This document shows, piece after piece, positions 1 through 64,000 of a stretch of 64,000 bases of DNA (the stretch's first letter is position 1; each line of letters starts with the position of its first letter). Source of the DNA: Alphaproteobacteria bacterium (GTDB lineage: Bacteria; Pseudomonadota; Alphaproteobacteria; Ferrovibrionales; Ferrovibrionaceae); NCBI GenBank assembly GCA_947473805.1, contig CANJGB010000001.1:1-64000 (forward strand), in the 5' to 3' direction. The notes below the pieces were generated by a model. The model was not told the origin of the DNA. It saw only the letters and a program-made list of their open reading frames with translations, and ran no database searches. The translations under genes were made by a program, and so were the position numbers.

Positions 1-45
1 CAGGCCGCGCCGGTCAGCTGCGCGGCGGTGTTCGGGCGTCCACAT
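1..45 (-). CDS. IS5-type transposase, N-terminal fragment cut by window edge
   Basis: Only the first 15 codons are present; the gene runs off the left edge. Read on the minus strand from the ATG at 45 they give MWTPEHRRAADRRGL, which resembles the start of one subgroup of IS5-family transposases (family knowledge, recalled pattern MWTxExRR...). A GGGAG stretch sits about eight bases before the ATG as a ribosome site. Fifteen residues are thin evidence, so the family call is tentative. Confidence 0.55.
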   Translation of the reverse strand, partial: MWTPEHRRAADRRGL

Positions 46-128
46 CGGGCATCTCCCACATCCGATTCGGATGCCCGTAAGCGAATCACAACTGATTCCT
101 CCGACTCAACAACTTTCCGGAACGGCTC
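1..128 (-). mobile_element. Probable end of an IS5-type insertion sequence
   Basis: The non-coding stretch between the transposase start (45) and mucR probably holds the IS terminus. It contains a perfect palindrome at 59-73 (CATCCGA-T-TCGGATG) and an inverted pair at 47-53/70-76. The minus-strand sequence starting GAGCC at 128 is a candidate terminal repeat. The outer boundary is inferred from where similarity to MucR begins (about 132) and was not tested against the other IS end, which lies outside the window. Confidence 0.35.
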
Positions 129-134
129 TCACAC

Positions 135-494
135 GTGGCCAATAACCGGGTCGAAGCGGGCGAGTTGCCGCAAGTGATTCGCAATGTGTTTGCCGCTCTT
201 TCCGGCATTGCCGGTGCCGCCGCCCAGCCACACATGGCCGAACGTCCCGAACCGGCCGTGCCGATCAAGCGTTCCGTTACCGCGGACTACATCACCTGCC
301 TCGAAGACGGCAAGAAACTGAAAATGCTGAAGCGGCATCTCCGGACCGCGTATAATATGACCCCGGAACAGTATCGCGAGCGGTGGGAGCTGCCCGCCGA
401 TTATCCGATGGTCGCCCGCAACTACGCCCTGAAGCGGCGCGACCTTGCGAAGAAGATCGGCTTGGGTACGTCGCGCAAGAAGGTGCGGCGTTAA
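135..494 (+). CDS. mucR: MucR/Ros-family transcriptional regulator, possibly 5'-truncated
   Basis: The 119-residue product matches the MucR/Ros family: a helical N-terminal part, the zinc-finger-like segment around residues 52-75, then the family signature MTPEQYRERW and DYPMV. These proteins bind AT-rich DNA and control exopolysaccharide, motility and cell-cycle genes. Zinc ligands are degenerate: Cys55 is present, the second position is Asp58 (a known Ros variant), His68 is present, but the fourth ligand position (about 72) is Ala. The GTG at 135 is the only usual start after an in-frame stop at 93-95. Family members normally carry about 20 more residues before the NN-R-V segment, so the gene may be cut by the adjacent IS. 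It could be a functional short form or a pseudogene. Confidence 0.75.
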   Translation: MANNRVEAGELPQVIRNVFAALSGIAGAAAQPHMAERPEPAVPIKRSVTADYITCLEDGKKLKMLKRHLRTAYNMTPEQYRERWELPADYPMVARNYALKRRDLAKKIGLGTSRKKVRR

Positions 495-531
495 ACCAGA
501 GGAGCGGCCCGTAGTGCAGGAGGCCCTGAAT

Positions 532-957
532 ATGCCAAATCGCCTCGAACAGCTTTGTCTTGAGCGCGGCATGCGAATGACCGGCCAGCGCCGCGTCATC
601 GCCCGCGTGCTGAGCGAGGCCCAAGACCATCCGGATGTCGAGGAACTGCACCGCCGCGCGGTCGAGCAGGATCCGAAGATCAGCATCGCGACCGTCTACC
701 GTACCGTTCGCCTGTTCGAGGAGGCCGGCATCCTCAGCCGGCACGACTTCCGCGCCGGCCGTTCGCGCTACGAAGAGGTGCGCGACGACCATCATGACCA
801 TCTGCTCGACCTCAAGAGCGGCAAGGTGATCGAGTTCCGCAACCCGCGTATCGAGGCTCTGCAGGAAGAAATCGCCCGCGAGCTTGGGTATCGCCTGGTC
901 GATCATCGGCTTGAGCTCTACGGCGTGCCGTTGGGCCCGCCCGGCAAGCCGGAGTGA
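532..957 (+). CDS. fur: Fur-family metal-responsive repressor (Fur/Mur type)
   Basis: The 141-residue protein has the Fur layout: a winged helix at about 5-80 with ATVYRT recognition-helix residues, then a metal-binding dimerisation domain with HHDH at 87-90. It lacks C-terminal CxxC pairs, as is common in alphaproteobacterial Fur/Mur. Family members repress iron uptake (Fur) or manganese uptake (Mur), and sequence alone does not separate them. The start is the ATG at 532, preceded by AGGAGG; a longer upstream reading has no support. It heads the conserved fur-plsC-miaB cluster. A second, different family member (irr) lies at 32002. Confidence 0.88.
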   Translation: MPNRLEQLCLERGMRMTGQRRVIARVLSEAQDHPDVEELHRRAVEQDPKISIATVYRTVRLFEEAGILSRHDFRAGRSRYEEVRDDHHDHLLDLKSGKVIEFRNPRIEALQEEIARELGYRLVDHRLELYGVPLGPPGKPE

Positions 958-988
958 GTTTGCCGCATCTCGTCGCCCGCGCGCTCTG

Positions 989-1810
989 ATGGTGCGCGCC
1001 GCGACGACCATCATCCTTATGCTGGCGTGGACGTTGGTGCTGCTGCCGGTGCAGATTTTCGCGCTGCGGTTCTCCCGGCGCGAACTCGCGGAATCCGTGC
1101 CCATGCTCTATCACCGCGGACTTGCCTGGCTGTTGCGGGTGCGGGTCCAGGTCCGCGGCACGATGTCCGCCGAACGCCCGACGCTATTCGTCGTCAACCA
1201 CGTCTCGTGGCTCGACATCGTGGTGCTCGACACCCTGGTGCGCGGCTCCTACATCACCAAGCGCGAGGTCATGGGCTGGCCGGGCTTCGGCTATCTGGCC
1301 CAGCTGCAACGCTGCCTGTTCATCGAACGCAAGGCGCATCGCACCCGCGACCACAAGGACGAGATGCAGGTGCGGCTCGAAGAGGGCGACAACCTGATCC
1401 TCTTCCCCGAGGGGACGTCGTCCGACGGGATGCGCATCCTGCCGTTCAAATCGTCGTTCTTCGCCGTCGCCGAGCAGCACGTGAATGGCCGTCCCCTGGT
1501 GGTGCAGCCGGTGTCGCTGGCCTATTGCCGGTTAAATCACATGCCGGTCGGCCGTCGCCTGATGCCACTGTTCGCCTGGGTCGGCAACGAGGACCTGCTG
1601 CCGCACCTGTGGCGCTTCCTGCGCGTGGGTTCTTCTGTGGCCGAGGTTGTGTTTCACTCGCCGGTTACCCTCGATAGCTTCGGCTCGCGCAAGGAATTGT
1701 CGGCCCATTGCCGGGCGGTCATCGCCCAGGGGGTCAGCGATTCGCTGGGTGGGCGCCGCCGCCCCGCGGGAACCGCTCCGGCCGCGGCGGCCCACGCCAA
1801 TCCGGCCTGA
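989..1810 (+). CDS. plsC: 1-acyl-sn-glycerol-3-phosphate acyltransferase
   Basis: This 273-residue membrane enzyme adds the second acyl chain in phospholipid synthesis, making phosphatidic acid. An N-terminal membrane helix (about 5-25) is followed by the acyltransferase motifs: NHVSWLD with the catalytic HX4D pair His71/Asp76, and FPEGTSS at about 139-145 for glycerol-phosphate binding. The C-terminus is Ala/Pro rich. The ATG at 989 is chosen because it begins just before the membrane helix; upstream in-frame ATGs lie inside fur. Thirty-one bases separate it from fur. Confidence 0.88.
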   Translation: MVRAATTIILMLAWTLVLLPVQIFALRFSRRELAESVPMLYHRGLAWLLRVRVQVRGTMSAERPTLFVVNHVSWLDIVVLDTLVRGSYITKREVMGWPGFGYLAQLQRCLFIERKAHRTRDHKDEMQVRLEEGDNLILFPEGTSSDGMRILPFKSSFFAVAEQHVNGRPLVVQPVSLAYCRLNHMPVGRRLMPLFAWVGNEDLLPHLWRFLRVGSSVAEVVFHSPVTLDSFGSRKELSAHCRAVIAQGVSDSLGGRRRPAGTAPAAAAHANPA

Positions 1811-1821
1811 CCCGCCCGTCC

Positions 1822-1849
1822 TTGACTATACACCTGCGGATGCTAGTGT
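1822..1849 (+). promoter_or_regulatory. Candidate sigma-70 promoter for the miaB operon
   Basis: TTGACT at 1822-1827 and TAGTGT at 1844-1849 are separated by 16 bases. They sit in the only sizeable gap (1811-1929) between plsC and miaB. The predicted start is about 75 bases before the miaB start codon. Seen by eye only. Confidence 0.45.
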
Positions 1850-1929
1850 TTTTCCGTGATCCAGATCGCCACGGCGCGGCCCATCTTTCCGCTTCCGACC
1901 GGGTATATGCCCGGGCCGAATAGGCCAGC

Positions 1930-3288
<1,359 letters not shown>

Positions 3289-3300
3289 CGAGGAGCGAAT

Positions 3301-4323
3301 TTGAGCGATCTGTCCACGCCGACCAGCAAGGAACCCATCATCCTGGATTTCGCCGACAACCGCCTGTTGCCGGCCCTGTTTGGGGAACACGATCGCCACC
3401 TCTCCCGCATCGAACAGCAGATGGGCGTCTCGCTGACGCCGCGCGGCAATCGCGTGGCCGTTGCCGGCCGGCCCGAGCAGCGCGATGCCGCCCGCCACGT
3501 GCTGCGCAGCCTGTACAACCGGCTTGAGCGCGGTGAGCCCGTCGAGGTCGGCGATGTCGATGGCGCCATCCGCCTTGCCGGCGCGCCATCGGCCAAGGGC
3601 GCGCCGGGTGGTGAATCGCTTTCCGATCTGCCGATGGTGCGCACCCGCAAGCGCAATATCGCGCCGCGCTCGGCGACCCAGGCGCAATATCTCAGCGAGC
3701 TGCAGAAGCATGAACTGGTGTTTGGCATCGGCCCGGCCGGCACCGGCAAGACCTATATGGCGGTCGCCGTCGCCGTCGCCATGAAGCTGTCGGGTCAGGT
3801 CGACCGCATCATCCTGTCGCGTCCTGCCGTCGAGGCGGGCGAGCGCCTTGGCTTCCTGCCCGGCGACATGCGCGAGAAGATCGATCCCTATCTGCGCCCG
3901 CTGTACGACGCGCTGTACGACATGCTGCCGGGCGAGCAGGTGGTGAAGCTGCTGGAAAGCGGCGAGATCGAGGTCGCGCCGCTCGCCTTCATGCGCGGCC
4001 GCACGCTGTCGAATGCCATCGTCATCCTGGACGAGGCGCAGAACACCTCGCCGGTGCAGATGAAGATGCTGCTGACCCGGCTCGGCGAAAATTCGCGCAT
4101 GGTGGTGACCGGCGATCTGTCGCAGATCGATCTGCCCATCGGCGTGCCATCGGGCTTGCGCGACGCCCTGTCAATCCTCGATGGCGTCGAGGGCATATCC
4201 GTGGTCCGCTTCGGCGATGCCGACGTGGTGCGCCACCCTCTCGTGACCCGCATCGTCAAGGCTTACGGCGCGCGTGACCGCGATCTGGGTCTCGACGCCC
4301 ATGGCGGCGGGCGCAAGCGCTGA
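3301..4323 (+). CDS. phoH: PhoH-like (YbeZ) nucleotide-binding protein
   Basis: This 340-residue ATPase of the PhoH/YbeZ family is a partner of the ribosome-maturation RNase YbeY encoded next. An N-terminal KH-like region precedes the P-loop GPAGTGK at about 144-150. A Walker B-like ILDEAQN follows about 90 residues later. The start is TTG at 3301 after AGGAG at 3290-3294. It begins 12 bases after miaB and ends 4 bases before ybeY, so the three are probably co-transcribed. Confidence 0.92.
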   Translation: MSDLSTPTSKEPIILDFADNRLLPALFGEHDRHLSRIEQQMGVSLTPRGNRVAVAGRPEQRDAARHVLRSLYNRLERGEPVEVGDVDGAIRLAGAPSAKGAPGGESLSDLPMVRTRKRNIAPRSATQAQYLSELQKHELVFGIGPAGTGKTYMAVAVAVAMKLSGQVDRIILSRPAVEAGERLGFLPGDMREKIDPYLRPLYDALYDMLPGEQVVKLLESGEIEVAPLAFMRGRTLSNAIVILDEAQNTSPVQMKMLLTRLGENSRMVVTGDLSQIDLPIGVPSGLRDALSILDGVEGISVVRFGDADVVRHPLVTRIVKAYGARDRDLGLDAHGGGRKR

Positions 4324-4327
4324 TCCC

Positions 4328-4813
4328 ATGCCGCCTGCCGTCACCGTGGACATCCGCATCGACGACCGCGCCTGGCCGGCCGCCGTGCCTGGCCTGCGCG
4401 CCGCGGTGCGGCGTGCCGCGCGCGCCGCGCTCAAGGCCGCGCCTGTCGCCGGGCCGGTTGAACTCGCGGTGACGCTGACCGACGATGCTGCCATGCGCGA
4501 CCTGAACCGCACCTGGCGCAAGAAGGACAAGCCCACAAACGTGCTGTCATTCCCTCTTGCCGAGGGCGCCATGCCGGGCGAACCCAATCATCTGGGCGAT
4601 GTGGTGCTGGCGCGGCAGACCGTCGAGGCCGAGGCCGCCGCCCAGGGCAAGCCGGTTGGCGACCATCTGGCGCACCTCGTCGTGCATGGCGTGCTGCACC
4701 TGCTCGGCTTCGATCACGAATCCGCCCGCGAGGCCCGCGCCATGGAGGGTCGCGAGGTCGCGGTCCTCGCCGGCCTCGGCATCGCCGACCCCTATCACCT
4801 AGGCGTACGATGA
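4328..4813 (+). CDS. ybeY: Endoribonuclease YbeY (rRNA maturation)
   Basis: YbeY is a zinc RNase for 16S rRNA 3'-end maturation and 70S quality control. The 161-residue product carries the metal site H-G-x-L-H-L-x-G-F-D-H, with His120, His124 and His130. The ATG at 4328 is preferred over an in-frame ATG at 4274 because the latter overlaps phoH by 50 bases and adds non-family residues. Its stop overlaps the corC start (ATGA), indicating translational coupling. Confidence 0.92.
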   Translation: MPPAVTVDIRIDDRAWPAAVPGLRAAVRRAARAALKAAPVAGPVELAVTLTDDAAMRDLNRTWRKKDKPTNVLSFPLAEGAMPGEPNHLGDVVLARQTVEAEAAAQGKPVGDHLAHLVVHGVLHLLGFDHESAREARAMEGREVAVLAGLGIADPYHLGVR

Positions 4814-5703
4814 GCGACGAAGGACCATCTCGCCCAACCGAGAACGTGTCCCTGGCGCAGCGCCTGCGCGAATGGCTGGGCCTGCGCGGTCGCACCGAGG
4901 AGACGCTGCGCGAGGAACTGGAGGAGCTGCTTGAGGATCATGCCGAGGACGGCGGCGGTGCCTCGTCCGAGGAGCGCGCGCTGCTGCGCAATGTCCTCTC
5001 GGTCGCCGACCTGCGCGTCGACGACATCATGGTGCCCAGCGCCGACATCATTGCCATCGAGGTCGAGTCCACCCTCGAGCAGGTGATCGCGCGGTTCATC
5101 GATGCCGCCCATTCGCGTCTGCCGGTCTATCGCGAAACCCTTGACGACGTGATCGGCATGATCCACGTCAAGGACCTGCTGCCGTACTGGAGTGCCGGCC
5201 AGCCCTTTGCGCTCGAGCCGGTGCTGCGCAAGGTGCTGTTCGTACCGCCGTCGGCGCCGGTGCTGGAACTTCTGCTGCAGATGCGCGGCACCGGCCTGCA
5301 CATGGCGCTGGTGGTCGACGAATATGGCGGCGTCGATGGTCTCGTCACCATCGAAGACCTGGTCGAGCAGATCGTCGGCGAGATCCGCGACGAGTATGAC
5401 GAGGAAGAAGGCCCGTCTTTGATCGACAAGCCCGATGGGTCGGTCGAGGCGCTGGGGCGCTGCCCGGTCGAGGATCTGGAGAAGCGCGTCGGCCGGGCCT
5501 TGCTCGACGATACGCAGGAAGAGCAGATCGACACCCTTGGCGGCCTGGTCTTTTCGCTGGTCGGGCGGGTGCCGCGCCGGGGCGAATTGATCGCCCATCC
5601 CAGCGGCCTGCAATTCGAGGTGCTCGACGTCGATGCGCGGCGGGTGAAGCGCATCCGTATCCGCAATCTCGACGCACTCGTGCCGGCGCCGACCGGCAAA
5701 TGA
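4810..5703 (+). CDS. corC: CorC/HlyC-type CBS-domain transporter-associated protein
   Basis: The 297-residue cytosolic protein has an acidic N-terminus, a tandem CBS pair (about residues 70-190, with VDEYGGVDGLVT) and a C-terminal CorC_HlyC domain. Family members modulate magnesium/cobalt efflux. The long UPF0053 membrane domain is absent, which fits the short CorC class. It lies in the standard ybeY-corC-lnt order with four-base ATGA overlaps on both sides. Confidence 0.9.
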   Translation: MSDEGPSRPTENVSLAQRLREWLGLRGRTEETLREELEELLEDHAEDGGGASSEERALLRNVLSVADLRVDDIMVPSADIIAIEVESTLEQVIARFIDAAHSRLPVYRETLDDVIGMIHVKDLLPYWSAGQPFALEPVLRKVLFVPPSAPVLELLLQMRGTGLHMALVVDEYGGVDGLVTIEDLVEQIVGEIRDEYDEEEGPSLIDKPDGSVEALGRCPVEDLEKRVGRALLDDTQEEQIDTLGGLVFSLVGRVPRRGELIAHPSGLQFEVLDVDARRVKRIRIRNLDALVPAPTGK

Positions 5704-7241
5704 CGATGATCGCCACGTTCGCCGCCCGGGTCGCGGCCCTGGCGGGCTGGCGGCGGCTCGCCGTTGCGGTCCTTGCCGGGGCGGCCACCGCGTTCTCCCT
5801 GGCGCCGTTTTTCATTCTCCCGCTGCTGCTGGGCTATGCCGTGCTCGCCTGGCTGCATGAAGGCGCGGCGACGCGCCGGGCGGTGTTTGCCATCGTCTGG
5901 GCCTTTGCCTTCGGCCAGTTCGTCGCCGGCCTGTATTGGACGGGCGTCGCCTTTCTGGTCGATGCGGCGCGGTTCGCCATCCTGCTGGCGTTCCCGATCC
6001 TGGGCCTGCCGGCCGGCTTGGCACTGATTCCGGCGTTCGTCGCGGCGCTCATCTGGGTCCCCGCCCTGCGTGGCCCCGCCAGCATCCTGGTTCTGGCCGT
6101 AGCGTGGATCATTGCCGAATATGCCCGCGGCCACCTGCTGACGGGCTTTCCGTGGAACCTCATCGGCTATGTCTGGGTGGCGTTCGACGCGACGATGCAG
6201 CCGGCGGCCCTGATCGGGGTCTACGGACTTGGCCTGCTCACCGTCGCCGGTGCGGCCTCGTTCGCCCTGCTGGCCGGCCCGCGGGGCTGGCGCTGGCCGG
6301 CGGGTTTCGTTGTCCTGTTTGCGGCCATGACGGCCGACGGCTATTGGCACCTTGCCGTCACTGACTTCGCCGCCGTGCCCGGGGTGCGCCTGCGTCTGGT
6401 CCAGGCCGCGATCCAGCAGTACGAAAAGCTGAACGAGGACAACAGCAACCAGCATCTTGCCGACCAGCTCACCCTGTCGGCAAAACCTTCCGCCGCGCCG
6501 ATCACCCACCTCGTCTGGCCTGAATCGGCCATTCCGTTCTTCATCGAGTACGAGCCGAACGGCCGCGGCTTCCTGGCCAATTCGGTGCCGGCGGGCGGGC
6601 TGCTGCTGTCGGGCGCGCCGCGCCGCACGCCGCCGCAATCCGCTGACCTGAAAATCTGGAACAGCCTCATCGCCCTCGACGAGCGGGGCGAGGTGGTTGC
6701 CGCCTACGACAAGCAGCATCTGGTGCCGTTTGGCGAGTACCTGCCTTGGCGGTCGGCGCTCAGCCGCATTGGCATCGACAAGCTGGTCCCCGGCGCGCTG
6801 GACTATTCCTTTGGCCAAAGCCGGGCACCCATAGCGCTGCCCGGTCTGCCGCTGGCCCGCGTGCTGGTCTGCTACGAGGCGATCTTCCCCGACGAGATCG
6901 GGTTCGGCGGCGCGCGGCCGGGCTGGCTGCTCAACATCACCAACGACGGCTGGTTTGGCACCAGCACCGGCCCGTACCAGCACCTGGCCATGGCACGCAT
7001 GCGGGCGGTCGAGCAGGGCCTGCCGCTGGTGCGTGCCGCCAATACCGGCGTTTCCGCGATCATCGACGCGCAGGGAAGAATGGTGGCGGCCCTGGGCCTC
7101 GGCCAGCATGGTGTCGTGGATGGTCCCCTGCCGGTCGCAACCGTATCGGCGCCGCTTTACGCGCGGATAGGCGACCTTGCCGTATTACCCCTCGTTGCAT
7201 TGTTCCTGCTTGCGGCGCTTTGTCTCCGCGCCCGCCGTTGA
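5700..7241 (+). CDS. lnt: Apolipoprotein N-acyltransferase
   Basis: Lnt adds the third acyl chain to lipoproteins in the inner membrane. The 513-residue product begins with about six hydrophobic segments (1-220) and continues into a nitrilase-like periplasmic domain. The catalytic triad is recognisable: Glu275 (WPESAIPF), Lys338 (YDKQHLVPFGEY) and Cys391 (VCYEAIFPD). It starts at the ATGA overlap with corC. Confidence 0.95.
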   Translation: MTMIATFAARVAALAGWRRLAVAVLAGAATAFSLAPFFILPLLLGYAVLAWLHEGAATRRAVFAIVWAFAFGQFVAGLYWTGVAFLVDAARFAILLAFPILGLPAGLALIPAFVAALIWVPALRGPASILVLAVAWIIAEYARGHLLTGFPWNLIGYVWVAFDATMQPAALIGVYGLGLLTVAGAASFALLAGPRGWRWPAGFVVLFAAMTADGYWHLAVTDFAAVPGVRLRLVQAAIQQYEKLNEDNSNQHLADQLTLSAKPSAAPITHLVWPESAIPFFIEYEPNGRGFLANSVPAGGLLLSGAPRRTPPQSADLKIWNSLIALDERGEVVAAYDKQHLVPFGEYLPWRSALSRIGIDKLVPGALDYSFGQSRAPIALPGLPLARVLVCYEAIFPDEIGFGGARPGWLLNITNDGWFGTSTGPYQHLAMARMRAVEQGLPLVRAANTGVSAIIDAQGRMVAALGLGQHGVVDGPLPVATVSAPLYARIGDLAVLPLVALFLLAALCLRARR

Positions 7242-7293
7242 CGTCGCTGCCCGCAAGGTCTACACGCGCAACAGGCAGCCGTTGGGGGAAGCC

Positions 7294-7734
7294 GTGGGGG
7301 CCAGTCGTAATCCCGTCGATGTCTTCGTCGGCGCACGTCTTCGGTTAAGGCGCACCATTGCGGGATTCAGCCAGCAAAAGCTGGGCGAAACCGTCAACCT
7401 GACGTTTCAGCAGATTCAGAAATATGAAAAAGGCGCAAACCGTGTCAGCGCCAGCCGCATGTTCCAGTTCGCCCACGTCCTGGGCGTCTCGCCGGCCTAC
7501 TTCTTCGAGGGGATCGAACTGTATCTGGGGCCACAGGGCGCGGCTGCAGCTTTGCCGGGCTTCGCCGAAACACCCGATGCCTACGAGGCCGGGCCGGCCA
7601 AGCCGGATGTGGTGTTTAACCGCGAATCACTCGAACTGATGCGCGCCTTTGCGCGGATCTCGACACCAGAGGTACGCCAGCGCCTGTTCGAGCTGGTAAA
7701 GGCGGTCGCCGAGGCCGAAAACCCGATGACCTGA
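7294..7734 (+). CDS. XRE-family helix-turn-helix regulator
   Basis: The 146-residue protein contains one N-terminal HTH_3 domain (about residues 10-68; SQQKLGETVNLTFQQIQKYE). A hydrophobic stretch and a C-terminal helix (RQRLFELVKAVAEAE) follow. The same type of gene sits between lnt and metK in many alphaproteobacteria, so it belongs to the core cluster. Its target is unknown to me. GTG at 7294 is chosen because GGGGGA lies about five bases before it and the domain starts soon after; TTG at 7282 is an alternative. Confidence 0.85.
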   Translation: MGASRNPVDVFVGARLRLRRTIAGFSQQKLGETVNLTFQQIQKYEKGANRVSASRMFQFAHVLGVSPAYFFEGIELYLGPQGAAAALPGFAETPDAYEAGPAKPDVVFNRESLELMRAFARISTPEVRQRLFELVKAVAEAENPMT

Positions 7735-7753
7735 TCCGTTCCTACTGAACGGA
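7735..7753. terminator. Hairpin between convergent genes
   Basis: TCCGTTC-CTACT-GAACGGA forms a perfect 7-bp stem with a 5-base loop, exactly between the XRE regulator and the opposing small gene, whose stop codon lies in the loop. There is no T-run, so it is at best a weak two-way transcription end. Confidence 0.3.
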
Positions 7754-7933
7754 CCGAAGGGCGCGCCACGCGGTGTTACGCAGGCCCTGCTGGTCGGCAA
7801 GCGGGTTGAGGGCCAAGTTTCGCACGATGGGCGACAGCGCATCAACGCGGCGCCGCAGTTCGGCATTTTCACAGCGCAGACGCTCAAGTTCATTGCCGCT
7901 CGCCAGACGCTCGGTGGTGAACATCTTGTCCAT
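7742..7933 (-). CDS. Small predicted coiled-coil protein (63 aa)
   Basis: I do not recognise a family. The 63-residue product has a heptad-like middle (NELERLRCENAELRRRVDAL) typical of a short coiled coil. It ends in a basic tail. The ATG at 7933 is strongly supported by AAGGAG about six bases upstream; the longer in-frame extension to 8038 overlaps the preceding small gene and ignores this site. It is the second gene of a two-gene unit with the 58-residue gene, 10 bases apart, both downstream of the histidine kinase on the same strand. Confidence 0.65.
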   Translation of the reverse strand: MDKMFTTERLASGNELERLRCENAELRRRVDALSPIVRNLALNPLADQQGLRNTAWRALRSVQ

Positions 7934-7943
7934 GACGAACTCC

Positions 7944-8120
7944 TTACTGCGCGTTTGCGTATGCCGCGGTCTCGGCTGCCGGGGCGTGCAGCGCCTCGAA
8001 GCTGCGGAAGCGCGGCACGTCGTTCGAATCTTCGCCACGGTTCAGTTCATCAATGACGTTGCGCCGGTACTCCGGGTCGAAGATCACGCGGTCAAGATCG
8101 ATGTTGGTGCCGAGGGCCAT
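7944..8120 (-). CDS. Small acidic protein of unknown function (58 aa)
   Basis: This short reading frame starts at ATG 8120 after CAGGAGG with near-ideal spacing and ends with TAA at 7944-7946. The peptide starts MALGTNIDLDRVIFDPEYRR and ends AYANAQ. It is soluble and acidic, with no membrane segment. I know no family for it. Placement ten bases before the coiled-coil gene, each with its own strong ribosome site, argues that both are translated. Confidence 0.6.
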   Translation of the reverse strand: MALGTNIDLDRVIFDPEYRRNVIDELNRGEDSNDVPRFRSFEALHAPAAETAAYANAQ

Positions 8121-8234
8121 GCCGTCCTCCTGAAGTCACAGGGTCAACGGCAAGTCTAGGTAGGGGTTGCATTAACAGCCCGAAACAAAGTCGGGACCGG
8201 CGGTGACATTCCTGTGATGCGCCCGTGACCGCCG

Positions 8235-9767
8235 TCACACAGTGCGGGCCACCGGCAGTTCGAGAACGACCTCAAGGCCGCCCCCACGGCGGTTCCGCGC
8301 CGAGGCACGCCCGCGCAGTGCCTCGATGTTGCGCCGCACGATCCACAGGCCGACGCCGAAATTGGTGCCCGGCAGGCCACGCTGCTCGGGACGTTGCGAG
8401 AAATAGCGCTCGAAGATGCGGTCCAGGTTGTCCGGCGCCACGCCCGGCCCCTGGTCGGCAACCGTCAGGATGGCCCAGCCGTTGTTCACGACCAGCGTGA
8501 CGTCGACGTCGGTGGCGGGCGGCGCGAAGCTGATGGCGTTGTCGATTACGTTCTCGATGGCCACGGTCAGCATGTCCAGGCCGCCCCGCACCGCGACGCC
8601 ATCGGCAATCCGGCCGCTGACGCGCGCGCCACTGGCGGGCAGGTTCTGTTCATACCGGTCGATCAGGTCGTCGCACAGGGCCGAGAGATCGACCTGCTCG
8701 CGCGGCGGATCCAGCAGGTCGGCGGTGGCAACGTCCAGCCGCCGTGCGGCCTGCACCAACTGGCCCAGTCGCTCGACCGAGCCGCTGATCGAATGCAGCG
8801 CCTGTTGCAGGCGCTCGTCATCTGGCGCAATGCGCCGGCGCAGCGGTTCCAGCGCGTGGGCAATGGTTGCCAGCGGTGTCTTGAACGCATGGGCGTTGTC
8901 TTCCGCGGCAAGCCGGATGTTGTCGGCCGCGCTGCGCAACTTGACGACCATGCGGTCGAACGCCTCGGCGACCGGCGCCAGTTCGGGGATGTTGTTGCGG
9001 TCACTGAATCCGGCCTCGCCATCGGGCCCGCCATTGCCGATCGCACGCGCCGCCGCGGCAAAACGCGCAAGGTTGCGCCATACGCCCAGGAACAGGCCGA
9101 ACACGATGGCGGCCAGCGCCAGGTAGATCGCGCCAGCAACCTGAATCTCCGCGCTTTGCCAATAGGGCCGGCCCAGTTCGCGCAGGCCCGCCAGGCGGTT
9201 CGACACGACCAGCGCCCAGCAGCCATTGGTCGTCCGCACCGGCGTGATCGACGTCACCAGTTCGCGCGGCGCGTTCACCCGGTCGAACGGGATCGACAGC
9301 GGCACGTCGCCGGAACAGGTTTCACCAAGTCGCTCCAGTACGCCCTGCTCGACCAGGCGCTGGCGTTCGGCGGTCAACGATTCCGCATCCACCCGCGGGG
9401 CCGAGGCGACATAAAAAAAACCGCTGTCGCCACGCGACGGACGGAACAACAGGCGCAGGCTCACCGTTTCGGATTCGAAGCGCGACAGCTCGTTATCCAG
9501 TTGCGCGACAGGGATTCGGTCGGCGCCTTCCAGCAGCGGCCGGACGGCACGCGCGACGATCAGACCGCGGTCGCGCACTGCGTCCAGCAGGACAGTTTGC
9601 CGGTCGGCGTCCGATTGTTCGAACTGGCGGTACAGCACGGCCGGCACCGCGACGAACACGATCACCAGCAGAATCAGGTTCGTCCGCACCGAAGAAACGG
9701 CACGGCGAAGGCCGGCGGTCAGGCCGCGGCTACGGGTTTTCGATCCAGCGGTATCCGAATCCGGCAT
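8235..9767 (-). CDS. Membrane sensor histidine kinase
   Basis: The 510-residue kinase has a membrane helix at about 30-46, a periplasmic sensor region with three Cys, a second helix at about 211-229 and a linker. The phospho-acceptor box is NAHAFKTPL, with His293. The ATPase domain shows an N box (ENVIDNA), G1 (DQGPGV) and G2 (GVGLWIV). The input signal is unknown. The first 38 bases overlap the response-regulator gene upstream, so the pair is co-transcribed. The ATG at 9767 is the best start given this overlap. Confidence 0.9.
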   Translation of the reverse strand: MPDSDTAGSKTRSRGLTAGLRRAVSSVRTNLILLVIVFVAVPAVLYRQFEQSDADRQTVLLDAVRDRGLIVARAVRPLLEGADRIPVAQLDNELSRFESETVSLRLLFRPSRGDSGFFYVASAPRVDAESLTAERQRLVEQGVLERLGETCSGDVPLSIPFDRVNAPRELVTSITPVRTTNGCWALVVSNRLAGLRELGRPYWQSAEIQVAGAIYLALAAIVFGLFLGVWRNLARFAAAARAIGNGGPDGEAGFSDRNNIPELAPVAEAFDRMVVKLRSAADNIRLAAEDNAHAFKTPLATIAHALEPLRRRIAPDDERLQQALHSISGSVERLGQLVQAARRLDVATADLLDPPREQVDLSALCDDLIDRYEQNLPASGARVSGRIADGVAVRGGLDMLTVAIENVIDNAISFAPPATDVDVTLVVNNGWAILTVADQGPGVAPDNLDRIFERYFSQRPEQRGLPGTNFGVGLWIVRRNIEALRGRASARNRRGGGLEVVLELPVARTV

Positions 9768-10470
9768 AATTATCCAAGGCGGCGAATTCCGGATCAGCTT
9801 CCCGGAATTTCTGACGGATGCGCTTGATCAGCGCGCGCACGTTCGCGCGATACCCTTCCTCGCCGCTTCCGGCGCGAAAACCCTCGCCACGCACAACATC
9901 ATAGATGCCGCGATAGGGCACGTCGCCGCCCGCGCGCCCGGCCAGCAGCGCCACGACGCGAAACTCGCTCAGCGTCAGCGGAATCACATGCGTCCGCCAC
10001 AGGGCGCGGGCACTGTCGTGATGCAGTTCCAGCGGGCCGAACGTTTCGACCAGCGGGCGCGGCGCTTCGCCCGGCAGCGCCTTGACGCCGTTCAACACCA
10101 GCTTCACACGGTGCAGGATGACCGAAAAACTTTTCGATTTCTCGATGAAGTCGACCGCGCCCAGTTTCAGACCGCGCTCCTCGTAGATTGGCTGCGTCAA
10201 ACCGGTCAGGAACAGCGCGGGTGCCGTCACGCCCTGCTCCCGCAGTTTCTGCAGCAGCTCAGGTCCGTCCAGTTCCGGCATCTGCCAGTCGAGGAGAAGG
10301 ACAGACGCCTGGCCGCTGCCGCTGAAATAGTCGAGCGCCTGGTTGGGACCGTGCAGCGCCTTCACCTGAAGTCCGGCGTCGCCGAGATTGCCGACGAGCG
10401 TCTCAAGGAACAGGGCGTCGTCATCGACAACGGCGATGTCCAGCGGTGCGTCAGGGCTTGCGTCGGTCAT
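9730..10470 (-). CDS. OmpR-type response regulator
   Basis: The 246-residue regulator has a receiver domain with the acidic pair near 16-18, phospho-acceptor Asp61 (LLDWQMPELDG) and Lys111. A winged-helix DNA-binding domain ends in the typical GFGYRWIE. It is the cognate partner of the overlapping kinase gene. Its start overlaps the lipoprotein gene by 20 bases, making a three-gene unit: lipoprotein, regulator, kinase. Confidence 0.9.
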   Translation of the reverse strand: MTDASPDAPLDIAVVDDDALFLETLVGNLGDAGLQVKALHGPNQALDYFSGSGQASVLLLDWQMPELDGPELLQKLREQGVTAPALFLTGLTQPIYEERGLKLGAVDFIEKSKSFSVILHRVKLVLNGVKALPGEAPRPLVETFGPLELHHDSARALWRTHVIPLTLSEFRVVALLAGRAGGDVPYRGIYDVVRGEGFRAGSGEEGYRANVRALIKRIRQKFREADPEFAALDNYAGFGYRWIENP

Positions 10471-10963
10471 TCAGTACTTCCACCAGGCAACGGTCGCGTG
10501 CATCGGCTGAACTCTCTTGTCCGGCGGCCGCATAGTCCAAGGCGTAGAATGCGTTGCGTGACACATCGAGAAAGAACTGCACGTCCAGCCGGCACTGTCC
10601 GGCCTGGTACCGCCAGATTTTTGCAGCCCCAGCGACGCGCTCCGACGCCGGAGGGCCTAACATCGCGGTGGTCTCGTCCTGGCTTAACCCGACCAGCCGC
10701 GGCAGCGGTTCGTCCGGTCGCGGCGTGACAATTATGGGACTGGGCGGAGCCGCGGCGGGCGTCGGTCGGTTGACCGGAACGGGCGGTTTCGCCCGGGGCA
10801 GCGGTACGTTGGCTGCCGCGGTCGGCGGCGGGGGCGCTGGCTCAGGCGCGGCGATGACCACGGGTGGCGTCGCCGCGACGGGCGGCGCGGCCGGCGGGTT
10901 GATCAGGGCGCAACCCGCCACAAGCAGCAGGGCCAAGGGCGCAAGGAGTGAGGGAACTCGCAT
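10451..10963 (-). CDS. Proline-rich lipoprotein
   Basis: The 170-residue product opens with a type II signal peptide (MRVPSLLAPLALLLVAGC, lipobox VAGC). A long Ala/Pro linker follows (about residues 22-85). A short C-terminal domain contains LSQDETTAMLGPP, recalling SmpA/BamE-like motifs. The second ATG (10963) is chosen because it starts the signal peptide; the upstream ATG at 11029 adds unrelated residues. As first gene of the two-component operon it may work in envelope sensing, but this is inference. Confidence 0.75.
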   Translation of the reverse strand: MRVPSLLAPLALLLVAGCALINPPAAPPVAATPPVVIAAPEPAPPPPTAAANVPLPRAKPPVPVNRPTPAAAPPSPIIVTPRPDEPLPRLVGLSQDETTAMLGPPASERVAGAAKIWRYQAGQCRLDVQFFLDVSRNAFYALDYAAAGQESSADARDRCLVEVLNDRRKP

Positions 10964-11124
10964 AGGGGATCGGCGAAAAGCTCCCGTCGGGATGACGTGT
11001 ACACTGTAGCATCCGGTTGAAAACGTCACAGCCCCAAGCCCGGTTCCGGCGCGAATGACGACCTTGGCTGGAAATCTGCCGCTGATCTGCTAGCGTCGCG
11101 CCCACTTTCACGCGTGGGGACCCC

Positions 11125-11571
11125 GTGGCCGACACCAAAACCGCCATTTCGCCCGCCATCGACGATTTTCTGAAACGTCACCGGCGCGCCTATCTTTTCG
11201 TACGTGCTGCCGATGGCAGCGCCCGCGGCTGGCCGCTTACCGCGTTCCATGCCCCCGGCCGGCTGTGGTTCACCACCTACAAGAAAAGCCCGAAAATGGT
11301 CCACGTGAACGCTGCGTCGCAGGCGCTGGTCGCCGTGCTGACCGACGAGGGCGTGGCGCCGGTCTCCTATGTCATCGTCGACGGCGCCCTCACCGTGCGT
11401 GAAATGACGCCCGAACTGGTTGAGTTCGTGATGGCCGCGCGGCCCGACGATGGCCGTCGCATCGAGGCGTCCGAGGCGCGCTACCGGCGCGCCCTGACCG
11501 CCGGCAAGCGTGTGGTGATCGAGGTCGCCCTCGACCGCGCCGAACATTTCACCGTGGCGAAGGGGCGCTAG
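11125..11571 (+). CDS. Pyridoxamine-5'-phosphate-oxidase-like flavin-binding protein
   Basis: The 148-residue protein matches the split-barrel FMN/F420-binding fold (GRLWFTTYKKSPKMVHV and downstream strands). Such proteins use FMN, F420 or haem; the substrate is unknown. GTG at 11125 is the only reasonable start. The gene ends one base before the next ATG, so the two small genes form one transcript lying between the two-component block and metK. Confidence 0.75.
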   Translation: MADTKTAISPAIDDFLKRHRRAYLFVRAADGSARGWPLTAFHAPGRLWFTTYKKSPKMVHVNAASQALVAVLTDEGVAPVSYVIVDGALTVREMTPELVEFVMAARPDDGRRIEASEARYRRALTAGKRVVIEVALDRAEHFTVAKGR

Positions 11572-11572
11572 C

Positions 11573-11929
11573 ATGAGCACCAAGGCCAGCATCGACATGA
11601 GCCCGGCAGAGCGGGTCGCCTTCCTCAAGGCCGGCGATGTCGCCATCGTCTGCGCGCCTACCGCGTCCGGCGGCCTGGTGGCGCGCGTCGCCGCCTATCG
11701 CGCCGAGGGCGAGGATCTTGTCATCGACCTTTCCGGCGCCGCCGCCGCGCTGCCGCAGGTGCCGGGTGCCGTCGCGCTGGTCGACGCCTATCCGACCTAC
11801 GACCAGATCAAGGGCGTGATGCTGCGCGGCGCGCTGGAACAGGGGCCGGCGGCCGGTACCGTACGGCTGCGGACCGAACGCGCCAGCGGTTTTGATTTCG
11901 CCAAGATTCCCAAGGCGCCGGGCAGCTGA
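11573..11929 (+). CDS. Conserved-looking small protein, function unknown
   Basis: The 118-residue soluble protein begins MSTKASIDMSPAERVAFLKA. It reads like a beta-strand domain, possibly another split-barrel protein. It starts one base after the preceding flavin-type gene, so a functional partnership is likely. I recognise no specific family. Confidence 0.65.
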   Translation: MSTKASIDMSPAERVAFLKAGDVAIVCAPTASGGLVARVAAYRAEGEDLVIDLSGAAAALPQVPGAVALVDAYPTYDQIKGVMLRGALEQGPAAGTVRLRTERASGFDFAKIPKAPGS

Positions 11930-11943
11930 AAACGAAGCCGCTG

Positions 11944-11996
11944 TTTGCCTCGGGGCAAATGCAATATTCTTGACCGCATTGGCGATTCTTGCCAAT
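11944..11996 (+). promoter_or_regulatory. metK leader with two hairpins
   Basis: Two perfect hairpins precede metK. TTTGCC-TCGG-GGCAAA lies at 11944-11959 and ATTGGC-(7)-GCCAAT at 11978-11996. TTGACC at 11970-11975 could be a -35 box whose -10 would fall in the second hairpin. Nothing here matches a SAM-sensing riboswitch that I know. Regulatory use is inference. Confidence 0.35.
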
Positions 11997-12034
11997 AAAC
12001 GCCGGCTTTTCATGCCGCTAGGGGGGATACCAGC

Positions 12035-13254
<1,220 letters not shown>

Positions 13255-13258
<4 letters not shown>

Positions 13259-13980
13259 ATCCAGACGACCTGACCGGGCGCCCCGAGGGCGTCCGGTCGC
13301 GCAAGGTTCATGGTCGGCGCCAGGGCCGGCCGCTCCGGCCGGGCCGCAAGGCCCTGCTGGATAATGCGCTGCCGGAAATCGCCCTGCGTCTGCCGGCGCC
13401 CGGCGCCCGGCTCGATCCCGCCACCCTGTTCGATCCGCCGCCCGCCGACCTGTGGCTGGAAATCGGCTTCGGCTCCGGCGAGCATCTCGCCGCCCAGGCC
13501 GCGGCGCACGCGAACATTGGCTTCATCGGCTGCGAGCCGTTCCTCAACGGCGTCACCACCTTCCTGAAACATGCCGCCGACCGCAGCCTGCGCAATGTGC
13601 GGGTGTTCAGCGACGACGCCCGCCTGGTGCTCGAGGCGCTGCCCGATGCCTCCCTCGGCCGCGCCTTCATCCTGCATCCCGACCCGTGGCCGAAGAAGCG
13701 GCACCACCGCCGCCGCATCGTCTCGCAACCCGTGCTGGACGAACTGGCGCGCGTCCTGCGGCCCGGTGCCGAACTGCGCCTCGCCACCGACCATGCCGAA
13801 TACGGCGAGTGGATGCTGGATCAGCTGGCGCAAACGCCGCACTTCAGGCTGGTCGAACAATGGCGCACGCCCGACCGCCCCGACGTCGCCGACTGGCCCA
13901 ATTCCCGTTACGAGCAGAAAGCGCTCAGCGTCGGAATCCCCTGCCTGTACCTGAAATCGGTGCGGCGAGAATCAGCTTGA
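13255..13980 (+). CDS. trmB: tRNA (guanine-N7-)-methyltransferase, probable CTG start
   Basis: TrmB methylates G46 of tRNA using SAM. The SAM-binding motif [10 protein letters not shown], the family signature [14 protein letters not shown] and a C-terminal [10 protein letters not shown] region are all present. The conserved protein begins near [21 protein letters not shown] (about 13297), but no ATG, GTG or TTG exists in frame between the metK stop and well inside the domain. CTG at 13255 overlaps the metK stop as CTGA, and AAGG at 13244-13247 precedes it by seven bases. CTG at 13270 is the alternative. With 13255 the protein has 241 residues, normal for the family. Confidence 0.8.
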
Positions 13981-14004
13981 TACCGGGTCTTTCTTGGTTA
14001 TAGT
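13977..14004 (+). promoter_or_regulatory. Strong candidate promoter for rimP-nusA-infB
   Basis: TTGATA (13977-13982), overlapping the trmB stop, and TATAGT (13999-14004) are 16 bases apart. Transcription would start near 14011, upstream of the terminator-like hairpin at 14051-14072. Confidence 0.6.
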
Positions 14005-14010
14005 GCGCGG

Positions 14011-14101
14011 CACATGACTGGCCCGGTCGGTGATCGGGTGGAACGCTACGAAGGGCCGGTCGGCCCTTTTTTATTTGCCGTTTTTCAGGAGTTGCATCCG
14101 C
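14011..14101 (+). promoter_or_regulatory. rimP leader with attenuator-like terminator
   Basis: The leader from the predicted start to the rimP ATG is about 90 bases. It includes AAGGGCC-GGTC-GGCCCTTTTTTT-like structure at 14051-14072, which is a complete intrinsic terminator placed before the first gene. A leader of this kind before alphaproteobacterial rimP-nusA-infB has been proposed as an attenuator (rimP leader, established literature). NusA, encoded downstream, would be the natural feedback factor; that last point is inference. Confidence 0.6.
14051..14072 (+). terminator. Intrinsic terminator in the rimP leader
   Basis: A GGGCC/GGCCC stem, extendable by two A-T pairs, with loop GGTC is followed by six T. 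It may end metK-trmB transcripts as well as attenuate the rimP transcript. Confidence 0.75.
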
Positions 14102-14590
14102 ATGGATCCGGCCCGGCGTGTCGAGGCGATCATCGCCCCGTCGCTTGAAGCGATGGGGTTCGAGGTCGTGCGCGTGCGCCTGTCCGGTTCGCAGACTCCG
14201 GTACTGCAGGTCATGGCCGAACGTCCCGATGGCACCATGACGATCGAGGATTGCGCCGAGGTCAGCCGTGCGGTGTCCGCCCTGCTCGACGTCGAGGACC
14301 CGATCAAGAGCGCCTACAATCTCGAAGTGTCGTCGCCCGGCATCGACCGGCCGCTGACCCGGCTGCGCGATTACGAACGTTATGCCGGCTTCGAGGCGCG
14401 CATCGAGACGCGCCGCCCGGTCGACGGCCGCAAGCGCTTCCGCGGCAAGCTGCTGGGCATCGACGCGGAAAACATCAAGCTCGCAACCGACACCGGCGAG
14501 GTGCTTCTGCCCTTCGCCGAAATCGATACCGCCAAACTCGTGCTGACCGATGAACTGATCACGGCCAGCCTCAAGCAAAGCAAGCAGTAG
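14102..14590 (+). CDS. rimP: Ribosome maturation factor RimP
   Basis: RimP assists 30S subunit maturation. The 162-residue product shows the family core EVSSPGIDRPLTR and a C-terminal SH3-like domain. The ATG at 14102 follows CAGGAG and removes 24 spurious residues of a longer frame that lies in the leader hairpin. It is the first gene of the rimP-nusA-ylxR-infB unit. Confidence 0.93.
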   Translation: MDPARRVEAIIAPSLEAMGFEVVRVRLSGSQTPVLQVMAERPDGTMTIEDCAEVSRAVSALLDVEDPIKSAYNLEVSSPGIDRPLTRLRDYERYAGFEARIETRRPVDGRKRFRGKLLGIDAENIKLATDTGEVLLPFAEIDTAKLVLTDELITASLKQSKQ

Positions 14591-14606
14591 ACAACAGGAG
14601 CGCCAC

Positions 14607-16139
14607 ATGGCCGTCGTCGAACCCGCTTACAGCATGAACCGCCTGGAGCTTCTCCAGGTCGCCGATGCCGTCGCCCGTGAAAAGTCGATCGAGCGCGACA
14701 CCGTCCTGATGGCGATGGAAGACGCCATCCAGAAGGCGGCGCGCACGCGCTACGGCGCCGAGAACGAGATCGTCGCCGAGATCGACCGCAAGACCGGCGA
14801 AATCCGCCTGGCCCGTCTGCTCAGCGTGGTCGAGCAGATCGAGAACGACGCCATCGAGATCGACCTGACCGAGGCGCAGCGCCGCAACCCCGACGCCCAG
14901 GTCGGCGACAAGATCAGCGAAAGCCTGCCGCCGCTCGAGTTCGGCCGCATCTCGGCCCAGATGGGCAAGCAGGTCATCGTGCAGCGCGTCCGCGAGGCCG
15001 AGCGCGCACGCCAGTACGAAGAGTACAAGAACCGCATCGGCGAGATCGTCAACGGCATCGTCAAGCGCGTCGAATACGGCAACGTCACCGTCGACCTCGG
15101 CCGTGCCGAGGCGGTGGTCCGCCGCGACGAGCTGCTGCCGCGCGAGAATTTCCGCCAGGGCGACCGCATCCGCGCCTACATCTACGACGTGCGCCAGGAG
15201 CAGCGTGGTCCGCAGATCTTCCTGTCGCGCACCCATCCGCAATTCATGGCCCGCCTGTTCGCGCAGGAAGTGCCCGAGGTGTACGACAGCATCATCGAGA
15301 TCAAGTCGGTCGCCCGCGATCCGGGCAGCCGCGCGAAGATCGCGGTGATGTCGAACGACGGCTCGATCGATCCGGTCGGCGCCTGCGTCGGCATGCGCGG
15401 CAGCCGCGTCCAGGCCGTGGTCGGCGAACTGCAGGGCGAGAAGATCGACATCATCCAGTGGTCGGCTGATCCCGCCACCTTCATCGTCAACGCGCTGGCC
15501 CCGGCCGAAGTGGCCAAGGTCGTGCTCGACGAGGATGCGGGCAAGGTCGAGGTCGTGGTCCCCACCGACCAGCTGTCGCTGGCCATCGGCCGCCGCGGCC
15601 AGAACGTCCGCCTCGCCTCGCAGCTCACCGGCTGGGCGATCGACATCCTGACCGAGGACGAGGAGAGCGAGCGTCGCCAGAAGGAATTCAGCGAGCGCAC
15701 CAGCTTCTTCATCGACACCCTTGAACTGGAAGAGACCCTTGCCCAGCTACTGGTCACCGAGGGCTTCGAGAAGGTCGAGGAACTGGCCTACCTGCCGGTC
15801 GAGGAACTGGCCGGGATCGAGGGCCTCGATTCCGACGTGGCCACCGAACTGCATCGCCGCGCGACCGAGTATATCGAGCGCACCAACGCCGAACTCTCGA
15901 ACCGCCGCATCGAACTGGGCGTGACCGACGAGGTCGCGGCGTTCGAGGAGCTGACGCCGGCCCTGCTGGTCAAGCTGGGCGAGGCGGGCGTGAAGACCCT
16001 GGACGATCTGGGCGATCTCGCCGCCGACGAGCTGATCGAGCATGTCGGCAGCGCCGCGCTTACCGAGGACCAGGCCAACGCCATCATCATGAAGGCGCGC
16101 GAGCACTGGTTTGCCGACGAAGTGAAGCCGGAGGCGTAG
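14607..16139 (+). CDS. nusA: Transcription termination/antitermination factor NusA
   Basis: NusA binds RNA polymerase and controls pausing, termination and antitermination. The 510-residue protein has the N-terminal domain (1-125), S1 (about 135-200), two KH domains (about 200-345, [11 protein letters not shown] and [10 protein letters not shown]) and two C-terminal acidic helix-hairpin-helix repeats (about 370-500). The start has AGGAG at good spacing, 16 bases after rimP. Confidence 0.97.
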
Positions 16140-16146
16140 GACCGGT

Positions 16147-16788
16147 TTGGAGGAGCCCGCACAGGCAGACACTGAACCGGAGGACGGCGAGGACGGCCGC
16201 ACCCGGCGGTGCATCGCCACCGGCGTGGTGCAGGATGCGGAACTGATGGTCCGGTTCGTGACCGGGCCGGACGGCCAGGTCTGGCCCGACGTCCAGGCGA
16301 AGTTGCCGGGGCGCGGCATGTGGGTCACGGCCAGCCGCGCGGCGCTGGCCCAGGCCATGGCGCGCAAGGCCTTTGCCCGGGCCGCCAAGCAGGCGGTCGT
16401 GGTGCCGGCCGATCTGCCGGACAAGGTCGAGGCCCTGCTGGTCCGGCGTTGCATCGACTGGCTGGGCCTGACCAAGGGCGCCGGCCAGGGGGTCAGCGGC
16501 TTCGACAAGGTCAAGGAATGGCTGGCGGCCCGCCGGGCCCGGGTTCTGGTACAGGCCCGCGACGGCAGCCCCGACCAGCGGCGGAAACTATCTACCCTCG
16601 CGCGGGAAATTCCCGTTATCGCCCTTCTGGACGGCGCGGAATTGAGTTTGGCATTGGGCCGCCAAAATGTGATACATGCTGCCCTTTCCTCGGGCCGGCT
16701 AGCCGACCGCTTCCTGATCGAAGCAAGGCGGCTGGCTGGATTTCGCGAGCCGGAAACGGCCGCCGGCCCGCAGTTGGAGACCGAATGA
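16147..16788 (+). CDS. ylxR: YlxR-type RNA-binding protein with C-terminal L7Ae-like domain
   Basis: The 213-residue protein starts with the YlxR (DUF448) fold, marked by RRCIATG and [12 protein letters not shown]. It continues with a second domain (about 115-200) that resembles the separate YlxQ/L7Ae-like proteins of Firmicutes. This fused form is usual in alphaproteobacteria. The start is TTG at 16147. The stop overlaps the infB ATG (ATGA), indicating coupled translation between nusA and infB. Confidence 0.85.
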
Positions 16789-19427
16789 GCGAAGCGAACA
16801 AGCCGGGCAGCGACAACGCCGGGAATGCCCCGCGCCGGCTGGAAATGAAGAAGACCGTCGAAACTGCCCAGGTGCGGCAGAGCTTTAGCCATGGCCGCTC
16901 CAAGGCCGTGACGGTCGAGGTCAAGAAGAAGCGCATTGTCGCCCCGGCGCCTGGCGCCGCCGCATCCGCCGCGGCCGCGCCCCGCCCGGCAACGCCTGCC
17001 CCCGCCGCACCCGCGCCCGAGGCGCCGAAACTGGCCGTCGCCGCCGCGGCCGCGCCGGCGCCGGCAGCTCCCGCCGCCCGGCCCCAGGCCAAGGGTGGCA
17101 TGGTCCTCCGCCAGCTGACCGAGGAAGAAAAGGTCGCCCGCCAGCGCGCGCTGGCCGATTCCAAGGTCGCCGCCGAGATCGCCCGCAAGCGCGCCGAGGA
17201 GGATGCGGTCCGCCGCGCCGCCGACGAGCGGCGCATGGCCGTCGAGCGCGAGGCCGCCGCCAAGCGCCTGGCCGAGGAAGATGCCCGCCGCAAGCAGGAC
17301 GAGGAAACCCGCCGCAAGGCCGAGGATGATGCCGCCCGCCGCCTGCAGGCCGAAAATCCCGGCGCCGTCGCTGCCGCGCCTGCCGCTGCAGCTACCGCCA
17401 CCGCGGCGACGACACCTGTCGCCCGCACCGCCGCCGAGGAAGAGGAAGAGCGCGCGCGCAAGCGCCGCGCCACGCTCGCCGTACCGGCGCGCCCCACCGT
17501 CAGTCCCGGCAAGAGCAAGACCGACGACCAGCGCCGTCGTGGCAAGCTGACCATTTCGCGCGCCCTGGACGAGAACGAGCGTGTTCGCTCGCTCGCCGCC
17601 TATCGCCGTGCGATCGAGCGCGAGAAGCGCCACAACCAGCAGGCCCATTCGAACGAGCCGCCGAAGAAGGTCGTGCGCGACGTCGTGGTGCCCGAGAGCA
17701 TCACCGTGCAGGACCTGGCTAACCGCATGGCCGAGCGCGCCGTCGACGTCATCAAGGCGTTGATGAAGATGGGCGTGATGGCCACCGTCAACCAGGCCAT
17801 CGACGCGGATACCGCCGAACTGCTCGTCACCGAGTTCGGCCACAACCTGACCCGTATCGCGGAGTCCGACGTCGAGATCGGCCTGGTCGGCGACGCCGAC
17901 ACCGACGAGGCGAAGATCCCCCGCCCGCCGGTCGTGACCATCATGGGTCACGTCGACCACGGCAAGACCTCGCTGCTCGACGCGCTGCGCGCCACCGATG
18001 TGGCCGGCGGCGAAGCAGGCGGCATTACCCAGCATATCGGCGCCTATCAGGTCGAGCTGAAGTCCGGCAAGAAGATCACCTTCCTCGACACCCCGGGCCA
18101 CGAGGCGTTCACCGCCATGCGTGCGCGCGGCGGCCGGGCCGCCGACCTTGTCGTGCTGGTGGTTGCCGCCGACGACAGCGTCATGCCGCAGACGGTCGAG
18201 GCCATCCGCCATGCCAAGGCGGCGGGCGTGCCGATCATCGTCGCCGTCAACAAGATCGACAAGCCGGGCGCCGACCCGACCAAGGTGCGCCGCGAACTGC
18301 TGCAGCACGAGATCGCGGTCGAGGAAATGGGCGGCGAAACCCTCTCGGTCAACGTTTCGGCGAAGACCCGCGAAGGTCTCGACAAGCTGGAAGAAACGAT
18401 TCTTCTCCAGGCCGAACTGCTCGACATCAAGGCCAACCCCGACCGCAACGCCGAAGGCGTCATCATCGAGGCCAAGCTCGATCGCGGTCGTGGCCCGGTT
18501 GCGACGCTGCTGGTCCAGCGCGGCACGCTCAAGATCGGCGACATCGTCGTGGCCGGCTCCGAATGGGGTCGTGTCCGCGCCCTGGTCGATGACCATGCGC
18601 GCAACGTCACCACCGCCGGCCCGGCCGTGCCGGTGGAAATTCTCGGTCTGGGCGGCGTGCCCGAGGCCGGTGACGAATTCCAGGTGGTCGAGAGCGACGC
18701 GCGCGCCCGCGAGGTGGTCGAGTTCCGCCAGCGCCGTTCGCGCGACGCCCGTGCCGTAACCGGCGCGCGCGGCACGATGGAACAGATGTTCGCCCGCGTG
18801 AAGGCAGGCGAGACCAACGACCTGCCGGTGGTGATCAAGGCCGACGTACAGGGCACGGTCGAGGCCATTATCGGCTCGGCGCAGAAGCTCTCGAACGACG
18901 AGGTCTCGGTCCGTGTGCTGCATGCCGCTGTCGGCGGCATCACCGAGTCCGACGTCATCCTGGCCCAGGCCTCGAAGGCGCTGATCATCGGTTTCAACGT
19001 CCGCGCCAACAAGCAGGCGCGCGACCTTGCCACCCGCGATGGCGTCGACATCCGCTACTACTCGATCATCTACAACGTGATCGACGATCTGCGCGCGATG
19101 CTGACGGGCCTGCTGGCCCCGGAGGAGCGCGAGAAGTTCCTCGGCCTCGCCGAGATCCGCCAGGTGTTCGAGATCACCAAGACCGGCAAGGTCGCCGGTT
19201 GCATGATCACCGATGGCATGGTCAAGCGCGGCGCCAAGGTGCGCCTGCTGCGCGACAACGTCGTTATCCACGAGGGCACGCTCTCGACATTGCGCCGCTT
19301 CAAGGACGAAGTGCGCGAGGTCAAGGGCGGCATGGAGTGCGGCATGGCCTTCGAGAATTACGAGGACATCAAGGTAGGCGACCAGATCGAGTGCTTCGAG
19401 CTGGAGCAGGTGGCGCGTACGCTCTGA
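16785..19427 (+). CDS. infB: Translation initiation factor IF-2
   Basis: IF-2 brings initiator tRNA to the 30S subunit. The 880-residue protein has a long Ala/Pro- and charged Glu/Arg/Lys-rich N-terminal extension (about 1-300). The GTPase domain shows [20 protein letters not shown] and NKID, and beta-barrel and C-terminal domains follow. ATG at 16785 is set by the ATGA overlap with ylxR. A longer open frame upstream is only an out-of-frame shadow of ylxR. Confidence 0.97.
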
Positions 19428-19493
19428 CGCGCGCCTGCGTCTGACTTTACCTCCTGACGAACGGGCGGGGCCGCACGCGGCCTCGGGTGGCCA

Positions 19494-19928
19494 ATGTCGC
19501 AACGCAAGTCTTCATCCACGGAATCGGCCCGCGCGCCGTCGCAGCGCCAGCTGCGCGTGGGCGAGGAAATCCGCCACGCGTTGAGCGAGGCGTTCATGCG
19601 CGCCGACTTCCGCGATCCCGACCTCCAGGGCCTCAACGTGACCGTGGCCGAGGTGCGCGTCAGCCCCGACCTGCAGAACGCCACGGCCTTCGTCATGCCG
19701 CTGGGCGGCGGCGACGTGACCAAGGTGGTCGCCGGGCTGAACCGCGCCGCGGCCTATGTGCGCTCGCAGGTCGCCAGCCGCATGCAGCTGCGCCGGGCAC
19801 CGCGCATCGACTTCAAGGCCGACCTCAGTTTCGAGCGGGCCGAGGCGATCAACCGCCTGCTGCACCGGCCCGACGTCGCCGCGGACCTGAAAACGCCGGA
19901 CGACGAAGACCCGGCCGATGGGACGTAA
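19494..19928 (+). CDS. rbfA: 30S ribosome-binding factor A
   Basis: RbfA is a KH-type cold-shock factor for 30S maturation. The 144-residue product contains RVGEEIRHALSEAF, VTVAEVRVSPDLQNA and RRAPRIDFKAD. The C-terminus is acidic. It starts 66 bases after infB and overlaps truB by 11 bases. Confidence 0.94.
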   Translation: MSQRKSSSTESARAPSQRQLRVGEEIRHALSEAFMRADFRDPDLQGLNVTVAEVRVSPDLQNATAFVMPLGGGDVTKVVAGLNRAAAYVRSQVASRMQLRRAPRIDFKADLSFERAEAINRLLHRPDVAADLKTPDDEDPADGT

Positions 19929-20814
19929 ACGCCGGGGCCTTCCGCTCAACGGCTGGCTGATCATCGACAAGGACAGCGGCCTGACCTCTGCCAATGTGGT
20001 GGCACGGGTCCGCCACCTCACCGGCGCGGCCAAGGCCGGCCATGCCGGCACGCTGGACCCGCTGGCCACCGGCATCCTGCCGGTGGCGCTGGGCGAGGCG
20101 ACCAAGACCGTCGCTTACGTGCAGGACGGCGCCAAGACCTACCGGTTCACCGTCCGCTGGGGCGAGGAACGCGCCACCGACGATACCGAGGGCGAGGTGA
20201 CCAAGACCTCCTCCAACCGGCCCGCCGAGGCCGACATCCTGGCCGCCCTGCCGGCCTTTACCGGCGTCATCCAGCAGGTCCCGCCGGCCTATTCGGCCAT
20301 CAAGCTGGACGGCGAGCGGGCCTACGACCTGGCCCGGGCCGGCGAGGTGGTGGAAATCGCGTCTAGGCCGATCCGCATCGACCGTTTCGACCTGGTCCGG
20401 GTAATCGACCGGGATTCCGCCGAATTCGAGGTCGATTGCGGCAAGGGCGCCTATGTCCGGGCGCTGGCCCGCGACCTCGGCCGCCGGCTGGACTGCCTCG
20501 GCCATATCAGCGTCCTGCGCCGCACCCGGGTCGGCCCGTACCGCGAGGCGGGGGCTTTTTCACTGGCCAAGCTGGCGGAACTGTGCCAAAACCCCGCGCC
20601 TGTCGAGTACTTGCTTCCGGTCGAGACCGCGCTGGACGACATCCCGGCCCTGGCCGTGACCGGACCCCAGGCTGAGCGTTTGCATAACGGTCAGTCGATC
20701 ATGGTGCTCGATGCCACCGACGGCCCTGCTTTCGTCAAGAATGCAGGGCGGCCTGTAGCGCTCGCCGAGGTGGCGGGCGGTGAGGTCAGGCCGGTGCGCG
20801 TGTTTAACCTCTAG
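19918..20814 (+). CDS. truB: tRNA pseudouridine-55 synthase
   Basis: TruB makes psi-55 in the T-loop of tRNA. The catalytic-Asp motif is [20 protein letters not shown], within 298 residues of normal length. A C-terminal PUA-like region follows. The start lies inside the rbfA end, typical of this cluster. Confidence 0.96.
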
Positions 20815-20830
20815 CCATCGGGAGAATACG

Positions 20831-21100
20831 ATGTCGATTTCGGCCGAGCGCAAACAGGCGCTCATCAAGGAATATGCGGCCAAGGACGGCGATACCGGCT
20901 CTGCGGAAGTGCAGATCGCCATCCAGACCGAGCGGATCAACAACCTGACCGAACACTTCAAGGGCCACGTGAAGGATATCCATTCGCGTCGCGGCCTCCT
21001 GATGCTGGTCAGCAAGCGCCGCCGCCTGCTCGACTATCTCGCGGGCAAGGACAAGGCCCGCTACGAAGCCGTCATCAAGCGGCTGGGCATCCGCAAGTAA
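20831..21100 (+). CDS. rpsO: Ribosomal protein S15
   Basis: The 89-residue S15 binds 16S rRNA helices in the 30S platform. Family landmarks are [21 protein letters not shown] and [22 protein letters not shown] at 20831 follows GGGAG. It lies 16 bases after truB and upstream of pnp, the standard rpsO-pnp pair. Confidence 0.97.
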
Positions 21101-21179
21101 TCATCAGTGGAACATTGGGTTCGCCCCCGAGACCGAGACGCCGCGAACCGCATGGGGAAACTGCCGGCCGGCCTGGCTC

Positions 21180-21203
21180 GGCGCGCACATAGTGTTGCGC
21201 GCC
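21180..21203 (+). promoter_or_regulatory. Hairpin in the pnp leader
   Basis: GGCGCGCA-(8)-TGCGCGCC is a perfect 8-bp stem in the 241-base rpsO-pnp gap, followed within 15 bases by CTTTTT. It could be the RNase-processed stem through which PNPase regulates its own mRNA (known in E. coli) or an rpsO terminator. The role here is inferred. Confidence 0.45.
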
Positions 21204-21341
21204 GGGGCGGCGGCTTTTTCCATTCGCGGACGGTCACCGGAAATGGTCCGGTGCATCGTCCTTTCATGGCGCCGCAAGGGTAGGCGCCGGTCCGGCCGCA
21301 CAGGCATCCGGACCCGTAGGTAGGAAGAAGGAAGAGAGAGA

Positions 21342-23474
<2,133 letters not shown>

Positions 23475-23477
23475 CTT

Positions 23478-23530
23478 CAGCTTCCATAAGCTGATACAGC
23501 GCCCGCCGGGTCCGTCCCGGCGGGCGTTTT
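23478..23530 (+). terminator. pnp terminator
   Basis: A small hairpin CAGCTT-CCAT-AAGCTG (23478-23493) is followed by GCCCGCCGGG-TCCGT-CCCGGCGGGC (23501-23525) and GTTTTGTTT. The second is a textbook intrinsic terminator. A homologous terminator occurs at 26770-26802. Confidence 0.9.
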
Positions 23531-23533
23531 GTT

Positions 23534-24307
23534 TCAGGCCTTGTAGCCCGGGTCGAGACGGTCAAGCCGGCGCAACAACGCGGGCCACGCATTTTCTTCG
23601 GCATATTTGGCGATCTGGAACTCGCGCCCTGCGCCCGTGGTGCGCGCAACGGCATCGCGTGCCGCCTGCGGCGGATAGTGCAGTTCGCCAGACAGCGCCG
23701 CGATTTGCACTTGGCATGCTGTTTCCAGGAAATACATGGTCACGAAAGCCACGCCGACCGTTTCACCCACGGTCAGCGTGCCGTGATTGCGCAGGATCAT
23801 CGCGCGCTTGTCGCCCAGGTCGGCGACCAGGCGAGGGCGTTCGTCATGATCCAAAGCTACGCCCTCGTATTCATGATAGGCGATCTCGTTGATCATGGTC
23901 AGCGAGCGTTGGTTCAGCGGCAGCAGGCCTTGCTTCTGCGATGAGACAGCCATGCCCGCCCGGGTGTGAAGGTGCAATACACACTGCGCATCCTCACGCG
24001 CGGCATGGATCGCCGAGTGAATGGTGAAGCCGGCCGGATTGACCGGCCAGTTGCTTGTCCCAATCGTATTGCCGGCAAGATCGATTTTAACCAGCGACGA
24101 CGCTGTGATCTCGTCGAAAAGCATGCCGAACGGATTGATGAGGAAGTGGTGCTCCGGCCCCGGCACGCGCACCGAAATGTGTGTGCCCGTCAGGTCGTCC
24201 CACCCGAAGCGCGCGACCAGCCGATATGCCGCCGCAAGGTTGAGGCGCAATTGCCATTCTGCGTCCGAACACGTCACCGGCTTCACTGCGGTTGCCACGC
24301 TCGACAT
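23534..24307 (-). CDS. Class II aldolase/adducin-family protein
   Basis: The 257-residue protein has the class II aldolase fold. The likely zinc His residues are in HLHTRAG and NHGTLTVG, and GTHISVRVPG marks the N-terminal region. Family members cleave or isomerise sugar phosphates or act on hydroxy/keto acids; the substrate is unknown. The internal ATG at 24307 has AAGGAAGG upstream and is preferred to ATG 24343. It is transcribed away from the TauD-like gene across a 152-base gap. A clear paralogue lies at 61914-62720. Confidence 0.85.
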   Translation of the reverse strand: MSSVATAVKPVTCSDAEWQLRLNLAAAYRLVARFGWDDLTGTHISVRVPGPEHHFLINPFGMLFDEITASSLVKIDLAGNTIGTSNWPVNPAGFTIHSAIHAAREDAQCVLHLHTRAGMAVSSQKQGLLPLNQRSLTMINEIAYHEYEGVALDHDERPRLVADLGDKRAMILRNHGTLTVGETVGVAFVTMYFLETACQVQIAALSGELHYPPQAARDAVARTTGAGREFQIAKYAEENAWPALLRRLDRLDPGYKA

Positions 24308-24459
24308 GAACGCCTTCCTTTTCCACGAGATGGAAGCGGCCATTGGTTTGACCGTCTTATCGTCGAAGGGTAGTTTAGTTGACCGGACAAGTCACGGCGA
24401 CAGACCGCGAAGGCGCCATCGATTGAACAGGCGCAACGATTTCCGGCTGGGGGGATGCG

Positions 24460-25530
24460 ATGGGAATTGTGGATGTTGCCGCGCGCAGCGCCAGCGCGGC
24501 GCAGGACCGCCTCGGTAACCAGGTTGTCTGCAGCCTTCCGTTTGCCAACGCCCCGCCGCTCGTCATCGAGGCACGTCCTGACGGCGGCCTTGGAAATCTC
24601 GAGTCCGGCATCGAGTGGGTGCGGTCGCAACAGGAAGCGATTGAAGATGCAGTCTGCGACGTGGGCGCGGTTGTGTTGCGCGGCTTCGGACCGGCTTCCA
24701 CGACCGATTTCGAGGCGTTCCTCGCTCACATGCCGGCACACAGCGGCGGCTATGTCGGCGGTTCGACGCCGCGCCAGGGGATAGACAACAGCACCAGGGT
24801 TTACGAAGCAACCCGGTCGTCGCCCGAGATCAGGATTCCGCTGCACCAGGAAATGACCTACCTGCCGAACTATCCCGGCAAGCTCGCCTTCTTCTGCCGG
24901 CTGCCGTCGGCCACCGGCGGCCAGACGCTGCTGGGTGACATGCGCCGTTTCACCGCCAGCCTGCCCGACCGCATCCTCAGCGACATCACGGCCCGCGGCA
25001 TACGCTACATCCGCAACTTCCGCTCCGAAGACGTACCGCACCCGGCCGCCGGTCATCCCGTGCTGATCCACCTCACCTGGCAGCACGCCTTTTCAAGCAA
25101 GGACCCGGATGCGGCGGAGGCAACGGCGCGCAAGCTCGGGCTGGAAACCCGTTGGGAATCCGACGATAGCCTGACCACCTTCTATCGGAGCAAGGGCCTC
25201 ACCGAGCACCGGAAGACAGGCGAGCGGGTGTACTCAAGTCATCTGCATACGCAGATCCACCATCCGCGCTGGATGCACAAGGGCATGTGGGAGGCCTATT
25301 CCGCCGTCTACGGCGCGAAGACCCGGCCGATCGCCATGCACGCCCAGTACGGCGACGCCGAGGAGTTCAACATGGACGACTATTACAAGATCCATGACCT
25401 GCTCGACGCCGTGACCGTGGCGCCGGTCTGGCGGGCCGGTGACATATTGCTGGTGGATAACATCTACACGGCCCACGGCCGCGGCAGCTTCACTGGCGAC
25501 CGTGACGTCCAGGTATCGCTCCTGGCATAG
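24460..25530 (+). CDS. TauD/TfdA-family Fe(II)/2-oxoglutarate dioxygenase, HxE type
   Basis: The 356-residue enzyme is a SyrP-like member of the TauD superfamily. The proximal facial-triad motif reads HQE (His129/Glu131) instead of HxD, as in clavaminate-synthase-like members. The distal His is in YTAHGRGSF (about 340) and a late Arg is present. It probably hydroxylates or desaturates a small acid. ATG 24460 has GGGGG just upstream. It pairs with a Bug receptor downstream and a divergent aldolase. Confidence 0.85.
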   Translation: MGIVDVAARSASAAQDRLGNQVVCSLPFANAPPLVIEARPDGGLGNLESGIEWVRSQQEAIEDAVCDVGAVVLRGFGPASTTDFEAFLAHMPAHSGGYVGGSTPRQGIDNSTRVYEATRSSPEIRIPLHQEMTYLPNYPGKLAFFCRLPSATGGQTLLGDMRRFTASLPDRILSDITARGIRYIRNFRSEDVPHPAAGHPVLIHLTWQHAFSSKDPDAAEATARKLGLETRWESDDSLTTFYRSKGLTEHRKTGERVYSSHLHTQIHHPRWMHKGMWEAYSAVYGAKTRPIAMHAQYGDAEEFNMDDYYKIHDLLDAVTVAPVWRAGDILLVDNIYTAHGRGSFTGDRDVQVSLLA

Positions 25531-25596
25531 GCTCGTGGCAGGCGGATACCCCGACGCGCGATGTCGGGGGTGGTAATCGCACCTTATGGGAGGAAA

Positions 25597-26580
25597 ATGA
25601 CTATGGGCAAACTTCGCGGCGCCATCTGGCTGGCGGCACTCTTGGGTCTCGCCACTGCGGGCGTATCCGCTCCAGCCCTCGCGCAGTCGCTGCCCGAAGG
25701 TGCGATCACCATCGTGCAGCCCAATCCGCCCGGTGGCCCGCTCGACCTCATGGCGCGCCTGCTGGCCCCGAAGCTCGAGGCGAGCCTCAAGCGCCAGGTG
25801 CTGATCGAATACAAGCCGGGTGCGGGCACCTATATCGGCGGCGAGTACGTGGCGCGCTCCGCGCCCGATGGCCGCACCCTGCTGATCAACGCCTATTCCG
25901 GCGTCAATCAGCACCTGTTCGTGAAGGGCCTGAGCGCAAAGCTGGCCGAGGAACTGGTGCCGGTGGCGCCGCTGTCGGACACGCCGTTCCTCGCCTACGG
26001 CCCGACGGCCATGGAGCCGAAGAACCTGAAGGAATTCGTCGCCTACGTGAAGGCGAACCCGAAGAAGCTAAATGCCGCGATCTATCCGAACACGGCCAGC
26101 GCGCTGGAGATGATCCAGTTCATCAAGGCGAACAACATGGACATCCTGACCGTGCCGTACAGCAGCACGGCCGCGATCGTGAACGCCATGCTGGGTGGCG
26201 ACGTGCATATCTACAACGGCGGCATCAGCGGCGCGAAGCCGCAGATGGATCAGGGCAAGCTGCGCGGCCTCGCCGTGCTGAGCGAGAAGCGCGACCCCGC
26301 CATCCCCGAGGTGCCAACGGCCAGGGAACTGGGCCTCGACTGGGTCAGTTCGGTCTATTACGTGATGTTCGCGCCGGCCAAGACACCGCCGGCGATCCTC
26401 CGCGCCCTGAACGAGGCGATCATCGCCGCCCAGCAGGACCCCGACCTGCGCGACCGCATGGAAAAGGCCGGCGCCCCCATCGCGCCGCCCGCCACGCCCG
26501 AGCAGATGGCCGCGCGCCTCAAGACCTATTACGAGGCGCTGGTGAAAACGGCGAAGGAAGCCAATATCGAACCGCAATGA
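25597..26580 (+). CDS. Bug/TctC-type periplasmic solute-binding protein
   Basis: The 327-residue protein has a Sec signal peptide (about 1-31, ...SAPALAQS). Typical receptor motifs of tripartite tricarboxylate transport follow (IVQPNPPGGPLDLMAR, PDGRTLLI, VPTARELGLDW). These proteins bind dicarboxylates, amino acids or aromatic acids. No TctA/TctB membrane genes are nearby, which is common for Bug proteins. GGGAGG precedes ATG 25597; ATG 25603 is equally possible. The stop overlaps the chimeric reading frame that follows. Confidence 0.9.
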   Translation: MTMGKLRGAIWLAALLGLATAGVSAPALAQSLPEGAITIVQPNPPGGPLDLMARLLAPKLEASLKRQVLIEYKPGAGTYIGGEYVARSAPDGRTLLINAYSGVNQHLFVKGLSAKLAEELVPVAPLSDTPFLAYGPTAMEPKNLKEFVAYVKANPKKLNAAIYPNTASALEMIQFIKANNMDILTVPYSSTAAIVNAMLGGDVHIYNGGISGAKPQMDQGKLRGLAVLSEKRDPAIPEVPTARELGLDWVSSVYYVMFAPAKTPPAILRALNEAIIAAQQDPDLRDRMEKAGAPIAPPATPEQMAARLKTYYEALVKTAKEANIEPQ

Positions 26581-26747
26581 GCGGTGGCGCCACGGACATC
26601 GCCCTCGTCTCCACAGATTTGCACGTCGTCGAACCGCCAAAGGAATGTTTCCACGACCATATCGACCGGAACTCCTTGACGGCGGTCGACCAGGCCACCG
26701 GCGAGGACAATTCGAGCCGCCCGGTCGAGACCACGCCGGCCGAATAA
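26577..26747 (+). pseudogene. Chimeric remnant: amidohydrolase N-terminus joined to pnp C-terminus
   Basis: An ATG overlapping the Bug stop opens a 56-codon frame. Its first half (ALVSTDLHVVEPPKECF) resembles the N-terminus of amidohydrolase-2 proteins, such as VPVSADSHVIEPPACY in the gene at 26855. Its last 22 residues ([16 protein letters not shown]..., ending PAE) match the PNPase C-terminus. It is best read as the broken end of an amidohydrolase gene fused at a recombination junction to a second pnp 3' end. Expression is possible but function is doubtful. Confidence 0.75.
26682..26747 (+). repeat. Diverged duplicate of the pnp 3' end
   Basis: Codon by codon, 56 of 66 bases equal 23409-23474 by my reading, including an unbroken 25-base match. 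Five changes are synonymous and the frame and stop are kept, as if copied from the pnp of a related strain. A second terminator of the same design follows. The copies bracket the aldolase-TauD-Bug cassette. Confidence 0.85.
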
Positions 26748-26769
26748 GGCCGGCGGCATAGCCGACACC

Positions 26770-26805
26770 ACGTCCGCCGGAGTTCGCTCCGGCGGACGTT
26801 TTGTT
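26770..26805 (+). terminator. Second pnp-type terminator
   Basis: A perfect 13-bp stem ACGTCCGCCGGAG/CTCCGGCGGACGT with loop TTCG is followed by TTTTGTTT. It has the same CCGCCGG core and GTTTTGTTT tail as the true pnp terminator, at a similar distance from the stop codon. Confidence 0.9.
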
Positions 26806-26854
26806 TGGCGGTGGCTTGCGCCATAATCGCCCGCACACGCGGCGGGAGGCGTAC

Positions 26855-28033
26855 ATGGACAAGGAACTGGGTCCCTACGGCACGGTCGGCGCGAGCAATC
26901 CGCCGCTGAAGGTCGTGCCTGTCTCGGCCGATTCCCACGTGATCGAGCCGCCCGCCTGCTACACCACCTTCATCGATCCCGCCTATCGCGACACCGCGCC
27001 CCGCCTGGTGCGCAACAATGTCGGCGGCGACATGTACCAGGTGCACGGGATGCAGACGCTGATCCCGCTCGGCACCGTCACCGCCGCCGGCAAGGACCCG
27101 CGCAAGATCCGCATGGCCGAGGAGCCGTTCGAGGCGCTGCACCGCGGCGGCTGGGACCCGGTACAGCGCCTGAAGGACCAGGATACCGATGGCGTGATCG
27201 GCGAAATGCTGTATCCCTCCGTCGGCATGGTGCTCTGCAACCATCCCGACCCCGCGTATAAGCACGCCTGCTTCTGGGCCTATAACCGCTGGCTGGAATC
27301 CTTCTGCGCCCAGGCGCCGAACCGCCTGTTCGGCATCGGCCAGACCGCCGTGCGCTCGGTCGCCGAGACGGTCGAGGAATTCCGCCGTCTCAAGGCCATG
27401 GGCTTTCGCGGCGTCATGCTGCCGGGCGAACCCTCGACCGAGGAGGATTACGACCATCCCTCGTTCGACCCCCTGTGGGAGGCCGCGTCCGACCTCGGCC
27501 TGCCGATCAGCTTCCACATCCTGACCTCGGGCCGGAAAAGCAATTCACTGGAACTGAAGACGCAGATCAGCCGCGGCTCGTCCAACATGGGCGCGTCGCA
27601 CACCGTGCTGCGCGCGCTGCAGGACATCATCTCGATGTTCATCTGGAACCGCGTATTCGAGCGCATCCCCAAGCTGCGCCTCGTTTGTGTCGAGGCCGAT
27701 GCCGGCTGGGCGCCGCACTTCGCCTACCGGATGGACCATGTCTACAAGCGCCACCGCTTCTGGATGAAGGGCGAGGACATGGCGAAACTGCCGTCCGCCT
27801 ATTTCAACGAGCACATCTATTTCACCTTCCAGGACGACTGGGTCGCCTTCCGCATGACCGAATTGTGCAATCCGCGCCGCCTGATGTGGGGAAATGACTT
27901 CCCGCACAGCGACTCCACCTGGCCGTGGAGCCAGGACCTGCTGCGCGAACATGCCCGCGGCCTGACCGATGACGAGCAGAAATGGATTCTGCGCGGCAAC
28001 GTGACCGAGCTTTACGCGTTACCCCCAGCGTAA
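26855..28033 (+). CDS. Amidohydrolase-2 family metal-dependent hydrolase
   Basis: The 392-residue protein matches the ACMSD-like amidohydrolase-2 family: N-terminal VSADSHVIEPP, SFHI in the barrel, and MWGNDFPHSDSTWPWS near the C-terminus. Such enzymes hydrolyse or decarboxylate small cyclic or aromatic acids; the substrate is unknown. ATG 26855 has GGGAGG upstream. The stop overlaps the next start (TAATG). Confidence 0.88.
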   Translation: MDKELGPYGTVGASNPPLKVVPVSADSHVIEPPACYTTFIDPAYRDTAPRLVRNNVGGDMYQVHGMQTLIPLGTVTAAGKDPRKIRMAEEPFEALHRGGWDPVQRLKDQDTDGVIGEMLYPSVGMVLCNHPDPAYKHACFWAYNRWLESFCAQAPNRLFGIGQTAVRSVAETVEEFRRLKAMGFRGVMLPGEPSTEEDYDHPSFDPLWEAASDLGLPISFHILTSGRKSNSLELKTQISRGSSNMGASHTVLRALQDIISMFIWNRVFERIPKLRLVCVEADAGWAPHFAYRMDHVYKRHRFWMKGEDMAKLPSAYFNEHIYFTFQDDWVAFRMTELCNPRRLMWGNDFPHSDSTWPWSQDLLREHARGLTDDEQKWILRGNVTELYALPPA

Positions 28034-28773
28034 TGGCCCTCACAGATCCCAGCGGAAACCACCTCTCCACCAGCAGCCATGCGGCGGATCTGATCCTGGC
28101 GCACATTCGCGCACTGTGTGGCGTGCTGCTGGTATCGGGCGCGCTGTTCAGCGGCAGCGCTTTTGCGCAAGCCCCCTCGCCCCCGGCGCCTGCCGCACCG
28201 AACGATGTCGACCGGGCCATGGGCGAAATCCTGGAACGCTATGGCGTTGTCGCGGGCGGCTGGTGGCTGGCCCAGAGATGCGACAATGCCGAGGCGTCGC
28301 GCAGGCGCGAGTTCCAGTGGAACGTCGAGCAGATCACTGTAAGCCTGAACAAACTGGCGCCCGGCTTCCCCGTCCGAATTCAGCAATCCGCCAAGGCGGC
28401 GGCAGAGAAGTACGAATGCAATGACGAGACGCGCAAGCTTGTCGCCGATGCGATGGATGTCGGTCGCGATCTGTCGTTCCGGTTGACCGGGCGCAAATAC
28501 GATGCCGCGGCGGAAGCCGAGAGCCGGAAAAAGCGGATGGTGATGGTGCTGTTCGGCGGCAAGGTCGACGACAAGTGCAGTCTGATGCCGAAGGAATATC
28601 GCGCCGAATATGACGGGCTCATCGCCAGAATGCTGACCCAGGCATCGGACAGCGATCGTCGGGAAATTGTCGCAGCGGTGCCGCCTCTGCCCGCGAATAT
28701 CGAGTGCGAGAAGACGATCGCCTTTCTGAAGAGCTCCTTGCAGGAAGCGCGCGATCTGGGGAAAGCGCCGTAA
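28033..28773 (+). CDS. Secreted protein of unknown function
   Basis: The 246-residue product has a polar N-terminus, a hydrophobic core (ALCGVLLVSGALFSGSAFAQ, cleavage expected after AFA) and a Pro-rich linker. A helical domain with four spaced Cys (QRCDN, KYECND, DKCSL, IECEK) follows, probably two disulfides. It is translationally coupled to the amidohydrolase, but its base composition resembles the core. I recognise no family. Confidence 0.7.
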   Translation: MALTDPSGNHLSTSSHAADLILAHIRALCGVLLVSGALFSGSAFAQAPSPPAPAAPNDVDRAMGEILERYGVVAGGWWLAQRCDNAEASRRREFQWNVEQITVSLNKLAPGFPVRIQQSAKAAAEKYECNDETRKLVADAMDVGRDLSFRLTGRKYDAAAEAESRKKRMVMVLFGGKVDDKCSLMPKEYRAEYDGLIARMLTQASDSDRREIVAAVPPLPANIECEKTIAFLKSSLQEARDLGKAP

Positions 28774-28829
28774 CGCACGCCGTCCCATCACTAACCGAAA
28801 ATTAACCCTGTCCGTGCCAGACTTTTCTC

Positions 28830-29201
28830 ATGGCGCGGATACTCCTTATCGACGACGAGCACGGCACGCGGCGCACGCTGCAGCTGGCCCTGGAGAATGC
28901 CGGCCACAGCGTTGCCCTGGCCGAAGACGGCGACGATGGCCTCGCCCTCGATGTCGAGCTGACCTTCGATATCGTGGTGACCGACATGCTGATGCCGGGC
29001 CGCAGCGGCTCGGATGTCATCATGGAGTTGATCCGCCGCCGTCCCGCCCGGCACATCATCGCCATGTCGGGACTGGATTTTGGCACGCGGACGGATTTGC
29101 TGGAACTGGCGCGCGGCCTCGGCGCGAATCACACGCTGGAAAAGCCGTTCCTGGCCAAGAATCTTGTGGCCGCCGTCACCGACTGCCTGGCCCCGGCCTG
29201 A
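28830..29201 (+). CDS. Single-domain response regulator
   Basis: The 123-residue CheY-like receiver has the acidic pair DD at 8-9, phospho-acceptor Asp in VVTDMLMP (about 53) and a conserved Lys in LEKPF. There is no output domain, so it would act through a partner or as a phosphate shuttle. No kinase is adjacent. Confidence 0.88.
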   Translation: MARILLIDDEHGTRRTLQLALENAGHSVALAEDGDDGLALDVELTFDIVVTDMLMPGRSGSDVIMELIRRRPARHIIAMSGLDFGTRTDLLELARGLGANHTLEKPFLAKNLVAAVTDCLAPA

Positions 29202-29210
29202 TTTGACTGC

Positions 29211-30026
29211 CTAGTGCGCGGCCCCGTTGCCGTTCGTGCCCGCCGGCGGCGATGGCATGCCGACGATGTTGTAGCCGGAATCGACGTAGTGGATTTCGCC
29301 CGTCACGCCGTTCGACAGGTCGCTCAGCAGGTACAGGCCCGCCCCGCCCACATCGTCCAGCTGCACGTTGCGCTTCAGCGGCGCGTTGTCGCGCGAGAAT
29401 TTATAGACATAACGCGCGCTGCCAATGGCGCTGCCGGCAAGGGTGCGCATCGGCCCGGCCGAGATCGCGTTGACGCGGATGCCGTCGCCGCCCAGGTCCA
29501 CGGCCAGGTAGCGCACGCTGGCTTCCAGCGCGGCCTTGGCCACGCCCATGACGTTGTAGTTCGGCATGACCCGCTCTGACCCTGAATAGGTCAGGGTCAG
29601 GATCGAGCCGCCATCCTTCATCAAGGGCTGCGCCCGCCGCGCCAGGTCGGTCAGCGAGTAACACGAGATCACCATGGTGCGTGCAAAGTTTGCGCGCGTG
29701 GTGTCCAGGTACTTGCCCTTCAGCTCTTCCTTGTCGGAATAGGCGATGGCGTGCACCAGGAAGTCGAGCTTGCCCCATTGCTTGCCCAGGGCGTCGAACA
29801 CCGACTGGACGGACTCCTCGTTCTCCACGTCGCACGGCAGCAGGATCGACGACCCGGCGGATTTCGCCAGCGGCTCGACCCGGTCCTTGAACGCCGCACC
29901 CTGGTAGGTGAAGGCCAGGTCCGCGCCGTGCGCGCGCAGCGTGCGGGCGATGCCCCACGCGATGGAGTGGTCATTGGCCACTCCCATGATCAGGCCGCGT
30001 TTGCCGGCCATTATCGTGCTGTTCAT
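29211..30026 (-). CDS. fabI: Enoyl-[acyl-carrier-protein] reductase (NADH)
   Basis: FabI completes each fatty-acid elongation round. The 271-residue SDR has the atypical cofactor loop GVANDHSIAWGIA and the Tyr-x6-Lys active site (YNVMGVAK). The C-terminus is Gly/Ala/Asn rich. ATG 30026 is chosen with a GGTGGGGG stretch upstream; ATG 30011 is possible. It is the third gene of the fabA-fabB-fabI operon divergent from irr. Confidence 0.94.
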   Translation of the reverse strand: MNSTIMAGKRGLIMGVANDHSIAWGIARTLRAHGADLAFTYQGAAFKDRVEPLAKSAGSSILLPCDVENEESVQSVFDALGKQWGKLDFLVHAIAYSDKEELKGKYLDTTRANFARTMVISCYSLTDLARRAQPLMKDGGSILTLTYSGSERVMPNYNVMGVAKAALEASVRYLAVDLGGDGIRVNAISAGPMRTLAGSAIGSARYVYKFSRDNAPLKRNVQLDDVGGAGLYLLSDLSNGVTGEIHYVDSGYNIVGMPSPPAGTNGNGAAH

Positions 30027-30048
30027 GGCCCCCACCAGGCGTTGTCTG

Positions 30049-31281
30049 TCAGGCGCTATAGCGCTGGAATACCAGGCAGGCATTCGTGCCGCCGAAGCCG
30101 AAGCTGTTCGACATCACCGTGTCGATACCGGCATTGTCCACGCGTTCGCGCACGATCGGGAAGCCGACCGCGCCGGGGTCGAGGTTCTCGATATTGGCCG
30201 ACGCCGCGATGAAATTGTCCTTCATCATCAGCAGGGAGTAGATCGCCTCATGCGCGCCGGTGGCGCCCTGGCTGTGCCCGGTCAGCGACTTGGTCGAACT
30301 GATGCGCGGCGCGTCGTCGCCGAACACCGAGCGCACCGCCTGCAATTCGGTGATGTCGCCCGCTGGCGTCGAGGTGCCGTGGGTGTTGATATAGTCGATG
30401 CGCCGGTTCGAGCGGCCACCACCGAAACCATTGATCGCCATGCGCATGGCGCGGGCACCGCCCTCGCCAGACGGCGCCACCATGTCGGCGCCATCGCCGG
30501 TCGCGCCATAGCCGACCAGTTCGCCGTAAATCTTCGCGCCGCGCGCCTTGGCGTGCTCCAGTTCCTCCAGCACGACAATGCCGCCGCCGCCGGAAATCAC
30601 GAAGCCGTCGCGGTCTACGTCGTACGGGCGCGAGGCCTTGGTCGGCGTGTCGTTGTACTTCGATGACAGCGCGCCCATGGCGTCGAACAGCACCGACAGC
30701 GTCCAGTCCAGTTCCTCGCCGCCGCCGGCGAACATCATGTCCGCCTTGTTCAGCATGATGATCTCGGCGGCGTTGCCGATGCAGTGCGCCGAAGTGGCGC
30801 AGGCCGAGCTGATCGAATAGCTCGGTCCCTTGATCTTGAACGCGGTGCCGAGATTGGCTGAAACGGTCGACGACATGGCGCGCGGCACCATGAACGGACC
30901 GATCCGCTTCGGGCCCTTCTCCTTGGTGGTGATCGCCGCCTGCACGATGGCGCCGGTGGTCGGGCCGCCGGAACCGGCGATCAGGCCGATGCGCTCGCCC
31001 GATACGGCATCGTCCGCCAGGCCGGCATCCGCCACCGCTTCCTTCATCGCGAGGTAGGCATAGGCCGAGCCGTCGCCCATGAAGCGGCGCAGGCGCCGGT
31101 CGACCAGGGCGTCGATATCCACTTTGAGGGTGCCGGCAACCTGACTGCGAAAGCCAAGCTCCTTGTACTGCGGCATGGCGTCGATGCCCGATTTGCCCGC
31201 CTTCAGGGCGGCGGTCACTTCGGTGACGTTGTTGCCGATGCTGGAGACAATGCCCAGGCCGCTGACGACGACGCGGCGCAT
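30049..31281 (-). CDS. fabB: 3-oxoacyl-[ACP] synthase I
   Basis: FabB condenses malonyl-ACP with acyl-ACP and is needed for unsaturated fatty acids. The Cys-His-His triad is visible: Cys161 (SSACATSAH), HGTSTPAGD and [11 protein letters not shown]. Its length is 410 residues. The ATG at 31281 overlaps the fabA stop (TGATG), so the longer open frame that continues upstream is not the gene. Confidence 0.95.
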
Positions 31282-31871
31282 CAGGCGCTCTGCGGCAGAG
31301 GTGCGGTGAACAGGCCGACGCGCATATCCAGCGCCTCGTAGATCGGCTTGCCATCGACCTTCAGCAGGCCGTCGGCAATGCCGAGGACCAGCTTGCGCAG
31401 GATCACGCGCTTGATGTCGATGTGATAGGTGACGCGGCTGGCGGTCGGCAGGACCTCGCCGGTGAACTTCACCTCGCCGACGCCCAGCGCGCGGCCGCGG
31501 CCCGGCGCCTTCATCCAGCCCAGGAAAAAGCCGACCAGCTGCCACATGGCGTCCAGGCCCAGGCAGCCCGGCATGACCGGGTCGCTTTCGAAATGGCAGT
31601 TGAAGAACCAGAGGTTCGGCTTGATGTCGAGCTCGGCAATGATCTCGCCCTTGCCGTACTTGCCGCCATCCTTCGAGATCTTGACGATCCGGTCCAGCAT
31701 CAGCATCGGCGGCAGCGGCAGGCGGGCATTGCCCTCGCCGAACAACTTGCCATGGCCGCAATCCAGCAGGTCTTCGTAGCTGTAGGAGTCCTTGGGTTCA
31801 GGCACTTCTCGTTCTTTCGACACGTTTTGGGCGCCGGAGTCCGGCCTTTGCCACGCGGATTCCAGGGTCAT
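31281..31871 (-). CDS. fabA: 3-hydroxydecanoyl-[ACP] dehydratase/isomerase
   Basis: FabA introduces the cis double bond of unsaturated fatty acids. The 196-residue enzyme has the hot-dog fold with catalytic His93 and Asp107 ([20 protein letters not shown]). The ATG at 31871 has GGGAGG at good spacing. It adds about 25 residues before the usual family start; GTG 31823 is the alternative. fabA-fabB-fabI beside irr is a conserved alphaproteobacterial arrangement. Confidence 0.95.
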
Positions 31872-31965
31872 CGGCGCCTCCCGAACAGAGCCGCGACGCG
31901 GCTATCCCTTACCCCAGCCCGCCCCAAACCGCAAATCCCCTGCGGCGGCGCCGGCCAAGCCAAGA

Positions 31966-31994
31966 TTGGAATCTCGCCCTGAAATCCATATATT
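31966..31994 (+). promoter_or_regulatory. Candidate irr promoter
   Basis: TTGGAA at 31966-31971 and TATATT at 31989-31994 are 17 bases apart. The expected transcription start, about seven bases further on, falls on the irr ATG (32002), predicting an almost leaderless mRNA. Confidence 0.5.
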
Positions 31995-32001
31995 CAAGGA
32001 C

Positions 32002-32424
32002 ATGGTTGCGACGAGACCTTATGCCGAGGCCCTGCAGCGCCTGCGAACGGCCGGATTGCGCCCCACGCGGCAGCGCCTTTCCTTGGCCAAATTGCTGTTC
32101 GACGGCGGCGACAGGCACGTGACGGCCGAGGAATTGCGCGCCGACGCGGTGGCCGCCGACGTGCGGGTGTCGCTGGCGACGGTCTACAACACCCTGCACC
32201 AGTTCACCCAGGCGGGCCTGCTGCGCGAAGTGTCGGTCGATTCCGGCCGCGCCTATTTCGACACCAATGTGGGCTCGCACCACCATTTCCTGCTCGAACC
32301 GGGTGGCCACCTGGTCGATATCCCGGCCACCGGGATCGACATGGGCACCCTGCCGCCGGCCCCGCCGGGCATGAAGATCGACCGGGTGGACGTGGTTATT
32401 CGGTTGGTGCCCGAAGGCAAGTAA
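32002..32424 (+). CDS. irr: Irr-type iron response regulator
   Basis: Irr is the haem-responsive Fur-family regulator of alphaproteobacteria. It represses or activates iron genes when iron is low. The 140-residue protein has the Irr hallmarks GLRPTRQR, VSLATVYNTLHQFT and the HHH haem-binding stretch (93-95), followed by LVDIP. The N-terminal haem regulatory motif of Bradyrhizobium Irr is absent, as in many relatives. The start is ATG 32002. Its position divergent from fabA supports the call. Confidence 0.93.
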   Translation: MVATRPYAEALQRLRTAGLRPTRQRLSLAKLLFDGGDRHVTAEELRADAVAADVRVSLATVYNTLHQFTQAGLLREVSVDSGRAYFDTNVGSHHHFLLEPGGHLVDIPATGIDMGTLPPAPPGMKIDRVDVVIRLVPEGK

Positions 32425-32434
32425 TAATTACTTG
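32418..32434. repeat. Perfect AT-rich palindrome at the irr stop codon
   Basis: CAAGTAAT-A-ATTACTTG spans the TAA of irr. Two arms of eight bases around one central base look more like an operator than a terminator. The binding protein is unknown. Confidence 0.5.
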
Positions 32435-32455
32435 CATATAAGGCGTTAAGTCTTA

Positions 32456-32474
32456 TTCTAGAAATATTCCAATC
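32456..32474 (+). promoter_or_regulatory. Irr-box-like element upstream of rubrerythrin
   Basis: TTCTAGAA-ATA-TTCCAATC resembles the iron control element of alphaproteobacterial Irr (recalled consensus TTnTAGAA-nnn-TTCTAnAA). The left half is complete and the right half partial. It abuts the -35 box of the rubrerythrin promoter, a position compatible with control by Irr, whose gene ends 32 bases upstream. Confidence 0.45.
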
Positions 32475-32476
32475 TA

Positions 32477-32504
32477 TTGACTTGGCCGTTGAGCAGGCGA
32501 TAAT
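32477..32504 (+). promoter_or_regulatory. Rubrerythrin operon promoter
   Basis: TTGACT (32477-32482) and GATAAT (32499-32504) are separated by 16 bases, giving a leader of about 55 bases before the rubrerythrin ATG. Confidence 0.55.
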
Positions 32505-32566
32505 CCGCTGATCGGTCGCCGGGCCTCGTTCCGTCCGCGACCGTCACCTGACAGCGGGAGAGAACC

Positions 32567-32986
32567 ATGCCGAAACTGGCCAGCACCAAGACCCATCAGA
32601 ACCTGAAAGACGCGTTCGCCGGCGAGAGCCAGGCCAACCGCCGCTACCTGTATTTCGCACAGAAGGCCGACGTCGAGGGCTACAACGACGTTGCCGCCGT
32701 GTTCCGCTCCACCGCCGAGGGCGAGACCGGCCACGCCCATGGCCATCTGGAATACCTCGCCGAAGTTGGCGACCCGGCCACCGGCCTGAAGATCGGCGCC
32801 ACTGGCGACAACCTGAAGGCATCGGTCGCGGGCGAAACCCACGAATATACCGACATGTATCCGGGCATGGCCAAGACCGCCCGCAGCGAAGGTTTCGACG
32901 AGATCGCCGACTGGTTCGAAACCCTGGCCAAGGCCGAGAAGAGCCACGCCGGCCGCTTCCAGAAGGCACTCGACCAGCTGGGCTAA
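32567..32986 (+). CDS. Rubrerythrin-family diiron protein without rubredoxin domain
   Basis: Rubrerythrins reduce hydrogen peroxide at a diiron site. The 139-residue four-helix protein carries the ligand motifs [24 protein letters not shown] (ExxH), [10 protein letters not shown] and EKSH. The C-terminal rubredoxin domain of classical rubrerythrins is missing, so electrons must come from a separate partner. The Fe-S protein encoded next is a candidate. GGGAGAG precedes the ATG. Confidence 0.93.
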
Positions 32987-32998
32987 AACGACCGTCGC

Positions 32999-33030
32999 TC
33001 CCCTCGCTCTTCCCGGGAAGGGCGAGGGGA
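32999..33030. repeat. 32-base palindrome between rubrerythrin and Fe-S genes
   Basis: The arms TCCCCTCGC/GCGAGGGGA enclose CTTCCC/GGGAAG. Apart from one T-G wobble the whole stretch pairs, giving a 16-bp stem without a loop or T-run. It resembles REP-type palindromes; it could also set mRNA stability between the two genes. Confidence 0.6.
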
Positions 33031-33069
33031 CGGCACCGCCACCCGACCCGTCGAACAGGGGATTTCGAC

Positions 33070-34410
33070 ATGGCCAAGGAAGGCAGTCTCGCGGCGCCCA
33101 CGCGCCATCCACTCGACTGGCAGAATCCCGACTTCACCGACATGGCGAAGATCGAGGAGGAGTGCGAGCGCGTCTTCGACATCTGCCATGGCTGCCGCCG
33201 CTGCTTCAATCTGTGCGACAGCTTTCCCCGCCTGTTCGATCTGGTCGACGCCTCGCCCGACGAAATGGCCGGCGTCGCCAAGTCCGACTACAAGCAGGTG
33301 GTCGATGCCTGCACGCTGTGCGACCTCTGCTACATGGTCAAATGTCCCTACGTGCCGCCGCACGAATGGAACATCGATTTTCCGCACCTGATGCTTCGCT
33401 ACCGCGCCGCCGAGCACAAGGCGGGTAAGACGTCGTTCGCGACCAGGCAGCTGACCCAGACCGACCGCAACGGCACGCTGGCGCGCCCGGTCGCGCCGCT
33501 GGTCAACTGGGCCGGCGACGCCGGCAACAAGCTGACCCGTCCGGTGATGGAGGCCGTGCTCGATGTGCACCGCGAGGCGGTGCTGCCGAAATTCCATGGC
33601 AAGACCTTCGCCGCCCGCGCCAAGTCCGATGGTGTCACGGTCAACACCGCTGCGCCGGCCTTTGGCCGCAAGGCCGCGCTCTTCGCCACCTGCTTCGTCA
33701 ATTACAACAATCCCGACATCGGCGAAGCGACGCGCAAGGTGCTGGCCCATAACGGCGTCGCCACCGAGGTGGTCTATCCCGGCTGCTGCGGCATGCCGAA
33801 GCTGGAACAGGGCGACATCGCCGCCGTCGCGGCCGCCGCGAAAAAGGCCGCCGCCGCGTTCAAGCCCTATATCGACCAGGGCTACACGGTCGTTGCGCTG
33901 GTGCCGTCCTGCGCGCTGATGCTGAAATCGGAATGGCCGCTGATCCTGCCGCACGATCCGGACGTGCGCCGCCTGGCCGAGGCGACGCGCGACATTTCCG
34001 AATACGTGGTCGAGATCGCGAAGAAAGAGGGTCTGGCCCCCGGCCTCAAGCCGCTCGACGGCGGTGTCAGCCTGCACCTCGCCTGCCACGCGCGCGCGCA
34101 GAATGTCGGCGCCAAGGCGGCCGAGATGCTGCGTCTCGTGCCCCAGGCCGACGTTTCGGTGATCGAGCGCTGCTCGGGCCATGGCGGCTCGTGGGGTGTG
34201 ATGAAAGAGAATTATCCGACCGCGCTCAAGGTCGGCCGCCCGGTGGCGCGCCAGGCGCTGAACGACGCCAAGGCCCATGTCTGTTCCGAATGCCCGCTGG
34301 CCGGCGAACATATCGTGCAGGGCATGACCCGCCTGGCCGAGGATGCCCCGCTCAAGGTCAACCACGCCCAGCACCCCATCGAACTGATGGCTTTGTCCTA
34401 CGGGCTGTGA
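33070..34410 (+). CDS. Heterodisulfide-reductase/GlpC-like Fe-S oxidoreductase
   Basis: The 446-residue protein contains two N-terminal cluster motifs (CHGCRRCFNLC near 40-50 and CTLCDLCYMVKCP near 80-95). Two CCG-type domains follow (YPGCCGMPK and LACHAR...RCSGHGG). This is the GlpC/HdrD pattern of electron-transfer proteins. It is encoded between rubrerythrin and DUF3501, a linkage I know from other proteobacteria. It could carry electrons to rubrerythrin; this is inference. Confidence 0.88.
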   Translation: MAKEGSLAAPTRHPLDWQNPDFTDMAKIEEECERVFDICHGCRRCFNLCDSFPRLFDLVDASPDEMAGVAKSDYKQVVDACTLCDLCYMVKCPYVPPHEWNIDFPHLMLRYRAAEHKAGKTSFATRQLTQTDRNGTLARPVAPLVNWAGDAGNKLTRPVMEAVLDVHREAVLPKFHGKTFAARAKSDGVTVNTAAPAFGRKAALFATCFVNYNNPDIGEATRKVLAHNGVATEVVYPGCCGMPKLEQGDIAAVAAAAKKAAAAFKPYIDQGYTVVALVPSCALMLKSEWPLILPHDPDVRRLAEATRDISEYVVEIAKKEGLAPGLKPLDGGVSLHLACHARAQNVGAKAAEMLRLVPQADVSVIERCSGHGGSWGVMKENYPTALKVGRPVARQALNDAKAHVCSECPLAGEHIVQGMTRLAEDAPLKVNHAQHPIELMALSYGL

Positions 34411-34452
34411 ATTTTGATCGACCGCGTTCGTGGTCTTGCCGGTGAAAATCGA

Positions 34453-35058
34453 ATGTTCGACTTCAGCCTGAACAAGCGCGCCATCGCGCGTCCCGACATC
34501 ATCGCCACCGATGAGTACGCCAGGATGCGCCGCGCGCTGCGGCCCGAACTGGTGGCCGTAAAGAAGAACCGCCGTGTCGAGTGCGGCCCCTTTGCCACGT
34601 TTTACTTCGAGAACTACGTCACCATGTGGTGGCAGATCCAGGAGATGCTCTACATCGAGAAGGGCGGCGAGGAGCAGATCGGCGATGAGCTGCGCGCCTA
34701 TGCGCCGCTGGTGCCGAACGGCCGCGAACTGGTCGCCACCCTGATGTTCGAGATCGAGGACCCGGTCATTCGCCACAACACGCTGCTCAAGCTGGGCGGC
34801 GTCGAGAACCACATCTCGATCCAGGTCGGCAATGATGCCGTGATGGCGGTGGCCGAGACCGACCTTGAGCGCACCCGCGAGGGCGACGGCAAGGCATCGT
34901 CCGTCCACTTCCTGCATTTTCCGTTCACGCCGGCGCAGGTGGCGAAGTTCCGCGACCCCGCCGTGCCCGTGATGGCCGCCATCGACCATCCCGACTATGG
35001 CCACATGGCGCGGCTCACGCCGAACGTGCGCGCGGCGCTGGCGCGGGACTTCGACTGA
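34453..35058 (+). CDS. DUF3501-family protein
   Basis: The 201-residue soluble protein matches DUF3501, which is linked to rubrerythrin/Fe-S operons. Landmarks are KKNRRVECGPFATFYFENY and MWWQIQEMLYIE. No biochemical role is known to me. ATG 34453 is preferred; TTG 34414 would add 13 residues just after the Fe-S gene stop. Confidence 0.85.
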   Translation: MFDFSLNKRAIARPDIIATDEYARMRRALRPELVAVKKNRRVECGPFATFYFENYVTMWWQIQEMLYIEKGGEEQIGDELRAYAPLVPNGRELVATLMFEIEDPVIRHNTLLKLGGVENHISIQVGNDAVMAVAETDLERTREGDGKASSVHFLHFPFTPAQVAKFRDPAVPVMAAIDHPDYGHMARLTPNVRAALARDFD

Positions 35059-35062
35059 TCTT

Positions 35063-35899
35063 CTAGTTCAGTCCGTGGGCGATGAAGCCGAATTCATCGC
35101 CGTCCTTGGTGCCGCCGAGAATGCGGTAATAGCCGTTCGGATAGAATTCGCACACGAACGTCGCTTCCTGCGACGCGAGCAGATACGAAACGTGGTCGCC
35201 CTCCTCGCGCTTTCGCTGTCGGGTCGTGCTCAGCTCCATGTTCGCATAGCGCGGAATGCCGCGGATCGGCGAACGGCAGCGCGTCATCCCCGCCTCGTCC
35301 AGGCTGGCTTCGCGGGCGCGGGCGCGGGAGGCGTCATTGTCCTCGATGCCGACGATGTACTGGTCGCCCGCCGGATCGGCGAACAGCAGATAGGCTGCGG
35401 AGTAGCCGCGGCTGCTGACACGCCCGGTGGAGGGCTGGCCCAGCATCGCCACCAGTTCGTTCGCCTTGCCGCCCACGTACATCTCCGCCAGGCGGCGCAG
35501 CGTTTCGGTCGCCTGGCTGCGGTCCGCCGCAGACGGCGGCTCGGGCAGGCCCACCTTGGCGTTGTCGCCGGTGCGCCAGCGGAACAGCACGCGCTGCACC
35601 TCGTCGGGCCGCTGCGGCGGGCTTTCGAGGAAGACCTGGATGCGGTTGCGGTCGCCGCCCAGGCAGGAAAACCGCCTGATGCCGCTGGTCATGCGGTCGT
35701 CCGCCGTGCGCGCGCAGGTCAGTGCCTTGACCAGCCGGTCGCGCTCGCTGTTGAAACTGCCGAAACCCACGAACCAGCGGATGACCGGCAGGGAATAGAA
35801 GTCGAACTCCGCCCGCGCCGGCGGCGCCGTGACCAGGAAGATCAGGGCCAGGCCAAGCGCAAGCAGGGCCGTGCCGGTGCGAGGGCGAATCATGCGCAT
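35063..35899 (-). CDS. Secreted protein of unknown function
   Basis: The 278-residue product has a signal peptide (about 3-30, ending PPARAE). The mature part is mixed alpha/beta with four Cys and no recognised motif. It includes a segment similar in style to bacterial DUF-type periplasmic proteins. ATG 35899 is chosen; GTG 35917 and ATG 35893 are alternatives. It converges on the DUF3501 gene. Confidence 0.75.
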   Translation of the reverse strand: MRMIRPRTGTALLALGLALIFLVTAPPARAEFDFYSLPVIRWFVGFGSFNSERDRLVKALTCARTADDRMTSGIRRFSCLGGDRNRIQVFLESPPQRPDEVQRVLFRWRTGDNAKVGLPEPPSAADRSQATETLRRLAEMYVGGKANELVAMLGQPSTGRVSSRGYSAAYLLFADPAGDQYIVGIEDNDASRARAREASLDEAGMTRCRSPIRGIPRYANMELSTTRQRKREEGDHVSYLLASQEATFVCEFYPNGYYRILGGTKDGDEFGFIAHGLN

Positions 35900-36012
35900 G
35901 GGGCGATTATGCCTCACGCTTTCCCGCGCGTCATTGCCAGGCGCGGCGCATCCCGGTAAGGGCCCGGTGGACGGACTGGCCGATTGGCCCTAAACACGGG
36001 GCGGTTCCGATC

Positions 36013-37182
36013 ATGTCGCCTCCCCAAACCCATCCCGACGGCCCGCTCTTTGCCTACCGCGCCCTGCGCGGGACCGGCACCCTCACGGGCGACCCGCAGC
36101 AGGAATTGGCCGCCGAAAAGCTTCAGGGCCTGCACGGACTGCTCAGGGACTTCCGGCCGCAGGAGGAAGGCGGCTGGGCGCAGCGGCTGGGTTTCGGCCG
36201 CAAGCGCGAGGCGCCGCCCCAGGGCCTTTACATCTACGGCGATGTCGGCCGCGGCAAGTCGATGCTGATGGACCTGTTCTTCGCCAACGCGCCGGTGGCG
36301 AAAAAGCGCCGCGTGCACTTTCACGCCTTCATGCAGGAGGTCCACGCCGAGGTCCACCGCTGGCGCCAGCTCGACCCGAAGAGCCGCGATGGCGACGATC
36401 CGATCAAGCCGCTGGCGAAAAAGATCGCGAAGGATGCCTGGCTGCTCTGTTTCGACGAGTTCCAGGTCAGCGATGTGGCCGACGCCATGATCCTCGGCCG
36501 CCTGTTCGAGAAGCTGTTCGACCGCGACGTTGTCGTGGTTGCCACGTCCAACCGCCCGCCCGACGATCTGTACAAGAACGGCCTGAACCGCCCGCTGTTC
36601 CTGCCCTTCATCGCGCTGCTGAAGCAGAAGCTCGACGTCCTGCACCTTACCGGCGCCACCGACTATCGCCTGAACCGCCTCGCCGGCCATCCGGTGTGGC
36701 ACGTGCCGCCGGGGCCGGCCGCCGCTGCCGAACTGGAACAGGCCTTCGCCGCGCTGACTGATAACGCGCCGGGCGAACCGCTCGAGTTGAAGGTCCAGGG
36801 GCGTGCGCTGCACCTGCCCCGCCATGCGCGCGGCGTCGGCTTCGCCTCGTTCGCCGAGTTGTGCGAACGCGCGGTGGGCCCGGCGGACTTTCTCGCCGTG
36901 GCGGCCGCATGCCACACGCTGATTCTGTCCGACGTGCCCTGCCTGGGACCGGAAAAGCGCAACGCGGCGAAGCGCTTCGTCATCCTGGTCGATACGCTCT
37001 ACGAGGCAAAGTCCAAGCTGATCGCCTCCGCCGAGGCGGCGCCCGAACAGCTTTATGTCGAGGGCGACGGCAGTTTCGAATTCCAGCGCACCGTCAGCCG
37101 CCTCAACGAAATGCAAAGCGCCGAATACTGGGCGGAGCCACACCTGGCCGATGCGCCGGACGAGGACGCCGATTCAGCCTAG
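36013..37182 (+). CDS. zapE: Cell division ATPase ZapE (AFG1-like)
   Basis: The 389-residue AFG1/ZapE-family AAA+ protein has Walker [13 protein letters not shown] (about 75-86), Walker [12 protein letters not shown] and the arginine/sensor segment [10 protein letters not shown]. In E. coli ZapE destabilises the Z-ring under stress. It ends overlapping the convergent rppH by four bases. Confidence 0.92.
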
Positions 37183-37667
37183 CCGATCAGGTCGTGGAAC
37201 TCCTCGACCAGCTTCACATACAGGTCGCGCTTGAACGGCACGATGTAGTGCGGCAGTTCGCGGGGCGCCAGCCAGCGCCACTCGCCAAATTCCTGGTGCG
37301 GCACTTCGACATCGATCTCGGCATCGCTGCCGGTGAAGCGGAACGCGAACCATTTCTGCTTCTGGCCGCGATACTTGCCCTTCCACACCTTGCCCACCAG
37401 TTCCGGCGGCAGGTCGTAGGTCAGCCAGTCGCGGCTTTCGGCCAGCAGTTCGACCGAGCGCACGCTGGTTTCCTCCGCCAGTTCGCGCAGCGCAGCGGGA
37501 TAGGGGTCTTCACCGTCGTCGATGCCGCCCTGCGGCAATTGCCACGCCTCAGCGGTCTGGTCCAGGCGGCGGCCGACAAAGGCCAGGCCCTCGCGGTTCA
37601 GCAGCAGGATGCCGACGCCCGAGCGATAGGGCAGGGTGGTGACGTCGTCCGATTTCTTGTTGGCCAT
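37179..37667 (-). CDS. rppH: RNA pyrophosphohydrolase (Nudix)
   Basis: RppH removes 5' pyrophosphate from mRNA to start decay. The Nudix box [17 protein letters not shown] with AEET follows LPQ, and [10 protein letters not shown] is a family marker. Its length of 162 residues is typical. Confidence 0.94.
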
Positions 37668-37677
37668 GCGGGGGAAC

Positions 37678-38844
37678 CTAGCGCGCGGGCTGCCGGTTGA
37701 CGACTGCTGAAACCGGCGCCATGACTAGGCCGCGCGCCTGCAGGCCGGTGGCCCAGGCGCCGACACGTTCCAGCGTCACGGGATAGGGGAAGCCGATGCC
37801 GACAGCGCTGCCATTGTCGCGCGCGATCTTCTCCAGCTCCGCCAGCCGCGCGTCGATGGCAACGGCCGAGGCCTCGTTGTCGATGAAGCGGTCATTGACT
37901 GCGAACGGCATGTTCAGCTCGCGGCCGATCTGCGGGCCGACCGAACGCGAACCCGATTTGCTGTCGAGAAACAGCAGGCCGCGCTTCTTCACCGAATCCA
38001 GTACCGGGCGCAGGCTGTCGGCGCGCGCGGTAAAGCGCGAGCCGAGATAGTTCACCACGCCGACATAGCCGCTGGTCCGTGACAGCAGCCAGTCCAGGCG
38101 CTCCTGGTTTTCCGAATCGCTCAGCGTCGTCATCAGGGCCTGCGGGCCGGGGTCGCTCTGCGGATAATTCTCCGGCTCCATCGGCAATTGCAGGATCACC
38201 TCATGCCCGGCGGCCCGCGCCGCGGCGATGTGGGCCTGCAGGTTGTTCGCATAGGGGATGAAGCTCAGCGTCACCGGTCCCGGCAGTTTCTGGATCGCCG
38301 CCTGGGTCGCCGCGTCCGACAGGCCCAGCGACGCGATGACGAGTGCAATGCGTGGCCGCAATTCCTGGTCTTCGAAGGGGCGGGCATAGACGCGCCACGG
38401 TTGGCGCCCGTCGCGGCCGATCACCGGCAGCGGGCCGTCGCGTCCGACCTCGACCAGACCGGGATCTGGCGCCGGGGCCATCGACCGCGGTCCGGGGGCC
38501 GGCGTTGCGCGCGGTAGCGGCGGCGGCGCCGGCAGTGTCGCGCGCGGTGCCGGTGTTGTCGGTGCCGGTGTTGTCGGTGCCGGTGTTGTCGGTGCCGGGG
38601 TGGTGGCCGGCGGTGGTGCCGCAGGCGGCACAGGCGCGGGAGCGGGCGGCGCGACTTCCGGCGGCTCGGGCGGTGGCGGCTCCGGCAGCGCCAGGATGGC
38701 GGCGGGCAGCGATGCTGACGGGCGCGGCGCGGGCATCCGCAACACCCATGCGGCGCCACCGGCCAGGCCGGCGAGCACGACGATCCAGGCGATGATCATC
38801 GCCCATGGAAGGCGCCGGCGGGGCGCTTCTGGATCAGCCTTCAT
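37678..38844 (-). CDS. Divergent polysaccharide deacetylase (YibQ/DUF610) protein
   Basis: The 388-residue envelope protein has a cytoplasmic tail, one membrane helix (about 14-36) and a long Pro/Ala/Thr linker containing TTPAP repeats. A deacetylase-like domain (about 160-385) shows [22 protein letters not shown] and LQLPMEP. It lies in the usual rppH-YibQ-ctpA-envC-gpmI order, which suggests work on peptidoglycan remodelling. The linker is encoded by a minisatellite. Confidence 0.88.
38546..38605 (-). repeat. 15-base minisatellite in the YibQ-like gene
   Basis: The + strand unit GGTGCCGGTGTTGTC occurs three times exactly (38546-38590) and once imperfectly. In the gene it encodes TTPAP repeats. 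Unit length divisible by three lets copy number change without breaking the frame. Confidence 0.9.
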
Positions 38845-38874
38845 CTTCGTGCGCCAGCGGGGCGGCGCCCCGGA

Positions 38875-40230
38875 TCAGTTGCTGGCGCGCTGCGGGGTGA
38901 ACATCGCGACGCCGCGCAGCAGGTCCAGCGCGCGCAGCAGCTGGTAGTCGCTGGCCGCATCTTCCGGCGAGCCGGGCACCGGGGCCGCCGGCGTTGCCGG
39001 TGTTGCCGGTGCGGGCGGCGTCACCACGCCGACGGCGGGCTTGTCCGCCGGCTTCGGCGCGTTCGGGTTGTTGAAGTGGTTGCGCAGGTCGGCTTCCGAG
39101 ACGCGCTTGCCGCTGTTCAGCGACTCTACTTTTGCCTGCTCGACCTCGATGTCCGGATCGATGCCGACCGCCTGGATCGAACGTCCCGACGGCGTGTAGT
39201 ACTTCGATGTGGTCAGGCGCAACGCGCCCTGGCCCGGCAGCGTGAAGATGGTCTGCACCGAACCCTTGCCGAACGACTTGGTGCCCAGGATCACCGCGCG
39301 GTGATGGTCCTGCAGCGCGCCGGCCACGATTTCGGAAGCCGAGGCCGAGCCGCCGTCGATCAGCACCACGACTGGCTTGCCGTCAGTGATGTCGCCGCGG
39401 TGCGCGTTGTAGCGCTGGCCCTCGTTCTGCTTCTTCTCGCTGCGGGTCGAAACGATCTCGCCCTGGTTCAGGAACGCGTCCGATACCTGGATCGCCTGGT
39501 CCAGCAGGCCACCCGGATTGCGGCGCAGGTCGATGACATAGCCCAGCACTTTCGCCGCGCCGATCTGTTCCTTCAGTTCATCGACCGCGCGCTTCAGGCC
39601 ACCCGAGGTCTGCTCGTTGAAGGTTGCGATCTTGATGTAGGCGACGTCGCCCTCGCGGCGATACTTCACCGACTGCACCTTGATCACGGCGCGCGTCAGG
39701 CTCAGCTGGATCGGCTTTTCGACGCCCTCGCGGCGCAGCGTGATCGCCAGCGACGAATTGATGGGCCCGCGCATCTTCTCGACCGCTTCCTGCAGCGTCA
39801 GGCCCTGCACCTGCTGGCCGTCGAGATGGGTGATCAGGTCGCCCGGCTTCACGCCGGCGCGCGATGCCGGGGTGTCGTCGATCGGCGCGACCACCTTGAC
39901 CAGGCCGTTCTCCATGGTCACTTCGATGCCCAGCCCGCCGAACTCGCCGCGGGTCTGCACCTGCATGTCCTTGTACTGCTTCTGGTTCATGTAGCTGGAG
40001 TGCGGATCCAGCGACGCCAGCATGCCGTTGATCGCGGCTTCCATCAGCGCCTGGTCGTCGACCTTGTCGACATAGTCGGCGCGCACGCGCTCGAACACGT
40101 CGCCGAACAGGTTCAGCTGCTTGTAGGTCTCCGAACTGGCGGCGTGAAGCGGCGCGCCCGGCACCGCGATCAGCGCAACGGCACTGGCCAAAGCCAGGGC
40201 GGCGACACCACCAAGCAGGAAATTGCGCAT
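38875..40230 (-). CDS. ctpA: Carboxy-terminal processing protease (S41)
   Basis: The 451-residue periplasmic protease has a signal peptide (1-30), a PDZ domain (about 90-175) and the S41 catalytic core. The nucleophile is in GGSASASEI and the Lys in GTKSFGKGS. The C-terminal tail is Pro/Ala rich with a short repeat. It acts on peptidoglycan enzymes or tail-tagged proteins in relatives. It starts one base from the envC stop. Confidence 0.94.
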   Translation of the reverse strand: MRNFLLGGVAALALASAVALIAVPGAPLHAASSETYKQLNLFGDVFERVRADYVDKVDDQALMEAAINGMLASLDPHSSYMNQKQYKDMQVQTRGEFGGLGIEVTMENGLVKVVAPIDDTPASRAGVKPGDLITHLDGQQVQGLTLQEAVEKMRGPINSSLAITLRREGVEKPIQLSLTRAVIKVQSVKYRREGDVAYIKIATFNEQTSGGLKRAVDELKEQIGAAKVLGYVIDLRRNPGGLLDQAIQVSDAFLNQGEIVSTRSEKKQNEGQRYNAHRGDITDGKPVVVLIDGGSASASEIVAGALQDHHRAVILGTKSFGKGSVQTIFTLPGQGALRLTTSKYYTPSGRSIQAVGIDPDIEVEQAKVESLNSGKRVSEADLRNHFNNPNAPKPADKPAVGVVTPPAPATPATPAAPVPGSPEDAASDYQLLRALDLLRGVAMFTPQRASN

Positions 40231-40231
40231 G

Positions 40232-41479
40232 CTAACCGCTAACCTTTCTTTCGCCCGCCACCAGCCATGGGATTGGATTCACAGGCTCGCCTTGGCGACG
40301 CACTTCAACGTACAGCACTGGCCGGTCGTCGCTGCCCATCTTGCCCACGGGTTCTCCGGCGGAAACTTTGTCGCCGACCGCCGCGTCGATGCGCTCAAGG
40401 CCGGACAGCAAGCTATGATATCCATCGCCGTGAGCAATTATCAAGAGAAGCCCGTAACCTTTGAACTGACCGGCGAAAACTACTTTGCCGGAAGCGGGGG
40501 CGACGACCTGCGCGGTGCTCCGGGTTTCGACGTCGATGCCCTTGCGGGCGCTGCCATTCTGGTCCGCCTCGCCGAACCGGCCGACCACCTGGCCGCGCGC
40601 CGGCAGGGTAATCGCCAGCCGCTCGCCGCGCGGGATTGAGGGTGGCGGCAGGGCGGCCAGCCGGTCGCGTTCCGCCGCCCGGCGCCGCGCCTCGGCGGTG
40701 CGCCTTTCCTCGGCCTGGCGGCGTTCTTCCTCCTCGCGGAGGCGCTGGATCAGCGCCCGCAGGTCGCGGGCCTCTTCAGCCAGAAGTTGTGCCTTTGTCT
40801 TCTGGTCCCGGCTGTCACCCAGCGTTTTCTGGTGGGTTTTGGCGATTTCCGCCTGCAGGGCGGCCAGGGCTGCCCGCTCGTCATTCAACTTTTCGATTTC
40901 GCCCACCAGGGCCGCCTGCTCGGTCTGGATGGTCTGGCGCAGGGCGGCCAGCTCGACCAGCTGGGCACGCAACTCGGTGGCCCGGTGTTCGATCGGGGGC
41001 ACCGTGGCGGCGATCAGCTGCGACGATCTGACCATGTCCAGCGCCGACCCTGGCGCCAGCAGAACGGCTTCCGCCGGCTGGCGGCTGAGGCGGACAAGGC
41101 CCGACAGCGTCGCCGACAGTTCTGCCCGCCGCGCCGACAGCGACTTGTTCATCTCGGTTTCCCGCGTCTGCAGGTCGGCCAGGCGGTCTTCAAGGTTGGT
41201 GACCGCACTTTCCTGCTTTTGCAGCGCGCGCGCCATGCTGACGCTCTTTTGCCGCAGGGTGCCCAGTTCGCTGGCCAGCTTCGCCGCCTGCGCGTCCAGC
41301 TCCTTGCGTCGCTGCTCCGCTTCCTTCAGGTCGCGCTCGACCTGCTGCAGCTTCTGCTGCGGCGGCGGATCGGCCGCCCATGCCGGCACCAAACTGGCCG
41401 GGACCAGCCCGGCGAGGAGAAGACAGGTCGCGAGAGCGGCGCCGTTACGCAATCGCGCGCTGGGCGGCACGCGCGGCAT
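40232..41479 (-). CDS. envC: EnvC-like murein hydrolase activator (M23/LytM)
   Basis: The 415-residue protein has a signal peptide (about 1-35), a long coiled coil (about 40-270) and a C-terminal LytM domain (about 290-400). The LytM metal-binding residues look incomplete (GKVVFAGQFKGYGLLLIIAHGDGYHSLLSGL), as expected of amidase activators. It overlaps the gpmI 3' end by 35 bases. Confidence 0.92.
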   Translation of the reverse strand: MPRVPPSARLRNGAALATCLLLAGLVPASLVPAWAADPPPQQKLQQVERDLKEAEQRRKELDAQAAKLASELGTLRQKSVSMARALQKQESAVTNLEDRLADLQTRETEMNKSLSARRAELSATLSGLVRLSRQPAEAVLLAPGSALDMVRSSQLIAATVPPIEHRATELRAQLVELAALRQTIQTEQAALVGEIEKLNDERAALAALQAEIAKTHQKTLGDSRDQKTKAQLLAEEARDLRALIQRLREEEERRQAEERRTAEARRRAAERDRLAALPPPSIPRGERLAITLPARGQVVGRFGEADQNGSARKGIDVETRSTAQVVAPASGKVVFAGQFKGYGLLLIIAHGDGYHSLLSGLERIDAAVGDKVSAGEPVGKMGSDDRPVLYVEVRRQGEPVNPIPWLVAGERKVSG

Positions 41480-43025
41480 CGTGCCGCGCCAGGATCTGCC
41501 CGGTCATCTCAGTGGGCTGGGCCAGGCCCATGAAGTGCAGCACGGTCGGCGCAATATCGGCCAGCCGCCCGTCATGCAGCGCGTAACCCTGCGCCGCCGG
41601 CCCGGTCAGCACGATGGGCACCGGTCCCGTGGTGTGCTGGGTGTGTGGCTGGTGCGTCGCAGGGTCCTGCATTTCTTCCAGGTTGCCGTGATCGGCGGTG
41701 ACCAGCAGCACGCCGCCCGCCGCGTTCACCGCGGCCTCCAGCCGGCCGAGACACGCATCGATGGTCTCCGCCGCTTTGATCGCGGCGGGCAGGATGCCGG
41801 TATGGCCAACCATGTCGCCATTGGCGTAGTTCACCACGACCAGGTCGTACTTGCCCGAGCCGATGGCCTCCACCAGCCGGTCGGTCACTTCCGGCGCCGA
41901 CATTTCCGGCTGCAGGTCATAGGTCGCGACCTTCGGCGACGGCACCATGATGCGGTCCTCGCCGTCGTACACCGCTTCCTCGCCGCCGTTCAGGAAGAAC
42001 GTGACATGGGCATATTTCTCCGTCTCGGCGATGCGCAGCTGCTTGCGCCCGGCCTTCGCCACCGTCTCGCCCAGCGTCATCGCGTAACGCACCGGGTGGA
42101 ACATCGCGGGAATGAAGCCGTGCAGCGCGTCGCCATAGTCCACCATGCCCAGCACAGATGCGAAGCGCGGCAGGCGCGGGCGCGGGAAACCGTCAAAGCG
42201 CGGGTCAAGCAGCGCGGTCAGAATCTCTCTCGCGCGGTCGGCGCGGAAATTGGCGAAGAACAGGCCGTCGCCATCCTTGATGCCGGTATAGGCGCCGATC
42301 ACCGTCGGCTTCACGAACTCGTCGCTCTGCCCGCCCGCATAGGCCTGCGCCACGGCGGCGGCGGCCGTCGGCGCGCGGTCGCCCTGGGCGAGCACGACGT
42401 TGACATAGGCCAGCGAAACGCGGTCCCACCTCTTGTCGCGGTCCATGGCGAAATAGCGCCCGCCGACGGTGGCGATGCCGATGCCCGGTACGCTGCCTAT
42501 GCTCTTCTCGAACGCGGCCAGGAAGTCAGCGGCGCTTCTAGGCGCGGTGTCGCGGCCGTCGAGGAAGGCGTGGACCGCCACGGGCACGCCGGCGCGGGCG
42601 ACGATCTTGGCCACTTCGGCCATATGGTCCTGGTGCGAATGCACGCCGCCCGGCGACAGCATGCCCATCAGGTGCAGGGTCCCGCCGCTGGCCTTCAGCG
42701 CGGCCGTCAGCGCGGCCAGTTCCGGCGCCCTGGCCAGGCTGCCGTCGATAATGGCGTTGTCGACGCGCGGCAGTTCCGGCACCGCGATGCGGCCGGCGCC
42801 GATGTTCATGTGGCCGACTTCCGAATTGCCCATCTGCCCGTCCGGCAGGCCGACATCCTTGCCCGACGTGCCGATGCGGGCGTGCGGCGCCTCGCGCAGC
42901 AGGCGGTTCCAGTTCGGCGTGTCCGCCTGGGCGATGGCGTTCCAGTCGCGCTCGGCGCGCAGGCCCCAGCCGTCCAGGATGCACAGGACCACGGGGCGCG
43001 GGGTATGTTTCGGCAAGTCGCTCAT
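41445..43025 (-). CDS. gpmI: 2,3-bisphosphoglycerate-independent phosphoglycerate mutase
   Basis: GpmI interconverts 3- and 2-phosphoglycerate with two manganese ions. The 526-residue enzyme shows LCILDGWG with a metal Asp, MGNSEVGHMNIGAGR with the catalytic Ser, FNFRADRARE-like FANFRADRARE, and TADHGNLEEM. It is the first gene of the gpmI-envC-ctpA run. Confidence 0.96.
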   Translation of the reverse strand: MSDLPKHTPRPVVLCILDGWGLRAERDWNAIAQADTPNWNRLLREAPHARIGTSGKDVGLPDGQMGNSEVGHMNIGAGRIAVPELPRVDNAIIDGSLARAPELAALTAALKASGGTLHLMGMLSPGGVHSHQDHMAEVAKIVARAGVPVAVHAFLDGRDTAPRSAADFLAAFEKSIGSVPGIGIATVGGRYFAMDRDKRWDRVSLAYVNVVLAQGDRAPTAAAAVAQAYAGGQSDEFVKPTVIGAYTGIKDGDGLFFANFRADRAREILTALLDPRFDGFPRPRLPRFASVLGMVDYGDALHGFIPAMFHPVRYAMTLGETVAKAGRKQLRIAETEKYAHVTFFLNGGEEAVYDGEDRIMVPSPKVATYDLQPEMSAPEVTDRLVEAIGSGKYDLVVVNYANGDMVGHTGILPAAIKAAETIDACLGRLEAAVNAAGGVLLVTADHGNLEEMQDPATHQPHTQHTTGPVPIVLTGPAAQGYALHDGRLADIAPTVLHFMGLAQPTEMTGQILARHDAARAAQRAIA

Positions 43026-43102
43026 ATCCTTGCTGTATATAGGAAATGCGGCCGAATTTGTACGCTGCTACGGTGCGCGCCGTCATCTTCGGGAGGAAAA
43101 AC

Positions 43103-43630
43103 ATGAGCGACGTCGAAACCCGCCTGGCCGCGCTCGAGCGCCGGCTGCAGACCGCCGAGGACATCCTGGCGATCCAGAACCTGATCACCACCTATGGCCC
43201 GGGCGCGGACATCGCCGACCTCGACCTCGCCGCCAGCCTGGTCTGGACCGAAGACGGCACCTACGACCTGACCGAGGAGAAGTTTGCAAGCGGCCGCAAG
43301 GCCATCGCCGCCATGGTCAACAGCGACCGGCACAAGAAGATGGTCGCCATGGGCTGCGCCCACTTCGTCGGTCCGCCGCACATCCAGGTGAACGGCGATA
43401 CCGCCATCGCCACCGCCTACACCATCGTCCTGACCCAGTCCTGGGACGCCTTCCAGGTCTGGCGCGTGTCCGCCAACCGCTTCGAGATGGTGCGCACGGC
43501 CGAGGGCTGGCGCGTGCAGTACCGCTTCAACCGGCTGCTGAACGGCCAGGAAAAGGCCCGCTGGATTCTCCGCCATGGCATCACGGCCGAGGGCAAGGGC
43601 GAGAAGCCGCGGCCGCCGCGCAAGGCTTGA
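43103..43630 (+). CDS. SnoaL/NTF2-like family protein
   Basis: The 175-residue protein has the SnoaL-like layout: N-terminal helix (AAL-ERRLQTAEDILAIQNL), WTEDGTYDL and a C-terminal beta-rich half. Such proteins are isomerases, hydratases or orphan binders. GGGAGG precedes ATG 43103. It diverges from gpmI. Confidence 0.85.
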   Translation: MSDVETRLAALERRLQTAEDILAIQNLITTYGPGADIADLDLAASLVWTEDGTYDLTEEKFASGRKAIAAMVNSDRHKKMVAMGCAHFVGPPHIQVNGDTAIATAYTIVLTQSWDAFQVWRVSANRFEMVRTAEGWRVQYRFNRLLNGQEKARWILRHGITAEGKGEKPRPPRKA

Positions 43631-43737
43631 GGCTGGAGAAGGGACGTTGCGCGGGATCAATGCCGGTCCCGGGCGGGCATCATAGGCTACGCCCCGAAAT
43701 CGCGTCGTATTCCGGCTGTCTGTCGAAAGGACCCGCT

Positions 43738-44133
43738 ATGTCCCATTACCATGCCGTCGTCTGGGTCGATCACCGCGAGGCGCGCATCTTCTACTTCAAC
43801 CAGGCTGAGGTTGATCGCGCGGTCCTGTATTCCGACAAGCCGACGCGGCACATTCACCAGAAGGCAAATATTGTCGCCTCCGGCCATGCCGAAGGCGATG
43901 CCCGCTTCCCGCAGGAGATTTCGGCCGCCATCGCGGTTGCCGGCGAGATCCTGGTGGTCGGTCCGGGCAATGCAAAGACCGAGCTGGTTTCTTATATCAA
44001 GAAGCACGACCCCAAGCTGGCGCAGCGCATCGTCGGCGTCGAGACGGTGGATCATCCGACCGACGCGCAGCTGGTCGCCCACGCCCGGGCCTATTTCAAG
44101 GCAGCCGACCGGATGTTGCCGCAGAAGGGCTGA
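43738..44133 (+). CDS. Small eRF1/L30e-like 'translational machinery' protein
   Basis: The 131-residue protein starts MSHYHAVVWVDHREARIF and contains VVGPGNAKTELVSYIKKHD and VETVDHPTDAQLVAHAR. These match a bacterial family annotated as translational machinery protein with an eRF1 domain-3/L30e-like fold. Its role is not established. Confidence 0.8.
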   Translation: MSHYHAVVWVDHREARIFYFNQAEVDRAVLYSDKPTRHIHQKANIVASGHAEGDARFPQEISAAIAVAGEILVVGPGNAKTELVSYIKKHDPKLAQRIVGVETVDHPTDAQLVAHARAYFKAADRMLPQKG

Positions 44134-44142
44134 CGCACCCGC

Positions 44143-44754
44143 CTAGCTGCTGGTGCCGACGCGCTTCTTCAACGCGTCGATCAGCGCCTGCACCTTGCCG
44201 CCATTGTTCTGGATGACCGAGGCGAATTCCTGGTTGTGGGTGACCAGGATGCTGACGCCCTCGGTCATCACGTCGACGATGCGGTAGTCGCCCGCATTGT
44301 CGCGCACCCGCCAGCTGACGCTGTAGGTCGGGCCGCCGGTGGGCGGCGGGTTGATCGTGGTGTCGACGACGGCATCACTGCCGGCGCCGCCGCGCGCGCC
44401 CTTCACGGTGAAGGTCTGGCCCTGAAAGGCGGCGAACCGCGTCGCGTACAGCCGCAACAGGTACTTGCGGTAAACGTCCCGGAATTCCGTGCGCTGCTCC
44501 TCGGTCGCCACGTTCCAGTAGCGGCCCAGCACCGTGCGCGCCGTCGTCTCGGTATCGACGGTCTGTTCCATCAGCGTCTGGAAGCGCGCCTCGCGCGCCT
44601 TCTGGTCCAGCGCGTCGTCCTTCAGCACGCCGATCACTTCCTGGCCCAGATTGTCGATAAATGCGCTGGGCGAGGCGCTCGGCGCCGCCTTCACGTCGCA
44701 CGCCGCGAGCATGAAGAACGCAAGAACCGTGGGCAACAGCCGGCGAAACGACAT
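44143..44754 (-). CDS. mlaC: MlaC/Ttg2D-type phospholipid-binding protein
   Basis: The 203-residue protein matches MlaC: FIDNLGQEVIGVL, GRYWNVATEEQRTEFRDVYRKYLLRLYATRF, DYRIVDVMTEGVSILVTHNQEF. MlaC shuttles phospholipid between the membranes. The leader ends LAAC-D, a lipobox-like site unusual for MlaC; Asp at +2 would favour inner-membrane retention. The internal ATG 44754 has GGAGG upstream and begins the leader. No mlaA/D/E/F genes are adjacent. Confidence 0.85.
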   Translation of the reverse strand: MSFRRLLPTVLAFFMLAACDVKAAPSASPSAFIDNLGQEVIGVLKDDALDQKAREARFQTLMEQTVDTETTARTVLGRYWNVATEEQRTEFRDVYRKYLLRLYATRFAAFQGQTFTVKGARGGAGSDAVVDTTINPPPTGGPTYSVSWRVRDNAGDYRIVDVMTEGVSILVTHNQEFASVIQNNGGKVQALIDALKKRVGTSS

Positions 44755-44986
44755 GGCAACCTCCGAAGGGCCTGAAAGCGGGGCCGGGCGCCAGTGTTGC
44801 GCCGCTGTGTGGCCGTCGTAAGGCAACGTCTGCGCGGCGGCGCGGTTCCGCCAGCTCAGTCGGTAACCGCGGGCGGTTCGGGCGATGGCGGGGTCGGACG
44901 GCGGCGGATTCTGCTCTGGCATGGCGGACTCTCCTGCGGGTATGGACGTGAAACGCCCGGCCCCGCCCGAAGGTTCGCCGCAATCG

Positions 44987-47521
44987 TCAGCGCTGGTGCA
45001 GCAGTACCCGCTTCACGCCTTCCAGTACGATCAGCACGATGGCGCCGGCGCCCAGCGTCAGGGCCAGGTCATCCGCATGCAACGGGCCGAAGCGGAACAG
45101 ATCGCTCGCGGCCGGCCACAACAGGGTCGTCCCCAGCATGAGGGCGACCACCGGCAGAACCACGGCCAGCGCGCGGTTCGGCCGGACCAACGCCTTGGTC
45201 AGCGAAGATCCGAATGAACGGTTGACGAAGATCAGGCCGATGATCGTGAAGATCAGCGAGAAGAATACCAGCGCCCGCGCCTCGTCCTCCGGCATGCCGC
45301 GGTCCAGCGCGACGATGAAGATCGCGGCCAGCAGCGCCAGCGTGACCAGTCCCTGCAATACGCTCCACCCGATCATGCGGCCGGGAAACAACGTCTCGTC
45401 GGGTCGGCGGGGCGGCCGGCGCATGACGTCGTCTTCCTCGGTCTCGGCCTCGAAGACCAGCGAGCAGACCGGGTCGATCACCATTTCCAGGAAGGCGATG
45501 TGCATCGGTCCGAACAGGATCGGCAGGCCGAACATCAGCGGCACCAGCGCCATGCCGGCAATCGGCACGTGGACCGCGAAGATGAAGCCCATCGCCTTGC
45601 GCACATTGTCGTAGATCCGCCGGCCCAGGCGCACCGCTTTGACGACCGATCCGAAATCGTCGTCCAGCAGCACGATGGACGATGCCTCGCGCGCGACGTC
45701 CGTGCCGCGCCCGCCCATGGCGATACCGATATGCGCCGCCTTCAGCGAGGGGGCGTCGTTCACGCCATCGCCGGTCATGGCAACGATTTCGCCATCGGCC
45801 TTCAGCGCCTCGACGATGCGCAGCTTCTGTTCCGGCATGATGCGGGCGAACACGGTCGCCGTGCGCGCCCGGACCGCCAGCGCGTCCGCATCCAGCGCCG
45901 CGATCTCCGCACCGGTCACCAGCTCATCGGCGGCGAGGCCCGCCTGCCGCGCTATGGCCCGCGCGGTTGCCGGATAGTCGCCGGTGATCATGACGACGCG
46001 GATGCCGGCGCTGCGGCATTCCGCCACCGCCTGCGGCACGCTGGCGCGCAACGGGTCGGCCAGGCCGACCAGGCCCAGAAATTCGAAGGTGAAATCCCGC
46101 TGCGATGCGGGCCAGGGCGGCCCGTCATAGCGCGCACGCGCCACGCCCAGAACGCGCAGGCCCTCCGCCGCCATCTCGTCGATGGTCTGCTTCAGGGCTG
46201 TCAGCGCCGCCTCGTCCAGGTGGCACAGCCCCGCTATGGCCTCCGGCGCGCCCTTGGCCGCCACCGTGCAGGCGCCTTCGGTCGTGGTCCAGACCTGCGA
46301 CATGGCCAGCAGGTCGGGGCGCAGGCCATAGCCGTGCGCCAGCTGCCATTCGCCGCCGCGCATATGTTCGGCGCCGGCAAGTCGCGCCTGTCCCAGTTCG
46401 TGGAACGCCCGCTCCATCGGGTCGAACGGATCGGGCGCGCTGGCCAGCACGCCGTATTCCACCAGGTCGTGCACTGTTTCCGGCAGTGTCACGCCCGCCT
46501 GTCCGTCGATGCGGGACGCGCCGCCGCCCGCCGGCCGCAATTCCACGATGGTCATGCGGTTCTCGGTCAGCGTGCCGGTCTTGTCGGTGCACAAAACCGT
46601 CGTCGCGCCCAGGGATTCGATCGCTGCCGCCCGCCGCGTCAGGACGCGCGCCTGCGAAATGCGCCAGGCGCCCATCGCCATGAACACGGTCAGCACGACC
46701 GGCAGTTCCTGGGGCAGCATTGCCATGCCCAGCGCGACGCCGGCCAGCAACGCGTCCAGCCACCCGCCGCGCAGCGTGCCGTACAGCAGCACGGCCAGCA
46801 CACTCACCGTGCCGCCGGCAATGGCGAACAGCCGGACCAGCCGCCGTGTCTGCGCCTGCAGCCGGGGCGGCTCGGTCTCCAGCGCGTTCAGTGACTGGCC
46901 GATCCGGCCGATCTCGCTGCGCACGCCGGTCGCGGTCACCTCGGCGATTCCGCTGCCACGCACGATCAGTGTTCCGGCATAGACATGGGGCAGGTCGTCG
47001 CCGCCGGGCCGGTGGCCCTCTGCCGCCGCCCGCCCGCCGGCCGCCTTGCGCACCGGCACGGATTCGCCGGTCAGCAGCGATTCATCGGTCTGCAGGTCCT
47101 GCCCCTCTACCAGCGTCGCGTCGGCCGGGACACGGTCGCCCTCCGCCAGCACGATGGTGTCGCCACGCACCACGTCACGGCCGGCGATCCGCCGCCGCGC
47201 ACCGTCACGAATGACCAGCGCGCGCGGACTGGTCAGGTCGCGCAGGGCTTCCAGCACACGCTCGGTGCGGGTCTCCTGCACCACCGTGATCACGATCGAC
47301 ATGGTGGCAAAGCCCAGCAGGGCCAGTGCTTCCTTCGGATTTCCCAGCGCCAGGTAGATGACGCCGCCGCCCAGCAGCAGCGCCAGCATCGGCTCGCGCA
47401 GCACCTCGTACACGATGCGCAGCGGCGTGCGCCGCTCGGCGCGGGCCAGTTCGTTGGGTCCCTCTGCCTTCAGCCGCGCCTGGGCCTCGGCCTCTGTCAG
47501 GCCGGGCGCGGTGTCGGTCAC
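44987..47521 (-). CDS. Cation-translocating P-type (P2-like) ATPase
   Basis: The 844-residue pump has about ten membrane helices, actuator motif TGES (151-154), phosphorylation motif DKTGTLT with Asp313, KGAPE and the hinge GDGVNDAPSLKAAHIGIAMG. The ion site in helix 4 reads PQELPVV (270-276) where relatives have PEEFP or PEGLP. Helix 6 has FLEMVIDP. The ion (calcium, manganese or other) cannot be told. The start is GTG, overlapping the stop of the upstream Ddn-like gene (GTGA). Confidence 0.92.
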   Translation of the reverse strand: MTDTAPGLTEAEAQARLKAEGPNELARAERRTPLRIVYEVLREPMLALLLGGGVIYLALGNPKEALALLGFATMSIVITVVQETRTERVLEALRDLTSPRALVIRDGARRRIAGRDVVRGDTIVLAEGDRVPADATLVEGQDLQTDESLLTGESVPVRKAAGGRAAAEGHRPGGDDLPHVYAGTLIVRGSGIAEVTATGVRSEIGRIGQSLNALETEPPRLQAQTRRLVRLFAIAGGTVSVLAVLLYGTLRGGWLDALLAGVALGMAMLPQELPVVLTVFMAMGAWRISQARVLTRRAAAIESLGATTVLCTDKTGTLTENRMTIVELRPAGGGASRIDGQAGVTLPETVHDLVEYGVLASAPDPFDPMERAFHELGQARLAGAEHMRGGEWQLAHGYGLRPDLLAMSQVWTTTEGACTVAAKGAPEAIAGLCHLDEAALTALKQTIDEMAAEGLRVLGVARARYDGPPWPASQRDFTFEFLGLVGLADPLRASVPQAVAECRSAGIRVVMITGDYPATARAIARQAGLAADELVTGAEIAALDADALAVRARTATVFARIMPEQKLRIVEALKADGEIVAMTGDGVNDAPSLKAAHIGIAMGGRGTDVAREASSIVLLDDDFGSVVKAVRLGRRIYDNVRKAMGFIFAVHVPIAGMALVPLMFGLPILFGPMHIAFLEMVIDPVCSLVFEAETEEDDVMRRPPRRPDETLFPGRMIGWSVLQGLVTLALLAAIFIVALDRGMPEDEARALVFFSLIFTIIGLIFVNRSFGSSLTKALVRPNRALAVVLPVVALMLGTTLLWPAASDLFRFGPLHADDLALTLGAGAIVLIVLEGVKRVLLHQR

Positions 47522-47967
47522 GCCGGCTCCAGCGCCACGACCGGAATCTCGCGGTCCGTCTTCTTCCGGTAATCGTCATAGGTCGGGAAGATGCCGGCCA
47601 TCAGCGTCCACAGGTGCGAGCGCTCGCCGCCGGTCGCGGTGCGCGCCGTGCCAGTGAAGGTTTTGTCGATCACCTGGAATGACACGTGCGGATCCTGCAC
47701 CAGGTTCTTGTACCAGCCCGGATCCTCCGGTGCGCCGCCCTTCGAGGCAACGACGATGTAGTTGCGCCCCTCGCGCCCGTAGATCAGCGGGAACAGGAAC
47801 TTCTCGCCGCTCTTCCGCCCCGTTGTGGTCAGCAGCAGCGTCGGCACCGGCCGCGTACCGCCGGGCGTGGTCATCATGTGTCCGTCGGCGCCGTTGGTGG
47901 CGAGGTAGCGGTTCACATGGTCCTGCATCCAGTCGGGCAGGCCGGTGGCGGGCTTTGCTTTCGTCAT
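47518..47967 (-). CDS. Deazaflavin (F420)-dependent nitroreductase-family protein
   Basis: The 149-residue protein resembles the Ddn family: LLLTTTGRKSGEKFLFPLIYG, YIVVASKGGAPEDPGWYKNL and a late FPTYDDYRKKT. Family members use F420H2. ATG 47967 is chosen over a TTG at 48000. It is coupled to the P-type ATPase. Confidence 0.85.
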   Translation of the reverse strand: MTKAKPATGLPDWMQDHVNRYLATNGADGHMMTTPGGTRPVPTLLLTTTGRKSGEKFLFPLIYGREGRNYIVVASKGGAPEDPGWYKNLVQDPHVSFQVIDKTFTGTARTATGGERSHLWTLMAGIFPTYDDYRKKTDREIPVVALEPA

Positions 47968-48035
47968 TGGGGGCGGCTCCGTGAATGGGCGTGGGTCCAA
48001 GTATAAACGTACGCCACGGCCTTAAGTCGCCCGGC

Positions 48036-48809
48036 CTATTTCGGCAGCTTCGCCGCCTTCAGCCGCTGCGCGATTGCCTTCAGGTCATCGGCCTCGAGAT
48101 TGCGGTTCACTGGCGCAATGCCGCACAGCACGTCGCCGAACGCCGGCCTTTCATAGCTGCTCCGCGTCCTGCGGTGCCGCTCGCGGTCAATGGCCTCGCG
48201 CCGCCAGAACCACGCCCACATGTCCGCGGCCTTCAGCGGCGGCAGGTCGCGGTCCGCGCGAAAAACCGGCGCTGCCGGCAGGGCCTGCCGGTCGCTCTCG
48301 TCCATGACGGCGAGCAGGCGCGGATACCAGGCCAGCACGCGCCGCCCCGCCTCGTTCTGCTGGTCGAGAACCAGCTCGATCTTTTCCGCCGGCGCGACAT
48401 CGCGCGACCACGTGCCAATCATCTGCAGCATCTGCCACAGCAGGAAGAAATACGGGTTGTCGAGATGGCGCGGCACCTGCCCACGCAGGCTCTCGTCATA
48501 GGTGCGCCACGTCACCGTGCAGGTGATCGACGCCTGCACCTGCCGTTCGATGACCTTCGCCAGATCCAAAAGCCGCCGGTCGCGCAACGCGGTTTGCGTT
48601 GCCTCGTCCCGATCGCCCCAGTAGCCGCGATTGATCCGCCACGCCGCCGCCATGTGAAAGTCGGGCGTCGCCGGTGCGGCGGCGCAGACCGCATCCCACT
48701 CCGCGGACAATGCCTCCCACCGTTCCGCCGTGGAGATAAATCCCCCCAGCACGAACACCTTCCCGCGCGGCTCGCTGCCGCTGTCGTCGATGAAGACCCT
48801 GATTGTCAT
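48036..48809 (-). CDS. DUF3800-family protein
   Basis: The 257-residue protein starts MTIRVFIDDSGSEPRG, the Asp-rich signature of DUF3800. It continues with FVLGGFIS and a later LDQQNEAGRR. The fold is predicted to be RNase H-like, and genes of this family often travel with mobile or defence DNA (family knowledge). An AT-richer repeat-bearing intergenic region follows on the 5' side. Confidence 0.85.
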   Translation of the reverse strand: MTIRVFIDDSGSEPRGKVFVLGGFISTAERWEALSAEWDAVCAAAPATPDFHMAAAWRINRGYWGDRDEATQTALRDRRLLDLAKVIERQVQASITCTVTWRTYDESLRGQVPRHLDNPYFFLLWQMLQMIGTWSRDVAPAEKIELVLDQQNEAGRRVLAWYPRLLAVMDESDRQALPAAPVFRADRDLPPLKAADMWAWFWRREAIDRERHRRTRSSYERPAFGDVLCGIAPVNRNLEADDLKAIAQRLKAAKLPK

Positions 48810-48824
48810 GACGGTGAAAACATG

Positions 48825-48956
48825 TTGACATTATTCCTATAATCTGTCATGATCGGCCGGTTGTTCTTTGACATATCTGGGGCCGGTACGGCTCTGAAAA
48901 ACGAGAACAGCGGCCTTTTACGCGGCAAATCGGTCAAAATGACCGAAATCCGCCGC
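48825..48956 (+). other. Possible promoter and nested hairpin upstream of the repeat array
   Basis: On the + strand TTGACA (48825-48830) and CATGAT (48848-48853) are 17 bases apart. About 70 bases on lies a nested hairpin: GCGGC/GCCGC (48922-48926/48952-48956) enclosing CGGTCA-AAA-TGACCG (48931-48945). No protein gene follows on this strand, so a non-coding transcript is possible but unproved. Confidence 0.25.
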
Positions 48957-48987
48957 TAAATGCTCAGTGCGCACGTATAAAACACGT

Positions 48988-49083
48988 TCAAAACTCACCT
49001 AAACGCGGTCGAAGCTCACCTAAACACTATTCAAACTCGCCTAAGCGCGCTCGAAACAGCACCAAACGGCATCGAAACTCACC
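48988..49083. repeat. Imperfect 21-base tandem repeats
   Basis: Copies start at 48988, 49009, 49031, 49051 and 49072 (last partial) with consensus TCGAAACTCACCTAAACGCGC. The period of 20-22 bases equals two DNA turns, so bound proteins would sit on one face. There are no spacers, so it is not CRISPR, and stops in all copies exclude coding. The array touches the stop codon of rlmH. Confidence 0.85.
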
Positions 49084-49084
49084 G

Positions 49085-49543
49085 TTATGCCCGGTGGTAC
49101 GGGTGTCCGGCGAGGATGGTCGAGGCGCGGTACAGCTGCTCCGCCAGCATGATGCGCACCAGCAGGTGCGGCCAGGTCAGCTTGCCGAAGCACAGCGTCA
49201 GGGCGGCGCGCTCGCGCAGTTCAGGCGCCAGGCCGTCAGCGCCGCCGATGATGAAGGCCAGGTCGGTCGTGCTGGCGTCGATCCAGGTGCCGATGCGTTT
49301 GGCGAAGGTCGCGCTGTCGAGGTCGCGCCCACGTTCGTCCAGCGCGATGATGGTGGCGCCCGCCGGCACGGCCTTCAGCAGCAGCGCCGCTTCCTCGGCC
49401 ATGCGCGCGGCACCTGATTTGGCCTTCTTCGCCTCGCCCTCGGACAGGCTCAGCTTCCACGGCAGGCGTTCGACATAGCGGTCGAACAGGGCGCGCGCCG
49501 CCGGGTCGCGCTCGCGCCCGATCGCGGCGATGATCACGCGCAT
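49085..49543 (-). CDS. rlmH: 23S rRNA (pseudouridine-1915-N3)-methyltransferase
   Basis: The 152-residue SPOUT enzyme has FIIGGADGLAPELRERA, LTLCFGKLTWPHLLVRIMLAEQLYRA and the C-terminal HPYHR. ATG 49543 starts the family sequence MRVIIAAIGR; the longer frame upstream is a shadow of rsfS. It forms the usual rsfS-rlmH pair. Confidence 0.95.
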   Translation of the reverse strand: MRVIIAAIGRERDPAARALFDRYVERLPWKLSLSEGEAKKAKSGAARMAEEAALLLKAVPAGATIIALDERGRDLDSATFAKRIGTWIDASTTDLAFIIGGADGLAPELRERAALTLCFGKLTWPHLLVRIMLAEQLYRASTILAGHPYHRA

Positions 49544-49565
49544 GGGACGGTGCGCCCTGCCTGGT

Positions 49566-50066
49566 TCAGACCGCTTCCTGGTCGGGGATGTCGAGCGACC
49601 ACATCTTCTCGAGATTGTAGAAGGTGCGGATTTCCGGCTGGAAGATGTGGACGATGACATCGCCCGCATCGATCACCACCCACTCGCCGCTGCGCTTGCC
49701 TTCGCTGCGGTAGGTGCGGCCGGTCTCGGTGCGCAGGCGCTCCATCAGATGTTCCGAGATCGCGCTGACCTGGCGCGACGAACGGCCCGTCGCCACGATC
49801 ATCCAGTCGGCCAGCGACGACTTGCCGCCCAGGTCGAGGGCGACGATGTCCTCGGCCTTGTCGTCGTCGAGCGAGCCCATGATCAGGTTCTTCAGCTTCA
49901 GCACCGCCGCGTCGGGCGTCAATCGGGTGGGGACCTTGGGCTTCGTCTTGCGCACGGCGCGCACGGGGGCGCCGGCGGGGGCGGCAACACGGGCCGCACG
50001 TTTGGGGGCTGGGGTCTTCTTCGGGGCTCTGCCTGCCGCCTTGGTCGGTTTGCTCGGTGCCTTCAC
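49566..50066 (-). CDS. rsfS: Ribosomal silencing factor
   Basis: RsfS binds L14 and blocks subunit joining in starvation. The 166-residue protein has a Lys/Ala/Pro-rich basic extension (1-50). The core follows with DIVALDLGGKSSLADWMIVATGRSSRQV and GDVIVHIFQPEIRTFYNLEKMW. The start is GTG at 50066 after AGGA. Confidence 0.93.
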   Translation of the reverse strand: MKAPSKPTKAAGRAPKKTPAPKRAARVAAPAGAPVRAVRKTKPKVPTRLTPDAAVLKLKNLIMGSLDDDKAEDIVALDLGGKSSLADWMIVATGRSSRQVSAISEHLMERLRTETGRTYRSEGKRSGEWVVIDAGDVIVHIFQPEIRTFYNLEKMWSLDIPDQEAV

Positions 50067-50133
50067 TAATCCTCGCTGTACGGTTGGAACGCGAAGCCGG
50101 CGCGCGGAACGGGCCGGCGGGAAAGAAACGCAC

Positions 50134-50820
50134 TCATGTGATGGAAGTGCCGGTACTGGACGTGCCGGTACTGGACGTGCCGGTCAGGGCGGTACTGGGT
50201 CGGGTCGGGCGCTGTGACAGGCGCAGGGCGCTGGAGCGCCGTTCGCGGATCGCGGTGGCCGAAGCCGGATGTGTCGCCGCTGCGAAAAAAGTCCAAGCCG
50301 GGGTTCCCGAATCGCCCAACCGGTGCCCTGCCGATGCCGGCCTGCGAAAGGCCGCGTAGCGTTTCGCGGCCAGCGACGCCAGAGCCTTGCCAGAATAGGC
50401 CGGTCGGTCGAAGACCGCAATCGGCATGAGGGAGAAAATCCTTGTCCAGTGCCGCCAGTGGCGGATTTGCATCAGATTGTCGGCGCCCATCAGCCAGATG
50501 AACTGCGTGTCGGGAAACCGGCGGCGCAACTCGGTCAGCGTGTCGACGGTGTAGCGCGTGCCGAATCGGGCCTCGATGCCGCTGACGCGGATGCGCGGAT
50601 GGCGCGCCACCTGGGCCGCCTGCGCCAGGCGCTCGGCGAACGGCGCCATGCCCTTGGCCTGCTTCAGCGGGTTCTGCGGGCTGACCAGCCACCACACCTG
50701 GTCGAGGCCCAGCAGGCGCAGCGCCAGCAGGCTGATATGCCGGTGCCCCGCATGCGCCGGATTGAACGACCCGCCCAGCAGCCCGACGCGCCGGCATTGC
50801 CGAGAGCCAAGCGGGATCAT
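50134..50820 (-). CDS. nadD: Nicotinate-nucleotide adenylyltransferase with repeat-encoded tail
   Basis: NadD makes deamido-NAD. The nucleotidyltransferase motif GGSFNPAHAGH (16-26), WLVSPQNPLK and FIWLMGADNL are present. The normal end ISATxIR appears as ASATAIRERRSSA at about residues 187-199. The last 16 residues are TGTSSTGTSSTGTSIT, encoded by a minisatellite, making a tail absent from the family. Confidence 0.93.
   Translation of the reverse strand: MIPLGSRQCRRVGLLGGSFNPAHAGHRHISLLALRLLGLDQVWWLVSPQNPLKQAKGMAPFAERLAQAAQVARHPRIRVSGIEARFGTRYTVDTLTELRRRFPDTQFIWLMGADNLMQIRHWRHWTRIFSLMPIAVFDRPAYSGKALASLAAKRYAAFRRPASAGHRLGDSGTPAWTFFAAATHPASATAIRERRSSALRLSQRPTRPSTALTGTSSTGTSSTGTSIT
50146..50187 (-). 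repeat. 15-base minisatellite in the nadD 3' end
   Basis: The + strand unit CGTGCCGGTACTGGA occurs at 50146-50160 (one mismatch), 50161-50175 and in part to 50187. It shares GTGCCGGT with the repeat at 38546. Confidence 0.85.
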
Positions 50821-50833
50821 GCACGGTCACCGG

Positions 50834-52110
50834 TCACGGCCGGATCTGGCCGTCGCCATGCACCACGTACTTGAAGGTGGTCAGCTGTTCGACGCCGACC
50901 GGGCCGCGCGCGTGCAGCTTGCCGGTGGCGATGCCGATCTCGGCGCCGAAGCCGAACTCGCCGCCATCGGCGAACTGGGTCGAGGCGTTATGCAGCAGGA
51001 TCGCGCTATCGATGCACGCCATGAAACGTTCGGCCGTCGCCGCATCCGCGGTGACGATGCTCTCGGTGTGGTGCGACCCGTGCGTCTCGATATGTTCGAT
51101 GGCTGCATCGACGCCATCGACGATCCTGCAGGCGATGATGGCATCGAGGAACTCGGTTGCCCAGTCGGCCTCGACGGCGGCCTTCACGCGCGGATCGATC
51201 TGCTGCACCTCGGCATCGCCGCGCACTTCGCAGCCGGCGTCCAGCAGGTCGGTGACCAGCGGCTTCAGGTGCGTCGCCATGCAGGCGCGATCGACCAGCA
51301 GCGTCTCCGCCGCACCGCAGACGCCGGTGCGCCGCAGCTTGGCGTTCATGACGATCTTGCGCGCCATGGCCAGGTCGGCTGCGCCGTCCACATAGACATG
51401 GCAATTGCCGTCAAGGTGCGCCAGCACCGGAATGCGGCTCTCCGCCTGCACGCGTGCGATCAGGCCCTTGCCGCCGCGCGGGACGATGACATCGATGAAC
51501 TCGTGCATGCCCAGCATGATGCCAACCGCCGCGCGGTCGGCGACCGGCACCATCTGGATGGCGGCCTCGGGCAGGCCGGCGGCAACAAGGCCATGGCGCA
51601 GGCAGTTGAGAATCGCGCGGCTGGAATTGAAGCTTTCCGAACCGCCGCGCAGGATGCAGGCATTGCCCGACTTCAGGCACAGGCCGCCGGCATCTGCCGT
51701 CACGTTCGGCCGGCTCTCGTAGATGATGCCGATGACGCCCAGCGGTGTGCGCACGCGCTTGAAGTTAAGCCCGTTCGGCCGCGTCCATTCCGCAGCCACA
51801 CTGCCGACCGGGTCGGGCAGGGCGGCGATTTCCTCCAGGCCCTTGGCCATGGCCTCGACGCGCGCCGCGTCCAGCTTCAGCCGGTCGATCATCGCGCCGG
51901 TCGTGCCGCGCGCTGTCGCCTGCGCCATGTCGGTCGCGTTGGCTTTCAGGATGATCGCCGCGTCGCTGCGGATCGCCGCCGCCGCCGCGAGCAGGGCGCG
52001 GTTCTTCGCGTCGGTGCCCGTGCGTGCCAGGACCTGCGCCGCCGCGCGCGCGGCAATGCCCACGGCGTGCATCGCACTGGTTACATCTGTAGTGGCGGCA
52101 ATACTGACGG

Positions 52111-52114
<4 letters not shown>
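50834..52114 (-). CDS. proA: Gamma-glutamyl phosphate reductase
   Basis: ProA makes glutamate-5-semialdehyde in proline synthesis. The 426-residue aldehyde-dehydrogenase-like enzyme has [31 protein letters not shown] and the Cys region [13 protein letters not shown]. The start overlaps the proB stop (ATGA). Confidence 0.96.
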
Positions 52115-54284
<2,170 letters not shown>

Positions 54285-54310
54285 TCAGGACTGCGCTGGA
54301 GGCAAAAGCA

Positions 54311-54347
54311 GGCAAAGAAAAAGGGGAATGGCCCGGCCATTCCCCTT
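54311..54347 (-). terminator. rplU-rpmA intrinsic terminator
   Basis: An 11-bp perfect stem AAGGGGAATGG/CCATTCCCCTT with a five-base loop is followed on the minus strand by TTTTCTTT. It lies between rpmA and obgE, so obgE may be expressed by read-through or its own promoter. Confidence 0.85.
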
Positions 54348-54379
54348 GATCGTAGCGTGCGGAAATGGCGGTCGGGGCG

Positions 54380-54649
54380 TTACTCGCCCGGCGGCACGTC
54401 CGGCAGAACCGAAACCATGGTGCGGTCGCCACGGCCAGGATGGAACTTCACGCGGCCTTCGCTGGTCGCGAACAGGGTGTGGTCGGTGCCGATGCCGACA
54501 TTCTTGCCCGGGTGCACCTTCGTGCCGCGCTGGCGGACAATGATGTTGCCGGAGAGAACCTGCTCGCCGCCGAACTTCTTGACGCCGAGGCGCCGGCCGG
54601 CGGTGTCGCGACCGTTGCGGGATGAACCGCCTGCTTTCTTGTGTGCCAT
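54380..54649 (-). CDS. rpmA: Ribosomal protein L27
   Basis: The 89-residue product [20 protein letters not shown]... is L27, whose N-terminus reaches the peptidyl-transferase centre. Here the N-terminus has no cleaved extension. It follows rplU in one transcript. Confidence 0.97.
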
Positions 54650-54672
54650 GGTCTACCTACTACCCTCTACGC

Positions 54673-54987
54673 TCAGGCGCCCACGATCCCGGTGATCTTC
54701 ACCCGGGTCAGGTCCTGACGGTGGCCGTTCCGGCGGCGCGAATTCTGGCGGCGCCGCTTCTTGAAGACGATGATCTTGTCGCCGCGCATCTGCTCGACCA
54801 GCTCGGCGGTGACGCTCGCGCCGGCAACTAGGGGCTGGCCCAGCTTGACGCCGCCTTCGCCGCCCACCGCCAGAACTTCGGTGAACTCGAGGACGCCGCC
54901 CTTTTCGCCCGGCAGGCGTTCGATCTCGAACACGTCGCCGGTCGCGACCTTGTACTGCTTGCCGCCTGTCTTGATTACCGCGAACAT
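54673..54987 (-). CDS. rplU: Ribosomal protein L21
   Basis: The 104-residue product begins [19 protein letters not shown] and contains [16 protein letters not shown], typical of L21. It is the first gene after the promoter at 55063-55090, with a leader of about 70 bases that includes GGCCGG-(3)-CCGGCC (55033-55047). Confidence 0.97.
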
Positions 54988-55062
54988 CTTGATTTTCCGT
55001 CGCTTTTTGGCACCGTGCGGACATGCGCCGCGGGCCGGGTGCCGGCCGAAAATGAAGGCGGC

Positions 55063-55090
55063 ACTATAGGCATGGCGCTTCCCTTGTCAA
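55063..55090 (-). promoter_or_regulatory. rplU-rpmA promoter
   Basis: On the minus strand TTGACA (55090-55085) and TATAGT (55068-55063) are separated by 16 bases. This is one of the best sigma-70 matches in the window, as expected for a ribosomal operon. Confidence 0.75.
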
Positions 55091-55166
55091 CCGCGAAACC
55101 TGACCGGATCCGGCGGTTTGCCGGGTTGCGGTGGGTGGGCCGTTCCGCTAATTTCCGCCGCCTTGC

Positions 55167-55256
55167 GGACAGGTGGCCGAGTGGTTGAAGGCACCGCACT
55201 CGAAATGCGGCGTACCTTTACGGGTACCGTGAGTTCGAATCTCACCCTGTCCGCCA
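55167..55256 (+). tRNA. tRNA-Ser (anticodon CGA)
   Basis: A 90-base class II tRNA folds with acceptor GGACAGG/CCTGTCC, D-arm TGGCCGAGTGG and anticodon stem CCGCA/TGCGG, with CGA at 55201-55203. It has a long variable arm (GTACC...GGTAC), T-arm GAGTTCGAATCTC, discriminator G and encoded CCA. It reads UCG. Accessory DNA starts right after it. Confidence 0.95.
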
Positions 55257-55694
55257 TATTCCCCATCTAGTGTGTTGATATTCAACGGTTTTCAGGATCT
55301 GCCGTTTCTCTAGTCCCTCAATCCGTCCCACACTTCGTGCCGGTCAACAGCGAACGGGGCGGTTGATCCATATCCGCGCCGCCTCGGCTAAGAGCGGTAG
55401 GAAGCGCGCGATGATGTGATCTTGCGTTGGCCCTTGTCCGGCCCGCTGGTCCCGCATTGAATCCGTTCCGGAACCAACCGGCTGCTGCCCGCATGATGCC
55501 CGTAGGACTCAACGGCCATTTCGGGCATCCCGGCCAAGGGTTCTGTGCGGCAGCCTCCAGGTGTCATCTGCGGGCGCCTGCGGGCCTATCGGCAGCCCCT
55601 GCCCGGGCCTATGGTTTGGGGATGGGCATCCACGAGTGCCCGCAATACCCGCGTCGCCAGCTAGCGCGGCGCTAGCACGGGGAGCTGGCCTACA
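55257..55694. other. Intergenic stretch after tRNA-Ser
   Basis: I see no convincing gene. Open frames here lack ribosome sites and family features. No integrase and no copy of the tRNA 3' end are visible, although this is where an island would join. Confidence 0.5.
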
Positions 55695-56051
55695 ATGAAA
55701 TCGTTCGCCCTTGGGATTATACGCATTGCGGCGATCATCGTGCTGGTTACCATTACGCTGTCCGTTCTCGGTTTCGGCGGCACGTATATCTGGGAAAAGT
55801 GGGGCGAGGCGGAGAAGACGGCCAGGAACGCGCCTCTAGGCGAAGTAAAAATATGGCCGCCAAAAACGGCCGAAGCATTGGATGGCGTTACCCTGTCATT
55901 ATCGACGAAGTGGCTCGATGGCCAGTTGCTCTACAAGTTTGAGGTGGCCGGCTATCCTCCAAAAATTGCAGCGGCAAGAGATAAGGGCGGGTCCGATGCC
56001 GTGTTAGGCGTGCGGTTCATTGACCTTGCCCTCGTTCAACGTCTCCCTTGA
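55695..56051 (+). CDS. Small membrane-anchored protein, unknown
   Basis: The 118-residue product has one N-terminal membrane helix (about 6-30, IIRIAAIIVLVTITLSVLGF). A soluble part follows, with WPPKTAEALDGVTLSLSTKW. GGGGAG precedes the ATG by ten bases. No family is recognised. The 3' end forms one arm of the inverted repeat at 56040-56102. Confidence 0.6.
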   Translation: MKSFALGIIRIAAIIVLVTITLSVLGFGGTYIWEKWGEAEKTARNAPLGEVKIWPPKTAEALDGVTLSLSTKWLDGQLLYKFEVAGYPPKIAAARDKGGSDAVLGVRFIDLALVQRLP

Positions 56052-56102
56052 CGTGCTGACTATGCTGCCGAGCTGATTTGTTCCTATCAGCCAAGGGAGA
56101 CG
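56040..56102. repeat. Inverted repeat with inner hairpin
   Basis: CGTCTCCCTTG (56040-56050) and CAAGGGAGACG (56092-56102) are perfect inverted copies 41 bases apart. A second stem GCTGAT/ATCAGC (56072-56077/56086-56091) lies directly against the right arm. It could be a terminator for the small gene or the trace of a tiny mobile element. Confidence 0.6.
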
Positions 56103-56145
56103 TCAGGCAGGGGCAAGCTCAAACTTCCAGCCGGCGACCAGTTCC

Positions 56146-56436
56146 ATGAAACCTCCTGCCGTGGCGCCCTCATTCTGGCCGCCGGTCATCATCCTGACGC
56201 CGGGCCAGATGGTTGTGGTGTTCGCAATCCTCACCGTCTCGGCGCTGGGCCAGATTACGTCCGGAACCATGGTTTTGGGCTCGCCCTGGGTGATCTTCGG
56301 GCCGCTCGGATTTGGCTGGCTGGTCGGCGCCACGGGCGTCGGTACGGCCTTTCTGGTGTTCGCATTCGTGGTCCCAGCCTGGGCTCTGGGGACTGCTGCG
56401 CCAGCGGCCGGCAACGGCATGACTGGCGCGGTATGA
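56146..56436 (+). pseudogene. MFS-like C-terminal fragment
   Basis: The 96-residue frame is almost wholly hydrophobic, with three likely membrane segments. Its SGTMVLGSPWVIFGPLGFGW and following GVGTAF resemble the last helices of the next gene (SGAMMYGVIGAITMPLLFGW, GIGTAF). It is therefore probably the surviving end of another MFS transporter. It overlaps the next start by four bases (ATGA), so it may still be translated. Confidence 0.45.
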
Positions 56437-57638
56437 GCACCCCCACCCCGTCTCCGTCCCGGAGCATCTGGTTTGCAACCGGCGCGATGCTGCTGGTCCA
56501 GGTTGCAGTGTCGGTATCGAACATTGCCATCCCGGTTCTCGCGCCAGTATTGAACCAGGAGTTTCAGTTGGGGCCCCAATTGGCGGGCATGTACACCGCC
56601 ATCATGTACGCCAGCTTCGCGGTAGGCTTGTTCGGTGCTGCGGCGCTGATCGACCGCTTTGGCGCCGCCCGTGTATCCCAGTTCTGTGCCCTCGGCGCGG
56701 CCTTGGGACTGGTGGTGGGCAGCACAGGGACCGTCGTCAGCATTGTCCTGTGCGCGATCATCATGGGAATTGCCGCGGCGCCCGAGACCCCGGCCAGCAC
56801 GCAGTTCCTGATAGCCTCGGTACCAGCCAACCAGAGATCCTTTATCTTCTCGCTGAAACAAACCGGCAAGCCCCTGGGCACCATGGCGGCTGCCCTGATC
56901 ATTCCCCTGCTGGTCCCATTCGCCGGCTGGCGCTGGACACTCATAATTCTTGCCCTCGCCGGCTGTGGCACCGCCCTGATGATGGAGCCGGTACGGCGGC
57001 GCAACCCGCGCCCTCGGGTCACGCGGCCAACCAACGCCGACGGGCATGGCCTGCTGCATCGCCTGACCGCCACAGCCCGCCATGCTATTCAATTGCCCGG
57101 GATGGCGCGACTTACCATCGTGAACCTCGTGTTCACCTCGATCCAGACCTGTGTATCCGCCTTTCTGGTCATCGCGCTCGTGGACGGGCTCGATTACACG
57201 CTGGCGCTCGCGGGCACCATGCTAGCCCTGGTTCAGGTCGCCGGGGTGTTCGGCCGGCTTGCGTGGGGCTTCGTGGCCGACCGGTGGCAATCACCGCGCC
57301 GAATGCTGACATGGCTCTCGGTGGGCATTGTGGTCACGCCGGTACTGCTTGGGCTGTCAGAAACGTCGTGGCCGCCAGCCCTCGTCGCCGCCCTTTCCAT
57401 CGCCTTGGGCCTGACGACGAACAGTTGGAATGGCGTGATCATCGCCGACATTGCCCGGCTGTCGCCGCCGGACCAGGCTGGCGCCACTCTGTCGGGGGCG
57501 ATGATGTATGGCGTCATCGGCGCCATCACGATGCCACTGCTGTTCGGCTGGGCGGCGGCAACGCTTGGCATCGGTACCGCGTTCATGGGAATTGGAGCGA
57601 TCGGTCTTATCGCTTTCTGGGCATTGGTCCGCCCCTAG
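56433..57638 (+). CDS. MFS transporter
   Basis: The 401-residue protein has about twelve membrane helices and MFS loop motifs (ALIDRFGAARVS after helix 2, GFVADRWQSPRRM after helix 8). Substrate is unknown. Its order after an MFS-like fragment and before a Dabb protein suggests a small catabolic remnant. Confidence 0.88.
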   Translation: MSTPTPSPSRSIWFATGAMLLVQVAVSVSNIAIPVLAPVLNQEFQLGPQLAGMYTAIMYASFAVGLFGAAALIDRFGAARVSQFCALGAALGLVVGSTGTVVSIVLCAIIMGIAAAPETPASTQFLIASVPANQRSFIFSLKQTGKPLGTMAAALIIPLLVPFAGWRWTLIILALAGCGTALMMEPVRRRNPRPRVTRPTNADGHGLLHRLTATARHAIQLPGMARLTIVNLVFTSIQTCVSAFLVIALVDGLDYTLALAGTMLALVQVAGVFGRLAWGFVADRWQSPRRMLTWLSVGIVVTPVLLGLSETSWPPALVAALSIALGLTTNSWNGVIIADIARLSPPDQAGATLSGAMMYGVIGAITMPLLFGWAAATLGIGTAFMGIGAIGLIAFWALVRP

Positions 57639-57641
57639 GTA

Positions 57642-57944
57642 TCACGTCGCTTCGCCGCCGAAATCGACGACCATCAGATCTTCCGCGATTTCTCGAAACG
57701 GCTCCCCCAGAGCCCGATGAGCCGGGTGGGGACCGTAATTCGCGAGCGCGTCTCGATCCTTCAATTGAACGATTCCCACATGGGTATATCCCTTCGCGCG
57801 GTCCGAGAAGTTCACTCCCGTATGCACCGACACGATACCTGGAATCTGATCCTTCAGGGCTTCCAACGCCTGCATACGCTCAGTCATGCGCTTGTCAGAT
57901 GTTCCAGGCTTCCATTTGATCAACACGATATGAAAGACGGGCAT
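57642..57944 (-). CDS. Dabb-family (stress-responsive A/B barrel) protein
   Basis: The 100-residue protein begins MPVFHIVLIKWKPGTSDKRM and ends with HRALGEPFREIAEDLMVVDF. This matches the dimeric ferredoxin-like Dabb fold, used by some ring-cleaving or cyclising enzymes. ATG 57944 has GAAGGG upstream. It converges on the MFS gene. Confidence 0.82.
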   Translation of the reverse strand: MPVFHIVLIKWKPGTSDKRMTERMQALEALKDQIPGIVSVHTGVNFSDRAKGYTHVGIVQLKDRDALANYGPHPAHRALGEPFREIAEDLMVVDFGGEAT

Positions 57945-58000
57945 GTATTTTCCCTTCAAAACGAGTGTCGCACTCTGGTGCCAAATCCTGGTCCGGCGCT

Positions 58001-58309
58001 CTAGTGAGAGATCTCGCTAGCGGCAAAAATCGCGTCGAGTTGCGAGGCATGACCCACCCCGAATCCAACCGTATTCCTCTTTGGCGGTTCACAGTCCTGC
58101 CATTCCGCCAGGCGCAGGATGTTCGGATAGGTCTCCACGGCAATGGGGGTGAGGTAGATTTCTATATCGTCGCCCAGGTCGCTTCGAAACAGCATTGCGG
58201 CGCCGTCCGGGCCGGCCTCTCGGGCCATCCACATGGCCTCAAACTCTTCCTGTATCTGAGCGCAGCGCGACGCTTCCGTGATTGGAAGGCGGCAGACTTT
58301 CCAGCCCAT
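58001..58309 (-). CDS. Hypothetical soluble protein (102 aa)
   Basis: I recognise no family. The peptide is soluble, with FEAMWMAREAGPDGAAMLFRS and an acidic DDIEIYLTP strand region, reading like a small alpha/beta domain. AGGA precedes the ATG. It starts 15 bases after a 32-residue membrane peptide and is probably co-expressed with it. Confidence 0.55.
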   Translation of the reverse strand: MGWKVCRLPITEASRCAQIQEEFEAMWMAREAGPDGAAMLFRSDLGDDIEIYLTPIAVETYPNILRLAEWQDCEPPKRNTVGFGVGHASQLDAIFAASEISH

Positions 58310-58324
58310 TGGACGTCCTGACGA

Positions 58325-58423
58325 TTATCCGGCGATGATATAGCGAACGGTGAGGTGGAGCAGGCCCGCCGTTAGGATGGCGCCTGACATCACGATGAAG
58401 AACCGGCGCCAAGGCTTGTCCAT
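58325..58423 (-). CDS. 32-residue single-helix membrane peptide
   Basis: ATG at 58423, after GGGGGAAG, opens a short frame ending with TAA at 58325-58327. The peptide starts MDKPWRRFFIVM and ends YIIAG. Its positive start and a 20-residue hydrophobic span predict one inner-membrane helix with the N-terminus inside. Confidence 0.5.
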   Translation of the reverse strand: MDKPWRRFFIVMSGAILTAGLLHLTVRYIIAG

Positions 58424-58829
58424 TTGATCTTCCCCCTATTTTCGGATTCAGATCAAAGCGCTTCGCGGCAGGCAAGGATCAATTTGAGACGAGGTGGGTC
58501 CATTCCGTCGCTCCCATCCACCGCAGGCCTCCACGCCGTTCGCTCCGCACAGGATATGGGTGGCCGCCTCTGACAAGCCCACGAGGGGTGGTTGCGCCAC
58601 AGATTGACAGTGCCGGACGGCAATCTCATAACCTGCGCCGGGCGACTCCTTTGAATCCGCATGACGCGTCTCAGTGAAATTCTGGCGAACTACCCCGCGG
58701 TGATTTCGGTTGGGCGCCCCCTGAAGATACGCCGCCAGCCAGATATAGAATGCGGTGTAAACAGACAGCTTCCGTTTGACGTGGCGGCCGATAGGATAGA
58801 GGCATCAAAAAAAGCTGGGAGGATGCCAA
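58424..58829. other. Intergenic stretch before the right-hand module
   Basis: This stretch must hold the start of the minus-strand small genes and of the Bug gene at 58830. A TTGACG at about 58777 may be part of the latter's promoter. A 101-codon frame from 58661 overlaps the Bug gene and has no family features, so I do not call it. Confidence 0.4.
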
Positions 58830-59792
58830 ATGCGCGCGTTGATCCTGAAGTCTTTGCTGGTTGCCGGCTTGTTCGGGGCGGCTGGCGCCCACGCCCAGTC
58901 AACGGCTTTTCCGGGCGCCAAGCCCATTTCCTTTGTCATCCCCTTCGCCGCGGGCGGCTCTACTGACACACTGGGTCGCCAGTTCGCTACACGGCTAGGT
59001 ACAGCGCTTGCCACCAATGTCATCGTCGAAAACCGTACAGGCGGTTCCGGTACGGTGGGCGGCGCCTACGTCGCAGCTGCTCCCGCTGATGGCTATACCG
59101 TGCTCCTAGGCGTCGATACATCGATCCTAACCCGCCACCTTGAAGGGCTGAAGTACGACGGTGAAAGAGACTTCAAGCCGCTTGGCATGATTGCCATCAC
59201 TCCGGTGTCAATTGCCGCCGGGCCGCAGGTGCCGGTGCAGAGTTTCCGGGAGCTTGTGGCACTGGTTCGGGCCAATCCGGGCAAGTTCGACTATGGCACA
59301 TCCGGCGTCGGTGGCACCGCACACCTGATTGGCTCGATGCTGAAGCGCGATGGGGGTATGGACATGGTCCACGTGCCTTACAAGAGCGGTTCTCAGGCGA
59401 TCCAGGATATTCTTGGTGGACGCGTGCCATTGGTCATAACGGCGCCAATTTCCGTCTCGCAAACACCGCAAATCCGTGTACTTGCCGTATTCACCGATAC
59501 GCGGATCCCGACGCTGCCTAACGTCCCCACCGCAAAGGAGGAGGGCGTTCCAATCGCAATCAGCTCGGTGTTCGGCGTCTTCGCCCCGGCGGCGACACCT
59601 CAACCTGTCGTCAATACGCTCAACCAGGCTATCGCCAAGGTAGCGATGGACGAAGGGTTCCGTGCGGAGATTAGCAAAGGTGGTTTCGTGCCGGCGACTG
59701 ATCCGAGCGTCGCACACCTAGCCAAGCTTGTAGCCGAGGGCAATGCGAACATGGAGGCTGCGTTCAAGTCACTTGGAATTAAGCCGGAGTAG
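58830..59792 (+). CDS. Bug/TctC-type solute-binding protein
   Basis: The 320-residue receptor has a signal peptide (1-22, ...GAHAQS) and family motifs ISFVIPFAAGGSTDTLGR, PADGYTVLLG, GTSGVGGTAHL and LPNVPTAKEEG. GGGAGG lies ahead of the ATG. It opens the second catabolic module. Codon use begins to drift toward A/T here. Confidence 0.9.
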   Translation: MRALILKSLLVAGLFGAAGAHAQSTAFPGAKPISFVIPFAAGGSTDTLGRQFATRLGTALATNVIVENRTGGSGTVGGAYVAAAPADGYTVLLGVDTSILTRHLEGLKYDGERDFKPLGMIAITPVSIAAGPQVPVQSFRELVALVRANPGKFDYGTSGVGGTAHLIGSMLKRDGGMDMVHVPYKSGSQAIQDILGGRVPLVITAPISVSQTPQIRVLAVFTDTRIPTLPNVPTAKEEGVPIAISSVFGVFAPAATPQPVVNTLNQAIAKVAMDEGFRAEISKGGFVPATDPSVAHLAKLVAEGNANMEAAFKSLGIKPE

Positions 59793-60036
59793 CAATACCG
59801 ATGGTCACGATGCACCTCGTTTCATCGGTCGGGCGGTGGCTCGTTGGCTAAGTTCCCGGTGCACACCCTCTTCACAAGCGTTGGCGAATCTCGCGTATAG
59901 CTGCGCAACATCAAAGCAGGGATTAGGCAGTATGGCAGGGGCGTTAACATCAATGGCTGCCCTGGCACAAACGCTGTCCGCCGAAATGACCAACGTTAGC
60001 TGAGTGGCCATTCGAGACTGGGACTGAATCAATTAG

Positions 60037-60867
60037 ATGCGCATTGATATTGTTGTTCCAAATCAAGGAGCCGACGCGGTTAAGGCCATTAGAGCTGGCC
60101 CACTATTGGAAAAAATGGGCTTCGCCGGGCTGTGGCTAACTGATCACGTCATCGGTGCGGATGAGTATCGACACTATGGCGGCCAGTGGATGGAGATACT
60201 GTCCGCGCTCGCTTTTCTAGCTTCATCGACCTCGAGGGTTCGTCTCGGGACCGGAATTTTGGTGTTGCCCTATCGAAATCCGGTTCTTACGGCAAAGATG
60301 ATCGCCACGATCGACCAGCTGAGTGGCGGCCGAGTCGATCTCGGAGTTGGAACGGGCTACGCGCGAACCGAATTCGAAGCGCTCGGAGTTGGTCCTCTTC
60401 ATGAGGAACGCGGACGTGTGACTGATGAGTGCCTGGACGTAATAAAGAAGTGTTGGGCCGGCGGTGCCGTGGCAGCAAGCGGGTCCAGATTCTCGTTCGA
60501 TGCCGTAGAGTTCTCCCCACAACCGGCTCAGAATCCGTCAGTCCCGATTTGGGTTGGATCTCGCGGAGTGGGGCGCCTTCCGCTTCGACGCGCAGCACAA
60601 TATGGCGACTACTGGCATCCAGTTCGAGTAACCCCCGAGGAGCTGATCGACGCCTCAAATTTCATCGACGATCTGGCTGGCCGACGAGTGCGCCGAAGCG
60701 CGCGTTTAGTTTTCGGCCAAGCGAAGCCGACAGAAGCTGTTGTAGAGGCAATTGAGAGCTACCGAGCTGCGGGGTGTGAGCAGGTCGCTATCGACTTTAG
60801 GTGTGAATCGCTGAGCATATATCTGAAGCTGGCCGAGCAGTTAAGCATGAGGCTAATGTTGGTCTAG
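60037..60867 (+). CDS. LLM-class flavin/F420-dependent oxidoreductase
   Basis: The 276-residue TIM-barrel protein has LLM signatures: FAGLWLTDHV, STSRVRLGTGILVLPYRNPV, SGGRVDLGVGTGY and VPIWVGSRG. The F420-type LLM group is the nearest match, though FMN cannot be excluded. The codons are AT-richer than the core genes (ATT, AAT, TTA common), suggesting transfer. Confidence 0.87.
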   Translation: MRIDIVVPNQGADAVKAIRAGPLLEKMGFAGLWLTDHVIGADEYRHYGGQWMEILSALAFLASSTSRVRLGTGILVLPYRNPVLTAKMIATIDQLSGGRVDLGVGTGYARTEFEALGVGPLHEERGRVTDECLDVIKKCWAGGAVAASGSRFSFDAVEFSPQPAQNPSVPIWVGSRGVGRLPLRRAAQYGDYWHPVRVTPEELIDASNFIDDLAGRRVRRSARLVFGQAKPTEAVVEAIESYRAAGCEQVAIDFRCESLSIYLKLAEQLSMRLMLV

Positions 60868-60984
60868 GCTCAACTATTCTTCCAAAAGCTGGAAAAGTAT
60901 TGTTACGAAAACTGGCCTTCTCCTGCTCCTTCAATGGTGAAAACCTGTGTTCAATGCGGGGACATACCGCGCGGGAGGAAATTC

Positions 60985-61905
60985 ATGGCAATGCAGGGGG
61001 TGGCAGCTGCGGGCCAATCTGGTATTGCGGCGCAACATAACGTTCAGGCCGATTTCGACGCGGTTGCGCTGTCATGGCGGACGGGCTCGGAGATTCGTGG
61101 CCTTGACCTTCGTGACGCCGCCTCGATTTCTGACAATTCAATTAAGCGGCTCCGCGGTCTACTTGCAGAACGCGGCGTTCTTCTCTTCCGGGATCAACAC
61201 CTAGATCACGACCAACACCTAGATTTCACGCGTCGCTTCGGACCCTTGGCGGAGGCCGGCTTCATTTCGCGAAACGCCCCACCAGGGTACCCAGATCTTT
61301 TCACGGTCACCAATATGGTGCTGGAAGGCGAACGTTCCGAAACTTGGGATTCCGCGCGTCAGTGGCATTCTGACCAGTCGTTTCTGCCCGTTCCTGCGAC
61401 AGGTTCCCTACTGCGGTGCGTGCGTGCGCCGCAGCTCGGGGGGGATACGATGTTTGCCAACCTTTTTGTTGCCGCTGAACGCCTCTCGGAGGGTCTGCGG
61501 GCGACCCTCGAAAATTTGCGCTGCTATCACGACCTCTACAACACCAATAACCGTCAGCGATTGCGGCGCAAGGAATTCACGCCCGAAGAGGCGAAGAAAT
61601 GGCCAGGAACCTGGCATCCGGTACTGAAGCCTCATCCCCTAACCGGAGAAAAGGCTCTGTTCGTCAGTGAGCAGATGATCGATCGCTTCGAGGGATGGAC
61701 CATCGAGGAGAGCGCCCCGCTATTGCAGTATCTAGTACGATACGCGACTCAGCCGGCGTTCACCTACCGTCACCATTGGCGTCCAGGCGACCTAATATTC
61801 TGGGACAATCATTGTACATTGCACCACGCGCCGCCCGACTACGACGTTTCAGCGCTTGATGCGCCGGAGAACGTGCGACTGATGTACCGGTCAACCCTGG
61901 CGTAG
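60985..61905 (+). CDS. TauD/TfdA-family dioxygenase, HxD type
   Basis: The 306-residue enzyme carries the Fe(II) triad with WHSD (His128/Asp130) and a distal His in LHHAPPDYD. The late Arg for 2-oxoglutarate is in RLMYRSTLA. It is closer to classical TauD/TfdA than the HxE enzyme at 24460. ATG 60985 has GGGAGG at ideal spacing; the frame upstream to 60934 is not needed. The aldolase follows after eight bases. Confidence 0.9.
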   Translation: MAMQGVAAAGQSGIAAQHNVQADFDAVALSWRTGSEIRGLDLRDAASISDNSIKRLRGLLAERGVLLFRDQHLDHDQHLDFTRRFGPLAEAGFISRNAPPGYPDLFTVTNMVLEGERSETWDSARQWHSDQSFLPVPATGSLLRCVRAPQLGGDTMFANLFVAAERLSEGLRATLENLRCYHDLYNTNNRQRLRRKEFTPEEAKKWPGTWHPVLKPHPLTGEKALFVSEQMIDRFEGWTIEESAPLLQYLVRYATQPAFTYRHHWRPGDLIFWDNHCTLHHAPPDYDVSALDAPENVRLMYRSTLA

Positions 61906-61913
61906 GGGGCAAT

Positions 61914-62720
61914 ATGAGCGGTGGTACGGTACGGCTTGCGCAATCCTCGGCGAATGCGGCGGGTCGGTTCAGTGAGACGGAATGGCAGGCGAGAACCGAC
62001 CTTGCGGCGTGCTATCAGCTGGCGGACATGTATGGCATGTCAGACCTTGCAGGGACGCACATTTCAGCGCGAGTTCCCGGAAAGGAAGGCCAGTTCCTTC
62101 TCAATCGTTTCGGCACGTTGTTCGACGAAGTGACGGCATCGTCTCTGGTTAAGCTCGACGTAGAAGGCAGGGTAATAGACGACGATCCGGATATGCCTGT
62201 AAATCGCGCGGCTTTTGTGATTCACAGCGCAATTCACATGGCGTTCCCGGAAATCCTATGTGTGATGCATACACACACGAGGGCAAATAATGCGATCGCT
62301 ATGCAGAAGGACGGCCTTCTGCCCCTTCATCAAAAGGCGATAACCCTGCTGGATTTCGTTCGTCGTCATGAATTCGAGGGAGCCGCCCTTGACCTCGACG
62401 AACGGGACAGGCTGGTTCGGGATCTCGGCCCTGAAGGCCGCATCCTGATTCTCGACAACCATGGGGCGATGACAGTCGGCAAAAACGCTGCCGAGGCGTT
62501 TACGTGGATGTATCGCTTCGAGACGGCGTGCCGATTTCAGGTGGATGGACTTGCTGGCGGGCGTGAACTGATTTGGCCGTCTGACGGGATGATCGCCCAC
62601 ACCCGTGCACAAGGGCGCAAGATATTCGGTCCGGGCGGTTTCTTTCAGCCTGGGATGCTTGAGTGGCCTGCCTTGTTGCGAAAGCTTGAGCGCGACCGAG
62701 GCACTTCGTACAGGACGTAA
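61914..62720 (+). CDS. Class II aldolase/adducin-family protein
   Basis: The 268-residue protein is a clear paralogue of the one at 23534: GTHISARVPG, MHTHTRANNAIAMQKDGLLPLHQ and NHGAMTVGKNAAEAFTWMY align throughout. Zinc would be bound by the HTH pair and the NHG His. GGGGGC precedes the ATG. It is co-transcribed with the oxygenase upstream and the receptor downstream. Confidence 0.9.
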   Translation: MSGGTVRLAQSSANAAGRFSETEWQARTDLAACYQLADMYGMSDLAGTHISARVPGKEGQFLLNRFGTLFDEVTASSLVKLDVEGRVIDDDPDMPVNRAAFVIHSAIHMAFPEILCVMHTHTRANNAIAMQKDGLLPLHQKAITLLDFVRRHEFEGAALDLDERDRLVRDLGPEGRILILDNHGAMTVGKNAAEAFTWMYRFETACRFQVDGLAGGRELIWPSDGMIAHTRAQGRKIFGPGGFFQPGMLEWPALLRKLERDRGTSYRT

Positions 62721-62755
62721 ATCGTCGAGGGTCGAGAAGACCCAAGGGAGGGAAA

Positions 62756-63724
62756 ATGATTAAAAAAGCCGGAGTTCTACTGGCCACCGTTTCTTTGCTT
62801 GTCGGCTTTGGCGTGCAAGCCCAAGACTATCCAACGAAGCCAATCAGAATCATAACGCCTAACCCGCCGGGCGGCGCAACAGATCCGGTCGCGCGCGCTC
62901 TCGCTCAGTACATGACGACCAAGTTAGGGCAGCAGGTCATCGTAGAGGCTAAGCCCGGCGCCGCAGGATCCGTAGCTGTGGACTACGTCATGAAGCAATC
63001 CGCTCCTGACGGTTACACAATCCTTCTGCACACAACAAACGTCACAATAAACCAAGTGTTCAAAAAGGACATTGGCTACGACGTGCGAAAGGATTTTCAG
63101 CCGATTATTGAAGCGGTGTTTAGCCCATTCCTAGTTTCCGTCAACGCCGAGGCGAAATTTAAGACGCTGCCAGAGATGGTGGCCTTTGCGAAAGCCAATC
63201 CCGGGGCCCTGAACTATGGGTCTTCGGGTATCGGAAGCACGAACCATGTTCCGATGGAAGTCTTCGCCCTGCAGAACAACATCAAAATGACGCACATCCC
63301 CTTTCAGGGCGGCGGCCCGACAATCGTTGCCCTGCTTGGCAAGCAGATCGACTTAACCTTGGATCCGGCGAGCAATTCCAAGAAGCAAATAGACGCGGGT
63401 AAATTTCGCGGTCTGGCGATAACCGATACAAAGCGCTCTGCTCTATTGCCAGACGTCCCAACAGTTACTGAAACTGGCCTGCCGACGTTTGTATCGGGAT
63501 TTTTCGTCGGCCTGTCGGCGCCGGCGGCAACGCCGGGCAAGATCGTGCAGACCCTGAACGCGTCAATGAACGAAGCGCTGGCCATGCCAGAGGTACGGCA
63601 AAACCTTGAGGCTCTTGGCTTTGCGATCCGAGGCGGTACATCAGCGGCTTTTGCGCAGCTAATGGCGAAAGAAGTAGAGCAGTGGACCGAGGTCAGTAAA
63701 AAGGTCGACATTAAGATGGAGTAA
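62756..63724 (+). CDS. Bug/TctC-type solute-binding protein
   Basis: The 322-residue receptor has a signal peptide (1-22, ...GVQAQD) and motifs IRIITPNPPGGATDPVAR, PDGYTILLHT, YGSSGIGSTNHV and LLPDVPTVTETGL. AAGGGAGG precedes the ATG. It is the second receptor of the module and is distinct from the one at 58830. Confidence 0.92.
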   Translation: MIKKAGVLLATVSLLVGFGVQAQDYPTKPIRIITPNPPGGATDPVARALAQYMTTKLGQQVIVEAKPGAAGSVAVDYVMKQSAPDGYTILLHTTNVTINQVFKKDIGYDVRKDFQPIIEAVFSPFLVSVNAEAKFKTLPEMVAFAKANPGALNYGSSGIGSTNHVPMEVFALQNNIKMTHIPFQGGGPTIVALLGKQIDLTLDPASNSKKQIDAGKFRGLAITDTKRSALLPDVPTVTETGLPTFVSGFFVGLSAPAATPGKIVQTLNASMNEALAMPEVRQNLEALGFAIRGGTSAAFAQLMAKEVEQWTEVSKKVDIKME

Positions 63725-63761
63725 CGCGTAGGCGGGAGTTCGTTCGACAGGGCTCCCGCCT

Positions 63762-64000
63762 TCAGCTTCTGTTCAATAGCTCGGGATTCAGTACTCGAAG
63801 AGGTTTTTGGTTCAGGTAACCGATAATGTCTTCGACTACACCCCGGAAATATATGCTGTAGTTGTCGTAGGTAACGTGACCGATATGAGGCGTCACAATT
63901 ACATTGTCCAGGTAGCGTAGCGGATGATCGACAGGCAGGGGCTCCTGGTCAAACACGTCCAGTCCTGCCGCGGATAGTTTTCGCGTTTTCAGTGCCTGCA
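63762..64000 (-). CDS. D-2-hydroxyacid dehydrogenase, C-terminal part cut by window edge
   Basis: The last 79 codons are in the window. AAGLDVFDQEPLP, followed by NVIVTPHIGHVTYDNY, is the end of the NAD-binding domain with the catalytic His in PHIG. The frame is open to the right edge. A hydroxyacid dehydrogenase next to aldolase and oxygenase genes fits hydroxy/keto-acid catabolism. Confidence 0.88.
   Translation of the reverse strand, partial: QALKTRKLSAAGLDVFDQEPLPVDHPLRYLDNVIVTPHIGHVTYDNYSIYFRGVVEDIIGYLNQKPLRVLNPELLNRS

Follow-up and report, generated by a model that had tools for sequence, protein, structure and literature searches.

A recurrent short motif in a tiny protein encoded beside an alphaproteobacterial two-component system, and its possible role as an accessory of that system

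Small proteins that tune two-component signalling have been described in a few model bacteria. In the stretch of DNA analysed here (64,000 nucleotides at the start of contig CANJGB010000001.1 of the alphaproteobacterial assembly GCA_947473805.1, family Ferrovibrionaceae; hereafter the window), the genes encoding a response regulator (RR) and a sensor histidine kinase (HK) are followed by two very small open reading frames, ORF1 and ORF2. Are these frames genes, do they belong to a family, and is the neighbouring two-component system what they act on? The order on the minus strand is RR, HK, a gap of 114 bases, ORF1, 10 bases and ORF2 (Table 1). The C-terminal winged helix of the RR lies just under the Pfam cut-off (23.6 vs. 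26.2 bits). The original prediction had described a unit of two genes of 58 and 63 residues, ten bases apart, on the strand of the kinase operon and opposite an XRE regulator. Coordinates, lengths and gap all proved exact, and the pair is indeed located downstream of the RR-HK genes on the minus strand, convergent with the XRE gene.

Table 1. Position of the two small genes, of their signals and of their neighbours in the window
Feature	Position	Strand	Remarks
ORF1, 58 aa	7944..8120	-	Acidic; motif at residues 6-29 (NIDLDRVIFDPEYRRNVIDELNRG), then low-confidence tail
ORF1 stretch matched by the motif model	8031..8102	-	Helix 9-14, kink, helix 16-29 (AlphaFold2 model)
ORF2, 63 aa	7742..7933	-	Basic; heptad-like leucine/charged stretch; orphan
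Shine-Dalgarno sequence of ORF1, AGGAGG	8126..8131	-	
Shine-Dalgarno sequence of ORF2, AAGGAG	7940..7945	-	Overlaps the ORF1 stop codon
Gap between kinase and ORF1, 114 bases	8121..8234	-	
Sensor histidine kinase (HK), 510 aa	8235..9767	-	HisKA and HATPase_c above Pfam cut-off, HAMP below
Response regulator (RR), 246 aa	9730..10470	-	Receiver domain above Pfam cut-off; overlaps kinase start
XRE-family regulator	7177..7734	+	Convergent with ORF2; start codon not settled; outside the unit

Both frames are probably real genes. Each is preceded by a Shine-Dalgarno (SD) match of six bases, in line with the strong ribosome sites that had been predicted, and matches of at least six bases precede only 9 of the 1820 ATGs in the window. 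The codon score reaches 0.389 for ORF1 and 0.193 for ORF2; when the 22 training genes are themselves cut into windows of 58 codons, the score is 0.34 ± 0.26. The 136 ORFs with lengths of 50-80 aa, ORF1 among them, have a mean score of -0.51; ORF1 has the top score of this set, and that of ORF2 is reached by ORF1 and one other ORF. When a different set of 13 genes is used for training, ORF1 scores 0.437 and ORF2 0.130. The part added by a longer reading of ORF2 from an upstream GTG then scores -0.753, in favour of the ATG at 7933 as its start. One of the two proteins had been expected to be acidic, and this is the case of ORF1 (pI 4.5), the pI of ORF2 being 10.5. The mean hydropathy is similar (GRAVY -0.57 and -0.60, respectively), and no transmembrane segment was found in either, as judged from the sequences and from this mean hydropathy.

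ORF1 has no significant match in Pfam, NCBIfam, PHROGs or PADLOC. Its best library matches are transposase models, all sub-threshold (Pfam, 13.3 bits, E 0.036; NCBIfam, 12.6 bits, E 0.025; PHROGs, 12.8 bits, E 0.038), and PADLOC returned nothing. One could read them as the trace of a Tn3-type transposase, ORF1 being a fragment of such a gene, or else take both frames for chance ORFs, but the likelihood of this is next to negligible: the matches span only 25-29 residues and are far below the cut-offs of 24 bits (Pfam) and 500 (NCBIfam), and the SDs, the codon usage and the selection on the motif described below argue against it.

We then considered how the small genes might be expressed. Simple scans of the gap between the kinase and ORF1 detected neither a sigma-70-like promoter nor a terminator, so that co-transcription of ORF1 with the kinase is possible. 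The RNA fold of this gap is not more stable than that of shuffled sequences (z 0.77). Since the SD of ORF2 overlaps the stop codon of ORF1, the translation of the two genes may also be coupled, and this overlap of signals suggests a partnership between their products. Directly after the kinase stop codon, the gap contains a 10-base inverted repeat (8198-8207/8225-8234; CGGCGGTGAC/GTGACCGCCG) with 17 bases between its arms; from its sequence, the segment 8198-8234 is a possible operator or regulator binding site.

Elsewhere in the window, a run of genes at 58830-63724 displays a lower third-position GC than many other genes (0.56-0.67 vs. 0.8-0.9). These genes encode two TctC receptors, a luciferase-like monooxygenase, a TauD-type dioxygenase and a class II aldolase, and a tRNA-Ser gene is found at 55167, a few kb before the run, which is possibly acquired DNA.

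The original prediction recognised no known family in either protein. This stands as far as named families are concerned, but ORF1 is not isolated: it sits in an unnamed family whose 24-residue motif, IDL[DE]RVVxDPxYRRxVIxxL, recurs in other genomes. Only profiles revealed this family, single-sequence searches having found little. With ORF1 as query, 3 of the 96 genomes gave a match, its own included, the two others holding short ORFs that share the IDLDRVxxDPxYRR stretch; plasmids gave none, and the two weak matches in phages (E 0.8) were both records of one phage. Pattern searches confirmed 0 of 207 stretches in genome contigs and 0 of 30 in viral contigs. In contrast with these searches, a first profile (five rows, three genomes) matched 22 of 289 genomes of the class at E<=0.01, 20 of them not represented in the profile, the weakest matches being doubtful. 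A 25-row profile matched 27 of 385 alphaproteobacterial genomes at E<=1e-3, a count that is not independent because the rows came from earlier matches. As a control, a column-permuted profile gave 0 of 385 at E<=1e-3 and one match at 0.0039; built from the 25-residue core of each of these 25 rows, it has 25 positions vs. 38 and is a somewhat weaker test. When a related 22-row profile was run against a 299-genome sample of the phylum, the window's own genome was the sole match; since all the listed genomes of this sample belong to Alphaproteobacteria, the search does not serve as a clean outgroup comparison.

The motif family is scattered through Alphaproteobacteria. From 278 pattern stretches in named records, 16 loci were confirmed, all 16 in metagenome assemblies, with record titles naming Rhodospirillaceae, Rhodovibrionaceae, Caenispirillum, Rhizobium and unclassified Alphaproteobacteria. 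An absence of conservation in relatives had been named as evidence against the original prediction; such an absence is seen inside the window's order, where the motif occurs in 1 of 18 genomes, its own, and not across the class. Four other matches were set aside as likely due to chance: those of G071 (an ankyrin protein), G137 (an XRE protein) and G181, with E 0.001-0.008 for the first profile and absent from the matches of the 25-row profile, and that of G334 (E 0.0022). A search of the PDB with the profile of the motif family gave a best E of 0.75. Among the papers listed in the literature searched on small proteins of Alphaproteobacteria and on small-protein partners of two-component systems, none named the motif, which is no proof of its being undescribed.

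Within the family, D8, D15, Y18, R19 and L26 (ORF1 numbering) are invariant in 27 aligned rows and R11 is nearly so; alignment A4 excludes the L142 row. By its motif, ORF1 itself qualifies as a member of this DRVxxDPxYRR family. The motif is near the N-terminus in some proteins and C-terminal in others, and outside it no conservation is visible among the family proteins. The AlphaFold2 model of ORF1 breaks at Asp-Pro between its two helices (pLDDT block means of 94 and 82), and the tail is at 51-55, so that about 25 residues of the model are confident. Purifying selection acts on the motif protein in these short ORFs. For the motif, the pooled pN/pS is 0.14 when four copies linked to the kinase are compared and 0.21 for three copies linked to cysD; the other in-register motif pairs gave 0.58 (the weak one), 0.14 and 0.34, and ORF1 compared with two close relatives gave 0.31 and 0.31. 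These ratios are rough because synonymous differences are large in many pairs.

Conservation of the two genes as a pair was not supported, since the genomes, loci, plasmids and phages examined yielded no usable homologue of ORF2: none in 95 other genomes, 69 other loci and plasmids, and three weak matches only in phages (E 0.04-0.3). Three Pfam matches to other families are all under cut-off. The sequence pattern of ORF2 appears coiled-coil-like, and the gene is probably young or fast-changing. Its best PDB match, TPR/kinesin-light-chain-like (E 1.6e-4), contains no stretch that passes alone and was read as helix composition. Two adjoining tiny genes, one acidic and one basic, could also form a type II toxin-antitoxin pair. 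We consider this extremely unlikely, since neither protein matches a toxin or antitoxin family in Pfam, NCBIfam, PHROGs or PADLOC (a toxin-antitoxin role had likewise been judged not to be indicated), ORF2 is not conserved with ORF1, and the motif recurs in fixed, housekeeping-like contexts.

We then investigated the link between the motif genes and the two-component system. The proposed tie to the kinase operon was borne out: homologous RR-HK genes are followed by a motif gene in five other genomes (G211, G286, G322, G323 and G326), all of genus g180, with 48-50% identity to the window's RR and 39-41% to its HK. In addition, the kinase and the motif gene are separated in 5 out of 5 of these cases by another tiny gene, unrelated to ORF2, whose 55-aa product is hydrophobic in its N-terminal half. 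An arrangement of a kinase gene followed by two tiny genes, one of them with the motif, thus recurs outside the window's order. The motif proteins of g180 end in the motif and have 62 aa in three genomes, 65 in G211 and 33 in G286 (altered frames). The two tiny frames overlap by four bases at L128, L129 and L130, and are apart at L080 (G211). No match to the motif was obtained in 4 of the 9 g180 genomes examined (three 69-72% complete, one 96%). As for the intervening 55-aa gene (L130:6047-6211, minus strand; equivalents at L080, L083, L128 and L129), its pooled pN/pS is 0.09 in three copies and no Pfam match exceeds the cut-off; its product is a candidate for a second small regulator. In the window, no gene of this hydrophobic type was seen.

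All five kinase-linked cases outside the window belong to one genus. Among 30 loci of kinase homologues scanned with flanks of up to 1500 bases, the window's own family included (two further kinase matches had no locus), the motif was found in the window's own only, the next match being at E 0.45. Conversely, a homologue of the kinase at E<=1e-30 was found in only 8 of the 23 other motif-bearing genomes tested, and most motif genes are not beside this two-component system. Taken together, the 29 other kinase loci without the motif and this proportion of 8 out of 23 indicate that the system does not require the motif and that the motif is not restricted to the system, and the latter proportion that the module has uses without the kinase.

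A second type of association is found in G140. Here the motif stands at the start of a 190-aa protein and is followed by a winged helix with 56% identity to the window's RR. The motif was detected at E 2e-4 with the first profile, which excluded G140. When the fusion was compared with 59 genomes, its 11 best matches elsewhere were regulators beside kinase homologues, nine at 52-61% identity and two longer alignments at 39 and 45%, vs. 25-39% for other regulators. At E<=1e-30, G140 yielded no homologue of the kinase (assembly 93% complete), an absence that is not certain because the assembly consists of 410 contigs. In the model of the fusion, both parts are visible with no confident contact between them (motif block means of 67-73, linker below 50). 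The occurrence of the fusion in a genome that yielded no kinase homologue points towards the regulator side of the system.

We therefore put forward, tentatively and with a probability of about 0.45, that ORF1 is a small cytoplasmic protein serving as an accessory to the two-component system encoded directly upstream, acting through a docking module, with ORF2 as a lineage-specific partner. The module would be a portable unit of 24 residues, made of a short helix, an Asp-Pro kink and a longer helix with a Tyr-Arg-Arg face, and the tail that follows is probably disordered. It would have been recruited at least two times to the two-component system, and fused once to its output domain. As the module is found either separate with the system or fused to the DNA-binding domain of the regulator, it most likely acts on the regulator or output side rather than on the sensor domain. 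It might hold or assemble the DNA-binding domain, or bridge it to another factor, and an adaptor role for ORF1 is plausible. ORF2 would be a coiled-coil-like partner produced from the same message.

To what extent do the other motif genes agree with this proposal? Their contexts were recorded with a marker-protein neighbour test in 38 loci, among which G114, G385 and G423 (E 1e-6 to 5e-4 with the 25-row profile) were kept, and in 16 named loci, which share several contigs with the 38. A divergent MFS transporter at 198-442 bases was found in 9 of the 38 and 4 of the 16 loci, i.e. 13 different contigs (L066, L069, L073, L075, L078, L081, L086, L131, L142, L176, L179, L185 and L188), and at 8 of these 13 (5 and 3, respectively) CutA faces the motif gene within 200 bases. 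A class-III aminotransferase gene is located upstream on the other strand in 5 of the 38 loci, at 256-2302 bases, and cysD downstream on the same strand in 4, three of these with a CFA synthase gene divergent upstream. A homologue of the window's kinase lies upstream on the same strand in 5 of the 38. In G410, a PAS-type kinase is encoded 162 bases upstream of the motif gene on the same strand; in its sister G101, no such kinase adjoins the motif gene. The remaining 14 loci, the G140 fusion among them, have other neighbours or none of those tested, and G114, G385, G423, L071, L079, L085 and L087 showed none of the tested contexts. Several MFS-context loci are also near a Cys/Met-type PLP enzyme, this MFS context being the commonest seen in the family, and at L067:6320-6671 (G098) two tandem motif ORFs about 200 bases apart lie upstream of an amidohydrolase-like gene.

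From this distribution, it is a serious possibility, somewhat short of an even chance, that motif proteins are general small regulators which all share a single binding partner in the cell (polymerase, protease, or a factor associated with RNA or with the membrane); adjacency to a two-component system would then be one context among others and uninformative on the system. The 13 MFS-divergent loci with their eight facing CutA genes, the cysD and aminotransferase loci and the finding of the kinase in only 8 of the 23 motif-bearing genomes tested all speak for it. However, the RR-HK linkage in a second lineage, together with a fusion to the DNA-binding domain of the same RR, is hard to obtain by chance: assuming about 40 motif loci and about 3,500 genes per genome, the rough expectation is about 0.01 such cases, the window being left out of this estimate because the search started there. 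A broader version of the two-component proposal would make the module a portable input for transcription output across uncultured Alphaproteobacteria. In this version, a separate tiny protein would join an OmpR-type regulator, the module in G140 would replace receiver domain and kinase to give a phosphorylation-independent DNA-binding domain, and the MFS and cysD contexts would be served as well. We regard this broader version as rather unlikely.

Action on the kinase was the other alternative considered. Receiver helix alpha1 docks on kinases, and the Asp-Pro-x-Tyr-Arg helix of ORF1 could mimic it and serve as a decoy on the dimerisation domain. When the starts of receivers were scored with the motif model, that of L195 reached 12.1 bits, above all 1179 scored shuffles (maximum 6.7), two more regulators reached 3.1 bits (99th percentile of the shuffles, 1.6), and 8 of the 38 scored regulators exceeded the 95th percentile (-0.3). 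Against these cases, the median of the scored regulators hardly differs from that of the shuffles (-3.2 vs. -3.4), 19 of the 57 regulators were not scored, and the window's RR is outside the 12 best. Moreover, profile-profile comparison with hhalign gave a probability of 1.4%, and not at the REC start, and the module is present in G140, where no kinase homologue was found. Such mimicry is thus very unlikely. The receiver start of L195 itself (G280; DDDPDYREAVIGEL, in the frame from near 659, plus strand) is motif-like, and those of most regulators are not.

If ORF1 is an accessory acting on the regulator side, as we propose, it would represent a separate, unnamed family with a compact motif and possibly a new type of accessory for sensor systems. 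The fusion and the set contexts make its partner directly testable. For annotators, the motif offers a handle on tiny genes that are missed by the family libraries searched here.

Finally, we compared the locus with known systems. The best NCBIfam relatives of the window's kinase are of the ChvG type (120.5 bits) and the CreC type (119.2 bits), yet both scores are far under the curated cut-offs (740 and 356, respectively), and the two-component system is therefore assigned to neither. ORF1 was also compared with the Pfam model of DUF1127 (PF06568), and no match was obtained at an E limit of 10. Among small modulators, MgrB and SafA (47 and 65 aa) modulate PhoQ, the sensor kinase of PhoQ/PhoP; MgrB is an inner-membrane protein, and the two act on the periplasmic part of PhoQ (PMC12501420). 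ORF1 is similarly small, but it has no hydrophobic stretch. According to the same source, small DUF1127 proteins (the SDPs of A. tumefaciens and YjiS of E. coli) bind the sensor kinase PhoR, the family is widely distributed among bacteria, and one member is also reported to bind RNA (PMC12501420). The likeness to ORF1 lies in the tiny size, the possibility of several copies per genome, the arginines predicted to lie on helices and the reported action on two-component systems (PMC12501420), whereas the motif, the acidity and the gene contexts of ORF1 differ. Judged by sequence, ORF1 stands outside DUF1127, and the pairing of DUF1127 proteins with PhoR is its closest working analogue.
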